DNA of 64,000 nt, from NCBI RefSeq assembly GCF_014193255.1, contig NZ_JACHZB010000002.1, positions 372,001 through 436,000 on the forward strand, read 5' to 3'. Numbering within the stretch: the first letter of the stretch is position 1; each line of letters begins with the position of its first letter. This document shows positions 1 through 64,000 of the stretch, one piece after another. The notes under the pieces were generated by a model, which was not told the DNA's origin, ran no database searches, and was given only the letters and a program-made list of their open reading frames with translations. The DNA comes from Rhizobium sp. BK196 (GTDB taxonomy: Bacteria > Pseudomonadota > Alphaproteobacteria > Rhizobiales > Rhizobiaceae). Both the position numbers and the translations under genes were made by a program.

Positions 1-324
1 TGACCGGTAGATTTTGTGGCCGCGCAGTTCACGATCCGTCAGAAGCGCCAGGATGAGCGCCAGCCCCATGGCGATAATGGTCGAACTGAAGCCGAAAATC
101 ATGCTGCGGGTAACGGAGTCCCAATAGATAGGATCGCTCAGCAGCTGCTTGAAATTGTCGAAACCGACCCAGGCGTTGCCGCCGCCCCATGGCTGCTCGA
201 GCGTGAACGCCCAGTAAAGCGCCTGCGCGCTCGGCCAGTAGAAGAAAACGAAGATCAGCAGCAGCATCGGAAATGCGAAGAGAAGGCCGATCGTCGTCGA
301 GGAGAAAGTGACGCGCTTTTCCAT
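1..324 (-). CDS. ugpA: sn-glycerol-3-phosphate ABC transporter permease UgpA (5' part, runs off the window)
   Basis: This is the first 108 codons of an inner-membrane permease, open to the left edge. The N-terminus starts MEKRVTFSSTTIGLLF and has a hydrophobic first segment followed by the periplasmic stretch containing LYWAFTLEQPWGGG, as in MalF-type permeases of the CUT1 ABC family. It lies downstream of ugpB on the same strand, about 127 bases after its stop, so it should form the channel of the glycerol-3-phosphate importer with UgpE. No strong ribosome binding site is visible before the ATG. The name rests mainly on the adjacent ugpB; a different sugar permease is possible but less likely. 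Confidence 0.8.
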   Translation of the reverse strand, partial: MEKRVTFSSTTIGLLFAFPMLLLIFVFFYWPSAQALYWAFTLEQPWGGGNAWVGFDNFKQLLSDPIYWDSVTRSMIFGFSSTIIAMGLALILALLTDRELRGHKIYRS

Positions 325-404
325 GAGTGGTCGTTTTCGTCCTGGTTTGGTTCTGGCGTGGGCGGCGATATCGCTTCCGCAGCCGGTAGGGAATGTACAA
401 AGAC

Positions 405-435
405 GCACCCGGCGCGCCAGAAGCGGGCCGGGTGC
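405..435 (-). terminator. Intercistronic hairpin between ugpB and ugpA
   Basis: GCACCCGGC (405-413) and GCCGGGTGC (427-435) form a perfect 9-bp stem with a 13-base loop and no following T-run. It sits just after the ugpB stop. In ABC operons such hairpins commonly partly terminate transcription or protect the 3' end of the binding-protein mRNA, giving more binding protein than permease. That role here is inference. Confidence 0.6.
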
Positions 436-451
436 GGCTCGTATCAGTCGA

Positions 452-1810
452 TTAGGGGAGCTGAACGCCCTTGTAGGTCTGCTGGAAGCGACGCAGGAGC
501 TGGTTGCCGCGGTCAGCAGCAGAGTCGAGCGAAGCCTGTACGTCGGCATTGTTGACGAAGATTGCCTGCAGGCCGTTCGCGATTTCGGTGCGGACCTGGA
601 GCAGGCCACCGAGACGGATGCCCTTTGCAGACGTGTCGCCAGCCGGGGAAGCGGTCAGGCTCTGAATGGCGAGTTCGCGACCGGCATAGGGAGCCTTGTC
701 GTAGAAGCCCTGCTTCTTCAGGTATTCGAAGCCCGAGTTGCGAACCGGGATGTAGCCGGTAACGGTCGACCAGGTGAGGGCTTCTTCCGGCTTTGCGATG
801 AAGTTGAAGAAGGCCGCGGCAGCCTTGTATTCCGCGTCCGAATGACCCTTCAGAACCCAGAGCGAAGCGCCGCCGACGTAGGAGCTGTGACGGGTCGCGT
901 CGCCATAGGTCGGGAGCATGGAAACGCCCCAGTCCATGCCCTGCTTGGCGGTACGGCCGATGTTGCCATGGTCGCCAACGGAGGTCAGGATGACTTGGCA
1001 GTCGCCAGCAGCGAAGGCTTCGACGAAGGTCTGGCCAACGGCCTTGTTCTTGATGACGGCTTCCTTGGCGTCGTACCAGCCCTTCAGGTCCTTGACGAAG
1101 TTGACGAGCATCGGGTTCTTGTTGAACACCAGCTCGGCGTCGAGGCCTTCAAAGCCGTTCTTCTTGGTAGCGATCGGTTCGCCGTTGACGGCTTCGAATT
1201 GCTCGATGTACTGCCAGACTTCGTTGTTGGAGATGTCGAAGCCGAGCGGGCAAGCATAGCCTGCGTCCTTCAGAGCCTTGAAGTCTTCGCCTGCTTCCTT
1301 CCAGGTCGCCGGAGCATGGTCCTTGCCGATCTTGGCGAAGGCGTCCTTGTTCCAGTAGAGCAGAGCCGTCGAGGAGTTGAAGGGGAACGAGTACATCTCG
1401 CCCTTCGACGTTGCGTAGTAGCCGGCGATACCGGAGAAGTAGTCGTTCCAGTCAACATTGTAGCCCATGTCCTTCATGAGCTTATTGGCCGGGTAGTAGG
1501 CGCCCGAAAGCATGATGTCGAGCGTGCCGGCATCCGAAACCTGAGCGATGGTCGGCTGCTTGCCGGCGCGGAAGGCAGCGATCGTGTTCTGCAGCGAGGC
1601 GTCGTAGGAGCCCTGGCTGGTGCAGACGACTTCGTAGTCGCCCTGGGACTGGTTGAAACGGTCGCACTGTTCCTGAACGCGTTTTGCGATGTCGCCCGAG
1701 TTGCCGAACCAGAAGTCGATCTTGGTCTTTTCGGCAGCAGCGGCGGGACCAGCAGCAACGAAAGCTGAAGCGAGAAGGGCGCCTACGGCGCCGAGAAGCT
1801 TGGCTTGCAT
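452..1810 (-). CDS. ugpB: sn-glycerol-3-phosphate ABC transporter substrate-binding protein UgpB
   Basis: A 452-residue periplasmic binding protein of the extracellular solute-binding family 1. It starts MQAKLLGAVGALLASAF, a signal peptide with a likely cleavage in the AAAAE region near residue 25, then KTKIDFWFG. The length and the aromatic-rich ligand lobe (VSDAGTLDIMLSGAYYP) fit UgpB, which binds glycerol-3-phosphate and glycerophosphodiesters for the UgpAEC importer. The ATG at 1810 was chosen over an upstream in-frame codon because GAGGG lies about 7 bases before it and the signal peptide begins there. ugpA follows. A Pho-box-like site lies about 75 bases upstream, consistent with phosphate-starvation control known for ugp in rhizobia. 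Confidence 0.9.
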   Translation of the reverse strand: MQAKLLGAVGALLASAFVAAGPAAAAEKTKIDFWFGNSGDIAKRVQEQCDRFNQSQGDYEVVCTSQGSYDASLQNTIAAFRAGKQPTIAQVSDAGTLDIMLSGAYYPANKLMKDMGYNVDWNDYFSGIAGYYATSKGEMYSFPFNSSTALLYWNKDAFAKIGKDHAPATWKEAGEDFKALKDAGYACPLGFDISNNEVWQYIEQFEAVNGEPIATKKNGFEGLDAELVFNKNPMLVNFVKDLKGWYDAKEAVIKNKAVGQTFVEAFAAGDCQVILTSVGDHGNIGRTAKQGMDWGVSMLPTYGDATRHSSYVGGASLWVLKGHSDAEYKAAAAFFNFIAKPEEALTWSTVTGYIPVRNSGFEYLKKQGFYDKAPYAGRELAIQSLTASPAGDTSAKGIRLGGLLQVRTEIANGLQAIFVNNADVQASLDSAADRGNQLLRRFQQTYKGVQLP

Positions 1811-2333
1811 GAGAACCCTCGAAAAATAGGACGCGCCCCCTCTTGAGCGCACGCCCTATTAACCGGTTCAATTTGCGGTAACCAATGAAGTTTCTATGAC
1901 ATGAACAGAGTAGAAATTTTCTGTCATAAAATATTCATCGTCCAATTTTTTTCAATTTTCACTGAACATCGATGCCTTCACTTTCCGCGGCCTGCTGAAG
2001 GCAATTGCCTATATTCCATTTACATCCGAAATATAGATCAAACAGGAAAAGCCAAGGTGCCTATTAAATTCTAATGATAGCCGTTATTATTAGAGCGATT
2101 TTAAAAATCTCTCGAAACCACAGGCAGAAACAACCTGCTGTCAGAAGAATTCCATCTCCGAAATAGCTTTGCACAGCTGTGCGTTGAATTGTAAAGATAC
2201 GACCTATAACATCCATTTTACGACATTTCGATCACTTTGCCTATTTTTTTGGCGCTTCCTGTTGTCAGCGAACCGCCTATCCGGTTCTTGCGCTTGCTAG
2301 TTTCTCAGGTCGCCCGACTGGACCTAATGCCAG
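1811..2333. other. AT-rich intergenic region upstream of ugpB and downstream of the citE-like gene
   Basis: No convincing gene was found in these 520 bases. The first 130 bases hold the ugp promoter region. The rest is AT-rich, with a small inverted repeat GAACCG/CGGTTC near 2270-2287 that could end transcription from the citE-like gene, but it has no clear T-run. Confidence 0.5.
1885..1902 (-). promoter_or_regulatory. Candidate Pho box upstream of ugpB
   Basis: Read on the minus strand this is ATGTCAT-AGAA-ACTTCAT: two 7-base half-sites repeating every 11 bases, the spacing used by PhoB. It ends 75 bases before the ugpB start. A second CTGTCAT-AAAA-TATTCAT at 1921-1938 has the same layout in the other orientation. 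PhoB control is an inference from site layout and the known ugp regulon. Confidence 0.5.
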
Positions 2334-3182
2334 TCACCCTACACTCGATAGTTTTCCAGCCTCAAGAATGCGTTTTGCGAGTTTCAGATGCGGCAGATCG
2401 AGCATGCGCCCGTCGATCTGAATGACGCCGGTATCCGGCGAAGTGGCGAAGGCGGCCACGACTTTTTCTGCCCAGGCGATCTCCGCCGCGTCCGGTGTAA
2501 AAGCTCGGTTGATCGGTTCGACCTGGCTCGGATGGATCGCCATCATCCCCGAGAAACCGTCGCGCCGGGCGCGGCCAGCATAGGCTGCGAGACCGTCGAG
2601 ATCGCGGAAGTCCGGGTAGACAGTCTCGATGGCAGGAACCGCGGCGGCGTGCGCGCCAAACAGCACCAGAGAGCGGGCGAGCTCATAGGGGGTGGTATAA
2701 CGCCCATCTGGCTCGCGGGCGGTGGCAGCGCCGATGGCGGCAGGCAGATCTTCCGCACCCCATGTCAGCCCGAGGAGATGGGAGGCAACACCCCTGTAGC
2801 TGCCGATTTCGAAGATGGCCGCGGGCGTCTCTGTTGCGATCGGCAGGATGAGGACAGCGGATGACAGGCGGCCTGCGAGCTGGAGCACAGAAGCTGCGCC
2901 TTCGGCCTTCGGCAACATGATCGCAAAGAGATTGATATCGCCGAGCGCAACGAGATCGTCTTCGCAGGCTGACGTGGTGAGGGGATTGATGCGAATAACA
3001 AGCGTCGCATCGGTTGCGCGGCGCGTGACGAAGTCGTGCACGGCGTCACGTGCCAGCGGCTTATTCTTCTCGGAAACGGAATCTTCCAGATCGAGGATGA
3101 CGGCATCGGCGCCGCAGGCGAGTGCCTTGTCGAAACGTTCCGGCCTGTCGCCGGGCACGAAGAGCAGCGAGCGCAGCCTCAT
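2334..3182 (-). CDS. CitE-like HpcH/HpaI aldolase-family CoA-ester lyase
   Basis: A 282-residue TIM-barrel protein beginning MRLRSLLFVPGDRPERFDKA, the typical opening of the citrate lyase beta / malyl-CoA lyase family. The acidic metal-binding motif VILDLEDSV, the arginine motif LVIRINPL and a late GMMAIHPSQV are all present. Such enzymes cleave or form 3-hydroxyacyl-CoA esters such as citramalyl-CoA and malyl-CoA. The ATG at 3182 overlaps the maoC-like stop by 4 bases (ATGA), so it is the last gene of the isovaleryl-CoA/methylcrotonyl-CoA operon. In that place one expects HMG-CoA lyase, and this protein may supply that cleavage; this is inference. The exact substrate is unknown. Confidence 0.85.
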   Translation of the reverse strand: MRLRSLLFVPGDRPERFDKALACGADAVILDLEDSVSEKNKPLARDAVHDFVTRRATDATLVIRINPLTTSACEDDLVALGDINLFAIMLPKAEGAASVLQLAGRLSSAVLILPIATETPAAIFEIGSYRGVASHLLGLTWGAEDLPAAIGAATAREPDGRYTTPYELARSLVLFGAHAAAVPAIETVYPDFRDLDGLAAYAGRARRDGFSGMMAIHPSQVEPINRAFTPDAAEIAWAEKVVAAFATSPDTGVIQIDGRMLDLPHLKLAKRILEAGKLSSVG

Positions 3183-3631
3183 GACGGCTTCACCTGCAGC
3201 ATGGCCGTGCGCAGGCACTGGCAAACGATCTCGTTTCGCTGATTCAGCGTGATATGCTTGAACGTGACGATCCCGGCATCGGGACGCGAGTTGGAACGCC
3301 GGAGATCCGTCACTTCCGTTTCTACACGAAGCGTATCGCCGATGAACACCGGCTTCGGCATCACCACCTTGTCGTAGCCGAGATTGGCGATCAGCGTGCC
3401 GAGTGTGGTGTCGCCGACCGAGAGGCCGATGGTGAGCCCGAAGGTGAAGGTGCCGTTGACGACGATGCGGCCGAATTCCGTACCCGCCGCATAATCGGCA
3501 TCGAGATGCAGTGGTTGCGGATTATGAGAGAGCGTCGTGAAGAGCAGGTTGTCGGTTTCCGTGACCGTGCGGCGGATTTCGTGGGTAACTCGGTCGCCGA
3601 CCGTCCATTCATCGAAGTAGCGGCCGGCCAT
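3179..3631 (-). CDS. MaoC-family hot-dog enoyl-CoA hydratase
   Basis: A 150-residue single hot-dog-fold protein. It has the hydratase 2 pattern DNLLFTTLSHNPQPLHLD, with Asp and His as the likely catalytic pair, followed by FGRIVVNGTFTFGLTIGLS. MaoC hydratases add water across the double bond of 2-enoyl-CoAs. Its ATG overlaps the stop of the carboxylase alpha gene by one base and its stop overlaps the next start by four, so the three genes are translationally coupled. By position it probably hydrates 3-methylglutaconyl-CoA, a job done in classical liu operons by a crotonase-type enzyme that is missing here. That assignment is inference; a mesaconyl-CoA hydratase-like role is an alternative. 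Confidence 0.85.
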   Translation of the reverse strand: MAGRYFDEWTVGDRVTHEIRRTVTETDNLLFTTLSHNPQPLHLDADYAAGTEFGRIVVNGTFTFGLTIGLSVGDTTLGTLIANLGYDKVVMPKPVFIGDTLRVETEVTDLRRSNSRPDAGIVTFKHITLNQRNEIVCQCLRTAMLQVKPS

Positions 3632-5496
3632 CAGCGATCTTCCTTCATGACGCTGACGACGAGCTGGTTTTCCGAGACCCGGGCGCCCACGGAGATCGGC
3701 AATTTGCCGACAATGCCGTCAAAGGGTGCGCGCAGTGTATGTTCCATCTTCATCGCCTCAACCGTCAGCAGCCTGTCGCCTTTGGCAACGCGATCACCCT
3801 CCGCGACATCAACGGAAATGACGAGGCCCGGCATTGGCGAAAGGATCGCACCATCGCCGGCGCCCTGATACGCTTCGACTTCGCTGGCAACGGGAACGCT
3901 GATCGGCCAGGCATTGCCGCTATCGAAGAGGACAATGATATCGCCGGACCTGACGGCATTGGCGTGGAGCTCTGGGCGGACATATCCCCAATAGAGATGT
4001 TCGCCGATGCGCACGCGCGCGCGGCTATCGCTTGTGCCCGCAATTCGCAGGCCGGCAAGGGACGACCAGGGATCGGTCCCGTCTTTTGCTGCCAAGACTG
4101 TCGCCGCTCTGTCGACAGTCGTCTCGTCAGGTCCCTTCGGCAGCAGGGTTTCGCCGTGACGGTCGAGAAAGCCCGTATCGAGCTTTGCCGCGCGGAAATC
4201 CGCGTCGGCGGCAATGCGGGCGAGCAGGCCGGCATTGGACTTCACCGGCCAGATTTCGATGCTTTCGCAGGCGCTTGCGAGCCTGGTGAGGGCTGCGTCA
4301 CGATTTGGGCCGTGAGCGATGATCTTGGCGATCATCGGATCGTAGAAGGCGGTGATCTCGTTGCCTTCCTCGACGCCGCTGTCGACCCGGACATTTTGCG
4401 GCAAGCGCAAATGATCCAGGCGGCCGATCGAAGGCAGATAGCCGGCGGCAGGGTTCTCGGCGTAAAGGCGAGCCTCGAAAGCCCAGCCGTTCATGTGGAT
4501 ATCAGCTTGCCCCTTCGGCAGCGGCTCGCCGGCGGCGACCTTCAACTGCCAGAGGACGAGATCCTCACCGGTGATGGTTTCGGTGACGGGGTGCTCCACC
4601 TGCAGCCTGGTGTTCATCTCCATGAACCAGATGCGATCCGGGCGCAGGCCCTCCGAAGCATCGGCAATGAATTCGATGGTGCCGGCTCCGATATAGTTCA
4701 CCGCCTTCGCGGCCTTGACCGCCGCCTCACAGATTGAGGCGCGGGTGGCGGCGTCGAGGCCCGGGGCGGGTGCCTCCTCGATCACTTTCTGGTGCCGGCG
4801 CTGCAGCGAGCAGTCGCGTTCGAAGAGGTGGACGCAATTGCCGAAGCGGTCAGCAAAGACCTGCACCTCGATATGGCGCGGATTGGCGATATAGCGCTCG
4901 ATCAGCACGCGGTCGTCGCCGAAAGACGAGGCCGCTTCGCGCCGGCAGGAGGCAAGCAGTTCTGCGAAATCTTTCGGCCGGTCGACGCGGCGCATACCTT
5001 TGCCGCCGCCGCCTGCGACAGCTTTGATAAGCACGGGATAGCCCGTCGCATCGGCCTCGGCAGCAAGCCTTTCTCCGCTCTGATCCGCGCCCATATAGCC
5101 CGGCGTAACCGGCACGCCGGCGGCCTGCATCAGTTGCTTGGCAGCATCCTTCAATCCCATGGCGCGGATGGCGGCAGCGGGTGCGCCGACCCAGATAATG
5201 CCGGCATTCTCGACGGCTTCGGCAAATTCGGCGTTTTCTGAAAGGAAGCCATAGCCGGGATGGATTGCGGCCGCGCCTGTTCTGCGGACAGCCTCCAGAA
5301 TGCGCTCCTGCGAAAGATAACTCTCGCGAGCAGGCGCTGGGCCGATGGCAAGAGCCTCATCCGCCTCCGCCACAAAGGGCAGACTGGCATCGGCCTCCGA
5401 ATAAACGGCAATGGTGCGGATGCCGAGGGCTTTCGCCGTGCGGATGATCCGGCCGGCAATCTCGCCCCTGTTGGCTATGAGCAAGCTTTCCATCAT
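3631..5496 (-). CDS. Methylcrotonyl-CoA carboxylase biotin-containing alpha subunit
   Basis: A 621-residue biotin-dependent carboxylase subunit. The N-terminal biotin carboxylase domain starts SLLIANRGEIAGRIIRTAKA, carries the ATP-grasp glycine loop KAVAGGGGKGMRRV and the active-site motif EMNTRLQVEHPVTE. The C-terminal biotinyl domain has the EAMKMEH motif, with the biotinylated lysine near residue 583. With the beta subunit it carboxylates 3-methylcrotonyl-CoA to 3-methylglutaconyl-CoA in leucine breakdown. The start is preceded by GAGGTGG; two ATG codons are adjacent, so the protein may begin one residue later. It is slightly shorter than many family members. The substrate call rests on the neighbouring isovaleryl-CoA dehydrogenase; geranyl-CoA or propionyl-CoA carboxylase subunits look similar. 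Confidence 0.9.
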   Translation of the reverse strand: MMESLLIANRGEIAGRIIRTAKALGIRTIAVYSEADASLPFVAEADEALAIGPAPARESYLSQERILEAVRRTGAAAIHPGYGFLSENAEFAEAVENAGIIWVGAPAAAIRAMGLKDAAKQLMQAAGVPVTPGYMGADQSGERLAAEADATGYPVLIKAVAGGGGKGMRRVDRPKDFAELLASCRREAASSFGDDRVLIERYIANPRHIEVQVFADRFGNCVHLFERDCSLQRRHQKVIEEAPAPGLDAATRASICEAAVKAAKAVNYIGAGTIEFIADASEGLRPDRIWFMEMNTRLQVEHPVTETITGEDLVLWQLKVAAGEPLPKGQADIHMNGWAFEARLYAENPAAGYLPSIGRLDHLRLPQNVRVDSGVEEGNEITAFYDPMIAKIIAHGPNRDAALTRLASACESIEIWPVKSNAGLLARIAADADFRAAKLDTGFLDRHGETLLPKGPDETTVDRAATVLAAKDGTDPWSSLAGLRIAGTSDSRARVRIGEHLYWGYVRPELHANAVRSGDIIVLFDSGNAWPISVPVASEVEAYQGAGDGAILSPMPGLVISVDVAEGDRVAKGDRLLTVEAMKMEHTLRAPFDGIVGKLPISVGARVSENQLVVSVMKEDR

Positions 5497-5505
5497 CGCG
5501 CCACC

Positions 5506-7116
5506 TCACATCCGGAAGATGCCGAAGCGAGGACCTTTGGGGATCGGCGCATTCAGGCAGGCGGAGAAGGCAAGGCCCAATACATCGCGCGTCTGGCGGG
5601 GATCGATGATGCCGTCGTCCCAGAGACGCGCGGTGGCGTAGTAGGGATTGCCCTCGGCCTCGTAGCCGGCGCGGATCGGCGTCTTGAAGGCTTCTTCATC
5701 TTCGACCGACCAGCTTTCGCCGCGTGCCTCCATCGCATCACGGCGGATGGTGGCAAGCACGGAGGCTGCCTGCTCGCCGCCCATCACGCTGATGCGGCTG
5801 TTCGGCCAGGTGAAGAGAAAACGTGGACGATAGGCGCGGCCGCACATGCCGTAATTGCCGGCGCCGAAACTGCCACCGATGATGACGGTGACCTTGGGTA
5901 CCGTGGCCGTGGCAACGGCGGTGACGAGCTTCGCCCCATCCTTCGCGATGCCGCCCGCCTCGTAACGGCCGCCGACCATGAAGCCCGATATGTTCTGCAG
6001 AAACAGCAGTGGCACGCGGCGCTGGCAGGCAAGCTCGATGAAATGCGCACCCTTCAGCGCGCTTTCGGAAAATAGCACGCCGTTATTGGCGATGATGGCA
6101 ACCGGCATGCCCCAGATACGGGCAAAACCGCAAACCAGCGTCGTGCCATAGAGCGGCTTGAATTCATGCAGCTCCGAACCATCGACGATGCGGCCGATGA
6201 CCTCACGAACGTCATAGGGCGAGCGGACGTCCTCGGGAATGAGGCCGTTGAGATCCTCCGGATCGAGTTTTGGCGGACGTGGTGCCTGAAGATCGATATC
6301 GACTGATTTCACGCTATTGAGGCTGGCGACGATGTCGCGCACGAGAAGAAGCGCATGCTCGTCGTTTTCGGCGACGTGATCGACGACGCCGGAACGGCGG
6401 CCATGGGTTTCGGCGCCTCCGAGCTCTTCGGCCGAAATGATCTCACCCGTCGCGGCCTTCACCAGAGGCGGGCCTGCGAGAAAGATCGTGCCCTGATTGC
6501 GCACGATGATCGTCTCGTCCGACATCGCGGGCACATAGGCGCCGCCCGCCGTGCAGCTTCCCATGACGCAGGCAATCTGCGGAATGCCTTCGGCCGACAT
6601 CTGTGCCTGATTGTAGAAGATCGCTCCGAAATGATCGCGATCGGGAAAGACCTCGGCCTGATGCGGGAGATTGGCGCCGCCACTGTCGACAAGGTAGATG
6701 CAGGGCAGCCGGTTCTGCATAGCGATTTCCTGTGCCCGCAGATGTTTCTTGACCGTGAGAGGAAAATAGGCGCCACCCTTCACCGTCGCATCATTGGCGA
6801 CGATCATCACTTCGCGGCCGCAAACGCGGCCGATCCCGGTGATGATGCCGGCACCCGGCGCCTCGTCATGGTACATGCCGTTCGCCGCCAGCGTTCCGAT
6901 CTCCAGGAAGGGGCTGCTGGCGTCGAGCAGCAGCTGGATGCGGTCGCGCGGCAAGAGCTTACCCTTGCTCGTGTGGCGCTCGCGGGCCGCTTGCGAGCCG
7001 CCCTCGCGGGTCTTGGCCGAGCGGTCGTAGAGTTCGTCGATCAGTCCCTTGTTCTTGATCCTATTGGCTTTGAAGGTCTCGCTGTCGCGATCGATTGCCG
7101 AGGAAATCACCGTCAT
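5506..7116 (-). CDS. Methylcrotonyl-CoA carboxylase carboxyltransferase beta subunit
   Basis: A 536-residue carboxyltransferase starting [19 protein letters not shown]. It shows the crotonase-fold acyl-CoA carboxyltransferase signatures: [37 protein letters not shown] in the N-half, and [12 protein letters not shown] plus [15 protein letters not shown] in the C-half, which line the acyl-CoA and biotin sites. It transfers carboxyl from biotin on the alpha subunit to 3-methylcrotonyl-CoA. The reading frame is open much further upstream (to 7791), but that part lies inside the dehydrogenase gene in another frame and is basic and low-complexity. The ATG that overlaps the dehydrogenase stop by 4 bases is therefore the real start. 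Confidence 0.92.
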
Positions 7117-8258
7117 GATGCGATGAGCTCCCGGCCGATCAGATAACGGCGGATCTCGTTGGTCCCTGCGCCGATATCGTAAAGCTTGGCATCGCGCAGG
7201 AAGCGTTCGACCGGCCACTCCTTGGTATAGCCGGCGCCGCCGAGCGCCTGGATCGCCTCCAGCGACACTTTCACGGCATTTTCGCTGGCAAAGAGGATCG
7301 CGGCCGCCGCATCCGAGCGGGTCGTGCGACCGGCATCGCAGGCACGCGCAACGGAATAGACGTAGGCGCGCGATGAATTCAGCGCGACATACATATCGGC
7401 GATCTTGCCCTGCATCAGTTGGAAGTCGCCGATCGGCTTGCCGAACTGCTTGCGCTCCCGCACATAGGGCAGCACCACGTCGAGGCAGGCCTGCATGATG
7501 CCAAGCGGACCGGCCGCGAGCACGGCACGCTCGTAGTCGAGGCCGGACATCAGGATTTTCACGCCGTCGCCTTCTCGGCCCATCAGTGCTTCTGTCGGCA
7601 CCTCGCAGTCCTGAAAGACCAGTTCCGCCGTATCGCTGCCGCGCATGCCGAGCTTGGAAAGCTTCTTCGAAACACTGAAGCCAGGCATGCCCTTTTCGAT
7701 GATGAAGGCCGAAATGCCTTTCGGTCCAGCCGTCGGATCGGTCTTGGCATAAACGATGAGCACATCGGCATGCGGCGCATTGGTGATCCAAAACTTCGTG
7801 CCGTTCAGGATGTAGCGATCACCCTTGCGCTCGCCCTTGAGCCGCATGGAAACGACATCCGAGCCGGCGCCTGCTTCGGACATGGCAAGCGACCCGACAT
7901 GCTCGCCGGAAATCAGCTTCGGCAGATAGCGTTGCTTCTGCTCTGATGTCGCCCAGCGACGGAGCTGGTTGACGCAGAGATTGGAATGCGCGCCGTAGCT
8001 CAAGCCCACGGAAGCCGAGGCACGCGAGATCTCCTCCATGGCAACGACATGATCGAGATAGCCGAGACCAGCACCGCCAAATTCTTCTTCCACGGTGATC
8101 CCGTGCAGACCAAGCGCGCCCATCTGTGGCCAGAGCTGGCGTGGAAACGTATTGCTTTCATCGATCTCCGCTGCGAGCGGAGCAATCGTATCGGCGGCAA
8201 ATCGCGCCGTCGCCTCGCGGATCGCGTCCGCGGTTTCGCCCAGCGAAAAATCAAACAT
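7113..8258 (-). CDS. ivd: Isovaleryl-CoA dehydrogenase
   Basis: A 381-residue acyl-CoA dehydrogenase. It has the FAD/substrate motif [14 protein letters not shown] and the C-terminal [19 protein letters not shown]. The position that carries the catalytic Glu in short-chain enzymes reads GAGTNEIRR here, with no Glu, while [10 protein letters not shown] supplies Glu on another helix. This swap is the known hallmark of isovaleryl-CoA dehydrogenase. The enzyme oxidises isovaleryl-CoA to 3-methylcrotonyl-CoA, the substrate of the carboxylase encoded next. GGGAGG lies 7 bases before the ATG. It is the first enzyme gene after the AraC regulator, 66 bases downstream of it on the same strand. Confidence 0.92.
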
Positions 8259-8324
8259 GGCATTCCTCCCGCTACAATATGTAGCGCGGGTTGCTGCCGC
8301 TTCAAAGCTCCCCTCGCACGAAGC

Positions 8325-9338
8325 CTATTCCCACCGTGCCGATTTCGCCTCCTCGCGGCGGAAGGCGTCGGGGCTCTTACCCATCCATTTCCGAAAAGCG
8401 CGAAAGAAGGCGCTCGGTTCGGAATAGCCGAGCTGCACGGCGATCTCGCCGATGGTCTTCGACGTATTCAAAAGCATGTTGACCGCGAGATCGCGGCGGA
8501 TATCGTCCTTGATGCCGGCGTAGCTCTGGCCCTCGTCATGCAGGCGATGCCTGAGTGTCGAAGACGGCATCCGCATGTCCTTGGCGAGCGTTTCAAAGCT
8601 CGACCAGGCGGTGGGAGAGGTCTGCGAGAGACGACGGCGCACGGCGGCAGCGATCCCGGCATCATAGCGATAGCGCACGAGGATATTGGCGGGCGCCCCC
8701 CGGAGGAACTGCTTCAATGCCTGTTCGCTGCGCGAAATCGGCAGATCGAGCAGGACGCTGTCGAAGCCAAGCCGGCTGATCGGCTGCGAGAAGCGCACCG
8801 GCGCACCGAAAAAGAGCCGGTAATCGGCGCCCTGGTTCGGTTCTTCGCATCGGAAATCGACAAGACGAATCGGGATACGCCGGCCGACAAGCCAGCAGAT
8901 GATGCCATGCAGGATGATCCAGTAGGTACGATAGGCGAAGGCGGAGCGCGGCTCGCCTGCGTCGCGAAGCTCGATCTGAGCCAACCCGTCGCGGGCGACG
9001 AGCGTGCCACGCGGATCGTCCAGCACCACGTCGAGGAAACGCAAGGCTCGCCGCAGGGCATGGCCGAGTGTCGGCGCATGCAACACGCAATGGCAGAGCA
9101 GGGTGAAACTGCCGCTGCGCATTGGTCGGGCGCCCATGCCGAAGAATTCGTCATCGAGTTCAGCGGCGATCGCCAGCCACAGCGCACCATAGGCCTCAGC
9201 CGAAACCGGTAGATCAATCCGCTGCGGCAGGCCGAGCTTGGTCAGAAGAGGCGCCGTCGGCTTCCCAAGACGGCGCAGGCTGTCGAGCGCTTCCTCGACG
9301 AATCCCGGTGCGATCATGCGTCGCTCGATTTCGGCCAT
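8325..9338 (-). CDS. AraC-family transcriptional regulator (OruR-like layout)
   Basis: A 337-residue regulator with an N-terminal arabinose-binding-like domain (about residues 15-200) and a C-terminal double helix-turn-helix. The second helix region reads TIGEIAVQLGYSEPSAFFRAFRKWMGKSPDAFRR, split by the typical glycine and phenylalanines. The ATG at 9338 gives MAEIERRMIAPGFVEEALD and follows a GGAG; an in-frame ATG at 9401 is possible but has no ribosome site. It sits between the leucine-branch operon, which it heads, and the divergent isoleucine/bkd run, so it is the natural candidate to control both in response to a keto acid or acyl-CoA. That role is inference. Confidence 0.85.
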   Translation of the reverse strand: MAEIERRMIAPGFVEEALDSLRRLGKPTAPLLTKLGLPQRIDLPVSAEAYGALWLAIAAELDDEFFGMGARPMRSGSFTLLCHCVLHAPTLGHALRRALRFLDVVLDDPRGTLVARDGLAQIELRDAGEPRSAFAYRTYWIILHGIICWLVGRRIPIRLVDFRCEEPNQGADYRLFFGAPVRFSQPISRLGFDSVLLDLPISRSEQALKQFLRGAPANILVRYRYDAGIAAAVRRRLSQTSPTAWSSFETLAKDMRMPSSTLRHRLHDEGQSYAGIKDDIRRDLAVNMLLNTSKTIGEIAVQLGYSEPSAFFRAFRKWMGKSPDAFRREEAKSARWE

Positions 9339-9483
9339 CGCTGCTTCACTCCGGTAACCAATATGGCAAAACTGGCCGAAATAATGAGGCAATTCTGTCA
9401 TCGCTTGCAATAGAGCGAGAGAATAGAATCCTTGTTCGGGCGGACTCTGGAGGAGATGTCTGCCGGGCAGGGAGGTGCGATCC

Positions 9484-10251
9484 GTGCAAATCCGCGGCGC
9501 AAGTTTCATCATTACTGGCGGCGGCTCAGGGCTCGGGGCGGCGACTGCACGTATGCTTGTCGAAGCCGGGGGACGTGTGACGATCGCCGATCTCAATTTC
9601 GAAGCAGGCGAGGCGATCGCCCGTGAGCTGGGACAGGATGCGCGCTTCATCAAGGCCGACGTGACCGATGAAGAGGACGGTGCGGCGGTGATTGCCACGG
9701 CCGCGGATGCCTTCGGGCCGCTTCGTGGGCTTATCAACTGCGCCGGCGTGGCGCCGGCCGAAAAGGTGATCGGGCGTGACGGCCCGCACCGGCTGGAGAG
9801 CTTTGTCCGAACGATCGGCATCAATCTCATCGGCACCTTCAACATGATCCGGCTTGCCGCTGCCGCTATCCAGGCTGCGCAACCGGATGCGGAGGGCGAG
9901 CGGGGCGTGATCGTTAATACGGCTTCGGCCGCCGCTTTCGACGGACAGATCGGTCAGGCAGCCTACGCCGCCTCCAAGGGCGGTGTCGCCGCGATGACGC
10001 TGCCGATCGCCCGCGAGCTTGCGCGTCACGGCATCCGCGCTGTGTCGATCGCCCCCGGCATATTCGAAACGCCGATGATGGCCGGCATGCCGACGGAGGT
10101 CAGGGAGGCGCTCGGTAAGAGCGTGCCTTTCCCACCGCGTCTCGGGCATCCGGCGGAGTTTGCCGCACTGGTGCGTCATATCCTGGAAAACAGCATGCTG
10201 AACGGCGAGGTCATCCGCCTCGACGGCGCACTGCGCATGGGTGCGCGCTGA
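9484..10251 (+). CDS. Short-chain dehydrogenase, probable 3-hydroxy-2-methylbutyryl-CoA dehydrogenase
   Basis: A 255-residue classical SDR. The Rossmann motif [10 protein letters not shown] is at the N-terminus, with the NCAGVAP motif, serine in [10 protein letters not shown], and YAASKGG as the catalytic Tyr/Lys. It is similar in layout to HSD10-type 3-hydroxyacyl-CoA dehydrogenases, which act in isoleucine breakdown. GTG at 9484 is preferred because GGGAGG ends 8 bases before it; a GTG at 9475 would add three residues but has no spaced ribosome site. A thiolase and an acyl-CoA dehydrogenase follow, completing a beta-oxidation set for the 2-methylbutyryl-CoA from isoleucine. Confidence 0.85.
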
Positions 10252-10274
10252 GCGCCTGGCCCGAAGGAGGAAAC

Positions 10275-11462
10275 ATGGCCCTGCAGGACCCTATCGTCAT
10301 CGTCGGTGCAGCCCGTACGCCGATCGGCAGTTTTCAGGGTGAACTCAAGGACGCCGCGGCCCCTGAGCTTGGCGCAACCGCAATCCGCGCAGCACTTGAG
10401 CGTAGCGGTGTCGCCGCTGACGCAATCGAGGAGGTCATTTTCGGCTGTGTATTGCCGGCAGGACAAGGTCAGGCGCCGGCCCGTCAGGCGGCGATCCATG
10501 CCGGGCTGCCCTTTGCGACAGGCGCGACCACGGTCAACAAGATGTGCGGCTCCGGCATGAAGGCGGTTATGATGGTCCATGACCTCATTGCGGCGGAAAG
10601 CGCTTCGGTGGCGGTCGCAGGTGGCATGGAAAGCATGACGAACGCGCCCTATCTCCTTGATCGTGCCCGTGCGGGTTACAGGCTCGGGCATGGGCGGGTT
10701 GTGGATCACATGTTCCTCGACGGGCTGGAGGATGCTTATGACAAGGGGCGCTTGATGGGCAGCTTCGCGGAGGATTGCGCCGAAGCCTATCAGTTCACGC
10801 GCGAGGCGCAGGACGCCTATGCGATGACCTCGCTGACACGGGCGCAAAGGGCGATTGCTGAAGGCTATTTTGACAGAGAAATCATGCCCGTGACGGTGAA
10901 GTCCGGCAAGGCCGAGCAGGTGGCGAGCCGTGACGAACAACCTGGCAAGGCAAAGCCCGACAAGATCCCGACCCTGAAGCCCGCTTTCCGCGACGGCGGC
11001 ACGGTGACGGCTGCCAATTCCAGCTCTATTTCCGATGGTGCCGCTGCGCTCGTTCTGATGCGCCGCTCGGAGGCAGAGCGGCGTGGGCTGAAGCCGCTAG
11101 CCAGCATTCTCGGTCATGCCACGCATTCGCAGGCCCCAAATCTCTTCGCCACCGCGCCAATCGGCGCCTTGCAAAAGCTCTCCGATCGCACCGGCCTGCC
11201 GCTCTCCGAGGTCGATCTCTTCGAAATCAACGAGGCCTTCGCCGTCGTGGCCATGGCTGCGATGCGCGACCTCGACCTGCAGCACGATAGGGTCAATGTA
11301 CATGGCGGCGCTTGCGCGCTCGGGCACCCGATCGGTGCGTCCGGTGCGCGTATTCTGGTGACCCTGCTGTCGGCGCTGGAACGCTATGACCTGAAGCGCG
11401 GCATGGCTGCACTTTGCATCGGTGGCGGCGAAGCAACCGCCGTCGCCATCGAGCGGCACTAG
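10275..11462 (+). CDS. Acetyl-CoA C-acyltransferase (thiolase)
   Basis: A 395-residue thiolase. The acyl-accepting cysteine lies in [11 protein letters not shown], the second active-site region in [10 protein letters not shown] and [15 protein letters not shown], and the C-terminal catalytic cysteine in [11 protein letters not shown]. The length is typical of the family. AGGAGG lies 7 bases before the ATG. Thiolases cleave 3-ketoacyl-CoA to acetyl-CoA and a shorter acyl-CoA. Here the flanking SDR and branched-chain acyl-CoA dehydrogenase point to 2-methylacetoacetyl-CoA, giving acetyl-CoA and propionyl-CoA. A general acetoacetyl-CoA thiolase is the alternative. Confidence 0.9.
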
Positions 11463-11475
11463 GGAAGGGGAGCCG

Positions 11476-12603
11476 ATGATCCTTTCCGAACTTCAGCAGC
11501 AGATCCGCGATCTTGCCCGCGACTTCGCTCAGGAAAGGCTGGCGCCAGGGGCGGCGAAACGCGACCGGGAATCTCTCTTTCCCCGCGAAGAATTGAAAGA
11601 AATGGGCGAGCTTGGGCTGCTCGGCATGCTGGTGCCGGAGGCCTATGGCGGATCGGATACGGGCGTCATCGCTTATGCCGCAGCACTTGAGGAGATCGCC
11701 GCCGGCGACGGACCGTGCTCGACGATCATGAGCGTGCACAGTTCGGTCGGATGTGTGCCGATCCTGAAATTCGGCGATGAGGGGCAGCGCCAGCGCTTCC
11801 TGCCGAAGCTTGCCAGCGGCGAATGGATCGGCGGTTTTGCGCTGACCGAGCCGCAAGCCGGTTCCGATGCCTCGAACCTGAAGACACGAGCGCGGCGCGA
11901 CGGCGATGACTATGTGCTTGATGGGGCCAAGCAGTTCATCACCTCGGGCAAGAACGGGCAGGTCATCATCGTCTTTGCCGTCACCGATCCGGATGCCGGC
12001 AAAAAGGGCATCACCGCCTTCATCGTGCCGACGGATACGCCTGGTTATGAGGTTATCCGCGTTGAGGAAAAACTCGGACTGCATTCCTCCGACACCTGCC
12101 AGATCGCCTTCACCGGCATGCGCATTCCGGCCGAACTCAGGCTAGGCGAGGAGGGTGAGGGCTACCGGATCGCGCTTGCCAATCTCGAAGGAGGACGGAT
12201 CGGCATTGCGGCCCAGGCCGTCGGCATGGCGAAGGCGGCCTTCGAGGCGGCGCGCGACTACGCCCGCGAACGCAGCGCCTTCGGCAAGCCGATTGCCGAA
12301 CATCAAGCCGTCGCCTTCCGGCTCGCCGACATGGCGACCAGGATCGAGGCGGCGCGCCAGCTCGTTTTCCATGCGGCCTCGCTGAGGGAGGACGGGCAAC
12401 CTTGTCTGTCGGAAGCGTCGATGGCCAAGCTCTTCGCTTCGGAAATGGCTGAACGCGTCTGTTCCGACGCGATCCAGATCCACGGCGGCTATGGCTACAT
12501 GGCCGATTATCCGGTCGAACGCATCTACCGCGATGTGCGCATCTGCCAGATCTATGAGGGAACAAGCGACGTGCAGCGCATGGTAATTGCCCGCAACCTA
12601 TAA
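11476..12603 (+). CDS. Acyl-CoA dehydrogenase, probable short/branched-chain type
   Basis: A 375-residue acyl-CoA dehydrogenase starting [37 protein letters not shown] binds FAD and substrate. The C-terminus has [20 protein letters not shown], with the catalytic Glu at the standard position, unlike the isovaleryl enzyme encoded at 7113-8258. The ATG follows GGGGAG by 4 bases. Between the thiolase and the bkd genes it most likely oxidises 2-methylbutyryl-CoA and/or isobutyryl-CoA derived from isoleucine and valine. The chain-length preference cannot be read from the sequence. Confidence 0.9.
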
Positions 12604-12609
12604 CAATGA

Positions 12610-13896
<1,287 letters not shown>

Positions 13897-13897
13897 T

Positions 13898-14911
13898 ATG
13901 GCCCGGATGACGATGATCGAGGCCGTGCGCAGCGCCATGGACGTCTCGATGGCGCGCGACGACAATGTCGTGATCTTCGGTGAAGACGTCGGCTACTTCG
14001 GCGGCGTCTTCCGCTGCACGCAAGGTCTGCAGGCAAAATACGGAAAGACGCGCTGCTTCGACACGCCGATCAGCGAATCCGGCATTGTCGGCACAGCGAT
14101 CGGCATGGCGGCCTATGGGCTCAAGCCCTGCGTCGAAATCCAGTTCGCCGATTATATGTACCCGGCTTACGACCAGCTGACGCAGGAGGCGGCGCGTATC
14201 CGCTACCGTTCCAATGGCGATTTCACCTGCCCGATCGTCGTACGCATGCCGACCGGCGGCGGCATTTTCGGCGGCCAGACGCATAGCCAGAGCCCGGAAG
14301 CGCTGTTTACCCATGTCTGCGGCCTGAAAGTGGTGGTGCCGTCCAACCCCTATGACGCAAAGGGCCTGCTGATATCAGCGATCGAGGATCCCGATCCCGT
14401 CATGTTCCTGGAGCCGAAGCGGCTCTATAACGGACCTTTCGATGGCCATCACGAACGGCCGGTGACGCCCTGGTCGAAGCATGATCTCGGCGAGGTGCCG
14501 GAGGGGCATTTTACGATCCCGATCGGCAAGGCAGAAGTGCGGCGCACGGGCTCGGCCGTCACGGTCGTTGCCTATGGCACGATGGTGCATGTGGCGCTCG
14601 CCGCCGCCGAAGATGCCGGCATCGATGCGGAAGTAATCGATCTCCGGAGCCTTTTGCCGCTCGACCTCGATACGATCGTCAAATCCGTCACCAAGACCGG
14701 GCGCTGCGTCGTCGTGCATGAAGCAACTCTGACATCGGGTTTCGGCGCGGAGGTCGTGTCGCTGATTCAGGAACATTGCTTTTATCATCTGGAAGCCCCG
14801 GTCGTACGCGTCGCCGGCTGGGATACGCCCTATCCGCATGCGCAGGAGTGGGATTATTTCCCGGGACCCGGCCGCGTCGGACGAGCGCTTGCCGAAGTGA
14901 TGGAGGCCTGA
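13898..14911 (+). CDS. bkdA2: Branched-chain 2-keto acid dehydrogenase E1 beta subunit
   Basis: A 337-residue transketolase-type beta subunit starting MARMTMIEAVRSAMD. It has FGEDVGYFGGVFRCTQGL, DTPISESGIVGTAIGMA and the C-terminal TLTSGFGAEVVSLIQEHCF, all standard for E1 beta of branched-chain complexes. The frame is open upstream into bkdA1, but the ATG one base after the bkdA1 stop gives the family start. It forms the alpha2beta2 E1 component that loads the acyl group on lipoyl-E2. Confidence 0.94.
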   Translation: MARMTMIEAVRSAMDVSMARDDNVVIFGEDVGYFGGVFRCTQGLQAKYGKTRCFDTPISESGIVGTAIGMAAYGLKPCVEIQFADYMYPAYDQLTQEAARIRYRSNGDFTCPIVVRMPTGGGIFGGQTHSQSPEALFTHVCGLKVVVPSNPYDAKGLLISAIEDPDPVMFLEPKRLYNGPFDGHHERPVTPWSKHDLGEVPEGHFTIPIGKAEVRRTGSAVTVVAYGTMVHVALAAAEDAGIDAEVIDLRSLLPLDLDTIVKSVTKTGRCVVVHEATLTSGFGAEVVSLIQEHCFYHLEAPVVRVAGWDTPYPHAQEWDYFPGPGRVGRALAEVMEA

Positions 14912-14914
14912 ATC

Positions 14915-16144
14915 ATGGGCGAGTTCATCATCAAGATGCCCGACGTCGGCGAAGGCGTCGCCGAGGCAGAGCTTGTCGAATGGCATGTGAAGACCGGCGA
15001 TCCAGTACGCGAGGACATGGTGATCGCCGCCGTCATGACCGACAAGGCGACCGTCGAAATTCCCTCGCCAGTCAGCGGCACGGTCACCTGGCTTGCCGGT
15101 GAGATCGGCGATCGGATAGCCGTCAAGGCGCCGCTGGTGCGCATCGAGACGGCAAGCGGGGCCGGAGAGGTGGAGCCTGAGACCGCCCCTCAGCCGCAGC
15201 CGGCCGAGACTGTGAAGGCACAAGCTCCGAAACCTGTTGCAAAGGCGCCGGCGCCGGCAGCTCCGCCGGCTGAAAAGCCGCTCGCTGCGCCGTCGGTACG
15301 GCTGTTTGCCCGCGAGAGCGGTGTAGATCTGAGGCAGGTGCAGGGTACAGGTCCGGCCGGACGCATCCTGCGCGAAGATATCGAACAGTTCCTGAACCAG
15401 GGTTTGTCGCCCGCTCCGGCGCGTACCGGCCTGGCAAAGAAGACGACGACCGAGGAGATCAAGCTGACGGGTCTTCGGCGCCGCATTGCCGAAAAGATGG
15501 TGCTTTCGACCTCACGCATTCCCCACATCACCTATGTGGAGGAGGTGGATATGACGGCACTTGAGGAACTGCGCGCCACCATGAATGCCGACCGCAAGGC
15601 CGAGCATCCCAAGCTGACGGTGCTGCCCTTCCTGATGCGGGCGCTCGTCAAGGCGATTTCAGATCAGCCCGACGTCAACGCCACCTTCGACGACGACGCC
15701 GGCGTCATCACGCGCCATAGCGCTGTGCATATCGGCATTGCCACGCAGACGCCGGCGGGGCTCACCGTGCCCGTGGTGCGCCACGCCGAAGCGCGCGGCA
15801 TTTTCGATTGTGCAGCTGAAATGAACCGGCTGGCGGAAGCGGCGCGCTCCGGTACGGCCACCCGCGACGAACTGTCAGGCTCCACCATCACCATCAGCTC
15901 GCTCGGCGCGCTCGGCGGCATCGTTTCCACGCCCGTCATCAATCACCCGGAAGTGGCGATCATCGGCGTCAACAAGATTGCCACGCGGCCGGTCTGGGAC
16001 GGTGCGCAATTCGTGCCGCGCAAGATGATGAACCTCTCCTCCAGCTTCGATCACCGCATCATCGACGGCTGGGACGCGGCGACCTTCGTACAGCGCATCC
16101 GCACGCTGCTCGAAACGCCGGCGCTTATTTTCATCGAAGGCTGA
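14915..16144 (+). CDS. bkdB: Branched-chain 2-keto acid dehydrogenase E2 (dihydrolipoyl acyltransferase)
   Basis: A 409-residue E2. The lipoyl domain occupies about residues 1-80, with lipoyl-lysine in [15 protein letters not shown]. An Ala/Pro-rich linker ([16 protein letters not shown]) leads to the subunit-binding domain ([19 protein letters not shown]). The catalytic domain ends with [14 protein letters not shown], carrying the active-site His and Asp. It has a single lipoyl domain. It starts 3 bases after the bkdA2 stop and is followed 3 bases later by lpdV, so the four genes form one unit. Confidence 0.94.
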
Positions 16145-16147
16145 GCC

Positions 16148-17545
16148 ATGAAAGAGATTGTCTGCAAGCTCCTCGTCATCGGTGCCGGCCCCGGTGGTTA
16201 TGTCTGCGCCATCCGCGCCGGCCAGCTCGGTATCGATACCGTTATCGTCGAGGCCGGTAAGCCCGGCGGCACCTGCCTGACCGTCGGCTGCATCCCCTCC
16301 AAGGCGGTGATCCATGCCGCAGAGGAATTCGACGCCACGCAGAAAATGCTGACGGGCAAGAGTCCGATGGGCATCCGCGTCGAAGGCGTCTCGATCGATC
16401 TGGGAAAAACGATCAGCTGGAAGGACGGTATCGTCGGCCGGCTGACGAGTGGCGTCTCCGGCCTGTTGCAGAAGGCGCGCGTGAAGATCGTCCACGGCCG
16501 CGCCCATTTCCGCGACGGCAAGACCGTCGAGGTAGAGACAGAAATCGGCCAGCAGATCATTCGTGCCGAGACCGTCGTCATTGCTACCGGCTCCGATCCC
16601 GTGGAGCTCCCGAACCTGCCTTTCGGCGCCCGCGTTATTTCTTCGACCGAGGCGCTGTCTTTGGGCGAATTGCCGAAGAATCTCGTCGTGGTCGGCGGCG
16701 GTTATATCGGGCTGGAACTTGGGACAGCTTTTGCGAAGATGGGGTCACAGGTGACGGTGGTCGAGGCGACGCAGCAGGTGCTGCCGCAATATGATGCCGA
16801 TCTCGTGCGGCCCGTCATTCGCAAGATGACCGAGCGCGGCATCCGCGTCTTGACCGGGGCGAAGGCTGTCAGCCTTTCCGATGCTGGCGACGGACTTCTC
16901 GTCGAAACGCCTGACGGCCGGCAACAGGTGCTTGCTGCAGACCGTATTCTGGTGACCGTCGGCCGCCGTCCGAGAACGGCAGGCTCAGGCCTCGAAGAAC
17001 TCGATCTCGACCGCGCCGGCCCTTTTCTCAGGATCGACGATCGCTGCCGCACATCCATGCGCGGCATCTATGCCATCGGTGACGTTACCGGCGAGCCTAT
17101 GCTGGCGCATCGGGCCATGGCGCAGGGGGAAATGGTGGCGGAGATCGTTGCCGGAAAGAAGCGCGCCTGGGACAAGCGCTGCATTCCGGCGATCTGCTTT
17201 ACCGATCCGGAGATCGTCAGCGCCGGCCTGTCCCCGTCAGAAGCACGCGCCCAGGGCTATGATATCAGGACCGGCCAGTTTCCCTTCAGCGCCAATGGAC
17301 GGGCGATGACCATGCTCGCCGAGGAGGGATTCGTGCGGGTGGTGGCGCGGGCCGACACCAATCTGATCCTCGGCCTGCAGGCGGTGGGCGCTGGGGTCTC
17401 CGAACTTTCGGCCGCCTTCGCGCTTGCGATCGAAATGGGCGCGCGGCTGGAGGATATCGCCGGCACGATCCATGCGCATCCGACGCGCAGCGAGGCGGTC
17501 ATGGAAGCGGCGCTGAAAGCCCTCGGGAACGCTCTTCACATGTGA
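16148..17545 (+). CDS. lpdV: Dihydrolipoyl dehydrogenase (E3 of the Bkd complex)
   Basis: A 465-residue flavoprotein disulfide reductase. FAD is bound by VIGAGPGGYVCA; the redox pair is C43 and C48 in GGTCLTVGCIPSK. The NAD-binding segment is VVGGGYIGLELGTAFAKMG, and the C-terminal HAHPTRSE has the catalytic His-Glu pair. It reoxidises the lipoyl groups of BkdB. As the last gene of the bkd operon it is probably dedicated to this complex, matching LpdV of other bacteria. Confidence 0.93.
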   Translation: MKEIVCKLLVIGAGPGGYVCAIRAGQLGIDTVIVEAGKPGGTCLTVGCIPSKAVIHAAEEFDATQKMLTGKSPMGIRVEGVSIDLGKTISWKDGIVGRLTSGVSGLLQKARVKIVHGRAHFRDGKTVEVETEIGQQIIRAETVVIATGSDPVELPNLPFGARVISSTEALSLGELPKNLVVVGGGYIGLELGTAFAKMGSQVTVVEATQQVLPQYDADLVRPVIRKMTERGIRVLTGAKAVSLSDAGDGLLVETPDGRQQVLAADRILVTVGRRPRTAGSGLEELDLDRAGPFLRIDDRCRTSMRGIYAIGDVTGEPMLAHRAMAQGEMVAEIVAGKKRAWDKRCIPAICFTDPEIVSAGLSPSEARAQGYDIRTGQFPFSANGRAMTMLAEEGFVRVVARADTNLILGLQAVGAGVSELSAAFALAIEMGARLEDIAGTIHAHPTRSEAVMEAALKALGNALHM

Positions 17546-17549
17546 GGAT

Positions 17550-17590
17550 CATCGGACAGTATCGCCCGCATTCACTCTGTGCGGGATTCC
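17550..17590. terminator. Possible weak terminator between lpdV and the XRE gene
   Basis: CCCGCA and TGCGGG near 17567-17587 can form a 6-bp stem in the short gap between two convergent genes, overlapping the last codons of the XRE gene. There is no T-run, so Rho-independent termination is uncertain. Confidence 0.3.
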
Positions 17591-18030
17591 TGTTCGTCCA
17601 TTCTCAACGCGTTCCGCGGAACGTCGCCGCTTTCGGCCTGCGCCATCGCCTTGACGAGTGAGATGACCGTCTCGCGAATACGCCGGTCCTCGATCTTCAT
17701 GAAGGCCCTGTTGAGGACGAGGCCTTCCTTCGACCGCAGAAATTCTGCGACCGGGTCGACAGGGGCAGACAAATCAAGGCCCGCAAGGCTCGGCGCTTCC
17801 CAATCATCCTGCTCGAAAAAGAAAGCCGGCGAGGTGCGCAGTACATCGGCGATCTTCTGCAGGCGGCTTGCGCCGATGCGATTGATGCCCTTTTCGTATT
17901 TCTGAACCTGCTGGAAGGTAACGCCGATCTGTTCGGCGAGCCGCTCCTGGCTCATGCCGAGAAGTTGTCTGCGCCTGCGCATGCGCATGCCGACATAGGT
18001 ATCAATCGCGTTCGGTGTCTTGACGTTCAT
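17572..18030 (-). CDS. XRE-family transcriptional regulator, PraR/SinR-like
   Basis: A 152-residue protein starting MNVKTPNAIDTYVGMRMRRR. Residues of about 15-70 form a helix-turn-helix of the XRE type (GMSQERLAEQIGVTFQQVQKY then EKGINRIGASRLQKIADVL). The C-terminal half is typical of the rhizobial PraR-like family, whose known members regulate quorum sensing, biofilm and surface traits. AGAAGG lies about 6 bases before the ATG. It is convergent with the bkd operon and unlikely to belong to it. Its targets cannot be read from the sequence. Confidence 0.85.
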   Translation of the reverse strand: MNVKTPNAIDTYVGMRMRRRRQLLGMSQERLAEQIGVTFQQVQKYEKGINRIGASRLQKIADVLRTSPAFFFEQDDWEAPSLAGLDLSAPVDPVAEFLRSKEGLVLNRAFMKIEDRRIRETVISLVKAMAQAESGDVPRNALRMDEQESRTE

Positions 18031-18256
18031 GGCTTACCTTCTGTCTCTTTCGCATTCATTCCACAGACTTGTAGACGGCATCGGATCGCTTTTCCACGAT
18101 TTGTTTTTAATACCGCATGATGGCGGATGTTGGCCGGCTCTGCTTTCGATGAGCTTGACGCAGAATACAACGCGCGTTAGGAGCAGGACGCAGGCGGCCG
18201 GCCATTCCTCGATCACTACCCACGCACCAGCGTCATCATCGCCATCAACCTGAGCT
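18031..18256. other. Intergenic region upstream of the XRE gene
   Basis: About 225 bases between the XRE start and the stop of the glycosyltransferase gene, both on the minus strand. It should contain the XRE promoter. No clear site was recognised. Confidence 0.3.
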
Positions 18257-19396
18257 TCACGCGATGTGGTGCGATTGTTCGGCATCGCGGCGATGTGTGA
18301 CGCGTCGCGATGCCGCAACTTCGATGTAAAATTGCAGCACCTTGGCAACGCCTGCCGCTCGGGAGAAAGGCTCCATGTCGTAGTCCATGCGCGCCAAACG
18401 GCTATCGGCGTCGGACCCAAGCGCATCCGCCAGAGCTTCCGACAGATTTTCGACGGAGCCCGGCTCGACGAAGCGCACCGGATGTTCACGCAGATATTCC
18501 GACGGCCCCTCTGTCGCCGAGGCGATGATCGGCAGCCCCTCATGCATCGCCTCGAGAATGGCAAGCCCCGCCGATTCCTCGCGTGACGGCGAGACGAAGA
18601 GATCCAGATTGCGCAGGAACCCCGGCACATTGTCGCAATGGCCGAGCAGATGGACGCGGCTGTCGCCCTTGGCAAGCTTTTCCAGTGCTGGGCGTTGCGG
18701 TCCTTCACCTGCGATCACCAGGGCAGCGTCTGCAGGTGCGGCCCGCACAAAGGCCGATATCAGAACGTCGTTTCCTTTGCTGGGATGAAGGCGACCGACC
18801 GCACCGACGAGCCTGGTTCCAGGCGGAATGTCCAACTCGGAGCGCAGGTTGAGAGCCTTGCCATGCTTGACCTCCGGCAACCAGTTCCAAACCAGACCCG
18901 CATGTCCGGTATAGGCGCCGAGGCGCGGCAACTGTGCCCGGTTCACACAAATCACCCCGTCGAGCCGCGCGTGCTGCTTGGCTTTGAACCCGACATGCAA
19001 AGTGGCAACTCTGGTGACGGTATCAGGAACAGTCGCAAGCGCCTTGCAGCCGGAGCTTAGATGACCATGCGCGATGTCGATGCCTGCCATGGCGATCAGC
19101 CGTCGCAGCCGCATGCGCCGCAGAAACGGTGTCGTAAACCGGTGAAGGATGACCTGCCGGTTGACAAGCTCGGCGACCGGGAGGCCGCGTGGCACGACAA
19201 GATGGACCTCGTGCCCGAGGGCGGCTTGCCCGTTTGCGAGATCGATGCAGTATCGCTCCGATCCTGCAAGTTCGGACGCAAACAGCACATGCAGGATACG
19301 TTTTGTTGCGGGTGGCATGCAATCGGCTGAATAATCGCCGCCCGCCTGAAATTGCTGAATCTGCTTCACTTTCACGTTCGGGTCTTTATTGGCCAT
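18257..19396 (-). CDS. GT-B glycosyltransferase, family 4-like
   Basis: A 379-residue cytoplasmic glycosyltransferase. The N-terminal Rossmann domain has ILHVLFASELAGSERYCIDLAN, the GxE-like substrate loop, and HGHLSSGCKAL. The C-terminal donor domain has LVGAVGRLHPSKGNDVLI, LVIAGEGPQRPALEKLA and PSREESAGLAILEAMHEGLP, the EX7E nucleotide-sugar motif of family 4. It probably adds a sugar to a polysaccharide or lipopolysaccharide core. ATG at 19396 was chosen; a TTG five codons upstream is possible. It stands alone, so acceptor and donor are unknown. Confidence 0.85.
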   Translation of the reverse strand: MANKDPNVKVKQIQQFQAGGDYSADCMPPATKRILHVLFASELAGSERYCIDLANGQAALGHEVHLVVPRGLPVAELVNRQVILHRFTTPFLRRMRLRRLIAMAGIDIAHGHLSSGCKALATVPDTVTRVATLHVGFKAKQHARLDGVICVNRAQLPRLGAYTGHAGLVWNWLPEVKHGKALNLRSELDIPPGTRLVGAVGRLHPSKGNDVLISAFVRAAPADAALVIAGEGPQRPALEKLAKGDSRVHLLGHCDNVPGFLRNLDLFVSPSREESAGLAILEAMHEGLPIIASATEGPSEYLREHPVRFVEPGSVENLSEALADALGSDADSRLARMDYDMEPFSRAAGVAKVLQFYIEVAASRRVTHRRDAEQSHHIA

Positions 19397-20138
19397 AATC
19401 GCTGTTCCCAATGACAGGACGCGACTACGGCACGCAGCCAGGTGAAAGTGGATAAAGTCTTGTTAAGAGATGTGGGCGATCTCTCGTCAGAACCGCGTCA
19501 GGCGTTGGACGCTCGATACAAGATGTTGCGGTGGACGCGGCGTTTACGAAGAGCCAATACTTCGCAAGATCACGGTATGCGAACCGAAAAAACTCCCCAG
19601 GGCCACGATCACAACGTAACACCATGGGGCAAGGAAGAGTGCCGTGGCCAAACAGGACGAGAGACAATAGTTGGCAGCCGCCCGCTGTTTTCGGCCGGTT
19701 CCCTGACGAGCCCAGCTGCCGAGCGACGCAAGACACGAGCCTGTGCAAAGTGTTGCAAGAAACACGAACTGGACACAGCTTGCCCCGACCAGGAAAAGCA
19801 CGAGAGCGCATATTGCGAAGTTGATCGTCTCTCGACTGGCGATCGAAAAAGAAAACCGGGTGCGAAGCCAGTTCTTAGCGAGACGTATCGACGACCTATC
19901 CGAGGCCGGCTTTCTGGTCATCATCGGTGGTTCCAGGTGGACGAAACCAACTACGCCACAGATCTCCGCGAAGGTGGATGAAGTGATGTTAAGAGGCGTT
20001 TCGAGCATGGGCTTGTTCGATGCGAGGCTCTGTCCTTGAAGCGGATCGCCGGTCTTCAAAAGACCGCATGATGCCACGATCTCGGTCGCCAGCCAGGCAC
20101 GGTTGATCTAGCTTGCTTGTTTCGGCGCTTGCGATCGC
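19397..20138. other. Gene-poor region between the glycosyltransferase and the histidine kinase
   Basis: These 740 bases hold only one doubtful reading frame (see 19544-20077). The plus-strand frames are Arg/Cys-rich and look non-coding. The region may be a decayed gene or long leader; no repeat or mobile element was recognised. Confidence 0.4.
19544..20077 (-). CDS. Doubtful hypothetical membrane protein
   Basis: An open frame of 177 codons starting with GTG, or shorter from an ATG at 20008. The first 75 residues have no features. The C-terminal half has two or three hydrophobic stretches (INFAICALVLFLVGASCVQF, and a second ending YVVIVALGSFFG) that look like membrane segments separated by a basic loop. 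No ribosome site is clear at any start. It may be a small membrane protein or chance. No family was recognised. Confidence 0.3.
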   Translation of the reverse strand: MASCGLLKTGDPLQGQSLASNKPMLETPLNITSSTFAEICGVVGFVHLEPPMMTRKPASDRSSIRLAKNWLRTRFSFSIASRETINFAICALVLFLVGASCVQFVFLATLCTGSCLASLGSWARQGTGRKQRAAANYCLSSCLATALFLAPWCYVVIVALGSFFGSHTVILRSIGSS

Positions 20139-21524
20139 TCAAACGTTCACAGGCCTCGGCGAGCGCGTCTCTTCTCGGGAAGTGGCGACGATCGGTTCAA
20201 CAGGCGGCAGCCCGATCTCCACGATCAGGCCATGGGGCACGGCGTTAGCCAGCGTGAGCGTGCCCGAATGAGCTTGAACAATATCCTGGACGATAGACAA
20301 TCCCAGGCCAAATCCACCCCGGTCGTTCCGTGCCGAATCCAATTTATAGAATGGCTCCAGGACGTTGGCCTGAAACTCGGCAGGAATGCCGGGTCCGTCG
20401 TCGGTGACGCAGATGCTGACTGTACGATCTGGTTTGACGAGAAGCTCGACATCGACATGTCCGGCGAATTTCGTGCCGTTGTCGATAAGATTGGCGATCG
20501 CGCGCTTCAGCGCGTGAGGTTTGCACGGATAGGCGAAGCGCTCGGGTCCACGATATGCCACCGAGTACCCCATATCGCCAAAGTCATTGCAAGCCGTCAC
20601 GATCATGCTCGGGAGATCCGCCCTGAGCTGGTTCTCTTTGGATATGTCTTTTCGCAGATAGACCAGCGTCTCTTCGACCATGAGTGTCAGAGCGTCAACG
20701 TCGGCCAGCAGCGAGTCTCGCAGCAACGGTTCGCTGGAGCGCTCGGCCCTCAGGCGCAGACGCGTTAGCGGAGTCCTGAGATCGTGGCTAATTGCATGCA
20801 GCATGCGCGTGCGCGCATCGATCATGGCACGTATGCGGCTTCGCATATCGTTCAACGACTTCGCAAGCGCCCTGACTTCGAGTGAGCCAATCTCCTCGAA
20901 CGGACGCTCCGAGCCTTTGTCCGGATCGAGATCCTGCGCGGCGCGAGAAAATCGAAGAAGCGGCGAGGCGATCATCCGACTTCCGTAGAGCGACAGCAGA
21001 ATGACCGGCACGATGAGTGCCATCGTTGCCAGAAGATCGCTGATTTCGCGATCGGTGATGCGCGAGTCATGCACGGCAGGCGGCGGTGAGAAAGCCAGGG
21101 CACGATCGTGATCAACCGCAACCACGAGCACCTGCGTCAGATGACCCGTCGTCGTCCCCGAACGAAGTATGACGTCTGTTGTCGGCGAGAGATTGTTTTT
21201 TATCTCCTGGCGGAAGTCATCCTCTTCTACCGGCTGTTCAGAGCCGTGCAGTTCGACGGCTGGCACTTCTTCGACCTGCAACCCCGTCTTCGTGACCGTG
21301 TCGAGGATAGTCGACGTCTGTCCCGTCGTTTCCGCTGCGCGTAACATGTCGACCACGAGTTCTATGCGCATTGCAACGGCCCGCGCCTGGGAGACACTTT
21401 CCGGTTCCTTGATCGTCAGATGCTCACTGACAGTGCCGAGGATCGCAAAAAGCACCACTGGCCCGATCGCAAGCAATGCAATCTGCCTGCGGATCGACCC
21501 CGCAAAAAATCGCGCCAGTATCAT
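20139..21524 (-). CDS. Sensor histidine kinase of a two-component system
   Basis: A 461-residue membrane kinase. A first membrane segment (IALLAIGPVVLFAILGTVSE) is followed by a periplasmic domain of about 140 residues, a second segment (ATMALIVPVILLSLYGSRMI), a HAMP domain, the phosphorylated His in HAISHDLRTPLTRLRL, and an ATPase domain with NLIDNGTKF, VTDDGPGIP and GGFGLGLSIVQDI. The layout is EnvZ-like. ATG at 21524 is favoured by AGGAAAG 6 bases upstream over a GTG at 21545. No response regulator adjoins it on the same strand; the OmpR-type regulator at 23006 on the other strand is the likeliest partner, by proximity only. Confidence 0.9.
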   Translation of the reverse strand: MILARFFAGSIRRQIALLAIGPVVLFAILGTVSEHLTIKEPESVSQARAVAMRIELVVDMLRAAETTGQTSTILDTVTKTGLQVEEVPAVELHGSEQPVEEDDFRQEIKNNLSPTTDVILRSGTTTGHLTQVLVVAVDHDRALAFSPPPAVHDSRITDREISDLLATMALIVPVILLSLYGSRMIASPLLRFSRAAQDLDPDKGSERPFEEIGSLEVRALAKSLNDMRSRIRAMIDARTRMLHAISHDLRTPLTRLRLRAERSSEPLLRDSLLADVDALTLMVEETLVYLRKDISKENQLRADLPSMIVTACNDFGDMGYSVAYRGPERFAYPCKPHALKRAIANLIDNGTKFAGHVDVELLVKPDRTVSICVTDDGPGIPAEFQANVLEPFYKLDSARNDRGGFGLGLSIVQDIVQAHSGTLTLANAVPHGLIVEIGLPPVEPIVATSREETRSPRPVNV

Positions 21525-21741
21525 TCCGCGCTTTCCTGTTGTCACAATCAGTTATCCGCTGAGCCGTCGCGACTTTCTGCCTTATAACGTCACAAATGTC
21601 GCTGAACTGCTTGCATACAGCTCAATCACGTCAACTATGCGCGGCAAGGCCCAGCGATGTCACTCGGAGAGATGTTTTTATTTGTTAAGGCGTGGGTGCC
21701 AGTTGCTGAGCAAAGAGGCGGGATGCAAGTCCTGCCCGCGT

Positions 21742-22125
21742 CTAGTTGAAGCGCGTCGTCGAGGAGGGCGGAAATGCCGCGTCAGGAGAGCCGAGATTCC
21801 TGCGAACCCTTTTGAGGAACGCCTCCCTGTCGAAGAGAGCCGATTGGTCTGCTGTCGCGGGGGCGTGGTTGGGCAGCACAAAGGCCTGGATGTTTACAAC
21901 AGGAAGATTGCAGAGAGTTCGAACCTCCCCGATCGCCGACGTAACCGTCACGACGATCTTGCACGGGAGACGTTCCAGCGCGAGCTCCAGCTCCGTCCTG
22001 TTTGAGACATTGCTGACGTCGAAGCCACCGCTTCGCAAGACTTCGCTAGCGAAATATGATCCTCGTTGGCCCGGAATATAGACGAGAACCGATTGCAGGT
22101 TGGACGCTTGGCTTGTGCCGCTCAT
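21742..22125 (-). CDS. Hypothetical protein resembling a degenerate receiver domain
   Basis: A 127-residue protein. The pattern of LQSVLVYIPG, then a helix, KIVVTVTSAIG, VVNIQAFVLP and the ending FDREAFLKRVRRNL follows the alternating fold of CheY-like receivers, and the last helix closely resembles the end of OmpR-family receivers. However, the phosphoacceptor Asp after strand 3 is replaced (VVTVT) and the conserved Lys is not evident. It lies about 215 bases upstream of the histidine kinase on the same strand and may act as a phosphorylation-independent partner. The family assignment is inference from pattern only. Confidence 0.55.
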   Translation of the reverse strand: MSGTSQASNLQSVLVYIPGQRGSYFASEVLRSGGFDVSNVSNRTELELALERLPCKIVVTVTSAIGEVRTLCNLPVVNIQAFVLPNHAPATADQSALFDREAFLKRVRRNLGSPDAAFPPSSTTRFN

Positions 22126-22587
22126 CGACGTTTCCTATTGGACATCGGCCTCGAAGCTAACAGACCGCGTTTCAAAAGTGGGTTACGTTATGTTAAGTCC
22201 TGTGTGCCGCGGTCTTTCGCGTTCACTCAGCAACCTTCGTGTCAACCGCACCGGCTGAGCGTTCCGGCATGGACGGCGCCCTCTCCGGGTGACGACGACG
22301 CAATTGCCTGGGACTATCTGTTCTGCCGACGGAGCGGCTTTAAGTGTTGTTAAAATATACGCCGAATTGTTGCGCGCGCAGTCTGCTCAGATTAAGTGCG
22401 CCGCGAATATCGCGTTGAAAGTGCCTGTTCAGGCACCTGAACATCTGCAGCGCGGCTCCTCATGCAGCGCGCTCGGAAATATTTCTTAACAACATAAAAT
22501 CCATTCCAAAACGATTTCCCCGCACTTTCGCCGCGGCGGCAGCGTGACGCGCCACTGAAGCCGCGGGAGCAAACATTGTCATTCATA
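22126..22587. other. Intergenic region with paired TTAACAAC-type repeats
   Basis: About 460 bases between the receiver-like gene (minus) and the small exported-peptide gene (plus), so it should hold two divergent promoters. TGTTGTTAAAATATA at 22345-22359 and its near inverse at 22479-22494 lie 120 bases apart; a related ATGTTAAG lies near 22190. No longer reading frame here looks coding. Confidence 0.4.
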
Positions 22588-22722
22588 GTGAGAAATATTG
22601 CGCTGGTTATCGCCGCTTCGCTGGCTGTGCCCCTTTCAATGGGCGGCATGGCAGAAGCCGCAGATGCGAATTGCTTTGACGACGGCGATCCGGGTGCCGT
22701 CACACCCGGAGAACGTTTATGA
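22588..22722 (+). CDS. Small exported hypothetical peptide
   Basis: A 44-codon frame from GTG at 22588 (or 48 codons from TTG at 22576). It encodes a signal-peptide-like start, RNIALVIAASLAVPLSMGG, a likely cleavage after MAEAADA, and a short acidic mature part, NCFDDGDPGAVTPGERL. No strong ribosome site is seen. It precedes the response regulator gene by about 280 bases. A periplasmic peptide next to a kinase-regulator pair could be a sensory or target protein, but this is speculation; no homologue was recognised. Confidence 0.4.
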   Translation: MRNIALVIAASLAVPLSMGGMAEAADANCFDDGDPGAVTPGERL

Positions 22723-23005
22723 CGCCGGAGCGGGCCGTCTCGATCACGAAAGCCGGTCAGAACGAACATTGTCGAAGGCGCTTACTGAGGCAAGGTCACT
22801 CTCATTCGACAAGCCGCTGGTGCTATTCAATATGCTCGATTGGCCCTATCGTTCTTCAAGGCATCCGAAAGCGCTCCGGTGATCGTTGGGTCGGCGGTCT
22901 GTTGCGCTCGGCCAGGAACGGCAGCCTGGAAAAACGATGTGAGACATGCATTGGCTGACAAGCATCCATCTTCAGCAGGAAATTCTTTAAGTTCAGGCTC
23001 TGATC

Positions 23006-23752
23006 ATGAATAACATCGCATTCAACGCTCCTTCACAGGCAACGACCCGGATCCTCATCGTCGAGGACGATCGTGATATTGCCGGCATGCTGATCGACCT
23101 CATGAAAGAGGCAGGTTATGGCGCCGAAGCGGTCGGATCGGCGGTCGAAATGGATCGTGCCCTGAAAAAGAAGGAGTTTCAGCTCATCGTCCTGGACGGC
23201 ATGCTGCCCGGCGAGGACGGCTTCAGCATTTGTCGGCGGATCAGGTCGTCCAATACGGTGCCGATCCTGATGCTGACAGCTTTGACTAAGGAAGTGGACA
23301 GAGTCATCGGGCTGGAGTTGGGCGCTGACGACTACGTGACGAAACCCTTCAATTCCAGAGAGCTCCTGGCCAGGATAAGAGCACTTCTGCGCCGATCTTC
23401 TTATGCAATGCAGGTCAAACCAATCCTGGAAGCAATGACCTTCTCCGGCTGGCGGATCGATCCGGTCACGCGTGAATTAACCGATAGCGATGGCGTGCAC
23501 GTGTCGCTGACGACTGCGGAATTCGACGTCCTGCTGGTGTTTTGCCAGAATCCGCGGCAGGTCATGAACCGCCAGGAGATCCTGGCCCGCACTCATGCCG
23601 GTTCTGCCGGCCCGGTCGAACGCAGCATCGATGTGCATGTCAGTCGCGTGCGGCAGAAAATCGAGCCCGATTACAAGGATCCCACCTTCATCAAGACCGT
23701 ACGCCTGGGCGGCTATATATTCACGCCCGAAGTCAGCAGGGTTCAAGACTAG
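23006..23752 (+). CDS. OmpR/PhoB-family response regulator
   Basis: A 248-residue regulator. The receiver domain has the acidic pair in VEDDRDIAGML, the phosphoacceptor D64 in LIVLDGMLPGEDG, the Thr in MLTALT and the Lys in YVTKPFNSREL. The winged-helix DNA-binding domain follows, with VSLTTAEFDVLLVFCQNPRQV and RSIDVHVSRVRQKIEP. It should act as a phosphorylation-controlled transcription factor. The histidine kinase at 20139-21524 on the opposite strand is a likely partner. No gene follows in the same operon for 470 bases. Confidence 0.92.
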   Translation: MNNIAFNAPSQATTRILIVEDDRDIAGMLIDLMKEAGYGAEAVGSAVEMDRALKKKEFQLIVLDGMLPGEDGFSICRRIRSSNTVPILMLTALTKEVDRVIGLELGADDYVTKPFNSRELLARIRALLRRSSYAMQVKPILEAMTFSGWRIDPVTRELTDSDGVHVSLTTAEFDVLLVFCQNPRQVMNRQEILARTHAGSAGPVERSIDVHVSRVRQKIEPDYKDPTFIKTVRLGGYIFTPEVSRVQD

Positions 23753-24224
23753 CCCGTAACCGGCTATCCAGTATCGTCACCGCACCAGGGCTAGGACCGC
23801 GCAAGTCGATGAAGCGTCAGGAAAAAGCGCTCGCGATACAGCGCGCGAGGGTCGTCCATCGGTCCGAAGCACTTTGCGACCTTCGCCAAATCTGTCCCGC
23901 CATGTCAATGCGTAGCACCGTGCCGCCTGGCCAGTGACTTCTGACTGTCTTGACTACAGTGCATCGCTCGACGGATTGCCTCCGTAGCCGTGGCGCTGAC
24001 GTGTGGAACCTGAACCACAGCGCCTTTCGCTCTAAAGAAATATCGCACCGTCAAAGTTCGGGATCGAGCACCTCATGAAGAGCAGTTCTGACTATATATT
24101 CTGCTGCAAATAATTCCGGCCCCACGAGCGGACCGTTAACCTTACAATTAAATCTACGTTAATGATCATAGGCGAATATTAGTGATATAGCTGGATTGCA
24201 GCGGGAAAAATCTGGGGATTTCGG
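23753..24224. other. Intergenic region upstream of the chemotaxis receptor
   Basis: No coding frame is convincing in these 470 bases. The last 120 bases are AT-rich with several TTAA tracts (near 24137-24165) and probably contain the receptor promoter. Confidence 0.4.
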
Positions 24225-26012
24225 ATGAGTATTCTTGGTCGTGGTGGAAATGCTGTCGCGGTTCTTGCCGCCCTATCGAATTCGCAAGCCATGATCGAGT
24301 TTAACTTGTCGGGCAAGATTCTCACTGCGAACGAAAACTTTTGCAGGGCGCTCGGCTACGAACTCGGGGAGATTGTTGGAAAACATCATAGCATGTTTGT
24401 CGATCCATCCTTTGCATCTTCGGCGGAATACAAAGCTTTCTGGACGAAGCTGTCAGCCGGGAAATTCGATCAGCAGCAATACAAGCGGATCGGGAAGGGC
24501 GGACGCGAGGTCTGGATCGAAGCATCCTACAATCCCGTGTTCCGGCGCGGAAAACCGGTCAAAGTCGTCAAGATTGCAACCGATATTACCGTGCAGAAGC
24601 TGAAGTCGGCCGAGGATGCGGGTAAGATCGACGCGTTGTCCCGCGCCCAGGCGATCATTGAATTCACGCCTGCCGGCGAAGTTCTGACTGCGAACGACAA
24701 CTTCCTCGGCGCCCTCGGGTATTCGCTCGCGGAGATCCAGGGCAAACATCATTCGATGTTTTGCGAAGCAGACTACGCAAGGTCGGACGCTTACAAGGAA
24801 TTCTGGCGGAAGCTGTCGAGCGGCCAACTGGTCGCTGATGAATTCATGCGTGTCGGCAAGGGCGGACGGAAGGTTTTCATCCAAGCCTCCTATAATCCGA
24901 TTTTCGACCTGAGCGGCAGAGTTTTCAAGGTCGTGAAATTCGCCACCGACGTCACGGCGCGCGTCGAGAATGTCGAACAACTTGCCCGTTGCCTGACCAA
25001 TTTTGCCGACGGCGACCTGTCGCAGACGATCCAGAAACCTTTCATTCCTTCGCTGGAAAGGCTCCGTGTCGACTTTAACAGCGCGTCGGAGAAGCTGAAG
25101 GGCGCGATGGCAATGGTGGCCGAAAATGCCAAGGCGATTTCGGCTGGCTCCAACGAAATCCGCACGGCTGCCGACGATCTCGCAAAGCGCACGGAACAGC
25201 AGGCCGCATCCGTCGAACAGACCGCTGCGGCGCTTGAGGAAATCACGACGACGGTAAAGGATTCGAGCCGCCGTGCCGAGGAAGCCGGCAAACTCGTGGC
25301 GCGAACCAGAGACCATGCGCAGCACTCCGGCCAGGTCGTGCGTGACGCGATAGCTGCCATGGACCAGATCGAAACTTCCTCAAGCGAAATTTCCAATATC
25401 ATCGGCGTCATCGACGAGATTGCCTTCCAGACGAACCTTTTAGCGCTCAATGCCGGTGTCGAGGCGGCACGGGCTGGGGAGGCCGGCAAGGGGTTTGCCG
25501 TCGTTGCCCAGGAGGTCCGTGAGCTGGCGCAGCGGTCGGCAAAGGCTGCGAAGGAGATAAAGAGTCTGATTACAGCGTCCGGTTCCTATGTCGCAAACGG
25601 GGTCGCTCTCGTGACGAATGCCGGATCCGCGCTCCAGGAAATCGCCGGTCAGGTCCACGAAATCAATACCAACGTCACGGCGATCGTAGAGGCGGCACGC
25701 GAGCAATCGACCGCGCTGAGCGAGATCAACCAGGCCGTTAATACCGTCGATCAGGGCACGCAGCAAAATGCCGCGATGGTTGAGGAGCAGACTGCTGCGA
25801 GCCATGGCCTCGCACGAGAGGCCGCAGCTCTCTTCGCGCTTCTTGAGCAATTCCGTTTCGAGGATGGACCGAAATCCGGGTCCATGCTCACGCAGGGGGA
25901 TCGCCACGCTGCCACATCCACTTCTTTGAAAGTGGTTCGTAGCTCGCCCGCCGCATCGGTCCAACGCGGGTCGGCTGCTGTCGCGCTGAAGTCTGATTGG
26001 GACGAATTCTAA
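24225..26012 (+). CDS. Soluble methyl-accepting chemotaxis protein with two PAS domains
   Basis: A 595-residue receptor with no membrane segment. Two very similar PAS domains occupy about residues 15-115 and 137-240; both carry the pattern LTAN(E/D)NF then LGY, GKHHSMF, and F(W)xKLSSGxF, evidence of an internal duplication. A short HAMP-like linker follows, then the methyl-accepting signalling domain with [20 protein letters not shown], the hairpin tip that binds CheA/CheW. The C-terminus SDWDEF resembles the receptor pentapeptide used to tether CheR. It likely senses an internal redox or energy signal, since PAS domains of this type may bind haem or flavin. Confidence 0.92.
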
Positions 26013-26187
26013 ATCAGCGCAGGAAGTTGGGATAGGAACGAGAAGCTCGTGACATGCCGCTTGCGAATGTCGCTGTGCGATATTCGGCCATGAGATATTG
26101 TCGTTTTTCACTGTCGGCGGCAAGTTCGTCCGCTTCTATGATCCATGAAGGGTCTCACTCACTCGGCACTGCGAGGAGTAAGGTCGC

Positions 26188-28407
26188 ATGTCACCTACCG
26201 AAGACGAGAGGTTGAGCCTTCTTTACGAGGCAAGCATTCTCGATACGCCGCCGACGACGGAGTTCGACGCTATCGTACGCCTGGCCTGCAGCATGTTCGA
26301 TATGCCAATGGCTTTGATTTCTTTTGTCGATGAGCATCGGCAATGGTTCAAAGCTCGACAAGGCTTCCCTTTGAAAGAGGCGCCACGCGAGCATTCCTTT
26401 TGCGGTCACGTCGTGGAAACAGGGGCGCCGCTCGTCGTTGAAGATGCCGGCAAAGACTCCCGTTTTTACGCAAACACGTTCGTCACAAGTTGTTCCGTCC
26501 AGTTTTATGCAGGGGTTCCACTTTCGGAAGGTAAGACGTGTTACGGCAGTTTTTGTGTCCTCGACACGAAGATCCGCCGTTTTGGCGATCGCGACATCGA
26601 ACAGCTCCATAGTTTGGCGAGCGTCGTGGTAGCGCTTATCCGGGAACATCGTCAGCAAAGTTTGCTGAAAGAGCAGCAACGCGAACTCGAGCTCAAGCAG
26701 GCTCGATTTGAACAGACAGAGCGCTCTGCCAAGGTCGGAGGCTTTGAGATGGACCTTAATACCGGTGCGATCATCTGGTCGGATCAGATATACCGCACGG
26801 TTGGGCTGCCGATCGGCAAACACATGACCTCGGAAGAGGTGATTGCCTGTTACGCTCCCGAAGAACGTGAAAGTGTCCGGGGCAGGATCCGCGACATCCT
26901 GAACGGCTCCGGAACCGGCATTGACAAAGAGTATCGCATCATCACACCGGAAGGCCAGGAACGATGGATTCGCGTCGTCAGTGATATCGAGCATCTGCAA
27001 GGCGAGCCAAGACGTCTGTTCGGCATTGTTCAGGATGTTTCCGAAAAAGTGCGCTACGAGCAACGTCTGCTCCAGGCAGCAAACGCCGATCCGTTAACCG
27101 GACTAGCAAACCGCGCCGCCTACAATGCTCATATGGAGAGGCTTGCAGCGGCGGACGTTCAATCCATCGGTTTGTTGCTAATCGATGTCGATCGTCTCAA
27201 GCAGGTCAACGATATCCTTGGCCATGCAACAGGTGACCTGTTGCTGAAAGGCGTGGCGTCACGTCTGGACGAGCGTCTCGGACGGCGTGGAAAGGTGTTT
27301 CGTCTCGGCGGTGATGAGTTCTGCGTTGTTCTAGCGGAAACCGCAAGCGCGGGGCGCATGCGGTCACTCGCGCGACATCTGATCGAATATATCGGCCGCC
27401 CCCTGGAAGTCGGCGGGTCGACGATAAATCCGATGATAACCTTAGGCGGCGCGATTTCCGAATGTGAAATGGATGCGGCGACGCTTTCGCAAAACGCCGA
27501 CTTTGCCCTTTACCACGCCAAGGAAACACGGCGCGGCAGCTACGTCCAATATAAGCCCAGCCTGCGTTCGACGATAGCCCATCGCATTCAGGTCGTTCGA
27601 GAGGTGGAACTGGCACTCAATGAGTATCGGATGGTGCCGCACTATCAACCACTCGTTCGCTGCGCTGACGGTCAAGTATGGGCATTTGAGGCGCTTGCGA
27701 GAATGCAGCGCCCGGATGGCTCAATCCTGCCGGCTGCGCAATTTCACGAGGCGTTTACGGACTCGAGCGTGTCCCATCACATCACGACCCGCATGCTCGA
27801 GCGTGTCGCGACCGATATCCGCACCTGGATGGACCGTGGGCTGGATTTCGGGCGGGTCGGACTGAATGTCTGTGCCTCCGATTTCATGAGAGGTGATCTG
27901 GAAAGCCGGATTGTTGCCGCGTTTACGTCGAGAGGCATCCCCTTCGACAAGCTGGTGCTTGAAGTGACGGAAACAGTATTCCTGCAGGGTTTGGAAGATA
28001 CCGTTGCAACAACGCTCCAGCGTTTGCGAAAAAAAGGTCTGGCTGTTGCGCTCGATGACTTTGGGACGGGCTATGCGTCACTGACCCATTTACGGAGTTT
28101 GCCTGTCGATATCATCAAGATCGACAAAAGTTTTATCGACACCATGCTGGAGGACGACTCCAGCCTGGCAATCGTTGAACTGGTGCTCAATCTGGCGCGG
28201 AAACTTAACATGAAGGTCACTGCAGAAGGTGTGAAAACCCATCGCCAGGCAATGTGCTTGCTGGAAATGGGCTGCTCCACCCTCCAAGGTTATTTGTTCA
28301 GCAAGCCAATGGGCGGCGAACATATCGGTGGATACCTATCTGCGTTGAAACCGCCTTTCATCGGCAATTCCGAGCCCTGGCAGGAGGGTCTTCACCTTCT
28401 CGGATAG
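26188..28407 (+). CDS. GAF-PAS-GGDEF-EAL cyclic-di-GMP protein
   Basis: A 739-residue cytoplasmic protein. A GAF domain covers about residues 20-165, a PAS domain with its C-terminal cap about 175-290, GGDEF about 295-455 and EAL about 470-720. The diguanylate cyclase motif RLGGDEF is intact (GGDEF 374-378). The phosphodiesterase signature FEALAR is intact at 501-503, as is DDFGTG at 623, so both activities are possible. GAGGAG precedes the ATG. Neither GAF nor PAS shows an obvious ligand residue. The start begins about 175 bases after the receptor gene, on the same strand. Confidence 0.92.
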   Translation: MSPTEDERLSLLYEASILDTPPTTEFDAIVRLACSMFDMPMALISFVDEHRQWFKARQGFPLKEAPREHSFCGHVVETGAPLVVEDAGKDSRFYANTFVTSCSVQFYAGVPLSEGKTCYGSFCVLDTKIRRFGDRDIEQLHSLASVVVALIREHRQQSLLKEQQRELELKQARFEQTERSAKVGGFEMDLNTGAIIWSDQIYRTVGLPIGKHMTSEEVIACYAPEERESVRGRIRDILNGSGTGIDKEYRIITPEGQERWIRVVSDIEHLQGEPRRLFGIVQDVSEKVRYEQRLLQAANADPLTGLANRAAYNAHMERLAAADVQSIGLLLIDVDRLKQVNDILGHATGDLLLKGVASRLDERLGRRGKVFRLGGDEFCVVLAETASAGRMRSLARHLIEYIGRPLEVGGSTINPMITLGGAISECEMDAATLSQNADFALYHAKETRRGSYVQYKPSLRSTIAHRIQVVREVELALNEYRMVPHYQPLVRCADGQVWAFEALARMQRPDGSILPAAQFHEAFTDSSVSHHITTRMLERVATDIRTWMDRGLDFGRVGLNVCASDFMRGDLESRIVAAFTSRGIPFDKLVLEVTETVFLQGLEDTVATTLQRLRKKGLAVALDDFGTGYASLTHLRSLPVDIIKIDKSFIDTMLEDDSSLAIVELVLNLARKLNMKVTAEGVKTHRQAMCLLEMGCSTLQGYLFSKPMGGEHIGGYLSALKPPFIGNSEPWQEGLHLLG

Positions 28408-28589
28408 AAGTTCAAGGACGGATGTCGCAAGCTTACGCCGAAGTCGATCCGTGTCAAACGGGCTCGTGTAGCGTCAGGACGATCAAGACACGCCGCAATC
28501 CACCAGCCGTGCGATCCCGCAAGGCCCCGCACCATCCTTCGTCATACTACGATTGCAACTTCTTTTGACCGATTCTCGATGAGCAGCCG

Positions 28590-28859
28590 GTGAGGCCCGT
28601 GCGCTTGAGCCTATACGCGAGCGCGGGCTCAATTGATCCAGAATCTGCCGCCCTTGACATGTCAGTGCTCGACGATGCCTTCGCTTTCGGCTCGGCCGCC
28701 GACTATGCAACGTATCTTAACATCATGAAACCCAAGGCAATCGCGAATCAGATTAATGCCAACAGACGCGATCCGAAAGGACGTGTCGACGCGGCTGGCG
28801 GCAATCTTGCCCGCACCGCTGGGCCGGGGCCGAATGAAGGACAGGGCTACAAAACGTGA
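28590..28859 (+). CDS. Small hypothetical protein overlapping the patatin gene
   Basis: An 89-codon frame from GTG at 28590, or 66 codons from ATG at 28659. Its stop TGA overlaps the GTG start of the patatin-like gene by 4 bases, the same coupling style seen in real operons here. The composition (SVLDDAFAFGSAADYATYLN, IANQINANRRDPKGRVDAAG) looks protein-like rather than like an antisense shadow. No ribosome site is clear and no family was recognised. It might be a regulator of or partner for the lipase. Confidence 0.4.
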   Translation: MRPVRLSLYASAGSIDPESAALDMSVLDDAFAFGSAADYATYLNIMKPKAIANQINANRRDPKGRVDAAGGNLARTAGPGPNEGQGYKT

Positions 28860-30016
28860 TTCGACTGATAGCCATCTTCACGCTGGCTCTTCTGGCCGGC
28901 TGTATGGCGCCGGACCGAGTTGCCTACACACCGAAGGCTGCGGCAAATGCCAATATCGAAGGATTCGATGACATCCGCATCTATGCGGATTCGACACGCT
29001 TTGACGGTTCTGCGTGGCTGACGATCCCGAGGCGCAAGGACGTCAATTACTTGGTGTTGTCGGGTGGCGGCGCTGCAGGCGCTTTCAGCGTCGGGGCGTT
29101 GAAAGCCTGGTCGGACAAGGGACGACCGGAATTCGACGTCGTCAGCGGCGTCAGCACGGGCGCGTTGATTGCGCCCTATGCCTTCCTCGGTCGGGCCTAC
29201 GACGATACCCTCGTCGACCTCTACACGAGCGGCGTCGCCAAGACGCTGGTCGATGCCGATTTCCTGCCGAAGGGCCTGCTTGGAGCGAGCCTGCTGAAAG
29301 AGGCGCCGCTTCGCCGGATGGTCGAACGCCATCTGACGCCGAACATTTTTGCAAAAATTGCAAGCGAGTACCGGAGGGGACGGCGCCTTTTTGTCCTGAC
29401 CACCAATCTCGATTCCCAAAGAGCGGTCATCTGGAACATGGGGGCCATCGCCAACAGTAGTCGGCCCGACGCGCTGAAGCTGTTCCAGGACGTCATCATC
29501 GCCTCGGCCAGCATACCCGGCATATTCCCGGCCGTGCTAATCAAGGCCACCGCCGGCGGACAGGCGTTTGAGGAAATGCACTCAGACGGGGGGTCATCGT
29601 CGCAGGTTCTGACGATCCCGGAGGGGTGGATGGTCAATCCGCAGAATGACGCCTGGCCCAAGGATTTCAAGCTCAACATGTATGTCATCGTCAACAACGC
29701 GTTGATGCCTGAATTCTCGACGACGACGAACAATACTCTTGCTGTCATGGCGAGGGCGAGTACTGCTCTCATCAAGGCGCAGACACGCAGTGCGCTGGTG
29801 GCCACCTACGTCTACGCCCGGAAGAATGGCATTCGATTCCGCGTCGCCTCTATCGATGCGCAGATTCCCTACACGATGACCGACCCGTTCAATACCGACT
29901 ACATGCGCGCCGTCTACAACCTCGGATACGCGAAAATGGCGAGCGGCAGTCTATGGAAGGACAAGCCGATCTTTACGGATCTCGCCGCGGCGCAGTCCGC
30001 CCAAGCGACGCAATAG
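28856..30016 (+). CDS. Patatin-like phospholipase lipoprotein
   Basis: A 386-residue protein starting with GTG. It has a lipoprotein signal peptide with lipobox LLAGC (C16), so it should be lipid-anchored in the envelope. The patatin domain has the oxyanion loop SGGGAAGAFSVGAL, the nucleophile S100 in GVSTG, and D244 in SDGGSS, forming the Ser-Asp dyad. It would hydrolyse acyl esters of phospholipids. The gene follows a small frame with a 4-base overlap and precedes a second lipoprotein gene by 42 bases. Substrate and target membrane are unknown. Confidence 0.88.
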   Translation: MIRLIAIFTLALLAGCMAPDRVAYTPKAAANANIEGFDDIRIYADSTRFDGSAWLTIPRRKDVNYLVLSGGGAAGAFSVGALKAWSDKGRPEFDVVSGVSTGALIAPYAFLGRAYDDTLVDLYTSGVAKTLVDADFLPKGLLGASLLKEAPLRRMVERHLTPNIFAKIASEYRRGRRLFVLTTNLDSQRAVIWNMGAIANSSRPDALKLFQDVIIASASIPGIFPAVLIKATAGGQAFEEMHSDGGSSSQVLTIPEGWMVNPQNDAWPKDFKLNMYVIVNNALMPEFSTTTNNTLAVMARASTALIKAQTRSALVATYVYARKNGIRFRVASIDAQIPYTMTDPFNTDYMRAVYNLGYAKMASGSLWKDKPIFTDLAAAQSAQATQ

Positions 30017-30058
30017 CCGTGCCAACCCTCCCTCCCTTATCAACCACAGGAGAACCAA

Positions 30059-30940
30059 ATGTCGCATTCCGGAATTGGTCTGGCAGGCATTCGACCCCAA
30101 TGGGGGCGGATCGCGCCGGCCCTGTTTGCCTGCCTGTTGTCAGCGGCTGTCACGGGTTGCGCCGCGGTGCCGCTCGAACAGGCGAACACGCTGACATCCT
30201 ATGATGGCCTTACATCGAACAACGGTAAATTCACAAAGGCGAAATTCAAAGTCGATCCAGGCGATCTCGTGGCGAACAAGACGATATATATCGAACCAAC
30301 CACGGTTTCGCCGACCGCTGCGCTTTCGATCAAGAAGCCTTCCGACCAGGCCCTTGTCGCCAATGTGATCAGCCGCGCCCTCTGCGTTGGCGTCAGCGAT
30401 CGTTTCCAGGTTGTCGACCGGAGGGAGAACGCCGATCTCGTCGTTCACGCCACCGTCACCCGTATCGTGGCGACCAGCGCCACGGCTGCCGGCCTGTCGA
30501 CCGCGACGTCGCTCGGTGCATCGTTCGTCGTTCCTGTTCCGGTCCCGCGACTGCCAATAGGCCTCGGAGGCCTTGCGGTCGAAGCTGAAGCGACGACAAG
30601 GGGCGGCAGGCAGGTGGGCGCCATGGTTTGGGCGAAGGGTGCCAACGCTATCACCACAAGTGCACGTGTTTCCCAGATCGGCGACGCCTACTCACTCGCG
30701 TCGAGTTTCGGAAGCGACTTCTCAAAAATGCTCGTCACTGGGAAGACACCTTATAAGGGGCTGCCGAAAATCCCTTCTGCCCAGAAAATCAAGTCGGGCC
30801 TCGGCGGAAGACCAAAATATCCGGCTTGCGAGCGGTTCGGTCGTTCGCCCGGCCTGAAGGACTTCGCGGGCTCGCAAATTGGCCTACCTCCGTCCTGGAC
30901 GGACAAACGACCGACGGTCGTCGGCCAATGGTCGCCGTAA
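30059..30940 (+). CDS. DUF3313-like lipoprotein
   Basis: A 293-residue protein starting MSHSGIGLAGIRPQWGRIAP with a lipobox AAVTGC (C34). The first mature part, PLEQANTLTSYDGLTSNNGKF, resembles the start of the DUF3313 family, and a later VVHATVTRIVATS suggests a conserved strand. A Gly/Pro-rich segment (VPVPVPRLPIGLGGLAVEAEA) could touch a membrane. The function is unknown. CAGGAG lies about 8 bases before the start. It follows the patatin-like gene on the same strand and may be cotranscribed. Confidence 0.75.
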   Translation: MSHSGIGLAGIRPQWGRIAPALFACLLSAAVTGCAAVPLEQANTLTSYDGLTSNNGKFTKAKFKVDPGDLVANKTIYIEPTTVSPTAALSIKKPSDQALVANVISRALCVGVSDRFQVVDRRENADLVVHATVTRIVATSATAAGLSTATSLGASFVVPVPVPRLPIGLGGLAVEAEATTRGGRQVGAMVWAKGANAITTSARVSQIGDAYSLASSFGSDFSKMLVTGKTPYKGLPKIPSAQKIKSGLGGRPKYPACERFGRSPGLKDFAGSQIGLPPSWTDKRPTVVGQWSP

Positions 30941-31089
30941 CAAAGATGGCCGGCTACTGATGCATCGGCCGCTTAATGAGCGACGCGCCGTGGTTTGACC
31001 GGTGACTAGATTTGTGTCGCATAAGCCAAGAGTTCGTTAACCATCGTTGCCAGAAATGCCACCGTGCACCACAGCGTTCGACGGTCTCG

Positions 31090-32049
31090 TCAAGCCGTCG
31101 CCTCGATCAATCGCTGGGCGGTAAACTTGTCGGTTACCAGCATGTCGATGACGCCAACGCGGAGGGCACCTGAGATCGCTGCCGTCTTCTTCGCGCCGCC
31201 AGCCAGCGCGATGACCCGATCCACTCGCGCAAGGTCCTCGAGCGGAAGCCCGATGACCCGGTCATCCAGCGGCGTCTTCACCGGTTTGCCGTCCTTGTCG
31301 AAGAAGCGCAGTGAAATGTCGCCGACGGCGCCGGCTTCGGCGAGATCGGCGAGTTCCCGCGACGAGAAGATGTTGCCCGAGCGTGCAAGCAATTCGGACG
31401 GCTCCACCGCGCCGATGCCGACAATGGCGAGGGTGATGCTGCCGAACAGATCCATGGTCTCACGGACGAAGGGATCTGACTGCATCAGGAGCCTGGCTTC
31501 CCTCGATGTCGTCACGCCCTGGACGGGAAGCAGTTTGGGTTCAGCGCCGGTGAGGCGGGCAAGGCGGGTGGTGAGCTGGGTGGCATGCGTCTGCACCGAA
31601 GGGTCACCCATGCCCCCGAGGGTCTGGACGACGTATTTTACCTGGGCGCTTTTCTGCGGATGGATGTTTTCGACCATCTTGAAGATGGTCTGGCTCCAGC
31701 TCGACACTCCGACGATTTCGCCGGGTGCGAGTGTGATCTCCAGAAGATGGGCTGCGGCCTCACCGATTCTAGCCATGATGGCGCCGTCCCGGTCCTCGCT
31801 GCACTCGACGACGATTGCTTCGGGAAGGTCGAACTTTTGCCGCAGCGCTCCCTCGAGGTCACTGTAAGTGCCGACCGGCGGGATGACGCTGGTGCGAACG
31901 ATGTCCTCGGCTTCGGCCCTCTTCAGCATCCGCGAGACCGTCGCCTGGGAAAGCCGCAGATGCTGCGCGATCTCCGCCTGCCGTCGCCCTTCGATGTGGT
32001 ACATCTGGGCGACCCTGGAGATCAGGCGGAGTTCGTTGAGGCGGGACAT
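31090..32049 (-). CDS. SorC-family sugar-binding transcriptional regulator
   Basis: A 319-residue regulator. The N-terminal helix-turn-helix reads LISRVAQMYHIEGRRQAEIA then LSQATVSRMLKRAEA. The rest is a sugar-phosphate-binding domain with VVQTLGGMGDP and the late LAGGAKKTAAISGALR. SorC regulators bind sugar phosphates and control adjacent catabolic operons, as EryD does for erythritol. ATG at 32049 was chosen over a TTG two codons earlier. It is the last gene of the minus-strand transketolase-kinase operon, 21 bases after the kinase stop. Candidate operators are at 32065, 35383 and 35521. Confidence 0.9.
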   Translation of the reverse strand: MSRLNELRLISRVAQMYHIEGRRQAEIAQHLRLSQATVSRMLKRAEAEDIVRTSVIPPVGTYSDLEGALRQKFDLPEAIVVECSEDRDGAIMARIGEAAAHLLEITLAPGEIVGVSSWSQTIFKMVENIHPQKSAQVKYVVQTLGGMGDPSVQTHATQLTTRLARLTGAEPKLLPVQGVTTSREARLLMQSDPFVRETMDLFGSITLAIVGIGAVEPSELLARSGNIFSSRELADLAEAGAVGDISLRFFDKDGKPVKTPLDDRVIGLPLEDLARVDRVIALAGGAKKTAAISGALRVGVIDMLVTDKFTAQRLIEATA

Positions 32050-32064
32050 GGGCAATACCGGCTT

Positions 32065-32076
32065 GAATTTTTATTC
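32065..32076 (-). promoter_or_regulatory. Candidate SorC operator before the regulator gene
   Basis: Read on the minus strand, GAATAAAAATTC. It differs at one base from the copy at 35521-35532. It overlaps the last codons of the kinase gene and lies about 16 bases before the regulator start, so the regulator may limit its own expression. Inference from the repeat only. Confidence 0.4.
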
Positions 32077-33540
32077 ACATTTAACCGGTGTGGGTCGCGA
32101 CGTCGAGCGGGCCAGCGCATCATTCCATGTATTGAGAAGGCTAGTGCGATCGATCTCTTCGGGGCGGATCACTTCGGTGCTTCTCGGGAGCGCCTCGATC
32201 GCATCGAGGTCCTTCCACAGGCCGAGCGAAAGCCCGGCGAGATAGGCGGCACCGAGAGCGGAAGCCTCAGGCGCCTCGCACTGGATGACGTCATGCTCGA
32301 TCAGGTTCGACACGCATTGCATCAGGAAGCGGTTCTGGCTCGGGCCGCCGTCGACATAGAGAGCGCCGAGTTTGCCGCCGCTCTGAGCGCGCATGGCGGC
32401 GATCACGTCATGCACCTGGCAGGCGATCGAATCTGTCACCGACCGGGCCATCTGGGCGCGGGTCGTGGAAAAGTTGATCTGGGCGAAGAGCGCGCGGGCG
32501 TCGGAGTTCCAGTAGGGGGCGCCGAGGCCGACGAAGGCCGGCACGAATCCCGGTCCGCCCGGCTCAGCCGTCGCCGCAAGGTCAACGAGGGCGGCCACAT
32601 CGGGAAGGCCCAGAATGCCGGCCATCCAGGGGAGGCTCGCGGCCGAAACGAGGATATTGCCTTCGAAGGCGAAGGTCGGCACGCCGGCGATCCGCCAGGC
32701 GACCGTCGTGGTGATGCCGTTTTGCGGCGCGATGAAGCGCGGCAATGTCGTCATGACCGACGAACCGGTTCCGAACGTCACCTTGCCGTCGCCGGGTTTG
32801 AAGGCGCCATGGCCGAAGAGCGCAGCATGGCTGTCGCCGATGGCGGATCGGATCGGCGTGCCATCGGGGATGCCGGGAAGCCCCCGTGTCGTGCCGAAAT
32901 CGGCGGAGCTGTCGAGCACTTCAGGGAGAAGGCCGATATTGACGCCGAAGATTTCGCCGAGTTCCGCGCTCCAGGCCTGGCCATTCAGGTCGAACAACTG
33001 GCTGCGGGCGGCATTGGAGGCATCGCAGACGTGGCGGCTGCCGCCCGTCAGACAATGGATAAGCCAGCTATCGATCGTGCCGAGGCGCACCCGGCGCCCG
33101 GCTGGTACGCGATCGAGCAGCCAGCGGAATTTCGATCCGGGAAACATCGGGTCGAGGGGAAGGCCCGTCAGCGCCTCTACGCGGCCGAAATGACCTTCGG
33201 CGATCAGGCGCTCGCAGTCCGGCGCGGTACGGCGGCACTGCCAGCTCAGCACCGGACCCAGCGCTTCGCCGGTCTCTGCGTCCCAGACAGAGACGGATTC
33301 GCGCTGGTTGGACACCGCCACCGCCTCGACGGTGACGCCGGAAATTTTCTTCAGGCAAGCCTCGATCGCTTCGCAGACAGAGGCAAAGATTCGGCGGGGA
33401 TCCTGCTCGACCCAGCCCGGTTGCGGATAGGAGATGCCGACGGCGGCCGAGCCTCTGGCAAGCACCTCTCCGGTTTCGGAAACCAGCACTGCCTTCGAAT
33501 TGGTGGTGCCCTGGTCGATCGCCAGAATAGCCCGCATCAT
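32071..33540 (-). CDS. FGGY-family carbohydrate kinase
   Basis: A 489-residue kinase starting MMRAILAIDQGTTNSKAVLV, the FGGY phosphate-binding start. The second nucleotide motif is GDGKVTFGTGSSVM, and the C-terminal ALYVDGGPSQNRFLMQ and EASALGAAYLAG complete the ATPase fold. The overall look is nearest to glycerol kinases, but the context argues for a ketose or polyol. It sits between a two-subunit transketolase and a SorC regulator. GAGGAGAAG precedes the ATG pair. Its substrate cannot be read from the sequence; an apulose-, erythrulose-, xylulose- or erythritol-type substrate would each fit. Confidence 0.9.
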   Translation of the reverse strand: MMRAILAIDQGTTNSKAVLVSETGEVLARGSAAVGISYPQPGWVEQDPRRIFASVCEAIEACLKKISGVTVEAVAVSNQRESVSVWDAETGEALGPVLSWQCRRTAPDCERLIAEGHFGRVEALTGLPLDPMFPGSKFRWLLDRVPAGRRVRLGTIDSWLIHCLTGGSRHVCDASNAARSQLFDLNGQAWSAELGEIFGVNIGLLPEVLDSSADFGTTRGLPGIPDGTPIRSAIGDSHAALFGHGAFKPGDGKVTFGTGSSVMTTLPRFIAPQNGITTTVAWRIAGVPTFAFEGNILVSAASLPWMAGILGLPDVAALVDLAATAEPGGPGFVPAFVGLGAPYWNSDARALFAQINFSTTRAQMARSVTDSIACQVHDVIAAMRAQSGGKLGALYVDGGPSQNRFLMQCVSNLIEHDVIQCEAPEASALGAAYLAGLSLGLWKDLDAIEALPRSTEVIRPEEIDRTSLLNTWNDALARSTSRPTPVKCE

Positions 33541-33601
33541 CTTCTCCTCAAACCAACGGCCGGAGCGGATGCGCGCTCCGGCTTTAAGGACTGCTATCAG
33601 A

Positions 33602-34558
33602 TTATTTGCGCTTTATCAGGGCCTGGGCCGCATCCGCGATCGCTGTTGGCGCCATGCCGAATTCGTCGAGGAGGAATTCGGCCGAACCGGTCGGCGCGTA
33701 GATGCCGGGAACGCCAAGGCGCTTCATCGGCACGGGCGCGTTGTCGACGACCACTTCGGCGACGGCGGAACCGAGGCCGCCGAAGATCGAATGCTCTTCC
33801 GCCGTCACGATCGCGCCAGTCTCTTTGGCCGCCGCGATGATGGCGGCCTCGTCGATCGGGCGAACGGTCGCCATGTTGAGCACGCGCGCCTTGATGCCGC
33901 GCCCGGCGAGGATCTCAGCGGCCTTCATCATGCGGTGGGTCAGCGTGCCGTTGGCAATCAGCGTGACATCGGAGCCTTCACGCAGCAGGTTCGCCTTGCC
34001 GACTTCGAATTTGTGATCTTCGGGCAGGAGATCCGGAACGCCGACGCGCGACAGGCGCAGGAAGCAGGGGCCATTATAGCTTGCGGCCCATTCGACGGCG
34101 GCGGCGGTCTCGATCCGGTCGCAGGGGGCGATGACGGGCAGATTCGGCAGCACGCGCGTCCAAGCGAAGTCTTCGATCGAATGATGGGTCGGGCCGAGTT
34201 CGCCGTAAGCCATCCCTGAGGAAATGCCGACGAGCTTGACGTTGGCATTAGAGTAGGAAATGTCGGCCTTGATTTGCTCAAGCGATCGGCCGGTCAGGAA
34301 CGGCGAGGCGCCGCAGACATAGGGCAGGCGTCCGCCATTGGCGAGACCGGCGCCGACGCCGACCATGTTCTGCTCGGCGATGCCGACATTGACGAGGCGA
34401 TCAGGAAATTTCGACTTGAAGCCGCCGAGCTTGGAGGAGCCGACCGAGTCGTTGCAGACGGCGACGATGGTTTCATTCTCGCCGGCCAGACGCTCAAGCG
34501 TCGCTGCAAAGGCATCGCGGCAGTCATAGAGCTTCGGTGGGTTTACGGGCGCGTTCAT
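33602..34558 (-). CDS. Transketolase, C-terminal subunit
   Basis: A 318-residue protein covering the pyrimidine-binding and C-terminal domains of transketolase. It has ETIVAVCNDSVGSSKLGGFK, NVGIAEQNMVGVGAGLA with the catalytic Glu, and the C-terminal fold with ARVLNMATVRPID and TAEEHSIFGGLGSAVAEVV. It must pair with the N-terminal subunit, whose stop it overlaps by one base. Split transketolases of this kind act in several pentose routes, including apulose-4-phosphate cleavage. It is shorter and simpler than housekeeping Tkt. Confidence 0.9.
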   Translation of the reverse strand: MNAPVNPPKLYDCRDAFAATLERLAGENETIVAVCNDSVGSSKLGGFKSKFPDRLVNVGIAEQNMVGVGAGLANGGRLPYVCGASPFLTGRSLEQIKADISYSNANVKLVGISSGMAYGELGPTHHSIEDFAWTRVLPNLPVIAPCDRIETAAAVEWAASYNGPCFLRLSRVGVPDLLPEDHKFEVGKANLLREGSDVTLIANGTLTHRMMKAAEILAGRGIKARVLNMATVRPIDEAAIIAAAKETGAIVTAEEHSIFGGLGSAVAEVVVDNAPVPMKRLGVPGIYAPTGSAEFLLDEFGMAPTAIADAAQALIKRK

Positions 34559-35367
34559 TAGAGTGCCTCCGACAGTTCTGCCAATGCGGTTTCATACTGT
34601 TCCTTGCTCGGAACCTTGTGGTGCCAGTCGACGCGATCCTGCATGAAAGAGATGCCATGGCCCTTGTTGGTGTGAGCCACGATGCAATGGGGGCGGTCGG
34701 AGCGATGCTCGAGAGCGGGCACGATCGCGTGCATGTCATTGCCGTTAATTTCGCTGACTTCCCAGCCGAAGGCCTCGAGCTTGGGGCGAAGCGGCGCGAG
34801 ATCGTTGGTGTCCGAGAGCGAAGCGCCCTGCTGGAACCTGTTGTGGTCGATGATCAAGGTCAGGTTGTCCAGGCGGAACTGGTATGCCGCCATGATCGCC
34901 TCCCAGTTGGAGCCTTCCTGCATCTCGCCGTCGCCGGTGATGACATAGGTGTGGTATTTCGCGCCCGAGAGTTTCGCCGCCTTCGCCATCCCGACAGCGA
35001 CCGGCAGCCCGTGTCCCAGAGGCCCAGTGTTGGTTTCGACACCCGGCACCTTGTTGCAATTCGGGTGGCCGTTTAGCCGGGAATGCGGCTTCAGGAAGGT
35101 CGAGATTTCTTCCTCCGGAATAAACCCTCGCCTGGCGAGCGCGACATAGAGCGCGCAGGCCGTATGGCCCTTCGACAGCACGAACCTGTCTCGATCGGGG
35201 TGTTTGGGCTGGTCGGGCCAGATACGCAGCACACGAAAGTAAAGTGCGGTGAGGAGATCAATCACCGACATCTCGCCACCAATATGGCCGGCGCCTGCCT
35301 CGTATACGGCCTGGAGGTCGCGCAGACGTATCTGGCGAGCAACACGTTCAAGTTCGGAAGGCTCCAT
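34558..35367 (-). CDS. Transketolase, N-terminal thiamine-diphosphate-binding subunit
   Basis: A 269-residue protein covering the thiamine-diphosphate-binding domain. It has [52 protein letters not shown], and GDGEMQEGSNWEAI leading to NLTLIIDHNRFQ, the GDG-to-N cofactor motif. ATG at 35367 was chosen because AAGAGGAAACG precedes it; the open frame extends 21 codons further but over AT-rich promoter sequence. It is the first gene of the minus-strand operon, divergent from the ABC importer genes. Confidence 0.9.
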   Translation of the reverse strand: MEPSELERVARQIRLRDLQAVYEAGAGHIGGEMSVIDLLTALYFRVLRIWPDQPKHPDRDRFVLSKGHTACALYVALARRGFIPEEEISTFLKPHSRLNGHPNCNKVPGVETNTGPLGHGLPVAVGMAKAAKLSGAKYHTYVITGDGEMQEGSNWEAIMAAYQFRLDNLTLIIDHNRFQQGASLSDTNDLAPLRPKLEAFGWEVSEINGNDMHAIVPALEHRSDRPHCIVAHTNKGHGISFMQDRVDWHHKVPSKEQYETALAELSEAL

Positions 35368-35382
35368 CGTTTCCTCTTGTGC

Positions 35383-35395
35383 ATAAATATTCATG
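35383..35395. promoter_or_regulatory. Candidate SorC operator near the transketolase start
   Basis: ATAAATATTCATG, a copy of the sequence found again at 35523-35535 (ATAAATATTCTTG). It lies 15 bases upstream of the transketolase start, where binding would block the minus-strand operon. Inferred from the repeat and its location. Confidence 0.45.
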
Positions 35396-35520
35396 TAGTT
35401 ATATTTTTGCACACAGGCAGCCTTAGTCAAGCCCTTTATTGGGTATCACGCTTAGCTCATCACCCAAAAAGCTGATTGACAGCATCTAGGCAAGTTGTTA
35501 ATGAATTTTCCAGCAGGCAT

Positions 35521-35532
35521 GAATAAATATTC
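35521..35532. promoter_or_regulatory. Candidate SorC operator in the importer promoter region
   Basis: GAATAAATATTC, an inverted repeat GAATA/TATTC with a 2-base centre. It lies 48 bases upstream of the permease start, in the 212-base region between the divergent operons, 140 bases from the related copy at 35383. Two sites at that distance would allow looping. Inference. Confidence 0.45.
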
Positions 35533-35579
35533 TTGCTTGAAGAAATATTGGCCGCCGGCCTTAATCCCAGGGAGGAACG

Positions 35580-36563
35580 ATGGTGGCGATCGACGTGAAT
35601 GAACAGAGCCGTCCGTCCGGGACGTGGGTGAGCAAGCTCACGGGAGCAACCGGACCGCTCATTGGACTGCTTTTGCTCTGCCTGTTCCTGACCTTCAGCA
35701 CTGATGCATTTCTCTCCGTCCGCAATGGTCTGAATATTCTCGACCAGATCACCGTGCTCGGCATCATGGCAGTCGGTATGACCTTCGTGATCCTGATCGG
35801 CGGCATCGACCTTTCGGTAGGTTCGGTCCTCGCTCTCGCGATGATGGTGATGGGCTGGACGGCGAACGTCGCCGGCCTGCCGCTAGGCCTCGGCATCGTG
35901 GCAGCGCTCGTTGCCTCTATGATCAGCGGCCTGATCGTCGGTATCATGGTGACCTGGTTCAGGGTGCCCGCGTTTATCGCGACGCTCGCGATGATGTCGG
36001 CCGCGCGCGGCGTGGCGAACATGATCACCGACGGCCAGCAGATCGTCGGCTTCCCCGACTGGTTCATGATGCTGGCCATTGACCGCCACTTCGGCATCCT
36101 GACCGCAACCGTCTTCCTGATGCTGGCAGTCGTCGCCGCTGCCTGGGTTTTTCTGCACTTCCGCGCAGAAGGCCGCATGCTCTACGCGGTTGGCGGCAAT
36201 CCCGAAGTTGCCCGTCTTGCCGGCATCAACGTCCAGCTTGTGACTATTCTTGTGTACGTGGCGAGTGCCGCGCTCGCAGGTCTTGCCGGTATCGTTCTTG
36301 CCGCCCGTCTGGACTCGGTTCAGCCGTCCAGCGGTTTTGGCTACGAGCTGGACACGATCGCGGCCGTCGTCATCGGCGGAACGTCTCTGTCGGGCGGCGC
36401 AGGCGGCATTGGCGGGACGCTCATCGGGGTGCTGATCATCGGCGTTCTGCGTAACGGCCTCAATCTGCTCAACGTCTCGCCCTTCCTGCAGCAGGTCATC
36501 ATCGGTGTCGTCATCGTTCTCGCTGTCGGTGCTGAAACGATCCGCAAGCGGCGGGCTGCCTGA
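35580..36563 (+). CDS. RbsC-like sugar ABC transporter permease
   Basis: A 327-residue inner-membrane permease of the CUT2 family, with about eight to ten hydrophobic segments. It shows FVILIGGIDLSVGSVLALAMM and, near the end, AAVVIGGTSLSGGAGGIGGTLIG, the RbsC-type signature facing the ATPase. GGGAGG lies 5 bases before the ATG. It is the first gene of the importer operon; binding protein and ATPase follow. The cargo is presumed to be the sugar or polyol handled by the neighbouring enzymes. Confidence 0.92.
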   Translation: MVAIDVNEQSRPSGTWVSKLTGATGPLIGLLLLCLFLTFSTDAFLSVRNGLNILDQITVLGIMAVGMTFVILIGGIDLSVGSVLALAMMVMGWTANVAGLPLGLGIVAALVASMISGLIVGIMVTWFRVPAFIATLAMMSAARGVANMITDGQQIVGFPDWFMMLAIDRHFGILTATVFLMLAVVAAAWVFLHFRAEGRMLYAVGGNPEVARLAGINVQLVTILVYVASAALAGLAGIVLAARLDSVQPSSGFGYELDTIAAVVIGGTSLSGGAGGIGGTLIGVLIIGVLRNGLNLLNVSPFLQQVIIGVVIVLAVGAETIRKRRAA

Positions 36564-36677
36564 TCATTCGGCCCGCGGACGATGCGGGTCCAGAAATTCC
36601 TCTCCGAAAGGTTTGGAGCGGAGCTATTGCCCGAGGGGGAGGATACCCGAGGGTTCATTAACAACGGAGGAACTGAC

Positions 36678-37607
36678 ATGAAATTTTCGCGCACTCTGCT
36701 CGCGTCTGCCGCCCTGCTTGGCCTTAGCCTCGGATCCGTCCAGGCGGCCGAAGTCAAGAAGCTCGGCCTTGCGGTCGCCAATTTGCAGGCAAACTTCTTC
36801 AACCAGATCAAGCAGTCTGTCGAAGCTGAAGCCAAGAAGCGTGGCATCGAGGTCGTCACCGTAGACGCCAAGGGCGATGGCCCGACCCAGGTCAACCAGA
36901 TCCAGGACCTGCTGACCCAGAATATCGACGCACTGATCTACATCCCGGCAGGCGCTGCTGCAGCCAGTGTGCCGGTCAAGCTCGCAAAGCAGGCCGGCAT
37001 TCCGGTCGTCAACGTCGACCGGAATGCCGAAGGCGCTCCGGGCGATACCTTCCTGGCGACCGATTCCGTTGCCTCCGCCAAGGCGGTTTGCGACTACATC
37101 CTCAAGGAAGCCGGTGGCAAGGGCAAGATGGTCATCATCCATGGCCAGAAGGGCACCACGCCGGAACTCGACCGCACCAAGGGATGCCTGGAATCCCTGA
37201 AGGCCTATCCGGACGTGGGCGTCGTCGCCGAGCAATATTCCAACATGTGGAGCCAGGACGAAGGCTTCCAGATCATGCAGAACATGCTTCAGTCGAATTC
37301 GGATGTCTCGATCGTCTTTGCCCAGGCAGATGGACTGGCGCTCGGTGCGGCTCAGGCGATCAAGGTCGCCAATCCATCCCAAAAGATCGTGGTCGGTGGT
37401 TTTGATGGCGACACCGCCGCACTCGAGGCCCTCAGCAAGGGTGTGTTCGACGTGACCGCGACGCAGCAGACGCAGAAGATGGGCCGCGATGCGGTGGAGA
37501 ATGCGGTCAAGCTCGCTGCCAAGGAAAAGGTGCCGCCGGTCCAGCTGATGGACGCCACGCTGACGACCAAGGAAAACGTGGCAGGCTTCATCGCCAACCA
37601 TCCGTAA
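36678..37607 (+). CDS. RbsB-like sugar ABC transporter periplasmic binding protein
   Basis: A 309-residue periplasmic binding protein of the ribose-binding type. The signal peptide MKFSRTLLASAALLGLSLG ends near VQAAE. Then come LGLAVANLQANFFNQIK, NIDALIYIPAGAAA, IPVVNVDRNAEG and VVGGFDGDTAALEAL, typical of CUT2 binding proteins for pentoses and polyols. The ATG at 36678 follows GGAGGAACTGAC; the frame is open upstream but only non-coding sequence is added. It would deliver substrate to the permease encoded upstream. Confidence 0.92.
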   Translation: MKFSRTLLASAALLGLSLGSVQAAEVKKLGLAVANLQANFFNQIKQSVEAEAKKRGIEVVTVDAKGDGPTQVNQIQDLLTQNIDALIYIPAGAAAASVPVKLAKQAGIPVVNVDRNAEGAPGDTFLATDSVASAKAVCDYILKEAGGKGKMVIIHGQKGTTPELDRTKGCLESLKAYPDVGVVAEQYSNMWSQDEGFQIMQNMLQSNSDVSIVFAQADGLALGAAQAIKVANPSQKIVVGGFDGDTAALEALSKGVFDVTATQQTQKMGRDAVENAVKLAAKEKVPPVQLMDATLTTKENVAGFIANHP

Positions 37608-37634
37608 TCAGTCGAAATCTCGAGGAGGTGTGCT

Positions 37635-39113
37635 GTGACCGAGCCGGTTCTTTCCCTGAGGGGCATATCCAAGCGCTACGGACCGCTCCAGGTTCTGAAA
37701 AACGTGGACCTGGACGTCTATCCCGGCGAGGTGGTGGCGCTGCTCGGTGAAAACGGCGCCGGCAAGTCGACGCTGTCAGGCATCATTGCCGGATCGCGCA
37801 CACCGTCCGAGGGCTCGATGACATGGCTGGGGCAGCCTTATGCCCCGGCCGCTCCGCGCGAGGCGATCGACAACGGCGTCGTGCTGATTCACCAGGAACT
37901 GCAGCTTCTGCCGCATCTTTCCATCGCCGAAAATGTCTTTATCGGCCGATGGCCGATGAAGAATGGCGTAGTCGACCGCACGCAAATGGTCCGCCGTGCC
38001 CAGGAGCAGCTCGCACGGCTGAACCTGCACATTCCCGCGACTCGAAAGGTTGCCGGTCTCTCGACCGCCAACCAGCAGCTCATCGAAATCGCCAAGGCGC
38101 TGGCGCTCAATGCAAAACTCCTGATCCTCGATGAGCCGACGGCAGCCCTTGGCGGGGCGGAGACGGAAGCCCTGTTCGAGCAGGTGCGCAAGCTCCGCTC
38201 CGAGGGCGTGGGCATCATCTACATCTCCCACCGCATGGAAGAGATCAAAAAGATCACCGATCGTATCGTCGTACTGCGCGATGGAGAGCGCGTTCATGAA
38301 TTTGCCGACAGCGCGACGCCGGTGCGCACGATCGTCGAAAGCATGGTTGGTCGCTCGCTCGATCGCATGTTTCCGACCCTTCCCGAGCCCACAAGCAGAC
38401 CCGTGCTTGAGGTGTCCGGCCTGACGTCGCCGGACGATTCCTTCCGCGATGTGAGTTTCGACGTTCATGCCGGCGAGATCCTCGGCATCGCCGGCCTCGT
38501 CGGCGCCGGTCGCACCGAGCTCGTGCGGGCGATTTCCGGTGCCGATCCAATCAGCGCCGGCTCGATCAGGCTGGAAGGCGAAGCGCTGAAGCTGCGCAGC
38601 CCTGCGGATGCGATTGCCAAGGGCATCGTGATGGTGCCCGAGGACCGCAAGGACCAGGGCCTCGTGGTTGCACATAAGATCAGCGAGAACATCATCTACG
38701 CCAATCTCGACAAGCTTGGCGGGCGCTGGCTCACCTCGGGCGTGAAACGCGTTTTCGCCGAAAAGGCGGTGACGAAATTCGGCGTGAAGGGACGCGCGGA
38801 GCAGTTCGCTTCCGATCTCTCGGGCGGCAACCAGCAGAAGGTCGTCATCGCCAAATGGCTGATGCGTGATCCCAAGGTCGTGGTGCTGGACGAGCCGACA
38901 CGGGGCATCGATGTCGGCGCCCGCGCCGGTATCTACGACATCATCGTCAACCTGGCCAAACAGGGTGTTGCGGTGATCGTCGTGAGCTCCGACCTCGAGG
39001 AGGTTCTCGGCGTGTCGAACCGCATTCTCGTGCTGGCGCAGGGCAAACAGGCAGGCATTCTGAAGCGTGACGAGGCAAACGACGTCTCGGTCATGGAACT
39101 GGCGACAATCTAG
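37635..39113 (+). CDS. RbsA-like sugar ABC transporter ATPase, two nucleotide-binding domains
   Basis: A 492-residue tandem ATPase starting with GTG. The N-terminal domain has Walker A GENGAGKSTL, signature GLSTANQQLIEIAKAL, and Walker B LLILDEPTAAL. The C-terminal domain has a degenerate P-loop (IAGLVGAGRTELVRAI), an intact signature DLSGGNQQKVVIAKWL and Walker B VVVLDEPTRGID. One active and one degenerate ATP site is usual for this family. GAGGAGG precedes the start by 7 bases. It powers the permease encoded at 35580. Confidence 0.93.
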   Translation: MTEPVLSLRGISKRYGPLQVLKNVDLDVYPGEVVALLGENGAGKSTLSGIIAGSRTPSEGSMTWLGQPYAPAAPREAIDNGVVLIHQELQLLPHLSIAENVFIGRWPMKNGVVDRTQMVRRAQEQLARLNLHIPATRKVAGLSTANQQLIEIAKALALNAKLLILDEPTAALGGAETEALFEQVRKLRSEGVGIIYISHRMEEIKKITDRIVVLRDGERVHEFADSATPVRTIVESMVGRSLDRMFPTLPEPTSRPVLEVSGLTSPDDSFRDVSFDVHAGEILGIAGLVGAGRTELVRAISGADPISAGSIRLEGEALKLRSPADAIAKGIVMVPEDRKDQGLVVAHKISENIIYANLDKLGGRWLTSGVKRVFAEKAVTKFGVKGRAEQFASDLSGGNQQKVVIAKWLMRDPKVVVLDEPTRGIDVGARAGIYDIIVNLAKQGVAVIVVSSDLEEVLGVSNRILVLAQGKQAGILKRDEANDVSVMELATI

Positions 39114-39135
39114 GCAAAGACAGAAAGGAAGAGCG

Positions 39136-39924
39136 GTGTCCGACATCTCTCTGAACGCACCAAAACTATTCGATCTCAGCGGCCAGGTCGCCATCGTAAC
39201 CGGCGCCGGCAGCGGCATCGGGCAGAGGATCGCCATCGGTCTCGCCCAGTGTGGTGCTGACGTGGCACTGCTCGATCGCCGTACCGATGACGGCCTTGCC
39301 AATACCGCCAGCCATATCCGGGCCGCCGGCCGCCGTTCGGTCGAAATTGCTGCTGATGTCACCAGCAAGGGGTCTCTGGCGGATGCCGTCGCCCGGACGG
39401 AAGCCGATCTCGGTGCTCTCTCGCTTGCCGTCAATGCGGCCGGAATCGCCAACGCCAATCCCGCCGAGGAGATGGAAGAGGACCAGTATCAGACGCTGAT
39501 GGACATCAACCTGAAGGGTGTCTTCCTGTCTTGCCAGGCCGAAGCGCGGGCGATGTTGAAGAATGGCCGCGGGTCTATCGTCAACATCGCCTCCATGTCG
39601 GGCGTAATCGTCAATCGCGGTTTGAGCCAGGCCCATTACAATGCCTCGAAAGCGGGCGTGATCCATATGTCGAAGTCGTTCGCCATGGAGTGGGTCGGGC
39701 GCGGCATCCGCGTCAACACGATTTCGCCGGGCTATACCGCAACGCCGATGAACACCCGGCCGGAGATGGTACATCAGACCAAGCTCTTCGAAGAGCAGAC
39801 GCCGATGCAGCGCATGGCCGGTGTCGATGAGATGGTCGGTCCGGCGGTCTTCCTGCTGTCGAATGCCGCAAGTTTCGTGACGGGCGTCGATCTGCTCGTC
39901 GACGGCGGCTTCTGCTGCTGGTGA
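39136..39924 (+). CDS. SDR-family polyol/sugar dehydrogenase
   Basis: A 262-residue classical SDR from GTG at 39136, preceded by AAAGGAAG. It has VTGAGSGIGQRIA for NAD(P) binding, NAAGIANANP, Ser in NIASMSG and HYNASKAGVIHMSKSFAMEW with catalytic Tyr and Lys. The layout is close to polyol dehydrogenases such as D-threitol or D-arabinitol dehydrogenases. It follows the importer by 22 bases and so probably oxidises the imported polyol to a ketose for the FGGY kinase. Substrate unknown. Confidence 0.88.
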   Translation: MSDISLNAPKLFDLSGQVAIVTGAGSGIGQRIAIGLAQCGADVALLDRRTDDGLANTASHIRAAGRRSVEIAADVTSKGSLADAVARTEADLGALSLAVNAAGIANANPAEEMEEDQYQTLMDINLKGVFLSCQAEARAMLKNGRGSIVNIASMSGVIVNRGLSQAHYNASKAGVIHMSKSFAMEWVGRGIRVNTISPGYTATPMNTRPEMVHQTKLFEEQTPMQRMAGVDEMVGPAVFLLSNAASFVTGVDLLVDGGFCCW

Positions 39925-39928
39925 TACG

Positions 39929-40666
39929 ATGCGCAAACTGATCGCAGGCAACTGGAAAATGAACGGTCTCATCTCCTCCCAAGCTGAGATCGAGGCGCTG
40001 AAGGGACTAACGGGCAGTGCGACGTGCGATATCGTTGTCTGCCCGCCCCTCACGCTGATTGATCGCGCAGTGGAGCGGGTCAAGGGGTCGAACCTGGCCA
40101 TCGGCGCACAGGATTGCCATGCGCAGCAGTCAGGCGCCCATACGGGCGATGTCTCTGCTGAAATGCTCGCCGATATCGGCGCGCGCTATGTCATTCTCGG
40201 CCATTCGGAGCGCCGTGTGTCTCACGGCGAAGATGATGAAATCGTCCGTGCAAAGGCGGTCGCCGCGCATCGTGCGGGCTTGATCGCGATCGTCTGCGTC
40301 GGTGAAACGCGGCACGAGCGTGATGAAGGGCGGGCGATCGGAGTTGTTGGCGGACAGCTGAGAGAATCTGTTCCCGAGGGAGCAACGAGCGCCAATCTCG
40401 TCATCGCCTACGAACCCGTATGGGCGATAGGAACCGGGCTGGTGCCGACCGACGAACAGATTGAGGAGGTCCATGCCGCGATCCGGCAGATGCTCGAAGA
40501 ACGGCTGGGCGATGACGGCCATTCGGTCAGGATCCTCTATGGCGGTTCAGTCAAGGCATCCAATGCCGCGGCTATATTCGGGCTTCGCAATGTGGATGGA
40601 GCGCTGGTCGGCGGTGCTTCGCTGAAGGCATCTGAATTTGCCGGGATCATTTCTGCAGCCGTTTGA
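39929..40666 (+). CDS. tpiA: Triosephosphate isomerase-family protein
   Basis: A 245-residue TIM barrel. The catalytic Lys is in AGNWKMN (K10), His in ILGHSERR, and Glu in AYEPVWAIGTG, all intact; the phosphate loop YGGSV is present. It interconverts dihydroxyacetone phosphate and glyceraldehyde-3-phosphate, or a longer sugar-phosphate analogue as in the erythritol pathway. It starts 4 bases after the SDR stop, so it is dedicated to this operon rather than being a lone glycolytic enzyme. A second copy elsewhere in the genome is expected. Confidence 0.88.
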   Translation: MRKLIAGNWKMNGLISSQAEIEALKGLTGSATCDIVVCPPLTLIDRAVERVKGSNLAIGAQDCHAQQSGAHTGDVSAEMLADIGARYVILGHSERRVSHGEDDEIVRAKAVAAHRAGLIAIVCVGETRHERDEGRAIGVVGGQLRESVPEGATSANLVIAYEPVWAIGTGLVPTDEQIEEVHAAIRQMLEERLGDDGHSVRILYGGSVKASNAAAIFGLRNVDGALVGGASLKASEFAGIISAAV

Positions 40667-40741
40667 AGTCTGAGTGAGGAGCCAAGTGTCGCCGGTTTGC
40701 AAAACGGCTCTCACGCGGGCTCCAGTGAAAGGATAAATGGA

Positions 40742-41524
40742 ATGCAACGCTTCGAAAACAAGACCGTGGTCATTACGGGTGCAAGCCGCGGTATCGGTGC
40801 GGCGATTGCCAAACGCTTTGCACGCGAGGGCGCCAATCTCGTGGTCTCCGCCAATGAGGAGAGCGTGCATACCGTTGCCGAACAGATCAAGACCGATGGC
40901 GGCAAAGCGATCTCCTTTGTTGGCGACGTCACCGACAAGGCAAGCGTCAAAGCTCTCTATGACGCCGCTGAGGAGGCGTTCGGCGCCGTCGACGTCTCAA
41001 TCCAGAATGCCGGTGTCATCACCATTGCTCGCATCGAGGATATGACCGAGGGCGAGTGGGACAAGGTCATGACGGTCAATACCAAGGGCGTGTTCCTCTG
41101 TGCCCAGGAAGCGATCGCCCGCATGCGCAAACATGGTCGCGGCGGACGTATCATCAACACGGCTTCCGGACAGGCGCGCGACGGCTTCATCTATACGCCG
41201 CATTATGCCGCCTCGAAGATGGGCGTCGTCGGCATCACCCAAAGCCTCGCCAAGGAAGTCGCGACCGATGATATCACCGTCAACGCCTTCTGCCCGGGCA
41301 TAATCGAAACCGACATGTGGGCCTATAATGACCAGGCATGGGGCAAGCTGCTCGGCAACTACGCGCCCGGCGAACTCATGAAAGAGTGGGTCGAAGGCAT
41401 CCCGATGAAGCGCGCCGGATCGGGCGAAGACGTCGCGGGCCTTGTCACTTTTCTTGCAAGCGATGACGCGGCCTATATCACCGGCCAGACCATCAATGTC
41501 GATGGCGGGCTGATCATGTCCTAG
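40742..41524 (+). CDS. Second SDR-family dehydrogenase of the sugar locus
   Basis: A 260-residue SDR starting MQRFENKTVVITGASRGIGA. Motifs NAGVITIAR, Ser in NTASGQARDG and HYAASKMGVVGITQSLAKE are intact. It ends with the usual TGQTINVDGGLIMS. AAGGA lies before the ATG at 40742. It differs clearly from the first SDR of the operon, so two oxidation or reduction steps, or two related substrates, may be handled. It is 75 bases downstream of tpiA on the same strand and may be in the same transcript. Substrate unknown. Confidence 0.88.
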   Translation: MQRFENKTVVITGASRGIGAAIAKRFAREGANLVVSANEESVHTVAEQIKTDGGKAISFVGDVTDKASVKALYDAAEEAFGAVDVSIQNAGVITIARIEDMTEGEWDKVMTVNTKGVFLCAQEAIARMRKHGRGGRIINTASGQARDGFIYTPHYAASKMGVVGITQSLAKEVATDDITVNAFCPGIIETDMWAYNDQAWGKLLGNYAPGELMKEWVEGIPMKRAGSGEDVAGLVTFLASDDAAYITGQTINVDGGLIMS

Positions 41525-41634
41525 CGCTGTTCGACAATAGGAAACGGTGCTTTCATCACCGGGAGGCAATTCTCGCGCGGCGATCTGCACCCAGCCTCTT
41601 GCAGAACAAGCCATTCGTCATTTACATAAGCAAT

Positions 41635-41771
41635 GTTCTCGGGGCGGGGTGCAATTCCCCACCGGCGGTATCGAGGCAACTCGGAGCCCGCGAGCGCCTT
41701 CGTGAAAGCGAAGGGTCAGCAGATCCGGTGAGATGCCGGAGCCGACGGTCACAGTCCGGATGGAAGAGAGC
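41635..41771 (+). ncRNA. FMN riboswitch (RFN element)
   Basis: The region carries the highly conserved RFN blocks: GGGGCGGGGTGCAATTCCCC, then ACCGGCGGTA, AGCCCGCGAGCG, GGTCAGCAGATCCGGTGAGA and CGACGGTCACAGTCCGGATG. The outer helix pairs GTTCTC (41635-41640) with GAGAGC (41766-41771). FMN riboswitches shut off riboflavin synthesis or uptake genes when FMN is abundant. It lies 120 bases before ribB. Confidence 0.95.
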
Positions 41772-41781
41772 AACGCAGAGG

Positions 41782-41804
41782 ACGCCGCTCGGCACGCGGC
41801 GTTT
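41782..41804 (+). terminator. Hairpin between the FMN riboswitch and ribB
   Basis: ACGCCGC (41782-41788) and GCGGCGT (41796-41802) form a 7-bp stem followed by TTT. It is well placed to be the expression platform that ends transcription when FMN binds the riboswitch, though sequestration of the ribB start is an alternative. Confidence 0.6.
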
Positions 41805-41892
41805 CATATGCTTGTTCGCCCAAGGGAAAATGGTGGCTTTTGACAGGCCATGAATGCCGCGCACTGCGGCTAACCCTTGAAAGGCAGAGAAG

Positions 41893-42519
41893 ATGGCAAT
41901 TTCCAAAATCGAAGATGCAATCGCCGCGATTGCGCGTGGCGAGATCGTGGTGGTCGTCGACGACCGCGATCGGGAAAACGAGGGCGACCTCATCATCGCA
42001 TCCGAAGCGATCACTCCCCAGGCGATCGCCTTCATGATGAATTATGCGCGCGGCCTCATCTGTGTGGCAATGGAAGGTGAGCGGTTGGACGAACTGCAGA
42101 TCCCGCAGATGGTCCCCAACAATACCGAACTCCTGAAGACGGCGTTCACCGTCTCGGTTGACTATATCCCGGAAACGACAACCGGTATTTCAGCTGCTGA
42201 CCGCGCCGCAACCGTTCGCGCGCTCATCGGCGAGGATTCCCGCCCTGAGGATTTTGCGCGGCCCGGTCATATCTTCCCGCTGCGTGCGCATCCGAACGGC
42301 GTGCTTTCTCGCCCCGGCCATACGGAGGCTGCTGTTGATCTCGCAAGACTTGCCGGTCTTTCGCCTTCGGGTGTCATCTGCGAAGTGGCCAATGATGATG
42401 GCACGATGGCGCGCCTGCCCGAGCTTGAGCGGTTTGCCGAGCGGCATGGCTTCCACCTGATCACCATCGAGGATCTCATCGCCTATCGGGGTGTGAGTGC
42501 GACTGGTAAGGCCGCCTAG
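41893..42519 (+). CDS. ribB: 3,4-dihydroxy-2-butanone-4-phosphate synthase
   Basis: A 208-residue stand-alone RibB with no GTP cyclohydrolase II domain. It starts MAISKIEDAIAAIARGEIVV and has the catalytic acidic loop VVVDDRDRENEGDLI, ISAADRAATVRAL, RPGHIFPLRAHPNGVLSRPG and GHTEAAVDLARLAG. It converts ribulose-5-phosphate to the four-carbon precursor of riboflavin. AAAGG precedes the ATG. It is controlled by the FMN riboswitch and is transcribed as a single gene ended by the hairpin at 42596. Confidence 0.94.
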   Translation: MAISKIEDAIAAIARGEIVVVVDDRDRENEGDLIIASEAITPQAIAFMMNYARGLICVAMEGERLDELQIPQMVPNNTELLKTAFTVSVDYIPETTTGISAADRAATVRALIGEDSRPEDFARPGHIFPLRAHPNGVLSRPGHTEAAVDLARLAGLSPSGVICEVANDDGTMARLPELERFAERHGFHLITIEDLIAYRGVSATGKAA

Positions 42520-42595
42520 CTTCCGATTGTGTGATCGGCGGCGAGGCGTCCGCGCTTTGTCATGAAATAAGCAGAGCGAGCTCTGTCGATTCAAA

Positions 42596-42619
42596 GAAGG
42601 CCCGATCATTCGGGCCTTC
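42596..42619. terminator. Terminator between convergent ribB and thuB
   Basis: GAAGGCCCGA and TCGGGCCTTC form a perfect 10-bp stem with a TCAT loop, flanked by AAAG on the left and GATGTTT on the right. It can serve transcription from both sides. Confidence 0.75.
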
Positions 42620-42636
42620 GATGTTTCACCAAGCCG

Positions 42637-43767
42637 TCAGACGACAAGTGCCAATGCCGGTCCCTGATCGTCGCCCTTGCTTTCCGGCTCCTGGCCGACC
42701 GTGCTCTCCGGGGTGTCAGCGGCCAGCAGATTGAACTCCCGACGTTCCTTCTCCGATACGATCGCGAGGTCGATGACCTTCTGCAGGTTGGCGGCATGGC
42801 GGAAGGTGGGATCGTCCTGCTTGCCGCTCCTGACCGCTTCGGCAAAGCGCTGATAGTTGGTCGGTACTGCCGGCACCTCGATATCACGCCAGGTGGCGCT
42901 TTCAATGTCGTCGCCGAGGCAGCCGCGAAGATCCGAGCCATCAGGACGATGGATGACCTCGAGACTGCCCTTCTCGCCATAGATGCGCAGCTTCAGCTCG
43001 TTGAGATGCCCGGTCGCCCAGCGGCTGGCATGGATAACTCCGAGCGCGCCATTGGCGAAATCGACCGACATGGTGAAGCTGTCATTGGCATCGAGCATGT
43101 ACTCGCCGATCTGCCCGCCCGGTGCCTTGTTGAAGGTCTTCAGCCGGGCGAAGACGTGATTGATATCGGTCGCAGCGCCATAGGCGGCGAAATCGAGGAT
43201 ATGGATACCGACATCGCCGAGCACGCCATTCGAACCGTGACCAGTGGAAAGACGCCATAACCAGCGCGATTCCGTGCGCCAGTCGCCCCAGGCGCGCGAC
43301 ACCAGCCAGCTCTGCAGATAAGAGGCCTCGACATGGCGGATCGTCCCGAGTTCGCCGGCAAGCACCATCTCGCGGGCGCGCTGCAGCGGTGCGACGTTGC
43401 GATAGGTGAGGTTGACCATGTTGATGACGCCGGCGGCTTCAGCTGCTTCCGTCATCTCGAGCGCGTGAGCATAGTTTTCCGCCAGCGGCTTTTCGCAGAA
43501 GACATGCTTGCCGGCCGCGATCAGAGCCAGGCTGGTTGCGTGATGAATACGGTCGGGCGTGACGTTTGTGGCGGCATCGAATTCACCCCAGGCGATCGCC
43601 TCGTCGAGCGTGCTGAAGCGTTTTTCGATGTTGAAATGATCGGCGAATTCATGGAGCCGGGTGCGATCCGTATCGACGGCGCCGACCACTTCAACACCAT
43701 CGATAGCGAGGAAGCCGGCGGCCTGGCTTTTGGCCATCATGCCTGTGCCAAGAACGAGTAGACGCAT
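42637..43767 (-). CDS. thuB: Gfo/Idh/MocA-family dehydrogenase ThuB
   Basis: A 376-residue oxidoreductase. The NAD(P)-binding fold starts MRLLVLGTGMMAKSQAAGF, and VFCEKPLAENY carries the conserved EKP Lys. The later fold is the usual Gfo/Idh/MocA sheet domain. In Sinorhizobium meliloti ThuA and ThuB convert trehalose and related disaccharides to 3-keto derivatives. GAGGAGG lies before the ATG. It is the last gene of the thu operon, 11 bases after thuA. Confidence 0.9.
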   Translation of the reverse strand: MRLLVLGTGMMAKSQAAGFLAIDGVEVVGAVDTDRTRLHEFADHFNIEKRFSTLDEAIAWGEFDAATNVTPDRIHHATSLALIAAGKHVFCEKPLAENYAHALEMTEAAEAAGVINMVNLTYRNVAPLQRAREMVLAGELGTIRHVEASYLQSWLVSRAWGDWRTESRWLWRLSTGHGSNGVLGDVGIHILDFAAYGAATDINHVFARLKTFNKAPGGQIGEYMLDANDSFTMSVDFANGALGVIHASRWATGHLNELKLRIYGEKGSLEVIHRPDGSDLRGCLGDDIESATWRDIEVPAVPTNYQRFAEAVRSGKQDDPTFRHAANLQKVIDLAIVSEKERREFNLLAADTPESTVGQEPESKGDDQGPALALVV

Positions 43768-43778
43768 TGCTATCCTCC

Positions 43779-44564
43779 TCAGCGGTAACCGGCTTCGCCG
43801 GCCTGATGCAGTCTCGGGCCGCGTTCGACGATCGGCTCCAGTGCTTTTTCTACCGGCACATTTGGAGCATCGCTGATGCTCTTCAATGCACCCTCGGGGT
43901 TATAGGCCCACTTCACGCCGTTGATCAGCACCTTCTGCACATTGGCGTCATGATAGGTCGGATAGGTCTCATGGCCGGGACGGAAATAGAAGATATTGCC
44001 CGCACCACGACGCCAGGTCAGACCCGAGCGGAATACTTCACCGCCCTGGAACCAGGAGATGAACACCGTTTCCAACGGCTCCGGCACCGAGAACTGCTCG
44101 CCGTACATTTCCTCGTTTTCCAGCTCGAAATGCTCACCGATGCCGGCGGCGATGGAATGGCGCTGGTTGATCGTCCACAGACGCTCGCGCTCGCCCGCCT
44201 CACGCCATTTCAGCGCGCAGGGCGTGCCCATCAGCCGCTTGAAGATCTTGGAGAAATGGCCGGAATGCAGCACCAAGAGGCCCATGCCTTCCCAGACCCG
44301 CCTGGCGACGCGCTCGACGACAACATCGGAGACGGCACCATGATCCTTGTGGCCCCACCAGGTCAGGACGTCGGTCTCGGCAAGCCGAGCTTCGGTGAGG
44401 CCATGTTCAGGTTCCTGCAGCGTCGCGGTGGTCGCCGAAATCGCCGGATCGGTGTTCAGCGCTTTGGCGATCGTGGTGTGCATGCCTTCAGGATAGATGC
44501 CCCGGACGATCTCATTGGTGGTCTCGTGGATGTTCTCTCCCCATACGACGGTGCGAATGGCCAT
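43779..44564 (-). CDS. thuA: ThuA family trehalose utilisation protein
   Basis: A 261-residue protein starting [20 protein letters not shown], with [38 protein letters not shown] and [21 protein letters not shown]. It is the defining ThuA family, with a glutamine-amidotransferase-like fold and conserved His residues in place of a Cys. It acts with ThuB on the imported disaccharide. It lies 75 bases after thuK and 11 bases before thuB on the same strand. Confidence 0.92.
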
Positions 44565-44639
44565 GATATGCTCCTTTGCAGCAAGTAGCGGACCGGAACC
44601 GATGGGAAGCGGTCAGATCCTGTTTATTTGATGGGTTGT

Positions 44640-45668
44640 TCAGGCAGCGCCCTTGAAAGGAACCCTTTCGAGCGCGCGTCCGGATTGATCGAAGCGGTGA
44701 ATGCGGCCGTTGATCGGCGATACGCCCAATTGTTGGCCGGGCTGATGGCTGGACACGCCGGTCTCTCGAACGATGAGCGGCTCTGCGGAGCCGATGTCGA
44801 GATAGACGAAACTGTCCGAGCCAAGGATTTCGGAATGGATGACGGTACCGGTCCAAGCTGGGGCCTGATCGGCGAATTCGATATGTTCGGCCCTGACGCC
44901 GATCGTGTGGGCATTATGGGGTGCTGCAAACGGACCGGAGAGAAAGTTCATCTTGGGCGAGCCGATGAAACCGGCAACGAAGATCGAATTCGGGGTCTCG
45001 TAGAGTTCGATCGGCGTTCCCACCTGTTCGACGACGCCATCGCGAAGAACGCAGATACGATCGGCAAGCGTCATGGCCTCAACCTGATCGTGGGTGACAT
45101 AGATCATGGTCGTGTCATGCATGCCACGGTGAAGCTTGGCGATCTCCAACCTTGTGGCGACACGCAACGCAGCATCAAGGTTCGACAGCGGTTCATCGAA
45201 CAGGAAGACCTTGGGGTCACGAACGATGGCGCGGCCGATGGCGACGCGCTGGCGCTGACCGCCCGAAAGCTGGCGAGGCAGGCGCTCCAGATAGGGCGAG
45301 AGCTGCAACATGCCGGCTGCCTGTTCGACGCGCGCCTTGCATTCTTCCCTGGTTCGGCCGGAGAGTTTCATGCCGAAGGCCATATTTTCGTAGACGGTCA
45401 TATGTGGATAGAGCGCGTAGGACTGGAAGACCATCGCGATGCCGCGCTTCGACGGCGAAAGACGATTGACCGGCTGACCATCGAAGGAAAGCGTGCCTGA
45501 TGTTATGTCCTCCAGTCCCGAGATCAGGCGCAGCAAGGTGGACTTGCCGCAGCCGGAGGGACCGACGAAGACCATGAACTCGCCCTTGCGGATGTCCATG
45601 CTGACGCCCTTGATGACTTCGAATGCGCCGAAGCTCTTGCGGATATTGTCTAATCTAATTTGTGCCAT
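44640..45668 (-). CDS. thuK: Trehalose/maltose ABC transporter ATPase ThuK
   Basis: A 342-residue MalK-type ATPase. It has Walker A GPSGCGKSTLLRLISG, signature QLSGGQRQRVAIGRAI and Walker B VFLFDEPLSNLDA, plus a C-terminal regulatory OB-fold (about residues 240-342). It energises ThuFG for uptake of trehalose, maltose and sucrose. The stop lies in front of thuA, and thuG ends 12 bases upstream of its start. Confidence 0.93.
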   Translation of the reverse strand: MAQIRLDNIRKSFGAFEVIKGVSMDIRKGEFMVFVGPSGCGKSTLLRLISGLEDITSGTLSFDGQPVNRLSPSKRGIAMVFQSYALYPHMTVYENMAFGMKLSGRTREECKARVEQAAGMLQLSPYLERLPRQLSGGQRQRVAIGRAIVRDPKVFLFDEPLSNLDAALRVATRLEIAKLHRGMHDTTMIYVTHDQVEAMTLADRICVLRDGVVEQVGTPIELYETPNSIFVAGFIGSPKMNFLSGPFAAPHNAHTIGVRAEHIEFADQAPAWTGTVIHSEILGSDSFVYLDIGSAEPLIVRETGVSSHQPGQQLGVSPINGRIHRFDQSGRALERVPFKGAA

Positions 45669-45680
45669 GTCTCGCTTTCC

Positions 45681-46511
45681 TCAGCCTTTGACGCCGCCGG
45701 CCGTCAGCCCGGAAATGATCCGGCGTTGAAAAATAAGAACAAGGATGACGACGGGCACGGTGACGATGACCGATGCCGCCATGATATTGCCCCAGGGGAT
45801 TTCGAACTGACTGCCGCCCGAAAGCAGAGCGATTGCCACCGGCACCGTCCGTTGCGCATCCGACGAGGTGAAAGTCAGGGCGAACAGAAATTCATTCCAG
45901 GCGGTGATGAAGGCAAGCAGGCCTGTGGTGACAAGGGCCGGCCACATCAGCGGCATGAACACCTGCGTGATGATAACCCAGGAGGAGGCGCCGTCGACGA
46001 TGGCCGCTTCCTCGATCTCGATCGGCAGATCCCGCATGAAGGTCGTCAGCACCCAGACCGTGAAAGGCAGGGTGAAGATCATATAGGAGAAAATCAGCGC
46101 GAAAGGCGTATTGAAGATGCCGATCCAGCGGATGAGCTCGAAAAGCCCTGCCAGGACTGCGATCTGCGGAAACATCGATACGGACAGGATGGTGAGCATC
46201 AAAAGTGCCCGGCCCCGGAAATGCACGCGGGCAAGCGCGTAGGATGCGGTCACGGCGAGCAGCAGCGAGGCGGCGACCACGAGGCAGGCAATGAGCAGCG
46301 AATTGCCGAGGCTGCGGATAAAGCTGCCTGTGGTCAACACGCCGGTATAGTTTTCCAGTGAGATCGAGGTCGGCCAGTAGGTGACTTCGAAGAGGGCGGT
46401 CCCGGCTTTGAAGCTCGTCAGGATCGCATAGTAGAACGGGAAGACCGCGATGACGACGATGACGGCGACCAGCAGATAGAACAGGGTATTCTTGGTGGCT
46501 GTGAGCAGCAT
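45681..46511 (-). CDS. thuG: Trehalose/maltose ABC transporter permease ThuG
   Basis: A 276-residue MalG-type permease with six hydrophobic segments. It has the EAA-loop motif IEEAAIVDGASSWVIITQVFMPL near residues 175-195, which contacts the ATPase. The ATG at 46511 overlaps the thuF stop by one base (TGATG). The open frame reaches 13 codons further, but that stretch lies inside thuF. It forms the channel with ThuF. Confidence 0.93.
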   Translation of the reverse strand: MLLTATKNTLFYLLVAVIVVIAVFPFYYAILTSFKAGTALFEVTYWPTSISLENYTGVLTTGSFIRSLGNSLLIACLVVAASLLLAVTASYALARVHFRGRALLMLTILSVSMFPQIAVLAGLFELIRWIGIFNTPFALIFSYMIFTLPFTVWVLTTFMRDLPIEIEEAAIVDGASSWVIITQVFMPLMWPALVTTGLLAFITAWNEFLFALTFTSSDAQRTVPVAIALLSGGSQFEIPWGNIMAASVIVTVPVVILVLIFQRRIISGLTAGGVKG

Positions 46512-47497
46512 CAGCGTTCGCTCCCCCCGAGCCTGACGCGGCCGAGCCATATGTAGAGCACCGTGACCGACGCGATGATGAGAAACAGAACGGTGGAGGC
46601 GGTCGCGCCATAGGCGAACTTGTCGAAATCGAAAAGGTTTTCGCGCGCCATCACCGACATGGTTTTGGTCTGGGCGTTGTTCGGCGTCAGCACGTAGATC
46701 AGATCGAAGATGCGCATGGCATCGAGCATGCGGAAGATTACCGCGACCATGATCGCCGGGCGTATCAGTGGCAGGGTCAGCCGCCAGAATACTTTGATGG
46801 GATTGATGCCGTCGATCTTGGCGGCTTCGTAGATGTCGGCCGGAACCATCTGCAGGGCGGCGAGGATCAGCAAGGCCATGAAGGGCGTCGTCTTCCAGAC
46901 GTCGACGATCAACACGGCAATCATCGCTGTCTGAGGATCAGCGGTCCAGGCGATCTTCTGGCTGATCAGTCCGAGGCCGAGAAGCATGTCGTTCAGAATG
47001 CCGAACTGATCGTTGAGCATCCAGGCCCACATCTTGGCGGAGACGATGGTCGGGATCGCCCAGGGAATGAGGATGGCGGCGCGCACGATGCCGCGGCCAA
47101 CGAATTGCGCGTTCAACACTAGGGCGACGATGAGGCCGAGCGCGGTTTCGATCGTTACCGACAGCAGCGTGAATTTTGCCGTGTTCCAGACCGCGCCCCA
47201 CCAGGCGGGATCGGCCAGCAGTCCTCTATAGATCGTGCGGCCGCTCTTCAGGGTGACCCAGGAAAGATAGTTGTCGAAGCCGACGAACCGGGCATCGCCG
47301 AGATTCGTCAGCGACGCGTTGGTGAAGCTGAAATATATGGTACGAAACAGCGGCCAGCCGGCAACGATCGCCAGGATCAGCAGGGTCGGAGCTAGGAAGA
47401 TCCAGGCGGATCGCACACGTTCCGAGCGCAGATCCGAAGAGATTGCCTTCGTGTGCGCGCCTGTGCTCAAATTTTGGGAGACTGCAACTTCACTCAT
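46511..47497 (-). CDS. thuF: Trehalose/maltose ABC transporter permease ThuF
   Basis: A 328-residue MalF-type permease. An N-terminal cytosolic tail of about 30 residues precedes six membrane segments. The EAA motif is IYEAAKIDGINPIKVFWRL, and LLADPAWWGAVWNTAKFTLL opens the conserved core. It lies 84 bases downstream of thuE, separated by a hairpin, and overlaps thuG by one base. Confidence 0.93.
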   Translation of the reverse strand: MSEVAVSQNLSTGAHTKAISSDLRSERVRSAWIFLAPTLLILAIVAGWPLFRTIYFSFTNASLTNLGDARFVGFDNYLSWVTLKSGRTIYRGLLADPAWWGAVWNTAKFTLLSVTIETALGLIVALVLNAQFVGRGIVRAAILIPWAIPTIVSAKMWAWMLNDQFGILNDMLLGLGLISQKIAWTADPQTAMIAVLIVDVWKTTPFMALLILAALQMVPADIYEAAKIDGINPIKVFWRLTLPLIRPAIMVAVIFRMLDAMRIFDLIYVLTPNNAQTKTMSVMARENLFDFDKFAYGATASTVLFLIIASVTVLYIWLGRVRLGGSER

Positions 47498-47541
47498 GGA
47501 ATATCCGCTTCACGAGACAATCGACGACGGCGTTATCGGAA

Positions 47542-47572
47542 GCGGCAGCGGCGGGAGATCCGACGCTGCCGC
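47542..47572 (-). terminator. Intercistronic hairpin between thuE and thuF
   Basis: GCGGCAGCG (47542-47550) and CGCTGCCGC (47564-47572) form a perfect 9-bp stem just after the thuE stop, without a T-run. Like the hairpin after ugpB, it probably raises the amount of binding protein relative to permeases. Inference. Confidence 0.6.
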
Positions 47573-47581
47573 CTCGATTTG

Positions 47582-48847
47582 TTACCAGCCGCTGCCTTGC
47601 AGCGTCGTCAGATCGGCTTCGAGAAGCTCTAGGTTTTCTTCGGCCGTCCCACTGCCGGAGAGCGTGTTGTGCACGGCGGTCCAGAACTTGGCGGAAACCT
47701 CGTTATACTTGACCTTGGCAACAGCCGACGGACGCGGCACAGCGTTTTCGAAGATCGGCTTCCAGTTCGGCATGAACGGTTGCGCGGCGGCAATGTCCTT
47801 GTCGTCATAAAGCGCCGACAAGGTCGGCAGGTTGGAGAGCTCGATGGCGCGCTGCTTCTGGCTTTCCTTCGACGTCAGGAACTTGACGAGCTCGATCGCC
47901 GCATCTGGGTTCTTCGAATATTTCGAGACGGCGAGATTCCAACCGCCAAGCGTCGAGGAGGGCTTGTCGCCTTCTGCTGCAACGGGAAGCGTCGTCACGT
48001 CGAACTTGCCTTTGACAGGGCTGTCGGCGCCGTTGCCCAGCGCATAGGCGTAAGGCCAGTTACGCATGAAGACGGCATTGCCCGTCTGCCAGACGCCGCG
48101 GGATTCTTCTTCCTGATAGGCGAGTACGCCGCTCGGCGAAATCGTGCCGATCCAGCCCTTGGCGCGATTGAGTGCTGCCGCAGCTTTCTCGTTGTTGATG
48201 GAAATCGTGCCGTCGGTCTCGATGATCTGGCCGCCACCTGAGGACTTGACCCATTCCAGGGCATCGCAGGTCAGGCCTTCATAGGCATTGCCCTGGAAGA
48301 CGTAACCCCAGAGATCCTTCTGACCGGCGGCGCGTTCCTTCTCCTGGATTTCCTTCGCGGTTGCCTCCATCTCGTCCCAGGTCTTCGGCGGTTGCTTGCC
48401 GTATTTCTCAAGCAGATCCTTGCGGTAGAAGAGGGCCGGCGCATCCGTATAAAGCGGCATTGCGACCAGGCGGCCGTTCACGGTTTGGGAGGCAACGATC
48501 GCCGGGAAAAAGTCGCCGACAACATCCTTGGTGGCATCCTTCAAGTCGACAAACTGGTCTGCCAACTGCGGAGCCCAGATAACATCCGTCTGGTAGACAT
48601 CGACATCCGTGTTACCGGCTGCAAGCCAAAGGCGATATTGCGAAAACTGTTCCGTGGACGAAGGCGGCATGGTGACGATCTTGACCGTATTGCCGGTGGC
48701 CTTCTCGAAGGCATCGAGCTGCTTGCGGAACAGATCGAGATTCTTGCCGGTAGAGCTCGCTGAGATGCTGATCTCGGCGGCAAAGGACGGAACTGACGCG
48801 CCAATAAGCGCAGCCGCGATGGCAGCCGCGGTGAAACGAAACTTCAT
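47582..48847 (-). CDS. thuE: Trehalose/maltose/sucrose-binding protein ThuE
   Basis: A 421-residue periplasmic solute-binding protein. The signal peptide MKFRFTAAAIAAALIGASVP ends near SFAAE. Mature features include DVYQTDVIWAPQLADQFVDL and VSKYSKNPDAAIELVKFLT, typical of the MalE-like trehalose-binding group. It is the first gene of the thu operon. GGAGG lies 6 bases before the ATG. Two LacI-type operator candidates are upstream. Confidence 0.93.
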   Translation of the reverse strand: MKFRFTAAAIAAALIGASVPSFAAEISISASSTGKNLDLFRKQLDAFEKATGNTVKIVTMPPSSTEQFSQYRLWLAAGNTDVDVYQTDVIWAPQLADQFVDLKDATKDVVGDFFPAIVASQTVNGRLVAMPLYTDAPALFYRKDLLEKYGKQPPKTWDEMEATAKEIQEKERAAGQKDLWGYVFQGNAYEGLTCDALEWVKSSGGGQIIETDGTISINNEKAAAALNRAKGWIGTISPSGVLAYQEEESRGVWQTGNAVFMRNWPYAYALGNGADSPVKGKFDVTTLPVAAEGDKPSSTLGGWNLAVSKYSKNPDAAIELVKFLTSKESQKQRAIELSNLPTLSALYDDKDIAAAQPFMPNWKPIFENAVPRPSAVAKVKYNEVSAKFWTAVHNTLSGSGTAEENLELLEADLTTLQGSGW

Positions 48848-48871
48848 TTTCTCCTCCCAAAGACCAAATTG

Positions 48872-48881
48872 AAATCGATTT
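48872..48881. promoter_or_regulatory. Candidate ThuR operator near thuE
   Basis: AAATCGATTT, a perfect palindrome with the central CG typical of LacI-family operators, inside CAAATTGAAATCGATTTGG. It is 25 bases upstream of the thuE start. A close match lies at 49044-49053. Inference. Confidence 0.6.
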
Positions 48882-49147
48882 GGTTGGGAAAAACTGGCAG
48901 AAGGCCAGTGTCATGTCAAGGGAGGTTCTTCGTTGCGGCTGGTGCTTGTTTATAACTGAAAAATATCGTTTAAAATCAACAGGGATTCCGAATGGTGGCT
49001 TTCTTAAAATCTGTCGATATTCACCCCAGCGATAGGTAAATTGAAATCGGTTTGAGAAAATATAATCGACGGCTTAGAATGTGGAATTTGCGAGGCCGAA
49101 TGGTATAGATGCCCGGCAGCGCAAAGCGATGAAAGTCATTTCGGTCA
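48882..49147. other. Divergent promoter region between thuE and thuR
   Basis: No gene is seen. The region is AT-rich and carries both candidate ThuR operators (48872-48881 and 49044-49053), about 170 bases apart. Confidence 0.5.
49044..49053. promoter_or_regulatory. Candidate ThuR operator near thuR
   Basis: AAATCGGTTT in the context TTGAAATCGGTTTGA, one base from the palindrome at 48872. It lies about 95 bases before the thuR start and may allow repression of thuR as well as looping with the thuE site. Inference. Confidence 0.5.
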
Positions 49148-50173
49148 ATGAAGCTCAAAGAGTTCGCAAAACAACTTGGATTGTCTCCCACGACCGTCAG
49201 TCGTGCGCTCAGTGGCTATCCCGAGGTAAGCGAGGTGACGCGTGCCCGCGTCGTTCAGGAGGCGGTGCGGCTGGGCTACCGACCGAACGTCAACGCGGTC
49301 AGGCTGAAAACCGGTCGGGTTGGCGCCATCGGCGTTGTCATGGGGCGCGCCGGCGAGTTTCATTTCGCAGAATTCATGGCCGGCATGGCGGAGCGTCTTA
49401 TCACCGAAGACACCGATATTCTGGTCATTCCGATGGCTGATCCCGAATATGATGCCGAGATGCAACTCTACAGGCGGCTGGCGGAAAGTCAGCGGGTGGA
49501 CGCGATCATCGTACATTCGCCTCGACCCAATGATCAGCGTATCGCGTTGCTGCACGAGTTAGGAATGCCGTTTCTCGTTCATGGCCGTTCAGACATAGAC
49601 GTGCCCCATCCCTGGCTCGATATCGACAATGAGGGAGCGGTGCGCCGTGCGACCTCGCATCTGATTGCTCTCGGTCATACGAGGATCGCCATGATCAATG
49701 GCCGTCAGGGCGCAACGTATGCGCTGCATCGCGACATCGGTTATCGCAGTGCCCTGCAGAGCCATGGGATCGAAGTCGATCCGCAACTGATCGCCAACGG
49801 CAATTTCACCGACGAAATCGGCTTCCGCTTTGCACGATCGTTTCTCGAACAGCCGAAGCGGCCGACCGCTTTTGTCGCGGGATCCATGATGACGGCGCTC
49901 GGCATTTACCGCGCCGCGCGTTCGCTGGGGCTCCAGATCGGCAGCGATGTCTCGGTTATCGCTCACGATGACGTCTTTCCCTATTTGACGGCCGACAATA
50001 TGGTCCCGTCGCTGTCGGCAACCCGGTCGTCGATGCGCGCCGCCGGTACGCGATGCGCCGATCTTGTCCTGCAACTTCTGGCCGGGCGTTCGCCCACGGA
50101 GATTCACGAATTGTGGCCGGTTGAGCTGATCCTGCGCGAGTCCACCGGCCCGGTGCGGGAGCTCCAGACGTGA
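49148..50173 (+). CDS. thuR: LacI-family repressor ThuR
   Basis: A 341-residue LacI-type regulator. The helix-turn-helix and hinge read MKLKEFAKQLGLSPTTVSRA then LSGYPEVSEVTRARVVQEAV. The sugar-binding domain follows with IDAIIVHSPRPNDQRI-like strands and DVSVIAHDDVFPYLT. It is divergent from thuE, matching the thuR-thuEFGKAB arrangement of rhizobia. It should respond to the imported disaccharide. No strong ribosome site precedes the ATG. Confidence 0.9.
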   Translation: MKLKEFAKQLGLSPTTVSRALSGYPEVSEVTRARVVQEAVRLGYRPNVNAVRLKTGRVGAIGVVMGRAGEFHFAEFMAGMAERLITEDTDILVIPMADPEYDAEMQLYRRLAESQRVDAIIVHSPRPNDQRIALLHELGMPFLVHGRSDIDVPHPWLDIDNEGAVRRATSHLIALGHTRIAMINGRQGATYALHRDIGYRSALQSHGIEVDPQLIANGNFTDEIGFRFARSFLEQPKRPTAFVAGSMMTALGIYRAARSLGLQIGSDVSVIAHDDVFPYLTADNMVPSLSATRSSMRAAGTRCADLVLQLLAGRSPTEIHELWPVELILRESTGPVRELQT

Positions 50174-50277
50174 GCGATTACTGTTTGTCAGGCCTGCGGA
50201 GAGCCGGACGGGCAGATCGGACAATCGGCGCGGGGAAGATTGGCGCTCGGTCCTCGCAGCCGCCTGACCCTGGCGAT

Positions 50278-51069
50278 TCAGGAGGCTTTGGCCTCGAAAG
50301 TCGGGGCGAAATCACCCAGCGATTTTGCCTTGAGGATCGTGCCTTCGATATCCTCCTCCACGATCGCTTCCAGATCGGCGAAGCTGTCGATGACGTAGTA
50401 GATCGGCTGGAGGATATCGATCCGATAGGGCGTTCTCAGCACGCTCATGAGATCGAACGGTCGAAATTCGCAAGCCTTGCCTTCCATTGCTGCTTTCGCT
50501 TCGCTTGGCGACGAAACGATTCCTGCGCCGAAGCAGCGACGGCCCTCCGGTGTATTGATCAGGCCGAATTCGACAGTGAACCAGAAGATACGGAATAGAT
50601 GCCATGAATAACCCTTGCCGAGGCGGACGGCAGTTTCGCCGAAATGCCGTACGAAATTGGCATAACTCCGATTGGTGAGCATTGGGCAGTGGCCGAAAAC
50701 CTCGTGGAACAGGTCCGGCTCCTCGATATAGTCGATATGCTCGCGACGGCGTAGGAACGTTGCGAGCGGGAATTTGCCTTGTGACAGAAGTTCATAAAAG
50801 CGCGAGGGCGGAATGAGCGCGGGTACGCCTTCCACGCCGAAGCCGGTGGTCTCGTTCAGGCGTCTATTCACATCGAGAAGCTGAGGCACCTTGTCGGGCT
50901 TCAGCCCCAGCATTTGGACGCCAGCAAGATATTCGCGGCAGGCCGTATCGGCGAGCAGCTTCATCTGACGCCGGTAGAGCTCACCCCAGATCGCATCTTC
51001 CTCAGGGGTATAGGCATATAAACCATCAGGGCCGGGCAATTTGGCGGTGTAGCTGCTTTCCTTGGTCAT
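50278..51069 (-). CDS. phhA: Phenylalanine 4-monooxygenase
   Basis: A 263-residue aromatic amino acid hydroxylase. The iron ligands are H122 and H127 in FHEVFGHCPML, with Glu in WFTVEFGLI. It converts phenylalanine to tyrosine using tetrahydropterin. ATG at 51069 follows GGAGG by 8 bases; upstream in-frame ATGs lack one. Divergent from an AsnC/Lrp regulator. The carbinolamine dehydratase gene that often follows is not present here, so pterin recycling must come from elsewhere. Confidence 0.93.
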   Translation of the reverse strand: MTKESSYTAKLPGPDGLYAYTPEEDAIWGELYRRQMKLLADTACREYLAGVQMLGLKPDKVPQLLDVNRRLNETTGFGVEGVPALIPPSRFYELLSQGKFPLATFLRRREHIDYIEEPDLFHEVFGHCPMLTNRSYANFVRHFGETAVRLGKGYSWHLFRIFWFTVEFGLINTPEGRRCFGAGIVSSPSEAKAAMEGKACEFRPFDLMSVLRTPYRIDILQPIYYVIDSFADLEAIVEEDIEGTILKAKSLGDFAPTFEAKAS

Positions 51070-51188
51070 ATTCTGATCCTCCCAAGATAGCGTTTCTGCC
51101 ATTATCACCCGGATTTAGAGGATTTTCTTTTCTTTCCTGGTGCCTATCGCCATAGTGGTGGCAAATATTCCCGAGCGGGATGTGAAAA
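51070..51188. promoter_or_regulatory. Divergent promoter region of phhA and its AsnC-type regulator
   Basis: About 120 bases with a small inverted repeat CTAT-CGCC-ATAG near 51145-51156, a possible operator for the regulator. Weak evidence. Confidence 0.3.
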
Positions 51189-51650
51189 ATGAAAGAATCT
51201 GGGAATTTTCGTCGCAAGCTTCTTCAGCTCATCCAAGCCGACGGTAGCCTTTCGCTGGCAGACCTGGCCGAAAAGGCCGGCATGTCTCAGAGTTCGGCCT
51301 GGCGGAAGATCCAGGAACTGGAGGCCGATGGTGTCATCCGCAAGCGTGTGACGCTGCTCGATCCCGGAAAGCTCGATCTCAAGCTCTGCGTCATCGCGCA
51401 TGTGACACTGGAGGATCATCACGAAGAGGCGGTAGCATCCTTCGCTTCGGTGGTGCTGGAGCGGCCAGAAATCATGGAGTGCTACGCCTTGTCAGGCGCC
51501 TTCGACTACATGCTGAAGATAAGGGCGAGGGACGTGGAAAGCTACGAAGCCTTCATGACGCGCTACCTCATGCGCAACCCGCATGTGCGCACGGTCGTAT
51601 CGAGCTTCGTGTTGCGTGAGCTGAAATTCTCGACCGAACTGCCACTCTGA
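51189..51650 (+). CDS. AsnC/Lrp-family regulator next to phhA
   Basis: A 153-residue regulator. The helix-turn-helix reads LLQLIQADGSLSLADLAEKA then GMSQSSAWRKIQELEADGVI. The effector-binding ferredoxin-like domain ends with VRTVVSSFVLRELKFSTELPL. It faces away from phhA, which it most likely activates in response to phenylalanine or tyrosine. Its end is 14 bases from the end of a second AsnC-type gene on the other strand. Confidence 0.9.
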   Translation: MKESGNFRRKLLQLIQADGSLSLADLAEKAGMSQSSAWRKIQELEADGVIRKRVTLLDPGKLDLKLCVIAHVTLEDHHEEAVASFASVVLERPEIMECYALSGAFDYMLKIRARDVESYEAFMTRYLMRNPHVRTVVSSFVLRELKFSTELPL

Positions 51651-51664
51651 GGCTCGCTGCCGGA

Positions 51665-52165
51665 TCATCGTGTGCTGTCGCCATGCCAACTGCCCGGCAT
51701 ATGTATCGGAAAGCCCTCGAATGTTTTCAGCGTGTCGAGCACGATCGAGGTCTTCACATGCTGCACAGACTCGTGGGGTAACAGAACGTCGTTGACGAAT
51801 TTGGAAAGGTCGGCGAGCCCGCGGGTCGCTACCTTCAGGTGATAGTCCATTTCGCCGGTCAGCGCATAGGCTTCGAGAACTTCCGGCAATCCGTTGATCA
51901 GCTGCGAAAACCTGCGGGCATTGTCTCTGTTGTGGGTGGCAAGCGTCACGGAAATGACCACCAGCATATCCAGACCCAGCTTCTGTTGATCCAGATAGGC
52001 CCGGTAGCTGCGAATATATCCCTCAGACTCCAGTCTGGTGCGCCGGCGCGAGCATTGCGAGGGGGAAAGCGCGATCCGCTCCCCCAGCTCGTTGTTCGTC
52101 AGGCGGCCGTCTTTTTGAAGCTCCTGGAGCAGGCGTAAATCCAATTTGTCGAGCTGTTCATCCAT
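51665..52165 (-). CDS. AsnC/Lrp-family regulator next to hpd
   Basis: A 166-residue regulator starting MDEQLDKLDLRLLQELQKDG, with helix-turn-helix RLTNNELGERIALSPSQCSR and an effector domain containing YALTGEMDYHLKVATR. The two AsnC proteins are clearly related, but the helix-turn-helices differ. It is divergent from hpd, and repeated TTTGCAT-like motifs sit between the two genes. It probably controls the hpd-hmgA run. Confidence 0.9.
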   Translation of the reverse strand: MDEQLDKLDLRLLQELQKDGRLTNNELGERIALSPSQCSRRRTRLESEGYIRSYRAYLDQQKLGLDMLVVISVTLATHNRDNARRFSQLINGLPEVLEAYALTGEMDYHLKVATRGLADLSKFVNDVLLPHESVQHVKTSIVLDTLKTFEGFPIHMPGSWHGDSTR

Positions 52166-52196
52166 TGCGTAAAATCTCCAAAATCCTCACGAACCG

Positions 52197-52268
52197 TGCA
52201 TAGTCTCTTCCTCAGGCATGAAGAATGCAAGAACTTTGCATGCGTTTTGGGCCACACTTTGCATAGTC
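52197..52268. promoter_or_regulatory. Repeated TGCAT sites between the AsnC regulator and hpd
   Basis: TGCATAGTC occurs at 52197-52205 and again at 52260-52268. Between them lies TGCAA-GAACT-TTGCA, a perfect inverted repeat (about 52226-52240), continuing as TTTGCATGC. Multiple spaced copies suit the multimeric Lrp/AsnC proteins. Inference. Confidence 0.5.
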
Positions 52269-52292
52269 AAATCCAGTCCTCAGGAGGAGAAA

Positions 52293-53402
52293 ATGGGTCC
52301 TTTTCCGCATGATGCGCCGCCCTCCGAAATCACCGCCGAGAACCCGGCCGGCACCGACGGATTCGAATTCGTCGAATTCGCCCATCCCGAACCCGAGAAG
52401 CTGCGCGAACTCTTCACGCGCATGGGCTACATCCCAGTCGCAAAGCACAAGACGAAGGACATTACCGTCTGGCGCCAGGGTGACATCAACTATGTCCTGA
52501 ATGCGGAAGTCGGCAGCCATGCTGCGCGTTTCGTCGCAGAGCACGGTCCCTGCGCTCCGTCGATGGCATGGCGCGTGGTCGACGCCAGACACGCATTCGA
52601 TCACGCCGTTTCAAAAGGCGCCGTGCCCTATGACGGCGACGACAAGGCGCTCGACGTCCCGGCGATCGTCGGTATTGGCGGCTCGCTGCTCTATTTCGTC
52701 GAGACCTACGGCGCGAAGGGATCGGCATACGATGCCGAGTTCGACTGGCTTGGCGAGCCTAACCCGCATCCCGAAGGGATCGGTTTTTATTATCTCGACC
52801 ACCTGACTCACAACGTCTTCCGCGGCAACATGGACAAGTGGTGGGATTTTTATCGAAACCTGTTCAATTTCAAGCAGATCCACTTCTTCGACATCGATGG
52901 GCGCATCACCGGTCTGGTGAGCCGCGCCATCACCTCGCCTTGCGGCAAGATCCGTATTCCGCTGAATGAATCGAAGGACGATACGAGCCAGATCGAGGAA
53001 TATCTAAAGAAATACAGAGGTGAGGGCATCCAGCATATCGCCGTTGGAACGGAAGATATCTACGAGGCCACCGACAGGCTTGCCGACAATGGTCTGCGCT
53101 TCATGCCGGGGCCCCCGGAAACCTACTATGACATGTCCTATGAACGTGTGAACGGCCATAGTGAACCTGTCGAGCGCATGAAGAAGCATGGCATCCTCAT
53201 CGACGGCGAAGGCGTGGTGAATGGCGGCATGACGAAAATCCTGCTGCAGATCTTCTCCAAGACTGTCATCGGCCCGATCTTCTTCGAATTCATCCAACGT
53301 AAGGGCGACGAGGGCTTCGGCGAGGGGAATTTCCGCGCTCTCTTCGAGTCGATCGAGGCCGATCAGATCAAGCGTGGTGTCATCGGGACCGCGGCGGAGT
53401 AA
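52293..53402 (+). CDS. hpd: 4-hydroxyphenylpyruvate dioxygenase
   Basis: A 369-residue non-haem iron dioxygenase. Two vicinal-oxygen-chelate modules are seen; iron ligands are expected at His in YLDHLTHNVFRG, His in GEGIQHIAVGTED, and Glu in FFEFIQRKGDEGFGEGNF, the family's signature C-terminal segment. It converts 4-hydroxyphenylpyruvate to homogentisate. ATG at 52293 follows AGGAGGAGAAA; the frame is open further up without a ribosome site. First gene of the tyrosine operon. Confidence 0.95.
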   Translation: MGPFPHDAPPSEITAENPAGTDGFEFVEFAHPEPEKLRELFTRMGYIPVAKHKTKDITVWRQGDINYVLNAEVGSHAARFVAEHGPCAPSMAWRVVDARHAFDHAVSKGAVPYDGDDKALDVPAIVGIGGSLLYFVETYGAKGSAYDAEFDWLGEPNPHPEGIGFYYLDHLTHNVFRGNMDKWWDFYRNLFNFKQIHFFDIDGRITGLVSRAITSPCGKIRIPLNESKDDTSQIEEYLKKYRGEGIQHIAVGTEDIYEATDRLADNGLRFMPGPPETYYDMSYERVNGHSEPVERMKKHGILIDGEGVVNGGMTKILLQIFSKTVIGPIFFEFIQRKGDEGFGEGNFRALFESIEADQIKRGVIGTAAE

Positions 53403-53417
53403 ACTCTCGGGGTCACG

Positions 53418-53443
53418 TCGCGCGTCTGAAAGGGCGCGCGGCG
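53418..53443 (+). terminator. Intercistronic hairpin between hpd and hmgA
   Basis: GTCGCGCG and CGCGCGGC can form an 8-bp stem (one G-T pair) in the 72-base gap between the two genes. There is no T-run, so it may only attenuate transcription or protect mRNA. Confidence 0.35.
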
Positions 53444-53474
53444 TTGCAAGAGTTTCCGGGGGAGGAGTTGAGCA

Positions 53475-54836
53475 ATGGACCAGACATCGATCCAGGCTTC
53501 CGAGGGTGAAGCAGCTATTGCGAACAAGCTGAAATATATGCCGGGGTTCGGCAACGACTTCGAAACGGAGTCGCTTCCCGGCGCCTTGCCGCAGGGCCAG
53601 AACAGCCCTCAGAAATGCAATTACGGTCTTTATGCCGAGCAGCTTTCCGGCTCGCCGTTTACTGCGCCGCGCGGGACGAACGAAAGGTCCTGGCTTTATC
53701 GCATTCGCCCGAGTGTGCGTCACACAGGCCGCTTCTCGAACGCTTCCTACCCGCTCTGGAAAACCGCGCCTTGCCTGGACGAGCATTCGCTCCCCCTCGG
53801 GCAGCTTCGCTGGAATCCCATTCCCGAGCCAACCGAGAAACTGACGTTTCTTCAGGGGGTGCGGACAATGACGACGGCGGGCGATGTCACGACCCAGGTT
53901 GGCATGTCGGCCCACGTCTATGTCTTCAATAAGGACATGGTGGACGATTACTTCTTCAACGCCGATGGTGAGCTGCTGATCGTGCCGCAGCTCGGCGCCA
54001 TCAGGGTGTTCACCGAAATGGGCATCATGGATGTAGAGCCCCTGGAAATATGCCTTATCCCTCGCGGCATGATGTTCAAGGTCCTGTGCAGCGGTGAGCA
54101 GACCGTCTGGCGTGGATATATCTGCGAGAATTACGGCGCGAAATTCACCCTGCCGGACCGCGGTCCCATCGGCGCCAACTGCCTGGCGAATCCGCGCGAC
54201 TTCAAGACACCCGTCGCCGCGTTCGAAGACAAGGAAAAGGCTTGCCGCGTCCATGTGAAGTGGTGCGGAAAATTCTATGTCACCGATATTGGTCATTCAC
54301 CGCTCGACGTGGTGGCCTGGCACGGCAATTATGCCCCCTTCAAATACGATCTGCGGACATTTTCGCCTGTTGGCGCGATCAGCTTTGATCACCCTGATCC
54401 GTCGATTTTTTCGGTGTTGACCGCCCCGACCGAAGATGCCGGCACGGCCAATGTGGATTTTGTGATCTTTCCACCGCGCTGGCTGGTAGCCGAGCACACT
54501 TTCCGTCCGCCCTGGTATCACCGCAATATCATGAGCGAGTTCATGGGCCTGATCCATGGCCAATATGACGCGAAGGAGGAGGGTTTCGTCCCCGGCGGCA
54601 TGAGCCTACACAACATGATGCTTGCCCACGGGCCGGATGCGCTCGCTTTCGAAAAGGCATCCAATGCCGAGCTCAAGCCTGTGAAGCTGGATGACACCAT
54701 GGCCTTCATGTTCGAGACCCGCTATCCGCAGCAATTGACGAAATACGCAGCCGAGCTTGAAACGCTGCAGGATGATTACCTGGAATGCTGGAACGGCCTG
54801 AAACGCAAGTTCGACGGGACCCCCGGTATCAAGTGA
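53475..54836 (+). CDS. hmgA: Homogentisate 1,2-dioxygenase
   Basis: A 453-residue cupin enzyme, the usual length. It begins with [20 protein letters not shown], the family start, and carries [36 protein letters not shown] and [12 protein letters not shown], which hold the iron-binding His/Glu residues. It opens the ring of homogentisate to maleylacetoacetate. GGGAGGAG precedes the start. Confidence 0.95.
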
Positions 54837-54885
54837 TGACATCAAGTGAAGATCGGCCAGGCATCCTCTGGCACGGGAATGGGAC

Positions 54886-55911
54886 ATGAAGCTTGCGACG
54901 TTGAAAGACTCCACGAGAGATGGCCGGCTCGTTGTCGTCTCCCGCGACCTTACCTGCTATTCCGAAGTCGGTCACATTGCCCGCACTTTGCAGGCGGCTC
55001 TCGATGACTGGGAGCACGTTGCCCCAAGACTCGAACTGATTGCCGAAGGCATCGAGACCGGAGGCCAGCCGACGACCCGGTTTCACGAACATGACGCCGC
55101 ATCGCCCTTGCCGCGGGCCTACCAATGGGCCGACGGTTCGGCCTACGTCAACCATGTCGAATTGGTACGCAAGGCGAGGGGCGCCGAAATGCCGGCGAGT
55201 TTTTGGACCGATCCGCTGATGTATCAAGGTGGTTCGGACGGGTTCCTCGGGCCGCGCGATCCGATCGTGGTGGCTGACGAAGCTTATGGGATCGATATGG
55301 AGGGGGAGGTTGCCGTCATTACCGGCGACGTTGCCATGGGCTCCAGTCCGGAAACTGCGCGCGATGCCATCCTTCTGGTGATGCTCGTCAACGACGTGTC
55401 GCTGCGCGGTCTCATACCCGACGAGCTGGCAAAGGGATTTGGTTTCTTCCAGTCCAAGCCGGCATCAGCATTTTCCCCGGTCGCGGTGACGCCGGACGAG
55501 CTCGGAGAGGCGTGGGATGGCGGCAAGGTGTGTCTGCCGCTGCTTGTGAGCCTGAACGGCAAGCCATTCGGCAAGGCGAATGCCGGCATCGACATGACGT
55601 TTGATTTTGGCCAGCTCGTCGCCCATGCAGCCAAAACCCGCAATCTGGTGGCCGGAACGATCATCGGCTCGGGCACGGTTTCCAACAAGCTGGATGGCGG
55701 AGCGGGCAGGGCGGTCGAAGACGGAGGGGACGGTTACTCATGCATCGCTGAAGTACGGATGATTGAGACGATCGAGTCCGGGTCGCCGAAAACTCCATAC
55801 ATGAAGTTTGGGGACCATGTTCGCATCGAGATGAAGGATCATGCCGGCCACTCGATCTTCGGAGCGATTGAGCAGACGGTTGAGAAGTATCAGGGGGCTG
55901 GCCTGCAGTGA
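54886..55911 (+). CDS. Fumarylacetoacetate hydrolase-family protein
   Basis: A 341-residue FAH-type hydrolase starting MKLATLKDSTRDGRLVVVSR. The core has MYQGGSDGFLGPRDPIVV, IDMEGEVAVITGDV with metal-binding acidic residues, and GTIIGSGTVSNKL. In this place it should hydrolyse fumarylacetoacetate to fumarate and acetoacetate, the last step of the pathway. It is shorter than eukaryotic FAH but typical of the bacterial group. Its stop overlaps the maiA GTG start by four bases. Confidence 0.9.
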   Translation: MKLATLKDSTRDGRLVVVSRDLTCYSEVGHIARTLQAALDDWEHVAPRLELIAEGIETGGQPTTRFHEHDAASPLPRAYQWADGSAYVNHVELVRKARGAEMPASFWTDPLMYQGGSDGFLGPRDPIVVADEAYGIDMEGEVAVITGDVAMGSSPETARDAILLVMLVNDVSLRGLIPDELAKGFGFFQSKPASAFSPVAVTPDELGEAWDGGKVCLPLLVSLNGKPFGKANAGIDMTFDFGQLVAHAAKTRNLVAGTIIGSGTVSNKLDGGAGRAVEDGGDGYSCIAEVRMIETIESGSPKTPYMKFGDHVRIEMKDHAGHSIFGAIEQTVEKYQGAGLQ

Positions 55912-56540
55912 ATAACGTCATTCTTTACGATTACTGGAGGTCATCGGCGAGCTATCGCGTCCGTATTGCGCTCAATCTCCTGGCGATCGACTACAAAACG
56001 GTACCCATCAACCTGTTGGAGGGAACGCACAGGAAGCCGGAATATCTGGCGCTCAACCCGCAGGGGTTTGTGCCGACATTGGTAATCGACGGGAAAACGC
56101 TGATCCAGTCGCTGGCAATCATCGAGTATCTGGCCGAGCTTCGGCCGGAATGCGGATTACTGCCGCCGGATATTGCCGATCGCCAGAAAGTGCGCGCCTT
56201 CGCATACGCGGTCGCCATGGACATCCATCCCATATGCAACACCCACGTCGTGGCGCATCTCATGACCGTAACGGACAAGGCCGACGCTCGCGAGGAATGG
56301 ATGAAGCATTTCATCACCGACGGACTTCGCAAACTGGAAGCCATGATTAACGGAGCCGATGGAGAGTTCAGCTTCGGAGATACACCGACGATGGCGGACC
56401 TCTGTCTTGTTCCCCAGGTCTACAATGCCCGCCGCTGGGGAGTGGACATGACCGATTTCAAGCGCATCGTCGATATCGATGGCAGATGCGCCAGACTGCC
56501 GGCCTTCCAGGCGGCCCATCCTGACCGCGCGAAACCTTGA
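55908..56540 (+). CDS. maiA: Maleylacetoacetate isomerase
   Basis: A 210-residue zeta-class glutathione transferase from GTG at 55908. It has the zeta motif SSASYRVRIALNLL (the SSC-type N-terminal active site has SSA here), NLLEGTHRKPEYLALNPQGF and IQSLAIIEYLAE for glutathione binding. It isomerises maleylacetoacetate to fumarylacetoacetate using glutathione. It is the last gene of the tyrosine run and is translationally coupled to the hydrolase gene. Confidence 0.93.
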   Translation: MNNVILYDYWRSSASYRVRIALNLLAIDYKTVPINLLEGTHRKPEYLALNPQGFVPTLVIDGKTLIQSLAIIEYLAELRPECGLLPPDIADRQKVRAFAYAVAMDIHPICNTHVVAHLMTVTDKADAREEWMKHFITDGLRKLEAMINGADGEFSFGDTPTMADLCLVPQVYNARRWGVDMTDFKRIVDIDGRCARLPAFQAAHPDRAKP

Positions 56541-56618
56541 CCCAAAACCAGCTCCGGCGGAATGATCCCGAGTCTTGCCGGTTGTTTGATCGAGCCACCG
56601 AGATACTGCCTGAGCTGA

Positions 56619-59600
56619 TCATCCCTCAAAGAGAACAAACGCTGCCCAGAGCGATGGATCGCTGGCCTTTTCGATTTTGCCGCCTATGGCCTCGATGCGG
56701 GTCCTTCGGAGTGCTGCGGCATAATCGAGCTTGTCTTCCGTCAACATCTGATAGTAGCGCGCCATGAAATTGGCGGTGCCTTCGTCATCGACCGACCACA
56801 GAGTGAGCAGTGAGCGCCTGACCCCTGCAATGGCAAGCGCCGTCGGCAGACCGCGAACATTGCCTATGCGGCTTGGATCGCCAAGTGCCGTCTGGCAGGC
56901 CGATAACACGACGAGATCGGTTGAGGAAAGATCCCAGTTCATCAGTTCGCGTGCATAAAGAATGCCGTCATCATCATTGACATCCGGCTCTTGCGCTCCG
57001 ACTTTGCCGGCAACGATGAGGCCGCTGCGCCATAATGCGTCGGTGGTTTCCTCATCGGCATCAGCTGCAAAGAAGCCGTGGGTCGCAAGATGGATGATGG
57101 AAGCGTCGGCTGAAGCCTTGCGGATCGGTGTTTCCATACCGGTGGTTCCACTCAACGAAACCACGTCGAGGCCGGCAGCTTTCAGCTTATTTCCCACCTC
57201 ATGGATCTCACGGCGCGTAAAGGGCAGAGCGCGTTGATGCTGGTATTTCAAATCGCCGACGACGAGCGCCTTTTCGCCTGGTATCGGCCCGTCGCGCCTG
57301 GGCGCGAAGAGGATCGCATCCTCCCGCGTCAGTATGTGCACCTCGAATGCCTCGTCGAGATGTCTGCCATCGTCCGTCTTCATCATCGCGAATGGGATGC
57401 TGTAGAGGGCTCCGTCGGGAACGATATAAAGCTGCGTCTTGTCTTCGAGCACATCCTTCAGCGGGCCGAAAAGCGACTGATAGAGCTTGCCGAAGCGCCT
57501 GTCCGGATCCTCTTCTGCTGCTGCCTGCTTGATGATCGCGCCAAGGGCGCCGAGATCGAAGATGACGGGTACCTCACCCTTGCGACGCACGATCGCTTGA
57601 AGCTTTGAATCCGCGCTGTCGGCATCGCCATTGCGCGCGCGCCGTGAACTGACGAAGAAGTCCACCATCGCCGCTTTTGTACCGAGGACGTCTTCCACGG
57701 ATTGCGTGGCGATGTTTTGGCCGAGTGATTTCGGCAACCGATCGCGGGCCGCTTTCAGTTCGCTCAGAATCTGACGGACTTCGGTGTCCACATCGCCCGA
57801 AGAAAGCAATTCCTGCTGTTGACCCAAAAGCCTTACAACGGTTTCAACGAGCCTATGCACATCGGGATCGGTTGTTTCTGCCACCATGCGCAGGCGGGTG
57901 CGCTCGCCGCTCTCCATGGTTTTCCAGCGCGCCACCGCGCCGGCATAGGGCGTTGCGGCTTCCGGACTGGATTGCGCGAAATCGCCGAATGCGCGCAGCA
58001 TATCATCGGCAAGGCGACGCGTCGTTTCCGCGACATAGCGGTTGCCTGACGACCCGACCTCGCGCAGCATCCAATCGAACATCTTCTCGTCAAGCTGTTG
58101 GAAACTTTGCAACGTCTCGGCATCCTTGCGACGCATGTGGGTTGTCGCGACCTCGAGCAATGCGTCGAAGGTCAGGGGATGGAGCTCGCCAAAGGCTCCT
58201 TTCGAGATCTCGTAGGCTTCCTGGCGTAGAGTAAGGGCACGCCCGGTGTCGTCCCGCATTTCGAACTGCTCGGCTGCGAGCTGCGCTGTTTTGATCCGCA
58301 TCAGGTCGGGCGCGCTGCGCCAGTCCTTTATTGCCGCCATCTCCTCCAGCGACTTGTCGTCCATCCGCGCGTGGCGAAGGAAATAAGCCTTTGTATATTC
58401 CTTCCACTTTTCGCCCTGCGCGGCATGTTCCGAGTGTGGGTCGGCGATTTCCGCACCGATCTTGCGCTGCTCTTCGAAGGCCTTTAGCGCTCCATCTCTG
58501 TCCCCGAGGGCGAGCAGATCGAGGCCAAGATTGGAGGCACTGACCAGCGCCTGGATACTTGCATGTCCGTAATGGGCGATACGCAGTTTGAGGAGGTCTT
58601 CGTCAATACCACGGGCGACTTCAGGATGGTCGACCATGCGTAATGCTTCGGCATAATTGTTGGCGGTCCGCCAGGTCAGCGGCACCTGATCTCCAAGCGA
58701 CGAAAGGGCCGTCTGATAGACTTCTTCCTGGATGTTGAGGCCGGATGCGACGGCGCCGTTGTTGACGAGGAACGAAGCCAGATTGTCGCCGCCCGAGATC
58801 GCTTCTTCGGATGTTTCGCCGTATTGCCGTTGCAGCATCTCGCGAGCTGTTTGGGCCGTCCGGAGTGTCGCATCGATGTCGTCGCCGGACCTCTGCAGAA
58901 ATCGCGAATATTCAAACCACAGCGTGGCGAGTTCGCGGCTTTCGATTTTGGCTGCATTGGTGCCGAGACCTTCCGTATAAAAGGCCTCGGCTGCCGCTAT
59001 TTGCCCGCTATCCGCAAAGGACTGTGCAGCCGTCGTGTATTCCGAAAGCGTGAGGCCGTAGTTTATGCCGGCGGCGGCATGGCGCAAGGCCGACTGCAAG
59101 CGGATGAAACCTTCCTGCGTGTCCCCGGTTTCCAGAAAACTATAGGCGCCGATGATGCGAGCCATGATCTCGGATTTGCTGTCCTCTCCCGACATGGCGA
59201 CGGCTTTTTCGATATAGGCCTTGACTGATTTCTGCTGGCTATCACGATCGCCAAGCATGCCCTGAGCGTGCAGGAGCAGGTTGTAGAACAGGGCGATTCC
59301 ATCGCTGTCCAGCTCGTTCGTCAGCTCGCCACGGACCGCGAGTGCGTCTCGTGCCAGACGCTGCCAAGCATTCACCTCTGCATCCAGCTTCAACGCCTGG
59401 AGGCCGAAACGCCCCGCCAAAATGCGCTCTCCCTCCTTGCGGAAGTCCTGACTTGCCGACCATGCAAGCGCACGGCCGGCGTTCGGGTCGCGATCGGATA
59501 GTTGGTTGACCTGCTGCCCAATTTCTGCTGCGCGCGCTTCGGCGGACCGATGTTGGCCGGTGGCAGCTGGAGGGGCGGTGAGGAGAAGCGCAAGCAGCGC

Positions 59601-59654
59601 GGCGCCGGCAACCGGCAGGGGATGTGTTTTTACTACCATTATCCGGATCAACAT
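56619..59654 (-). CDS. Exported TPR-CHAT domain protein (caspase-like protease fold)
   Basis: A 1011-residue protein. The N-terminus looks like a signal peptide (LPVAGAALLALLLTAPPAAT), so export is likely. About residues 35-600 are helical tetratricopeptide-like repeats, with repeated LxAxxLGLDLLALGDxxxA-type patterns. The CHAT domain fills about residues 690-1011, with the catalytic His in HLATHGFF (H859) and Cys in VLSACQTALGD (C920) both intact. CHAT proteins are caspase/separase-related proteases or scaffolds. Start uncertain: 59654 or 59639; no ribosome site at either. It is convergent with maiA and has no partner gene adjacent. Substrate unknown. Confidence 0.88.
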   Translation of the reverse strand: MLIRIMVVKTHPLPVAGAALLALLLTAPPAATGQHRSAEARAAEIGQQVNQLSDRDPNAGRALAWSASQDFRKEGERILAGRFGLQALKLDAEVNAWQRLARDALAVRGELTNELDSDGIALFYNLLLHAQGMLGDRDSQQKSVKAYIEKAVAMSGEDSKSEIMARIIGAYSFLETGDTQEGFIRLQSALRHAAAGINYGLTLSEYTTAAQSFADSGQIAAAEAFYTEGLGTNAAKIESRELATLWFEYSRFLQRSGDDIDATLRTAQTAREMLQRQYGETSEEAISGGDNLASFLVNNGAVASGLNIQEEVYQTALSSLGDQVPLTWRTANNYAEALRMVDHPEVARGIDEDLLKLRIAHYGHASIQALVSASNLGLDLLALGDRDGALKAFEEQRKIGAEIADPHSEHAAQGEKWKEYTKAYFLRHARMDDKSLEEMAAIKDWRSAPDLMRIKTAQLAAEQFEMRDDTGRALTLRQEAYEISKGAFGELHPLTFDALLEVATTHMRRKDAETLQSFQQLDEKMFDWMLREVGSSGNRYVAETTRRLADDMLRAFGDFAQSSPEAATPYAGAVARWKTMESGERTRLRMVAETTDPDVHRLVETVVRLLGQQQELLSSGDVDTEVRQILSELKAARDRLPKSLGQNIATQSVEDVLGTKAAMVDFFVSSRRARNGDADSADSKLQAIVRRKGEVPVIFDLGALGAIIKQAAAEEDPDRRFGKLYQSLFGPLKDVLEDKTQLYIVPDGALYSIPFAMMKTDDGRHLDEAFEVHILTREDAILFAPRRDGPIPGEKALVVGDLKYQHQRALPFTRREIHEVGNKLKAAGLDVVSLSGTTGMETPIRKASADASIIHLATHGFFAADADEETTDALWRSGLIVAGKVGAQEPDVNDDDGILYARELMNWDLSSTDLVVLSACQTALGDPSRIGNVRGLPTALAIAGVRRSLLTLWSVDDEGTANFMARYYQMLTEDKLDYAAALRRTRIEAIGGKIEKASDPSLWAAFVLFEG

Positions 59655-59971
59655 AAATTACGAGAAACGCTAAAAGAGCTAGAGCGGGGCGACCATTCGT
59701 CGAGAGGCAGGAGGATCGTGATGCTCGGATGGCTCGCGACCTCTGTCCTTGCGGTCGTCGAGGTCACCGCTGGCTGAGCGTCCCTAAAGTCGGGGACGGA
59801 TACCGTGCCTGATCCCGTGGCATGAACAGAAGAAGGGCGGACGATATCGACCGCGTGGTGATATACTCGGTCTAGGAGGAGGTCTCGCGCCGGCAGTCGA
59901 GGGGTTTGCGCGGTGACACAGGGCTTGGCCATGGCATTCCGCCTCGGCCCAGGAAGGGAAGGAGACAACGC
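59655..59971. other. Intergenic region between the CHAT gene and gfa
   Basis: About 320 bases that should hold both divergent promoters. The only coding candidate is the tiny frame at 59718-59777. Confidence 0.4.
59718..59777 (+). CDS. Possible 19-residue hydrophobic micropeptide
   Basis: GTG-ATG start with a perfect AGGAGG 3-4 bases upstream, encoding MLGWLATSVLAVVEVTAG, then TGA. The composition suits a membrane micropeptide or leader peptide, but such a short frame can occur by chance. No homologue was recognised. Confidence 0.25.
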   Translation: MMLGWLATSVLAVVEVTAG

Positions 59972-60544
59972 ATGAACAATGTAGCGATCCACCCAATCGT
60001 GGATTCAGGATACCGGGCGACCGATGCGTCCTTTGTCGGCGGCACGCTCGTGTGCAATTGCGCGAGCAATCCGGTGAAAGTCCGCGTCACGGGCGATATT
60101 GCCCATAACCATGCCTGTGGCTGCACGAAATGCTGGAAGCCGAAGGGTGCAGTCTTTTCCGTGGTTGCCGTGGCGCCGACCGCTAATGTCGAGGTTCTGG
60201 AGAACGGAAACAAGCTGGCGGTCGTCGATCCGTCTGCGCTGATCCAGCGCCATGCCTGCAAGGATTGCGGGGTCCACATGTACGGACCTGTCGAGCGCGA
60301 CCATGCCTTTCAGGGCCTTTCCTTTGTTCATCCCGAACGGTTCGAGGAGAAGGGCTGGGCGGCACCCGGCTTTGCCGCTTTCGTATCGTCGATTATCGAA
60401 AGCGGATATGACCCTGGCAAAATGGGCGCCGTACGCTCGCGTCTCAAGGAAGTTGGGCTTGAGCCTTACGATTGCCTGTCGCCCGGGCTGATGGACTTGA
60501 TCGCCACCTGGACGGCGAAAAAGATGGGAGTTCTCGCGGCCTGA
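59972..60544 (+). CDS. gfa: S-(hydroxymethyl)glutathione synthase
   Basis: A 190-residue zinc protein of the GFA family. The zinc-binding cysteines appear as [22 protein letters not shown] and [12 protein letters not shown]. Known members speed the formation of hydroxymethylglutathione from formaldehyde and glutathione, the first step of formaldehyde removal. The ATG at 59972 follows AAGGAGACAACGC. The formaldehyde dehydrogenase gene that often neighbours it is not here. GFA-fold proteins of other function exist, but the spacing of cysteines and length fit Gfa. Confidence 0.9.
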
Positions 60545-60566
60545 TGTAGCGCAGATTCGCCGGATG

Positions 60567-60587
60567 CCGTCGCGATCCCCGCGACGG
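60567..60587. terminator. Hairpin downstream of gfa
   Basis: CCGTCGCG and CGCGACGG form a perfect 8-bp stem around ATCCC, 23 bases after the gfa stop. A second hairpin, CGCCGGA-CAA-TCCGGCG, lies at 60620-60636. Neither has a long T-run, but both lie between convergent genes and probably end transcription from either side. Confidence 0.55.
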
Positions 60588-60713
60588 TGTTCCGGCGCGA
60601 CATAGATTTCATGATATTGCGCCGGACAATCCGGCGATTGGTATCTCTACCACTAGCTGAAGTTCCTCGGCATTTCAGCGGCCACGTCTTTCGCGTGGAT
60701 GCTCCCTATTGCC

Positions 60714-61361
60714 CTAGGCTGTGCATCCCTTGAGGAAAATATCCGCACACATTTTCGCCCTCGCAGCGATCTCTTCGATATTCGGCGGCGGAAGCTGGCG
60801 TAGCATGGCGGCGCGCTGGGGTTCCATGATCATCATACCGCGCAGCATGCCGCAGGCAGCGTGCGGGTCTTCGAGCTTGATCAACCCGTGCTCCACCTGG
60901 CGGCGCAGCCAGTTTTCCATCGACGCGTTGGTGCGATTGATTGCCTTTTCGTAAAAGGAGGTGGCGAGTTCGGGAAAGCGATCGGATTCGCCGATGACGA
61001 GTCGGGTAATCGTGATCGTGTCCTGCGAAAGCGTCAGCATACCATAGGCCATCAGCATGCGCTCCAGACCCTGGTGAAGCCCGGCCGTCCCCAGTGTGCC
61101 GGGGTCGAGCGCCAGCAGGAAGCGTCCGGTGCGATCCGAGACCATTTCGGAAAACAGATCCGCCTTCGTTGGAAACAGGCGATAGAGCGTCTTGGTCGAA
61201 ACGCCGGCTTCCTGGGCGATCGCGGCGATGCAGGCCGCGGCATAACCGTTCTCGTGAAACTGTTTATTGGCGGCCTCGATGAGCACGCTACGCGTATCCT
61301 CGTCACAACGCACCTGCGGCCGGCCACGCGGCTTCTTCTCGATATTGTGATTTTGGACCAT
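60714..61361 (-). CDS. TetR-family repressor of the efflux operon
   Basis: A 215-residue regulator. The N-terminal helix-turn-helix reads NGYAAACIAAIAQEAGVSTK then TLYRLFPTKADLFSEM, the TetR pattern. The C-terminal domain should bind a ligand. It is divergent from an EmrAB-type pump and almost certainly represses it, as in RmrR/RmrAB-like systems of rhizobia. Inverted TTTTCCAAA-type sites lie in the shared promoter. Confidence 0.9.
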   Translation of the reverse strand: MVQNHNIEKKPRGRPQVRCDEDTRSVLIEAANKQFHENGYAAACIAAIAQEAGVSTKTLYRLFPTKADLFSEMVSDRTGRFLLALDPGTLGTAGLHQGLERMLMAYGMLTLSQDTITITRLVIGESDRFPELATSFYEKAINRTNASMENWLRRQVEHGLIKLEDPHAACGMLRGMMIMEPQRAAMLRQLPPPNIEEIAARAKMCADIFLKGCTA

Positions 61362-61415
61362 TGTTATTTTCCAAATTCCCGTTGACTTCTCTTTTCTAAC
61401 TCATATTTTGGAAAA
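61353..61415. promoter_or_regulatory. Candidate TetR operators between the repressor and efflux genes
   Basis: TTTTCCAAA (61367-61375) and TTTTGGAAAA (61406-61415) are inverted copies. A further TTTTGG at 61351-61356, overlapping the repressor start, pairs with the first copy. Their position would let the regulator repress both its own gene and the pump. Inference. Confidence 0.5.
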
Positions 61416-61498
61416 CATCAAGTTTCCTAAATGAAGCTTGAGCCAAATTTCAAGGCCGCGGCCGAGACGACAGCGACCTTCCCCCAAGGAGAGAAACG

Positions 61499-62710
61499 AT
61501 GTCCGCCAAGACGCTGCATGCCCTGAATAATAATGCCGCCCCGGCCGATATATCGGTAACAGAAGCGGCAGCCGCCGCCACGCCTGCAACGCTTGACGCA
61601 GGCAAGACGCCGCTTGTCAACAATCCCGCCGCCTCCGCTCCGGCTTCGGAAGCACCGGCCCGCAGACGCGGCCGCCGCTCGCTGCTAATTGGTGTGGCAA
61701 CCATCGCCATCATCGCCGCTGCCACCTATTACGGCCACAATTACTGGACGGTCGGCCGTTTCGAGGTCGCGACCGACGATGCCTATGTCAAAGCAGATAG
61801 CACGGCGGTCGCGCCGAAGGTTTCCGGCTATCTTGCCGAGGTTCTTGTCAGCGACAATGAAACGGTAAAGGCCGGCCAGCCGCTAGCCCGCATCGATGAC
61901 CGCGATTTCCGCACGGCGCTCGATCAGGCGAAAGCCGATGTCGCAGCCGCCGAAGCGACCGTCAATGCCAAGCAGGCTTCGCTCGATATCCAGCAGTCGA
62001 CGATTGCCGCCGCCCGGGCCACACTCGATGTCGACAAGGCCAATGAGACCTTCGCCGAGCAGAACAATAAACGCTATACCAACCTTGCCACCAGCGGTTA
62101 TGCGCCGGTCCAGACGGCCCAGCAGGCAGCTTCCGCAATTGCGGCCGCCCAGGCAACGATCGTTCGGGACACGGCGGCTCTCGACGCCGCAACCAAGCAG
62201 GTCGATCTTCTGAATGCCGAACTTGCCCAGGCCAAGGCGACGCTTGCCCGTGATCAGGCAGTCGCGCACCAGGCTGAGCTCAATCTCTCCTACGCAACGA
62301 TCGTCGCGCCGGTAGACGGCGCGGTCGGCAACCGCACCCTGCGTGTCGGCCAATATGTCCAGGCCGGCACTCAGCTGATGGCTGTGGTGCCGACGACGGC
62401 TGCCTATATCGTCGCCAACTACAAGGAGACGCAGCTGACCGATGTCCATGCCGGTCAGCCGGTCGATATCGAGGTCGATATGTTCCCCGGCCGCACCTAT
62501 CACGGCCATGTGGACAGCCTGTCGCCGGCAAGCGGCCAGGAGTTTGCCCTGCTGCCGCCCGATAACGCCACCGGCAACTTCACCAAGGTTGTCCAGCGCA
62601 TTCCGGTCAAGATCGTGCTTGATGGCGATGCCGCAGAAAAGGGCGATCTCCGCCCCGGCATGTCCGTCCAGCCAAGCATCGACACCAAGGTCGATGCTGC
62701 CGGCAACTAA
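61499..62710 (+). CDS. EmrA-type membrane fusion protein of an efflux pump
   Basis: A 403-residue HlyD-family protein. A cytosolic N-terminal tail of about 60 residues precedes one membrane helix (LLIGVATIAIIAAATYYG). The periplasmic part has a split lipoyl-like domain (KADSTAVAPKVSGYLAEVLV ... LSYATIVAPVDGAVGNRTL) around an Ala-rich coiled coil (about residues 140-260). It links an inner-membrane DHA2 transporter to an outer-membrane channel. AAGGAGAG precedes the ATG. It resembles RmrA of Rhizobium, but the name is not asserted. Confidence 0.92.
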   Translation: MSAKTLHALNNNAAPADISVTEAAAAATPATLDAGKTPLVNNPAASAPASEAPARRRGRRSLLIGVATIAIIAAATYYGHNYWTVGRFEVATDDAYVKADSTAVAPKVSGYLAEVLVSDNETVKAGQPLARIDDRDFRTALDQAKADVAAAEATVNAKQASLDIQQSTIAAARATLDVDKANETFAEQNNKRYTNLATSGYAPVQTAQQAASAIAAAQATIVRDTAALDAATKQVDLLNAELAQAKATLARDQAVAHQAELNLSYATIVAPVDGAVGNRTLRVGQYVQAGTQLMAVVPTTAAYIVANYKETQLTDVHAGQPVDIEVDMFPGRTYHGHVDSLSPASGQEFALLPPDNATGNFTKVVQRIPVKIVLDGDAAEKGDLRPGMSVQPSIDTKVDAAGN

Positions 62711-62733
62711 GCGAAGGGACAGGAGATCGTGTC

Positions 62734-64000
62734 ATGTCCAGTATCGCAACAACATCAGGCGCTATCCCGCAGCCGCGCGCCAGCACAAAGGCCAGCGCAA
62801 GGGAGTGGATCGCCGTTCTCGCCGGCATGATCGGCGCCTTCATGGCGATCCTCAATATTCAGATCACCAATGCCTCGCTTCTTGATATCGAGGGCGGCAT
62901 CGGTACGGGTGTCGACAACGGCGCCTGGATCTCTACCTCCTACCTGATCGGCGAGATCGTCGTCATTCCGCTGACGGCCTACTTCAGCAACGTTTTCTCG
63001 TTTCGCCGCTATATCCTCGTCAATTCCATCCTCTTTCCGCTCTTCTCTATGGCCTGTGCCTTCGCGCATGACCTCGGCACGATGATCCTGCTGCGCGGCC
63101 TGCAGGGCTTTGCCGGAGGCGTGTTGATCCCCATGGCCTTCACCATGGTGCTGACCAAGCTGCCGAAGAGCCAGCAGCCGCTCGGCCTTGCCGTCTTTGC
63201 CCTGTCGGTCACGTTTGCCCCAGCCATCGGTCCGACGATCGGTGGTTACCTGACGGAGAATTACGGCTGGCAGACGATCTTCTTCATCAACACCATCCCG
63301 AGCCTCATCATGGCGGCCGCTCTCGCTCTGACGCTGGAGAAGCAGCCGATGCAGCTTCATCTCCTGAAGGAGGGCGATTGGGCCGGCATCATCACCATGG
63401 CAATCGGCCTTTCGGCTCTGCAGACCGTGCTCGAAGAAGGCAACAAGGACGACTGGTTCTCCTCGCCCTTCATCGTCAAGCTCGGCATCGTGGCCTTCGT
63501 CTTCCTGGCCGCCTTCATCTGGATCGAGCTCACCGTCAAGAAGCCGCTGGTGAAGCTGCGCCTACTCACTCAGCGCAATTTCGGCATCGGTGTGCTGGTC
63601 AATGTGCTGGTTGGCGTCGCACTCTTCGGCACCGTCTACATCCTGCCGCAATATCTTGGCCAGGTTCAGCGCTACAATGCCGAACAGATCGGCAATGTGC
63701 TCGCCTGGACCGGCCTGCCTCAGCTGCTGCTCATCCCGCTGGTGCCTGTGCTGATGAAGCGGTTCGATGCCCGCTATATCGGCTTTCTCGGAATCTCGAT
63801 CTTCGCGATCAGCTGCTTCATGAACATCACGCTCTCGGCCAACAATGGCGGCGACCAGTTCTGGATTCCGAATATCGTGCGCGCCATCGGCCAGGCCCTG
63901 GTGCTGACGCCGATCACGGCAATCACCACCGCCGGCATCGCACCCGCCGATGCCGCCGCCGCTTCGGGGCTGACCAATATGCTGCGCAATCTCGGCGGTG
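62734..64000 (+). CDS. EmrB/QacA-type DHA2 major facilitator transporter (truncated by the window)
   Basis: The first 422 codons of a 14-helix drug:proton antiporter, open at the right edge. It starts MSSIATTSGAIPQPRASTKA, followed by the first helices (VLAGMIGAFMAILNIQITNA with the DHA2 N-motif), and the motif C region FAPAIGPTIGGYLTENYGW. It lies 23 bases after the fusion protein and should form the pump with it. Substrates of such pumps include flavonoids and antibiotics; none can be named from the sequence. Confidence 0.92.
   Translation, partial: MSSIATTSGAIPQPRASTKASAREWIAVLAGMIGAFMAILNIQITNASLLDIEGGIGTGVDNGAWISTSYLIGEIVVIPLTAYFSNVFSFRRYILVNSILFPLFSMACAFAHDLGTMILLRGLQGFAGGVLIPMAFTMVLTKLPKSQQPLGLAVFALSVTFAPAIGPTIGGYLTENYGWQTIFFINTIPSLIMAAALALTLEKQPMQLHLLKEGDWAGIITMAIGLSALQTVLEEGNKDDWFSSPFIVKLGIVAFVFLAAFIWIELTVKKPLVKLRLLTQRNFGIGVLVNVLVGVALFGTVYILPQYLGQVQRYNAEQIGNVLAWTGLPQLLLIPLVPVLMKRFDARYIGFLGISIFAISCFMNITLSANNGGDQFWIPNIVRAIGQALVLTPITAITTAGIAPADAAAASGLTNMLRNLGG

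Follow-up and report, generated by a model that had tools for sequence, protein, structure and literature searches.

CHAT proteases have been described mostly as executioners that act inside the cell, in Craspase and in gasdermin activation. Within Craspase, TPR-CHAT acts in complex with gRAMP/Cas7-11 and RNA, and target binding rearranges the pocket of its CHAT domain (PMC9729208). Other CHAT proteins appear in the literature in a range of settings: Thiohalocapsa has a CHAT-TIR protein with a predicted cytoplasmic location (PMC10907252), a transmembrane CHAT protein lies near a Bacteroides T6SS (PMC11854122), and CHAT proteins are found in the gene context of ECF54 sigma factors (PMC8999054). 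Our search of the literature, in which few subscription papers were covered, returned no description of an exported branch of CHAT proteins, a result that amounts to weak evidence of novelty.

Here we describe a TPR-CHAT gene located in a 64,000-nucleotide stretch of Rhizobium sp. BK196 DNA (the window). The encoded protein represents an established domain family in an export-type form that has received little study, and its interest lies mainly in the wider class of exported CHAT proteins to which it leads.

Export-type N-termini of the window protein and its relatives

The TPR-CHAT gene occupies positions 56619-59654 on the minus strand and encodes 1011 amino acids from an ATG start, with an in-frame alternative ATG (M6) at 59639. 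An open reading frame (ORF) of about 1000 residues had been predicted at exactly these coordinates, and Pfam matches to CHAT and TPR_12 bear out its assignment as a TPR-CHAT protein. The host is a soil bacterium. Alignment of the gene with that of its sister locus, L020 (92% identity), yields dN/dS ratios of 0.17 for the whole gene and 0.20 for the CHAT region, values from which we conclude that the gene is under purifying selection. Promoter and terminator scans performed near chance level and returned nothing on the strand of the TPR-CHAT gene.

The protein begins with MLIRIMVVKTHPLPVAGAALLALLLTAPPAATGQ, a segment organized like a Sec signal. A basic n-region is followed by an uncharged hydrophobic stretch at about residues 12-33, and a possible AxG↓Q cleavage site falls after G33, giving a signal-peptide-like segment at residues 1-33 (59556-59654, minus strand). 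The assignment of a basic n-region, an uncharged h-region and small residues at positions -3 and -1 is rule-based; the rule, which is home-made and distinct from SignalP, asks for a basic n-region, an uncharged 10-residue core, and either small -3/-1 residues or a lipobox. The signal is retained if translation starts at M6 instead, and no hydrophobic segment elsewhere in the protein surpasses the N-terminal one. All 16 complete ORFs of the protein's own family, the window included, pass the rule, as compared to 0/16 internal stretches, so that the signal-peptide-like start of the original prediction is present by sequence rule in every family member. The starts used here coincide with those given for the gene in all four annotated plasmid records (six were fetched, two of which carry no features).

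The cysteine content of the protein is low. C920 is the only cysteine among 1011 residues, as compared to about 13 predicted from neighboring ORFs (Poisson P ~3e-6); at most one cysteine is also found in 2 of the 45 neighboring ORFs of at least 500 amino acids. Across the 15 aligned family members, the predicted mature part holds only the catalytic cysteine in five and one extra in seven, with two extra in L039 and L045 and four, able to pair, in L040. An unpaired-looking extra cysteine near residue 395 or 275 occurs in 8 of the 15 (seven with this single extra, and L039 with one further); because a lone extra cysteine has no pairing partner, it is the low number of cysteines alone, rather than their pairing, that favors an oxidizing compartment. 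The signal segment, when compared with that of L020, has a dN/dS of 1.7 over 33 codons, a figure with few sites behind it. Low cysteine number, signal-like starts, and a variable signal over a constrained remainder all point in the direction of export, and export of the window protein is, on these sequence features, supported.

Export-type N-termini extend well beyond the own family. PF12770 is present in 80 of the 385 genomes of our class sample, and an alphaproteobacterial survey took one match from each of 63 of these 80, the other 17 being the host's own genome together with fragmentary, weak and some full matches; four loci whose ORF was cut off by the end of the stretch were dropped. The export rule was passed by 52 of the 59 complete alphaproteobacterial CHAT ORFs that resulted, against 3/59 internal-stretch controls. 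In other classes of the phylum, for which 19 loci from 17 families were surveyed and three were dropped for the same reason, 15 of 16 complete CHAT ORFs passed (internal controls 1/16), bringing the pooled control rate to 4/75. These counts are the rule's own: for the positives L109 and L132 the start that was used is doubtful, and the rule-negatives L096, L120, L126 and L217 have signals by eye, with either over-extended frames or no basic residue. No signal was seen even by eye in 4 of the 59 alphaproteobacterial ORFs (L053, L103, L139 and L148). An earlier, looser rule had been passed by 69/85 CHAT ORFs as compared to 50/239 other ORFs of the same loci, but since the 85-ORF set was biased toward relatives of the window protein, it was replaced by the one-per-genome survey, in which one own-family member, L046, is counted as well. 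Export-type N-termini are thus the rule in the Pseudomonadota surveyed, and the original expectation that an exported CHAT protease would be unusual does not hold. By its own N-terminus the window protein falls, by rule, into the exported CHAT class defined here, and this branch of the Pseudomonadota as a whole seems to have been overlooked so far.

The same N-terminus could in principle serve as an uncleaved signal anchor, which would make the protein an inner-membrane one whose TPRs and CHAT domain are periplasmic. In keeping with such an arrangement, the AxG↓Q site of the window protein is weaker than the AFA↓Q site of Shinella members, and a single transmembrane segment is predicted in HetF, also a CHAT protein (PMC8406250). 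Nonetheless, clear AxA sites occur in several own-family members, and a lipobox, which marks a lipoprotein signal that is cleaved, is found in 20 of the 52 signal-positive alphaproteobacterial CHAT proteins. We therefore consider an anchored state unlikely.

Distribution, insertion site and gene neighborhoods

Full-length relatives of the window protein are rare and patchily spread. A search of 36 genomes of the genus brought up no full-length match, with partial matches to other CHAT proteins in two of them, and no second PF12770 match at E <= 0.001 occurs in the host genome (6.0 Mb, 16 contigs). Matches over at least 80% of the protein are present in 6 of 345 other genomes of the host's family and in 1 of 384 other genomes in the class sample; a plasmid collection yielded 10 records with at least 80% coverage (nine from Shinella and one from Sinorhizobium). 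Some of the plasmid-borne relatives come from soil or rhizosphere samples. The own-family alignment (A1) contains 15 members including the window, at 26-92% identity to the window protein, with a sixteenth, L229, added later. The sister L020, at 91-92% identity, has the same genomic setting as the window gene.

The gene is carried on a segment of about 3.3 kb (56547-59808) that is missing from the same site in two congeneric genomes. Spacing between maiA and GFA is 3431 bp in the window, as compared to 281 bp in G027 and 208 bp in G014; the edges of the segment derive from blastn against G027, and G014 differs by 5 bases at one of them. Both maiA and GFA are present in 24 congeners, and G027 and G014 have them side by side; in the other 22 they were not seen side by side, and these are for this reason uninformative on the insertion site. 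We interpret the segment as having been acquired in the lineage to which the window and L020 belong, while loss elsewhere instead is possible. The segment edges have no repeats of at least 14 bases, and there is no tRNA in the window and no Rfam match in 50000-64000; neither accounts for the insertion.

Eight neighboring ORFs were scanned with Pfam. The TPR-CHAT gene lies between a group made up of an Lrp/AsnC regulator and the tyrosine-degradation genes HPD, HGD, FAH and maiA and a second group of GFA, TetR and an HlyD/EmrA-like gene, in agreement with the statement that no partner gene lies next to it. Nor was a common partner gene found across 15 own-family neighborhoods, where the only clusters seen in at least three loci are ABC transporter ATPases, dehydrogenases and FAH-type hydrolases (names assigned from sequence and annotated neighbors). 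The window gene is a stand-alone accessory gene in its lineage.

The wider class presents a different picture, which we drew from 41 long-contig loci (L230-L269 and L052) that were chosen rather than sampled at random. One of these, L234, was lost when its CHAT frame was beaten by a longer overlapping frame, leaving 40; the ORF lists include spurious frames. A CHASE2-cyclase, an envelope sensor with a class III cyclase domain, is encoded in 14 of the 40 loci (E <= 1e-100), always within 2 kb, and 12 of the 14 genes sit 619-1163 bp downstream on the same strand. Such cyclases account for 14 of 122 ORFs of at least 150 amino acids within 2 kb, versus 0 of 189 beyond 3.5 kb, and the positive loci come from 13 families, one of which gives two. 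The loci counted with the partner models include ones from which these models were made (eight in the case of the CHASE2-cyclase), and Pfam names of neighbors come from selected members only, CHASE2 and Guanylate_cyc having been confirmed on all three of the 14 that were scanned. A CHASE2-like neighbor also occurs in L249, L260 and L261; a scan of one of these three neighbors matched CHASE2 but no cyclase. Between the CHAT and CHASE2-cyclase genes, the gap gave an ORF in 12 of 15 loci; eight of these ORFs have a signal-like start (227-364 amino acids, including frame extensions) and four look spurious or unclear, and the two that were scanned against Pfam had no named match. ShlB/FhaC-type transporters are encoded in 6 of the 40 loci and TPS-type proteins in 3 of the 40 (by Pfam on two and one, respectively). 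The ShlB/FhaC, TPS and CHASE2-cyclase neighbors of these relatives point to the envelope.

No CHASE2-cyclase lies within 2 kb of the CHAT gene at any of the 16 own-family loci, that of the window included. The own-family locus L046 has a class III cyclase without CHASE2 about 100 bp upstream on the same strand, the one directly adjacent cyclase among the 16, and L037 has a cyclase with a Fer2 domain, also without CHASE2, 2.7 kb downstream. The host genome encodes three CHASE2-cyclases elsewhere, one of them directly after a 1273-residue FecR-TPR protein.

Because most of the relatives surveyed in the phylum look exported and 14/40 adjoin CHASE2-cyclases, a role in envelope sensing or signaling is the most likely general function of the exported CHAT class, and action of the window protein on envelope partners, as originally suggested, is plausible. 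We can also entertain, at somewhat less than even confidence, a broader scheme in which the CHAT proteins of Pseudomonadota would mostly form an overlooked envelope branch of exported periplasmic TPR-CHATs, often working as a module together with a CHASE2-cyclase, which relays the signal to the cytoplasm, and a small protein that is itself exported. Within this branch the window protein would stand alone, reading a periplasmic peptide through a kinesin light chain (KLC)-like groove and perhaps signaling by way of one of the three CHASE2-cyclases found elsewhere in the host genome.

The transporter genes of some wider-class loci (ShlB/FhaC in 6/40, TPS in 3/40) raise the question of whether the window protein might instead cross the outer membrane and act on other organisms around the cell. 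Its accessory presence and the existence of plasmid-borne relatives, some from soil or rhizosphere, would fit this alternative; however, no ShlB- or TPS-type gene occurs in the 16 own-family loci, window included, and relatives of the lipoprotein type would be cell-anchored. Passage across the outer membrane thus appears decidedly improbable.

Putative catalytic dyad, predicted TPR groove and a proposed function

The CHAT caspase-like protease domain spans residues 722-1008 (56631-57491, minus strand; PF12770, E 3e-56), with a score of 191.4 bits against a cut-off of 24. Its putative catalytic residues are His859 (codon 57078-57080, minus strand) and Cys920 (codon 56895-56897, minus strand, the sole cysteine codon of the ORF). 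The two residues belong to HG and SAC motifs and do not vary among the 15 full-length members aligned, and the dyad is present in L229 as well. The dyad is likewise found in 85/85 aligned CHAT ORFs, a set chosen in part by likeness to the window protein and including one weak, C14-like match, and it is invariant across 40 diverse CHAT domains, which share as little as 24% identity with the window CHAT. The catalytic residues were therefore rightly described as intact. A profile of the 40 domains, nearly all from export-type proteins, matches the solved CHAT structures 8rot (E 7e-14), 8d9f (E 4e-9) and 7x8a (E 5e-9), whereas phmmer with the window protein alone returned no match in the PDB at E <= 0.01. 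We take 8d9f and 7x8a, together with 7zoq, to be Craspase structures.

A domain with an intact dyad might still act by binding only, as a pseudoprotease or scaffold, and the protein has neither a known substrate nor a shared partner gene. The invariance of the histidine and cysteine in both the 85 ORFs and the 40 divergent domains argues against this interpretation, which we regard as very improbable.

The TPR_12 match (residues 291-358; 58581-58784, minus strand; Pfam E 2e-11) lies within a KLC-type TPR platform, and a TPR profile of the own family matches KLC1 and KLC2 chains with a best E of 8.5e-23. Groove residues of the kind described here, among them the asparagines, are common in KLC-type TPRs, and so are not specific to the own family. 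Four family-invariant residues, N332 and N333 (58656-58661), R358 (58581-58583) and N375 (58530-58532), all encoded on the minus strand, align with N301, N302, R327 and N344 of KLC1, which are reported to contact bound peptides (PMC6214655). With both a KLC match and the groove asparagines, the window family has TPRs of the KLC type, which supports a predicted peptide-binding groove in the TPR part of the window protein.

The reading that we favor, and consider somewhat more probable than its negation, is that the window protein is a Sec-exported, soluble periplasmic cysteine protease that is gated by a peptide and cleaves an envelope partner. Following export, the signal peptide would be cleaved, and the protease would be kept inactive until the TPR groove is filled by a peptide in extended form or by an unfolded segment. 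Occupancy of the groove would gate the CHAT site, a step modeled on Craspase target binding, and the activated enzyme would then cleave an envelope protein whose gene lies elsewhere in the genome. Structure prediction gave a mean pLDDT of 36 for the full-length protein (from two sequences only) and 44 for the CHAT part (from four only); since both models fall below a mean pLDDT of 50, CHAT gating is proposed by analogy only, and the caspase-hemoglobinase fold of the CHAT domain is a predicted one. A cytoplasmic defense protease of the Craspase or gasdermin kind, in which the hydrophobic N-terminus is incidental, would be in line with the studied TPR-CHAT proteases, which are of that kind (PMC9729208, PMC12881547), and with the accessory nature of the gene, but is hardly credible in view of the signal-like start in 16/16 members, the absence of a PADLOC match for the window protein and the lack of a Cas or effector gene among the eight neighboring ORFs scanned.

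Comparison with described systems

If most CHAT proteins of the phylum are indeed exported and tied to envelope sensors that produce cyclic nucleotides, caspase-like proteolysis would gain a second, barely studied site. The known systems that resemble the window protein do so in different parts of its sequence. A TPR stretch at residues 238-535 is shared with the TPR protein of the FxSxx-COOH system (NF040586), although its score of 72.9 bits is far under the 300-bit equivalog cut-off, and this assignment was rejected. Kinesin light chain shares KLC-type TPRs with Asn/Arg groove residues, but is a eukaryotic motor subunit that binds cargo adaptors, and the likeness is limited to the TPR part.

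Bacterial C14 metacaspases and orthocaspases belong to the same caspase-like clan but to another Pfam family. Some C14 metacaspases have N-terminal helices that are perhaps signal peptides, and one from Trichodesmium is a fusion with CHASE2 (PMC3501461); YS pseudo-orthocaspases have a TAT-like signal (PMC6426788). Transmembrane helices, some of which may be signal peptides, are reported in 15% of 671 C14 metacaspase sequences (PMC3501461), as compared to the 52/59 signal-positive CHAT proteins found here by a different method.

The TPR-CHAT protein of Craspase (Csx29) corresponds to the window protein in having a TPR platform followed by a C-terminal CHAT domain with a His-Cys dyad, and the CHAT profile aligns histidine to histidine and cysteine to cysteine in the alignments shown. 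The window protein differs in its export signal, and no Cas gene lies among the eight neighbors scanned. Membership in type III-E Craspase was rejected, there being no gRAMP/Cas7-11 gene among these eight neighbors and no PADLOC match. HetF of Anabaena likewise combines CHAT with TPR and is linked to the envelope, through the divisome (PMC8406250). HetF has its CHAT domain at the N-terminus (amino acids 1-555), with one predicted transmembrane segment, and the TPR region probably comes after it (PMC8406250), whereas the order in the window protein is signal, TPR and C-terminal CHAT.

Exported CHAT subfamilies and neighbourhoods

A second exported CHAT subfamily is marked by a G-x-N-x-x-GE-x-C-like motif lying shortly past the signal, which was found at 16 of 63 alphaproteobacterial loci (among them L098, L099, L110, L117 and L122), at none of 19 loci from other classes, and in none of the 16 members of the window protein's own family. 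Within that family, the CHAT gene of Shinella sp. WSC3-e (locus L036:3838-7319) has an envelope-stress-like group of genes close by, coding for flotillin, OB-fold and PspA/IM30 proteins; this group was not found around the CHAT gene in the other three annotated plasmid records.

A TPR-CHAT gene on a viral-database contig

On an IMG/VR contig (L208), an ORF encoding a 1267-aa TPR-CHAT protein with a signal-like segment close to its start (L208:2277-6080) adjoins a gene for a terminase large subunit, the latter matching phrog_38 (E = 3e-28).

Linkage with CHASE2-cyclase genes

In a chosen set of 40 loci from the wider class of export-type CHAT proteins (for example, L265:10558-12690, L233:1995-4067 and L267:5938-8046), 14 loci, which come from 13 families, link the CHAT gene with a CHASE2-cyclase gene, in every case within 2 kb. 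In the Rhizobium sp. BK196 genome itself, a CHASE2-cyclase gene on contig C1 immediately follows that of a 1273-aa FecR-TPR protein; the layout of this pair (L274:4087-9923) is similar to the CHAT-CHASE2 arrangement, with FecR-TPR replacing CHAT.
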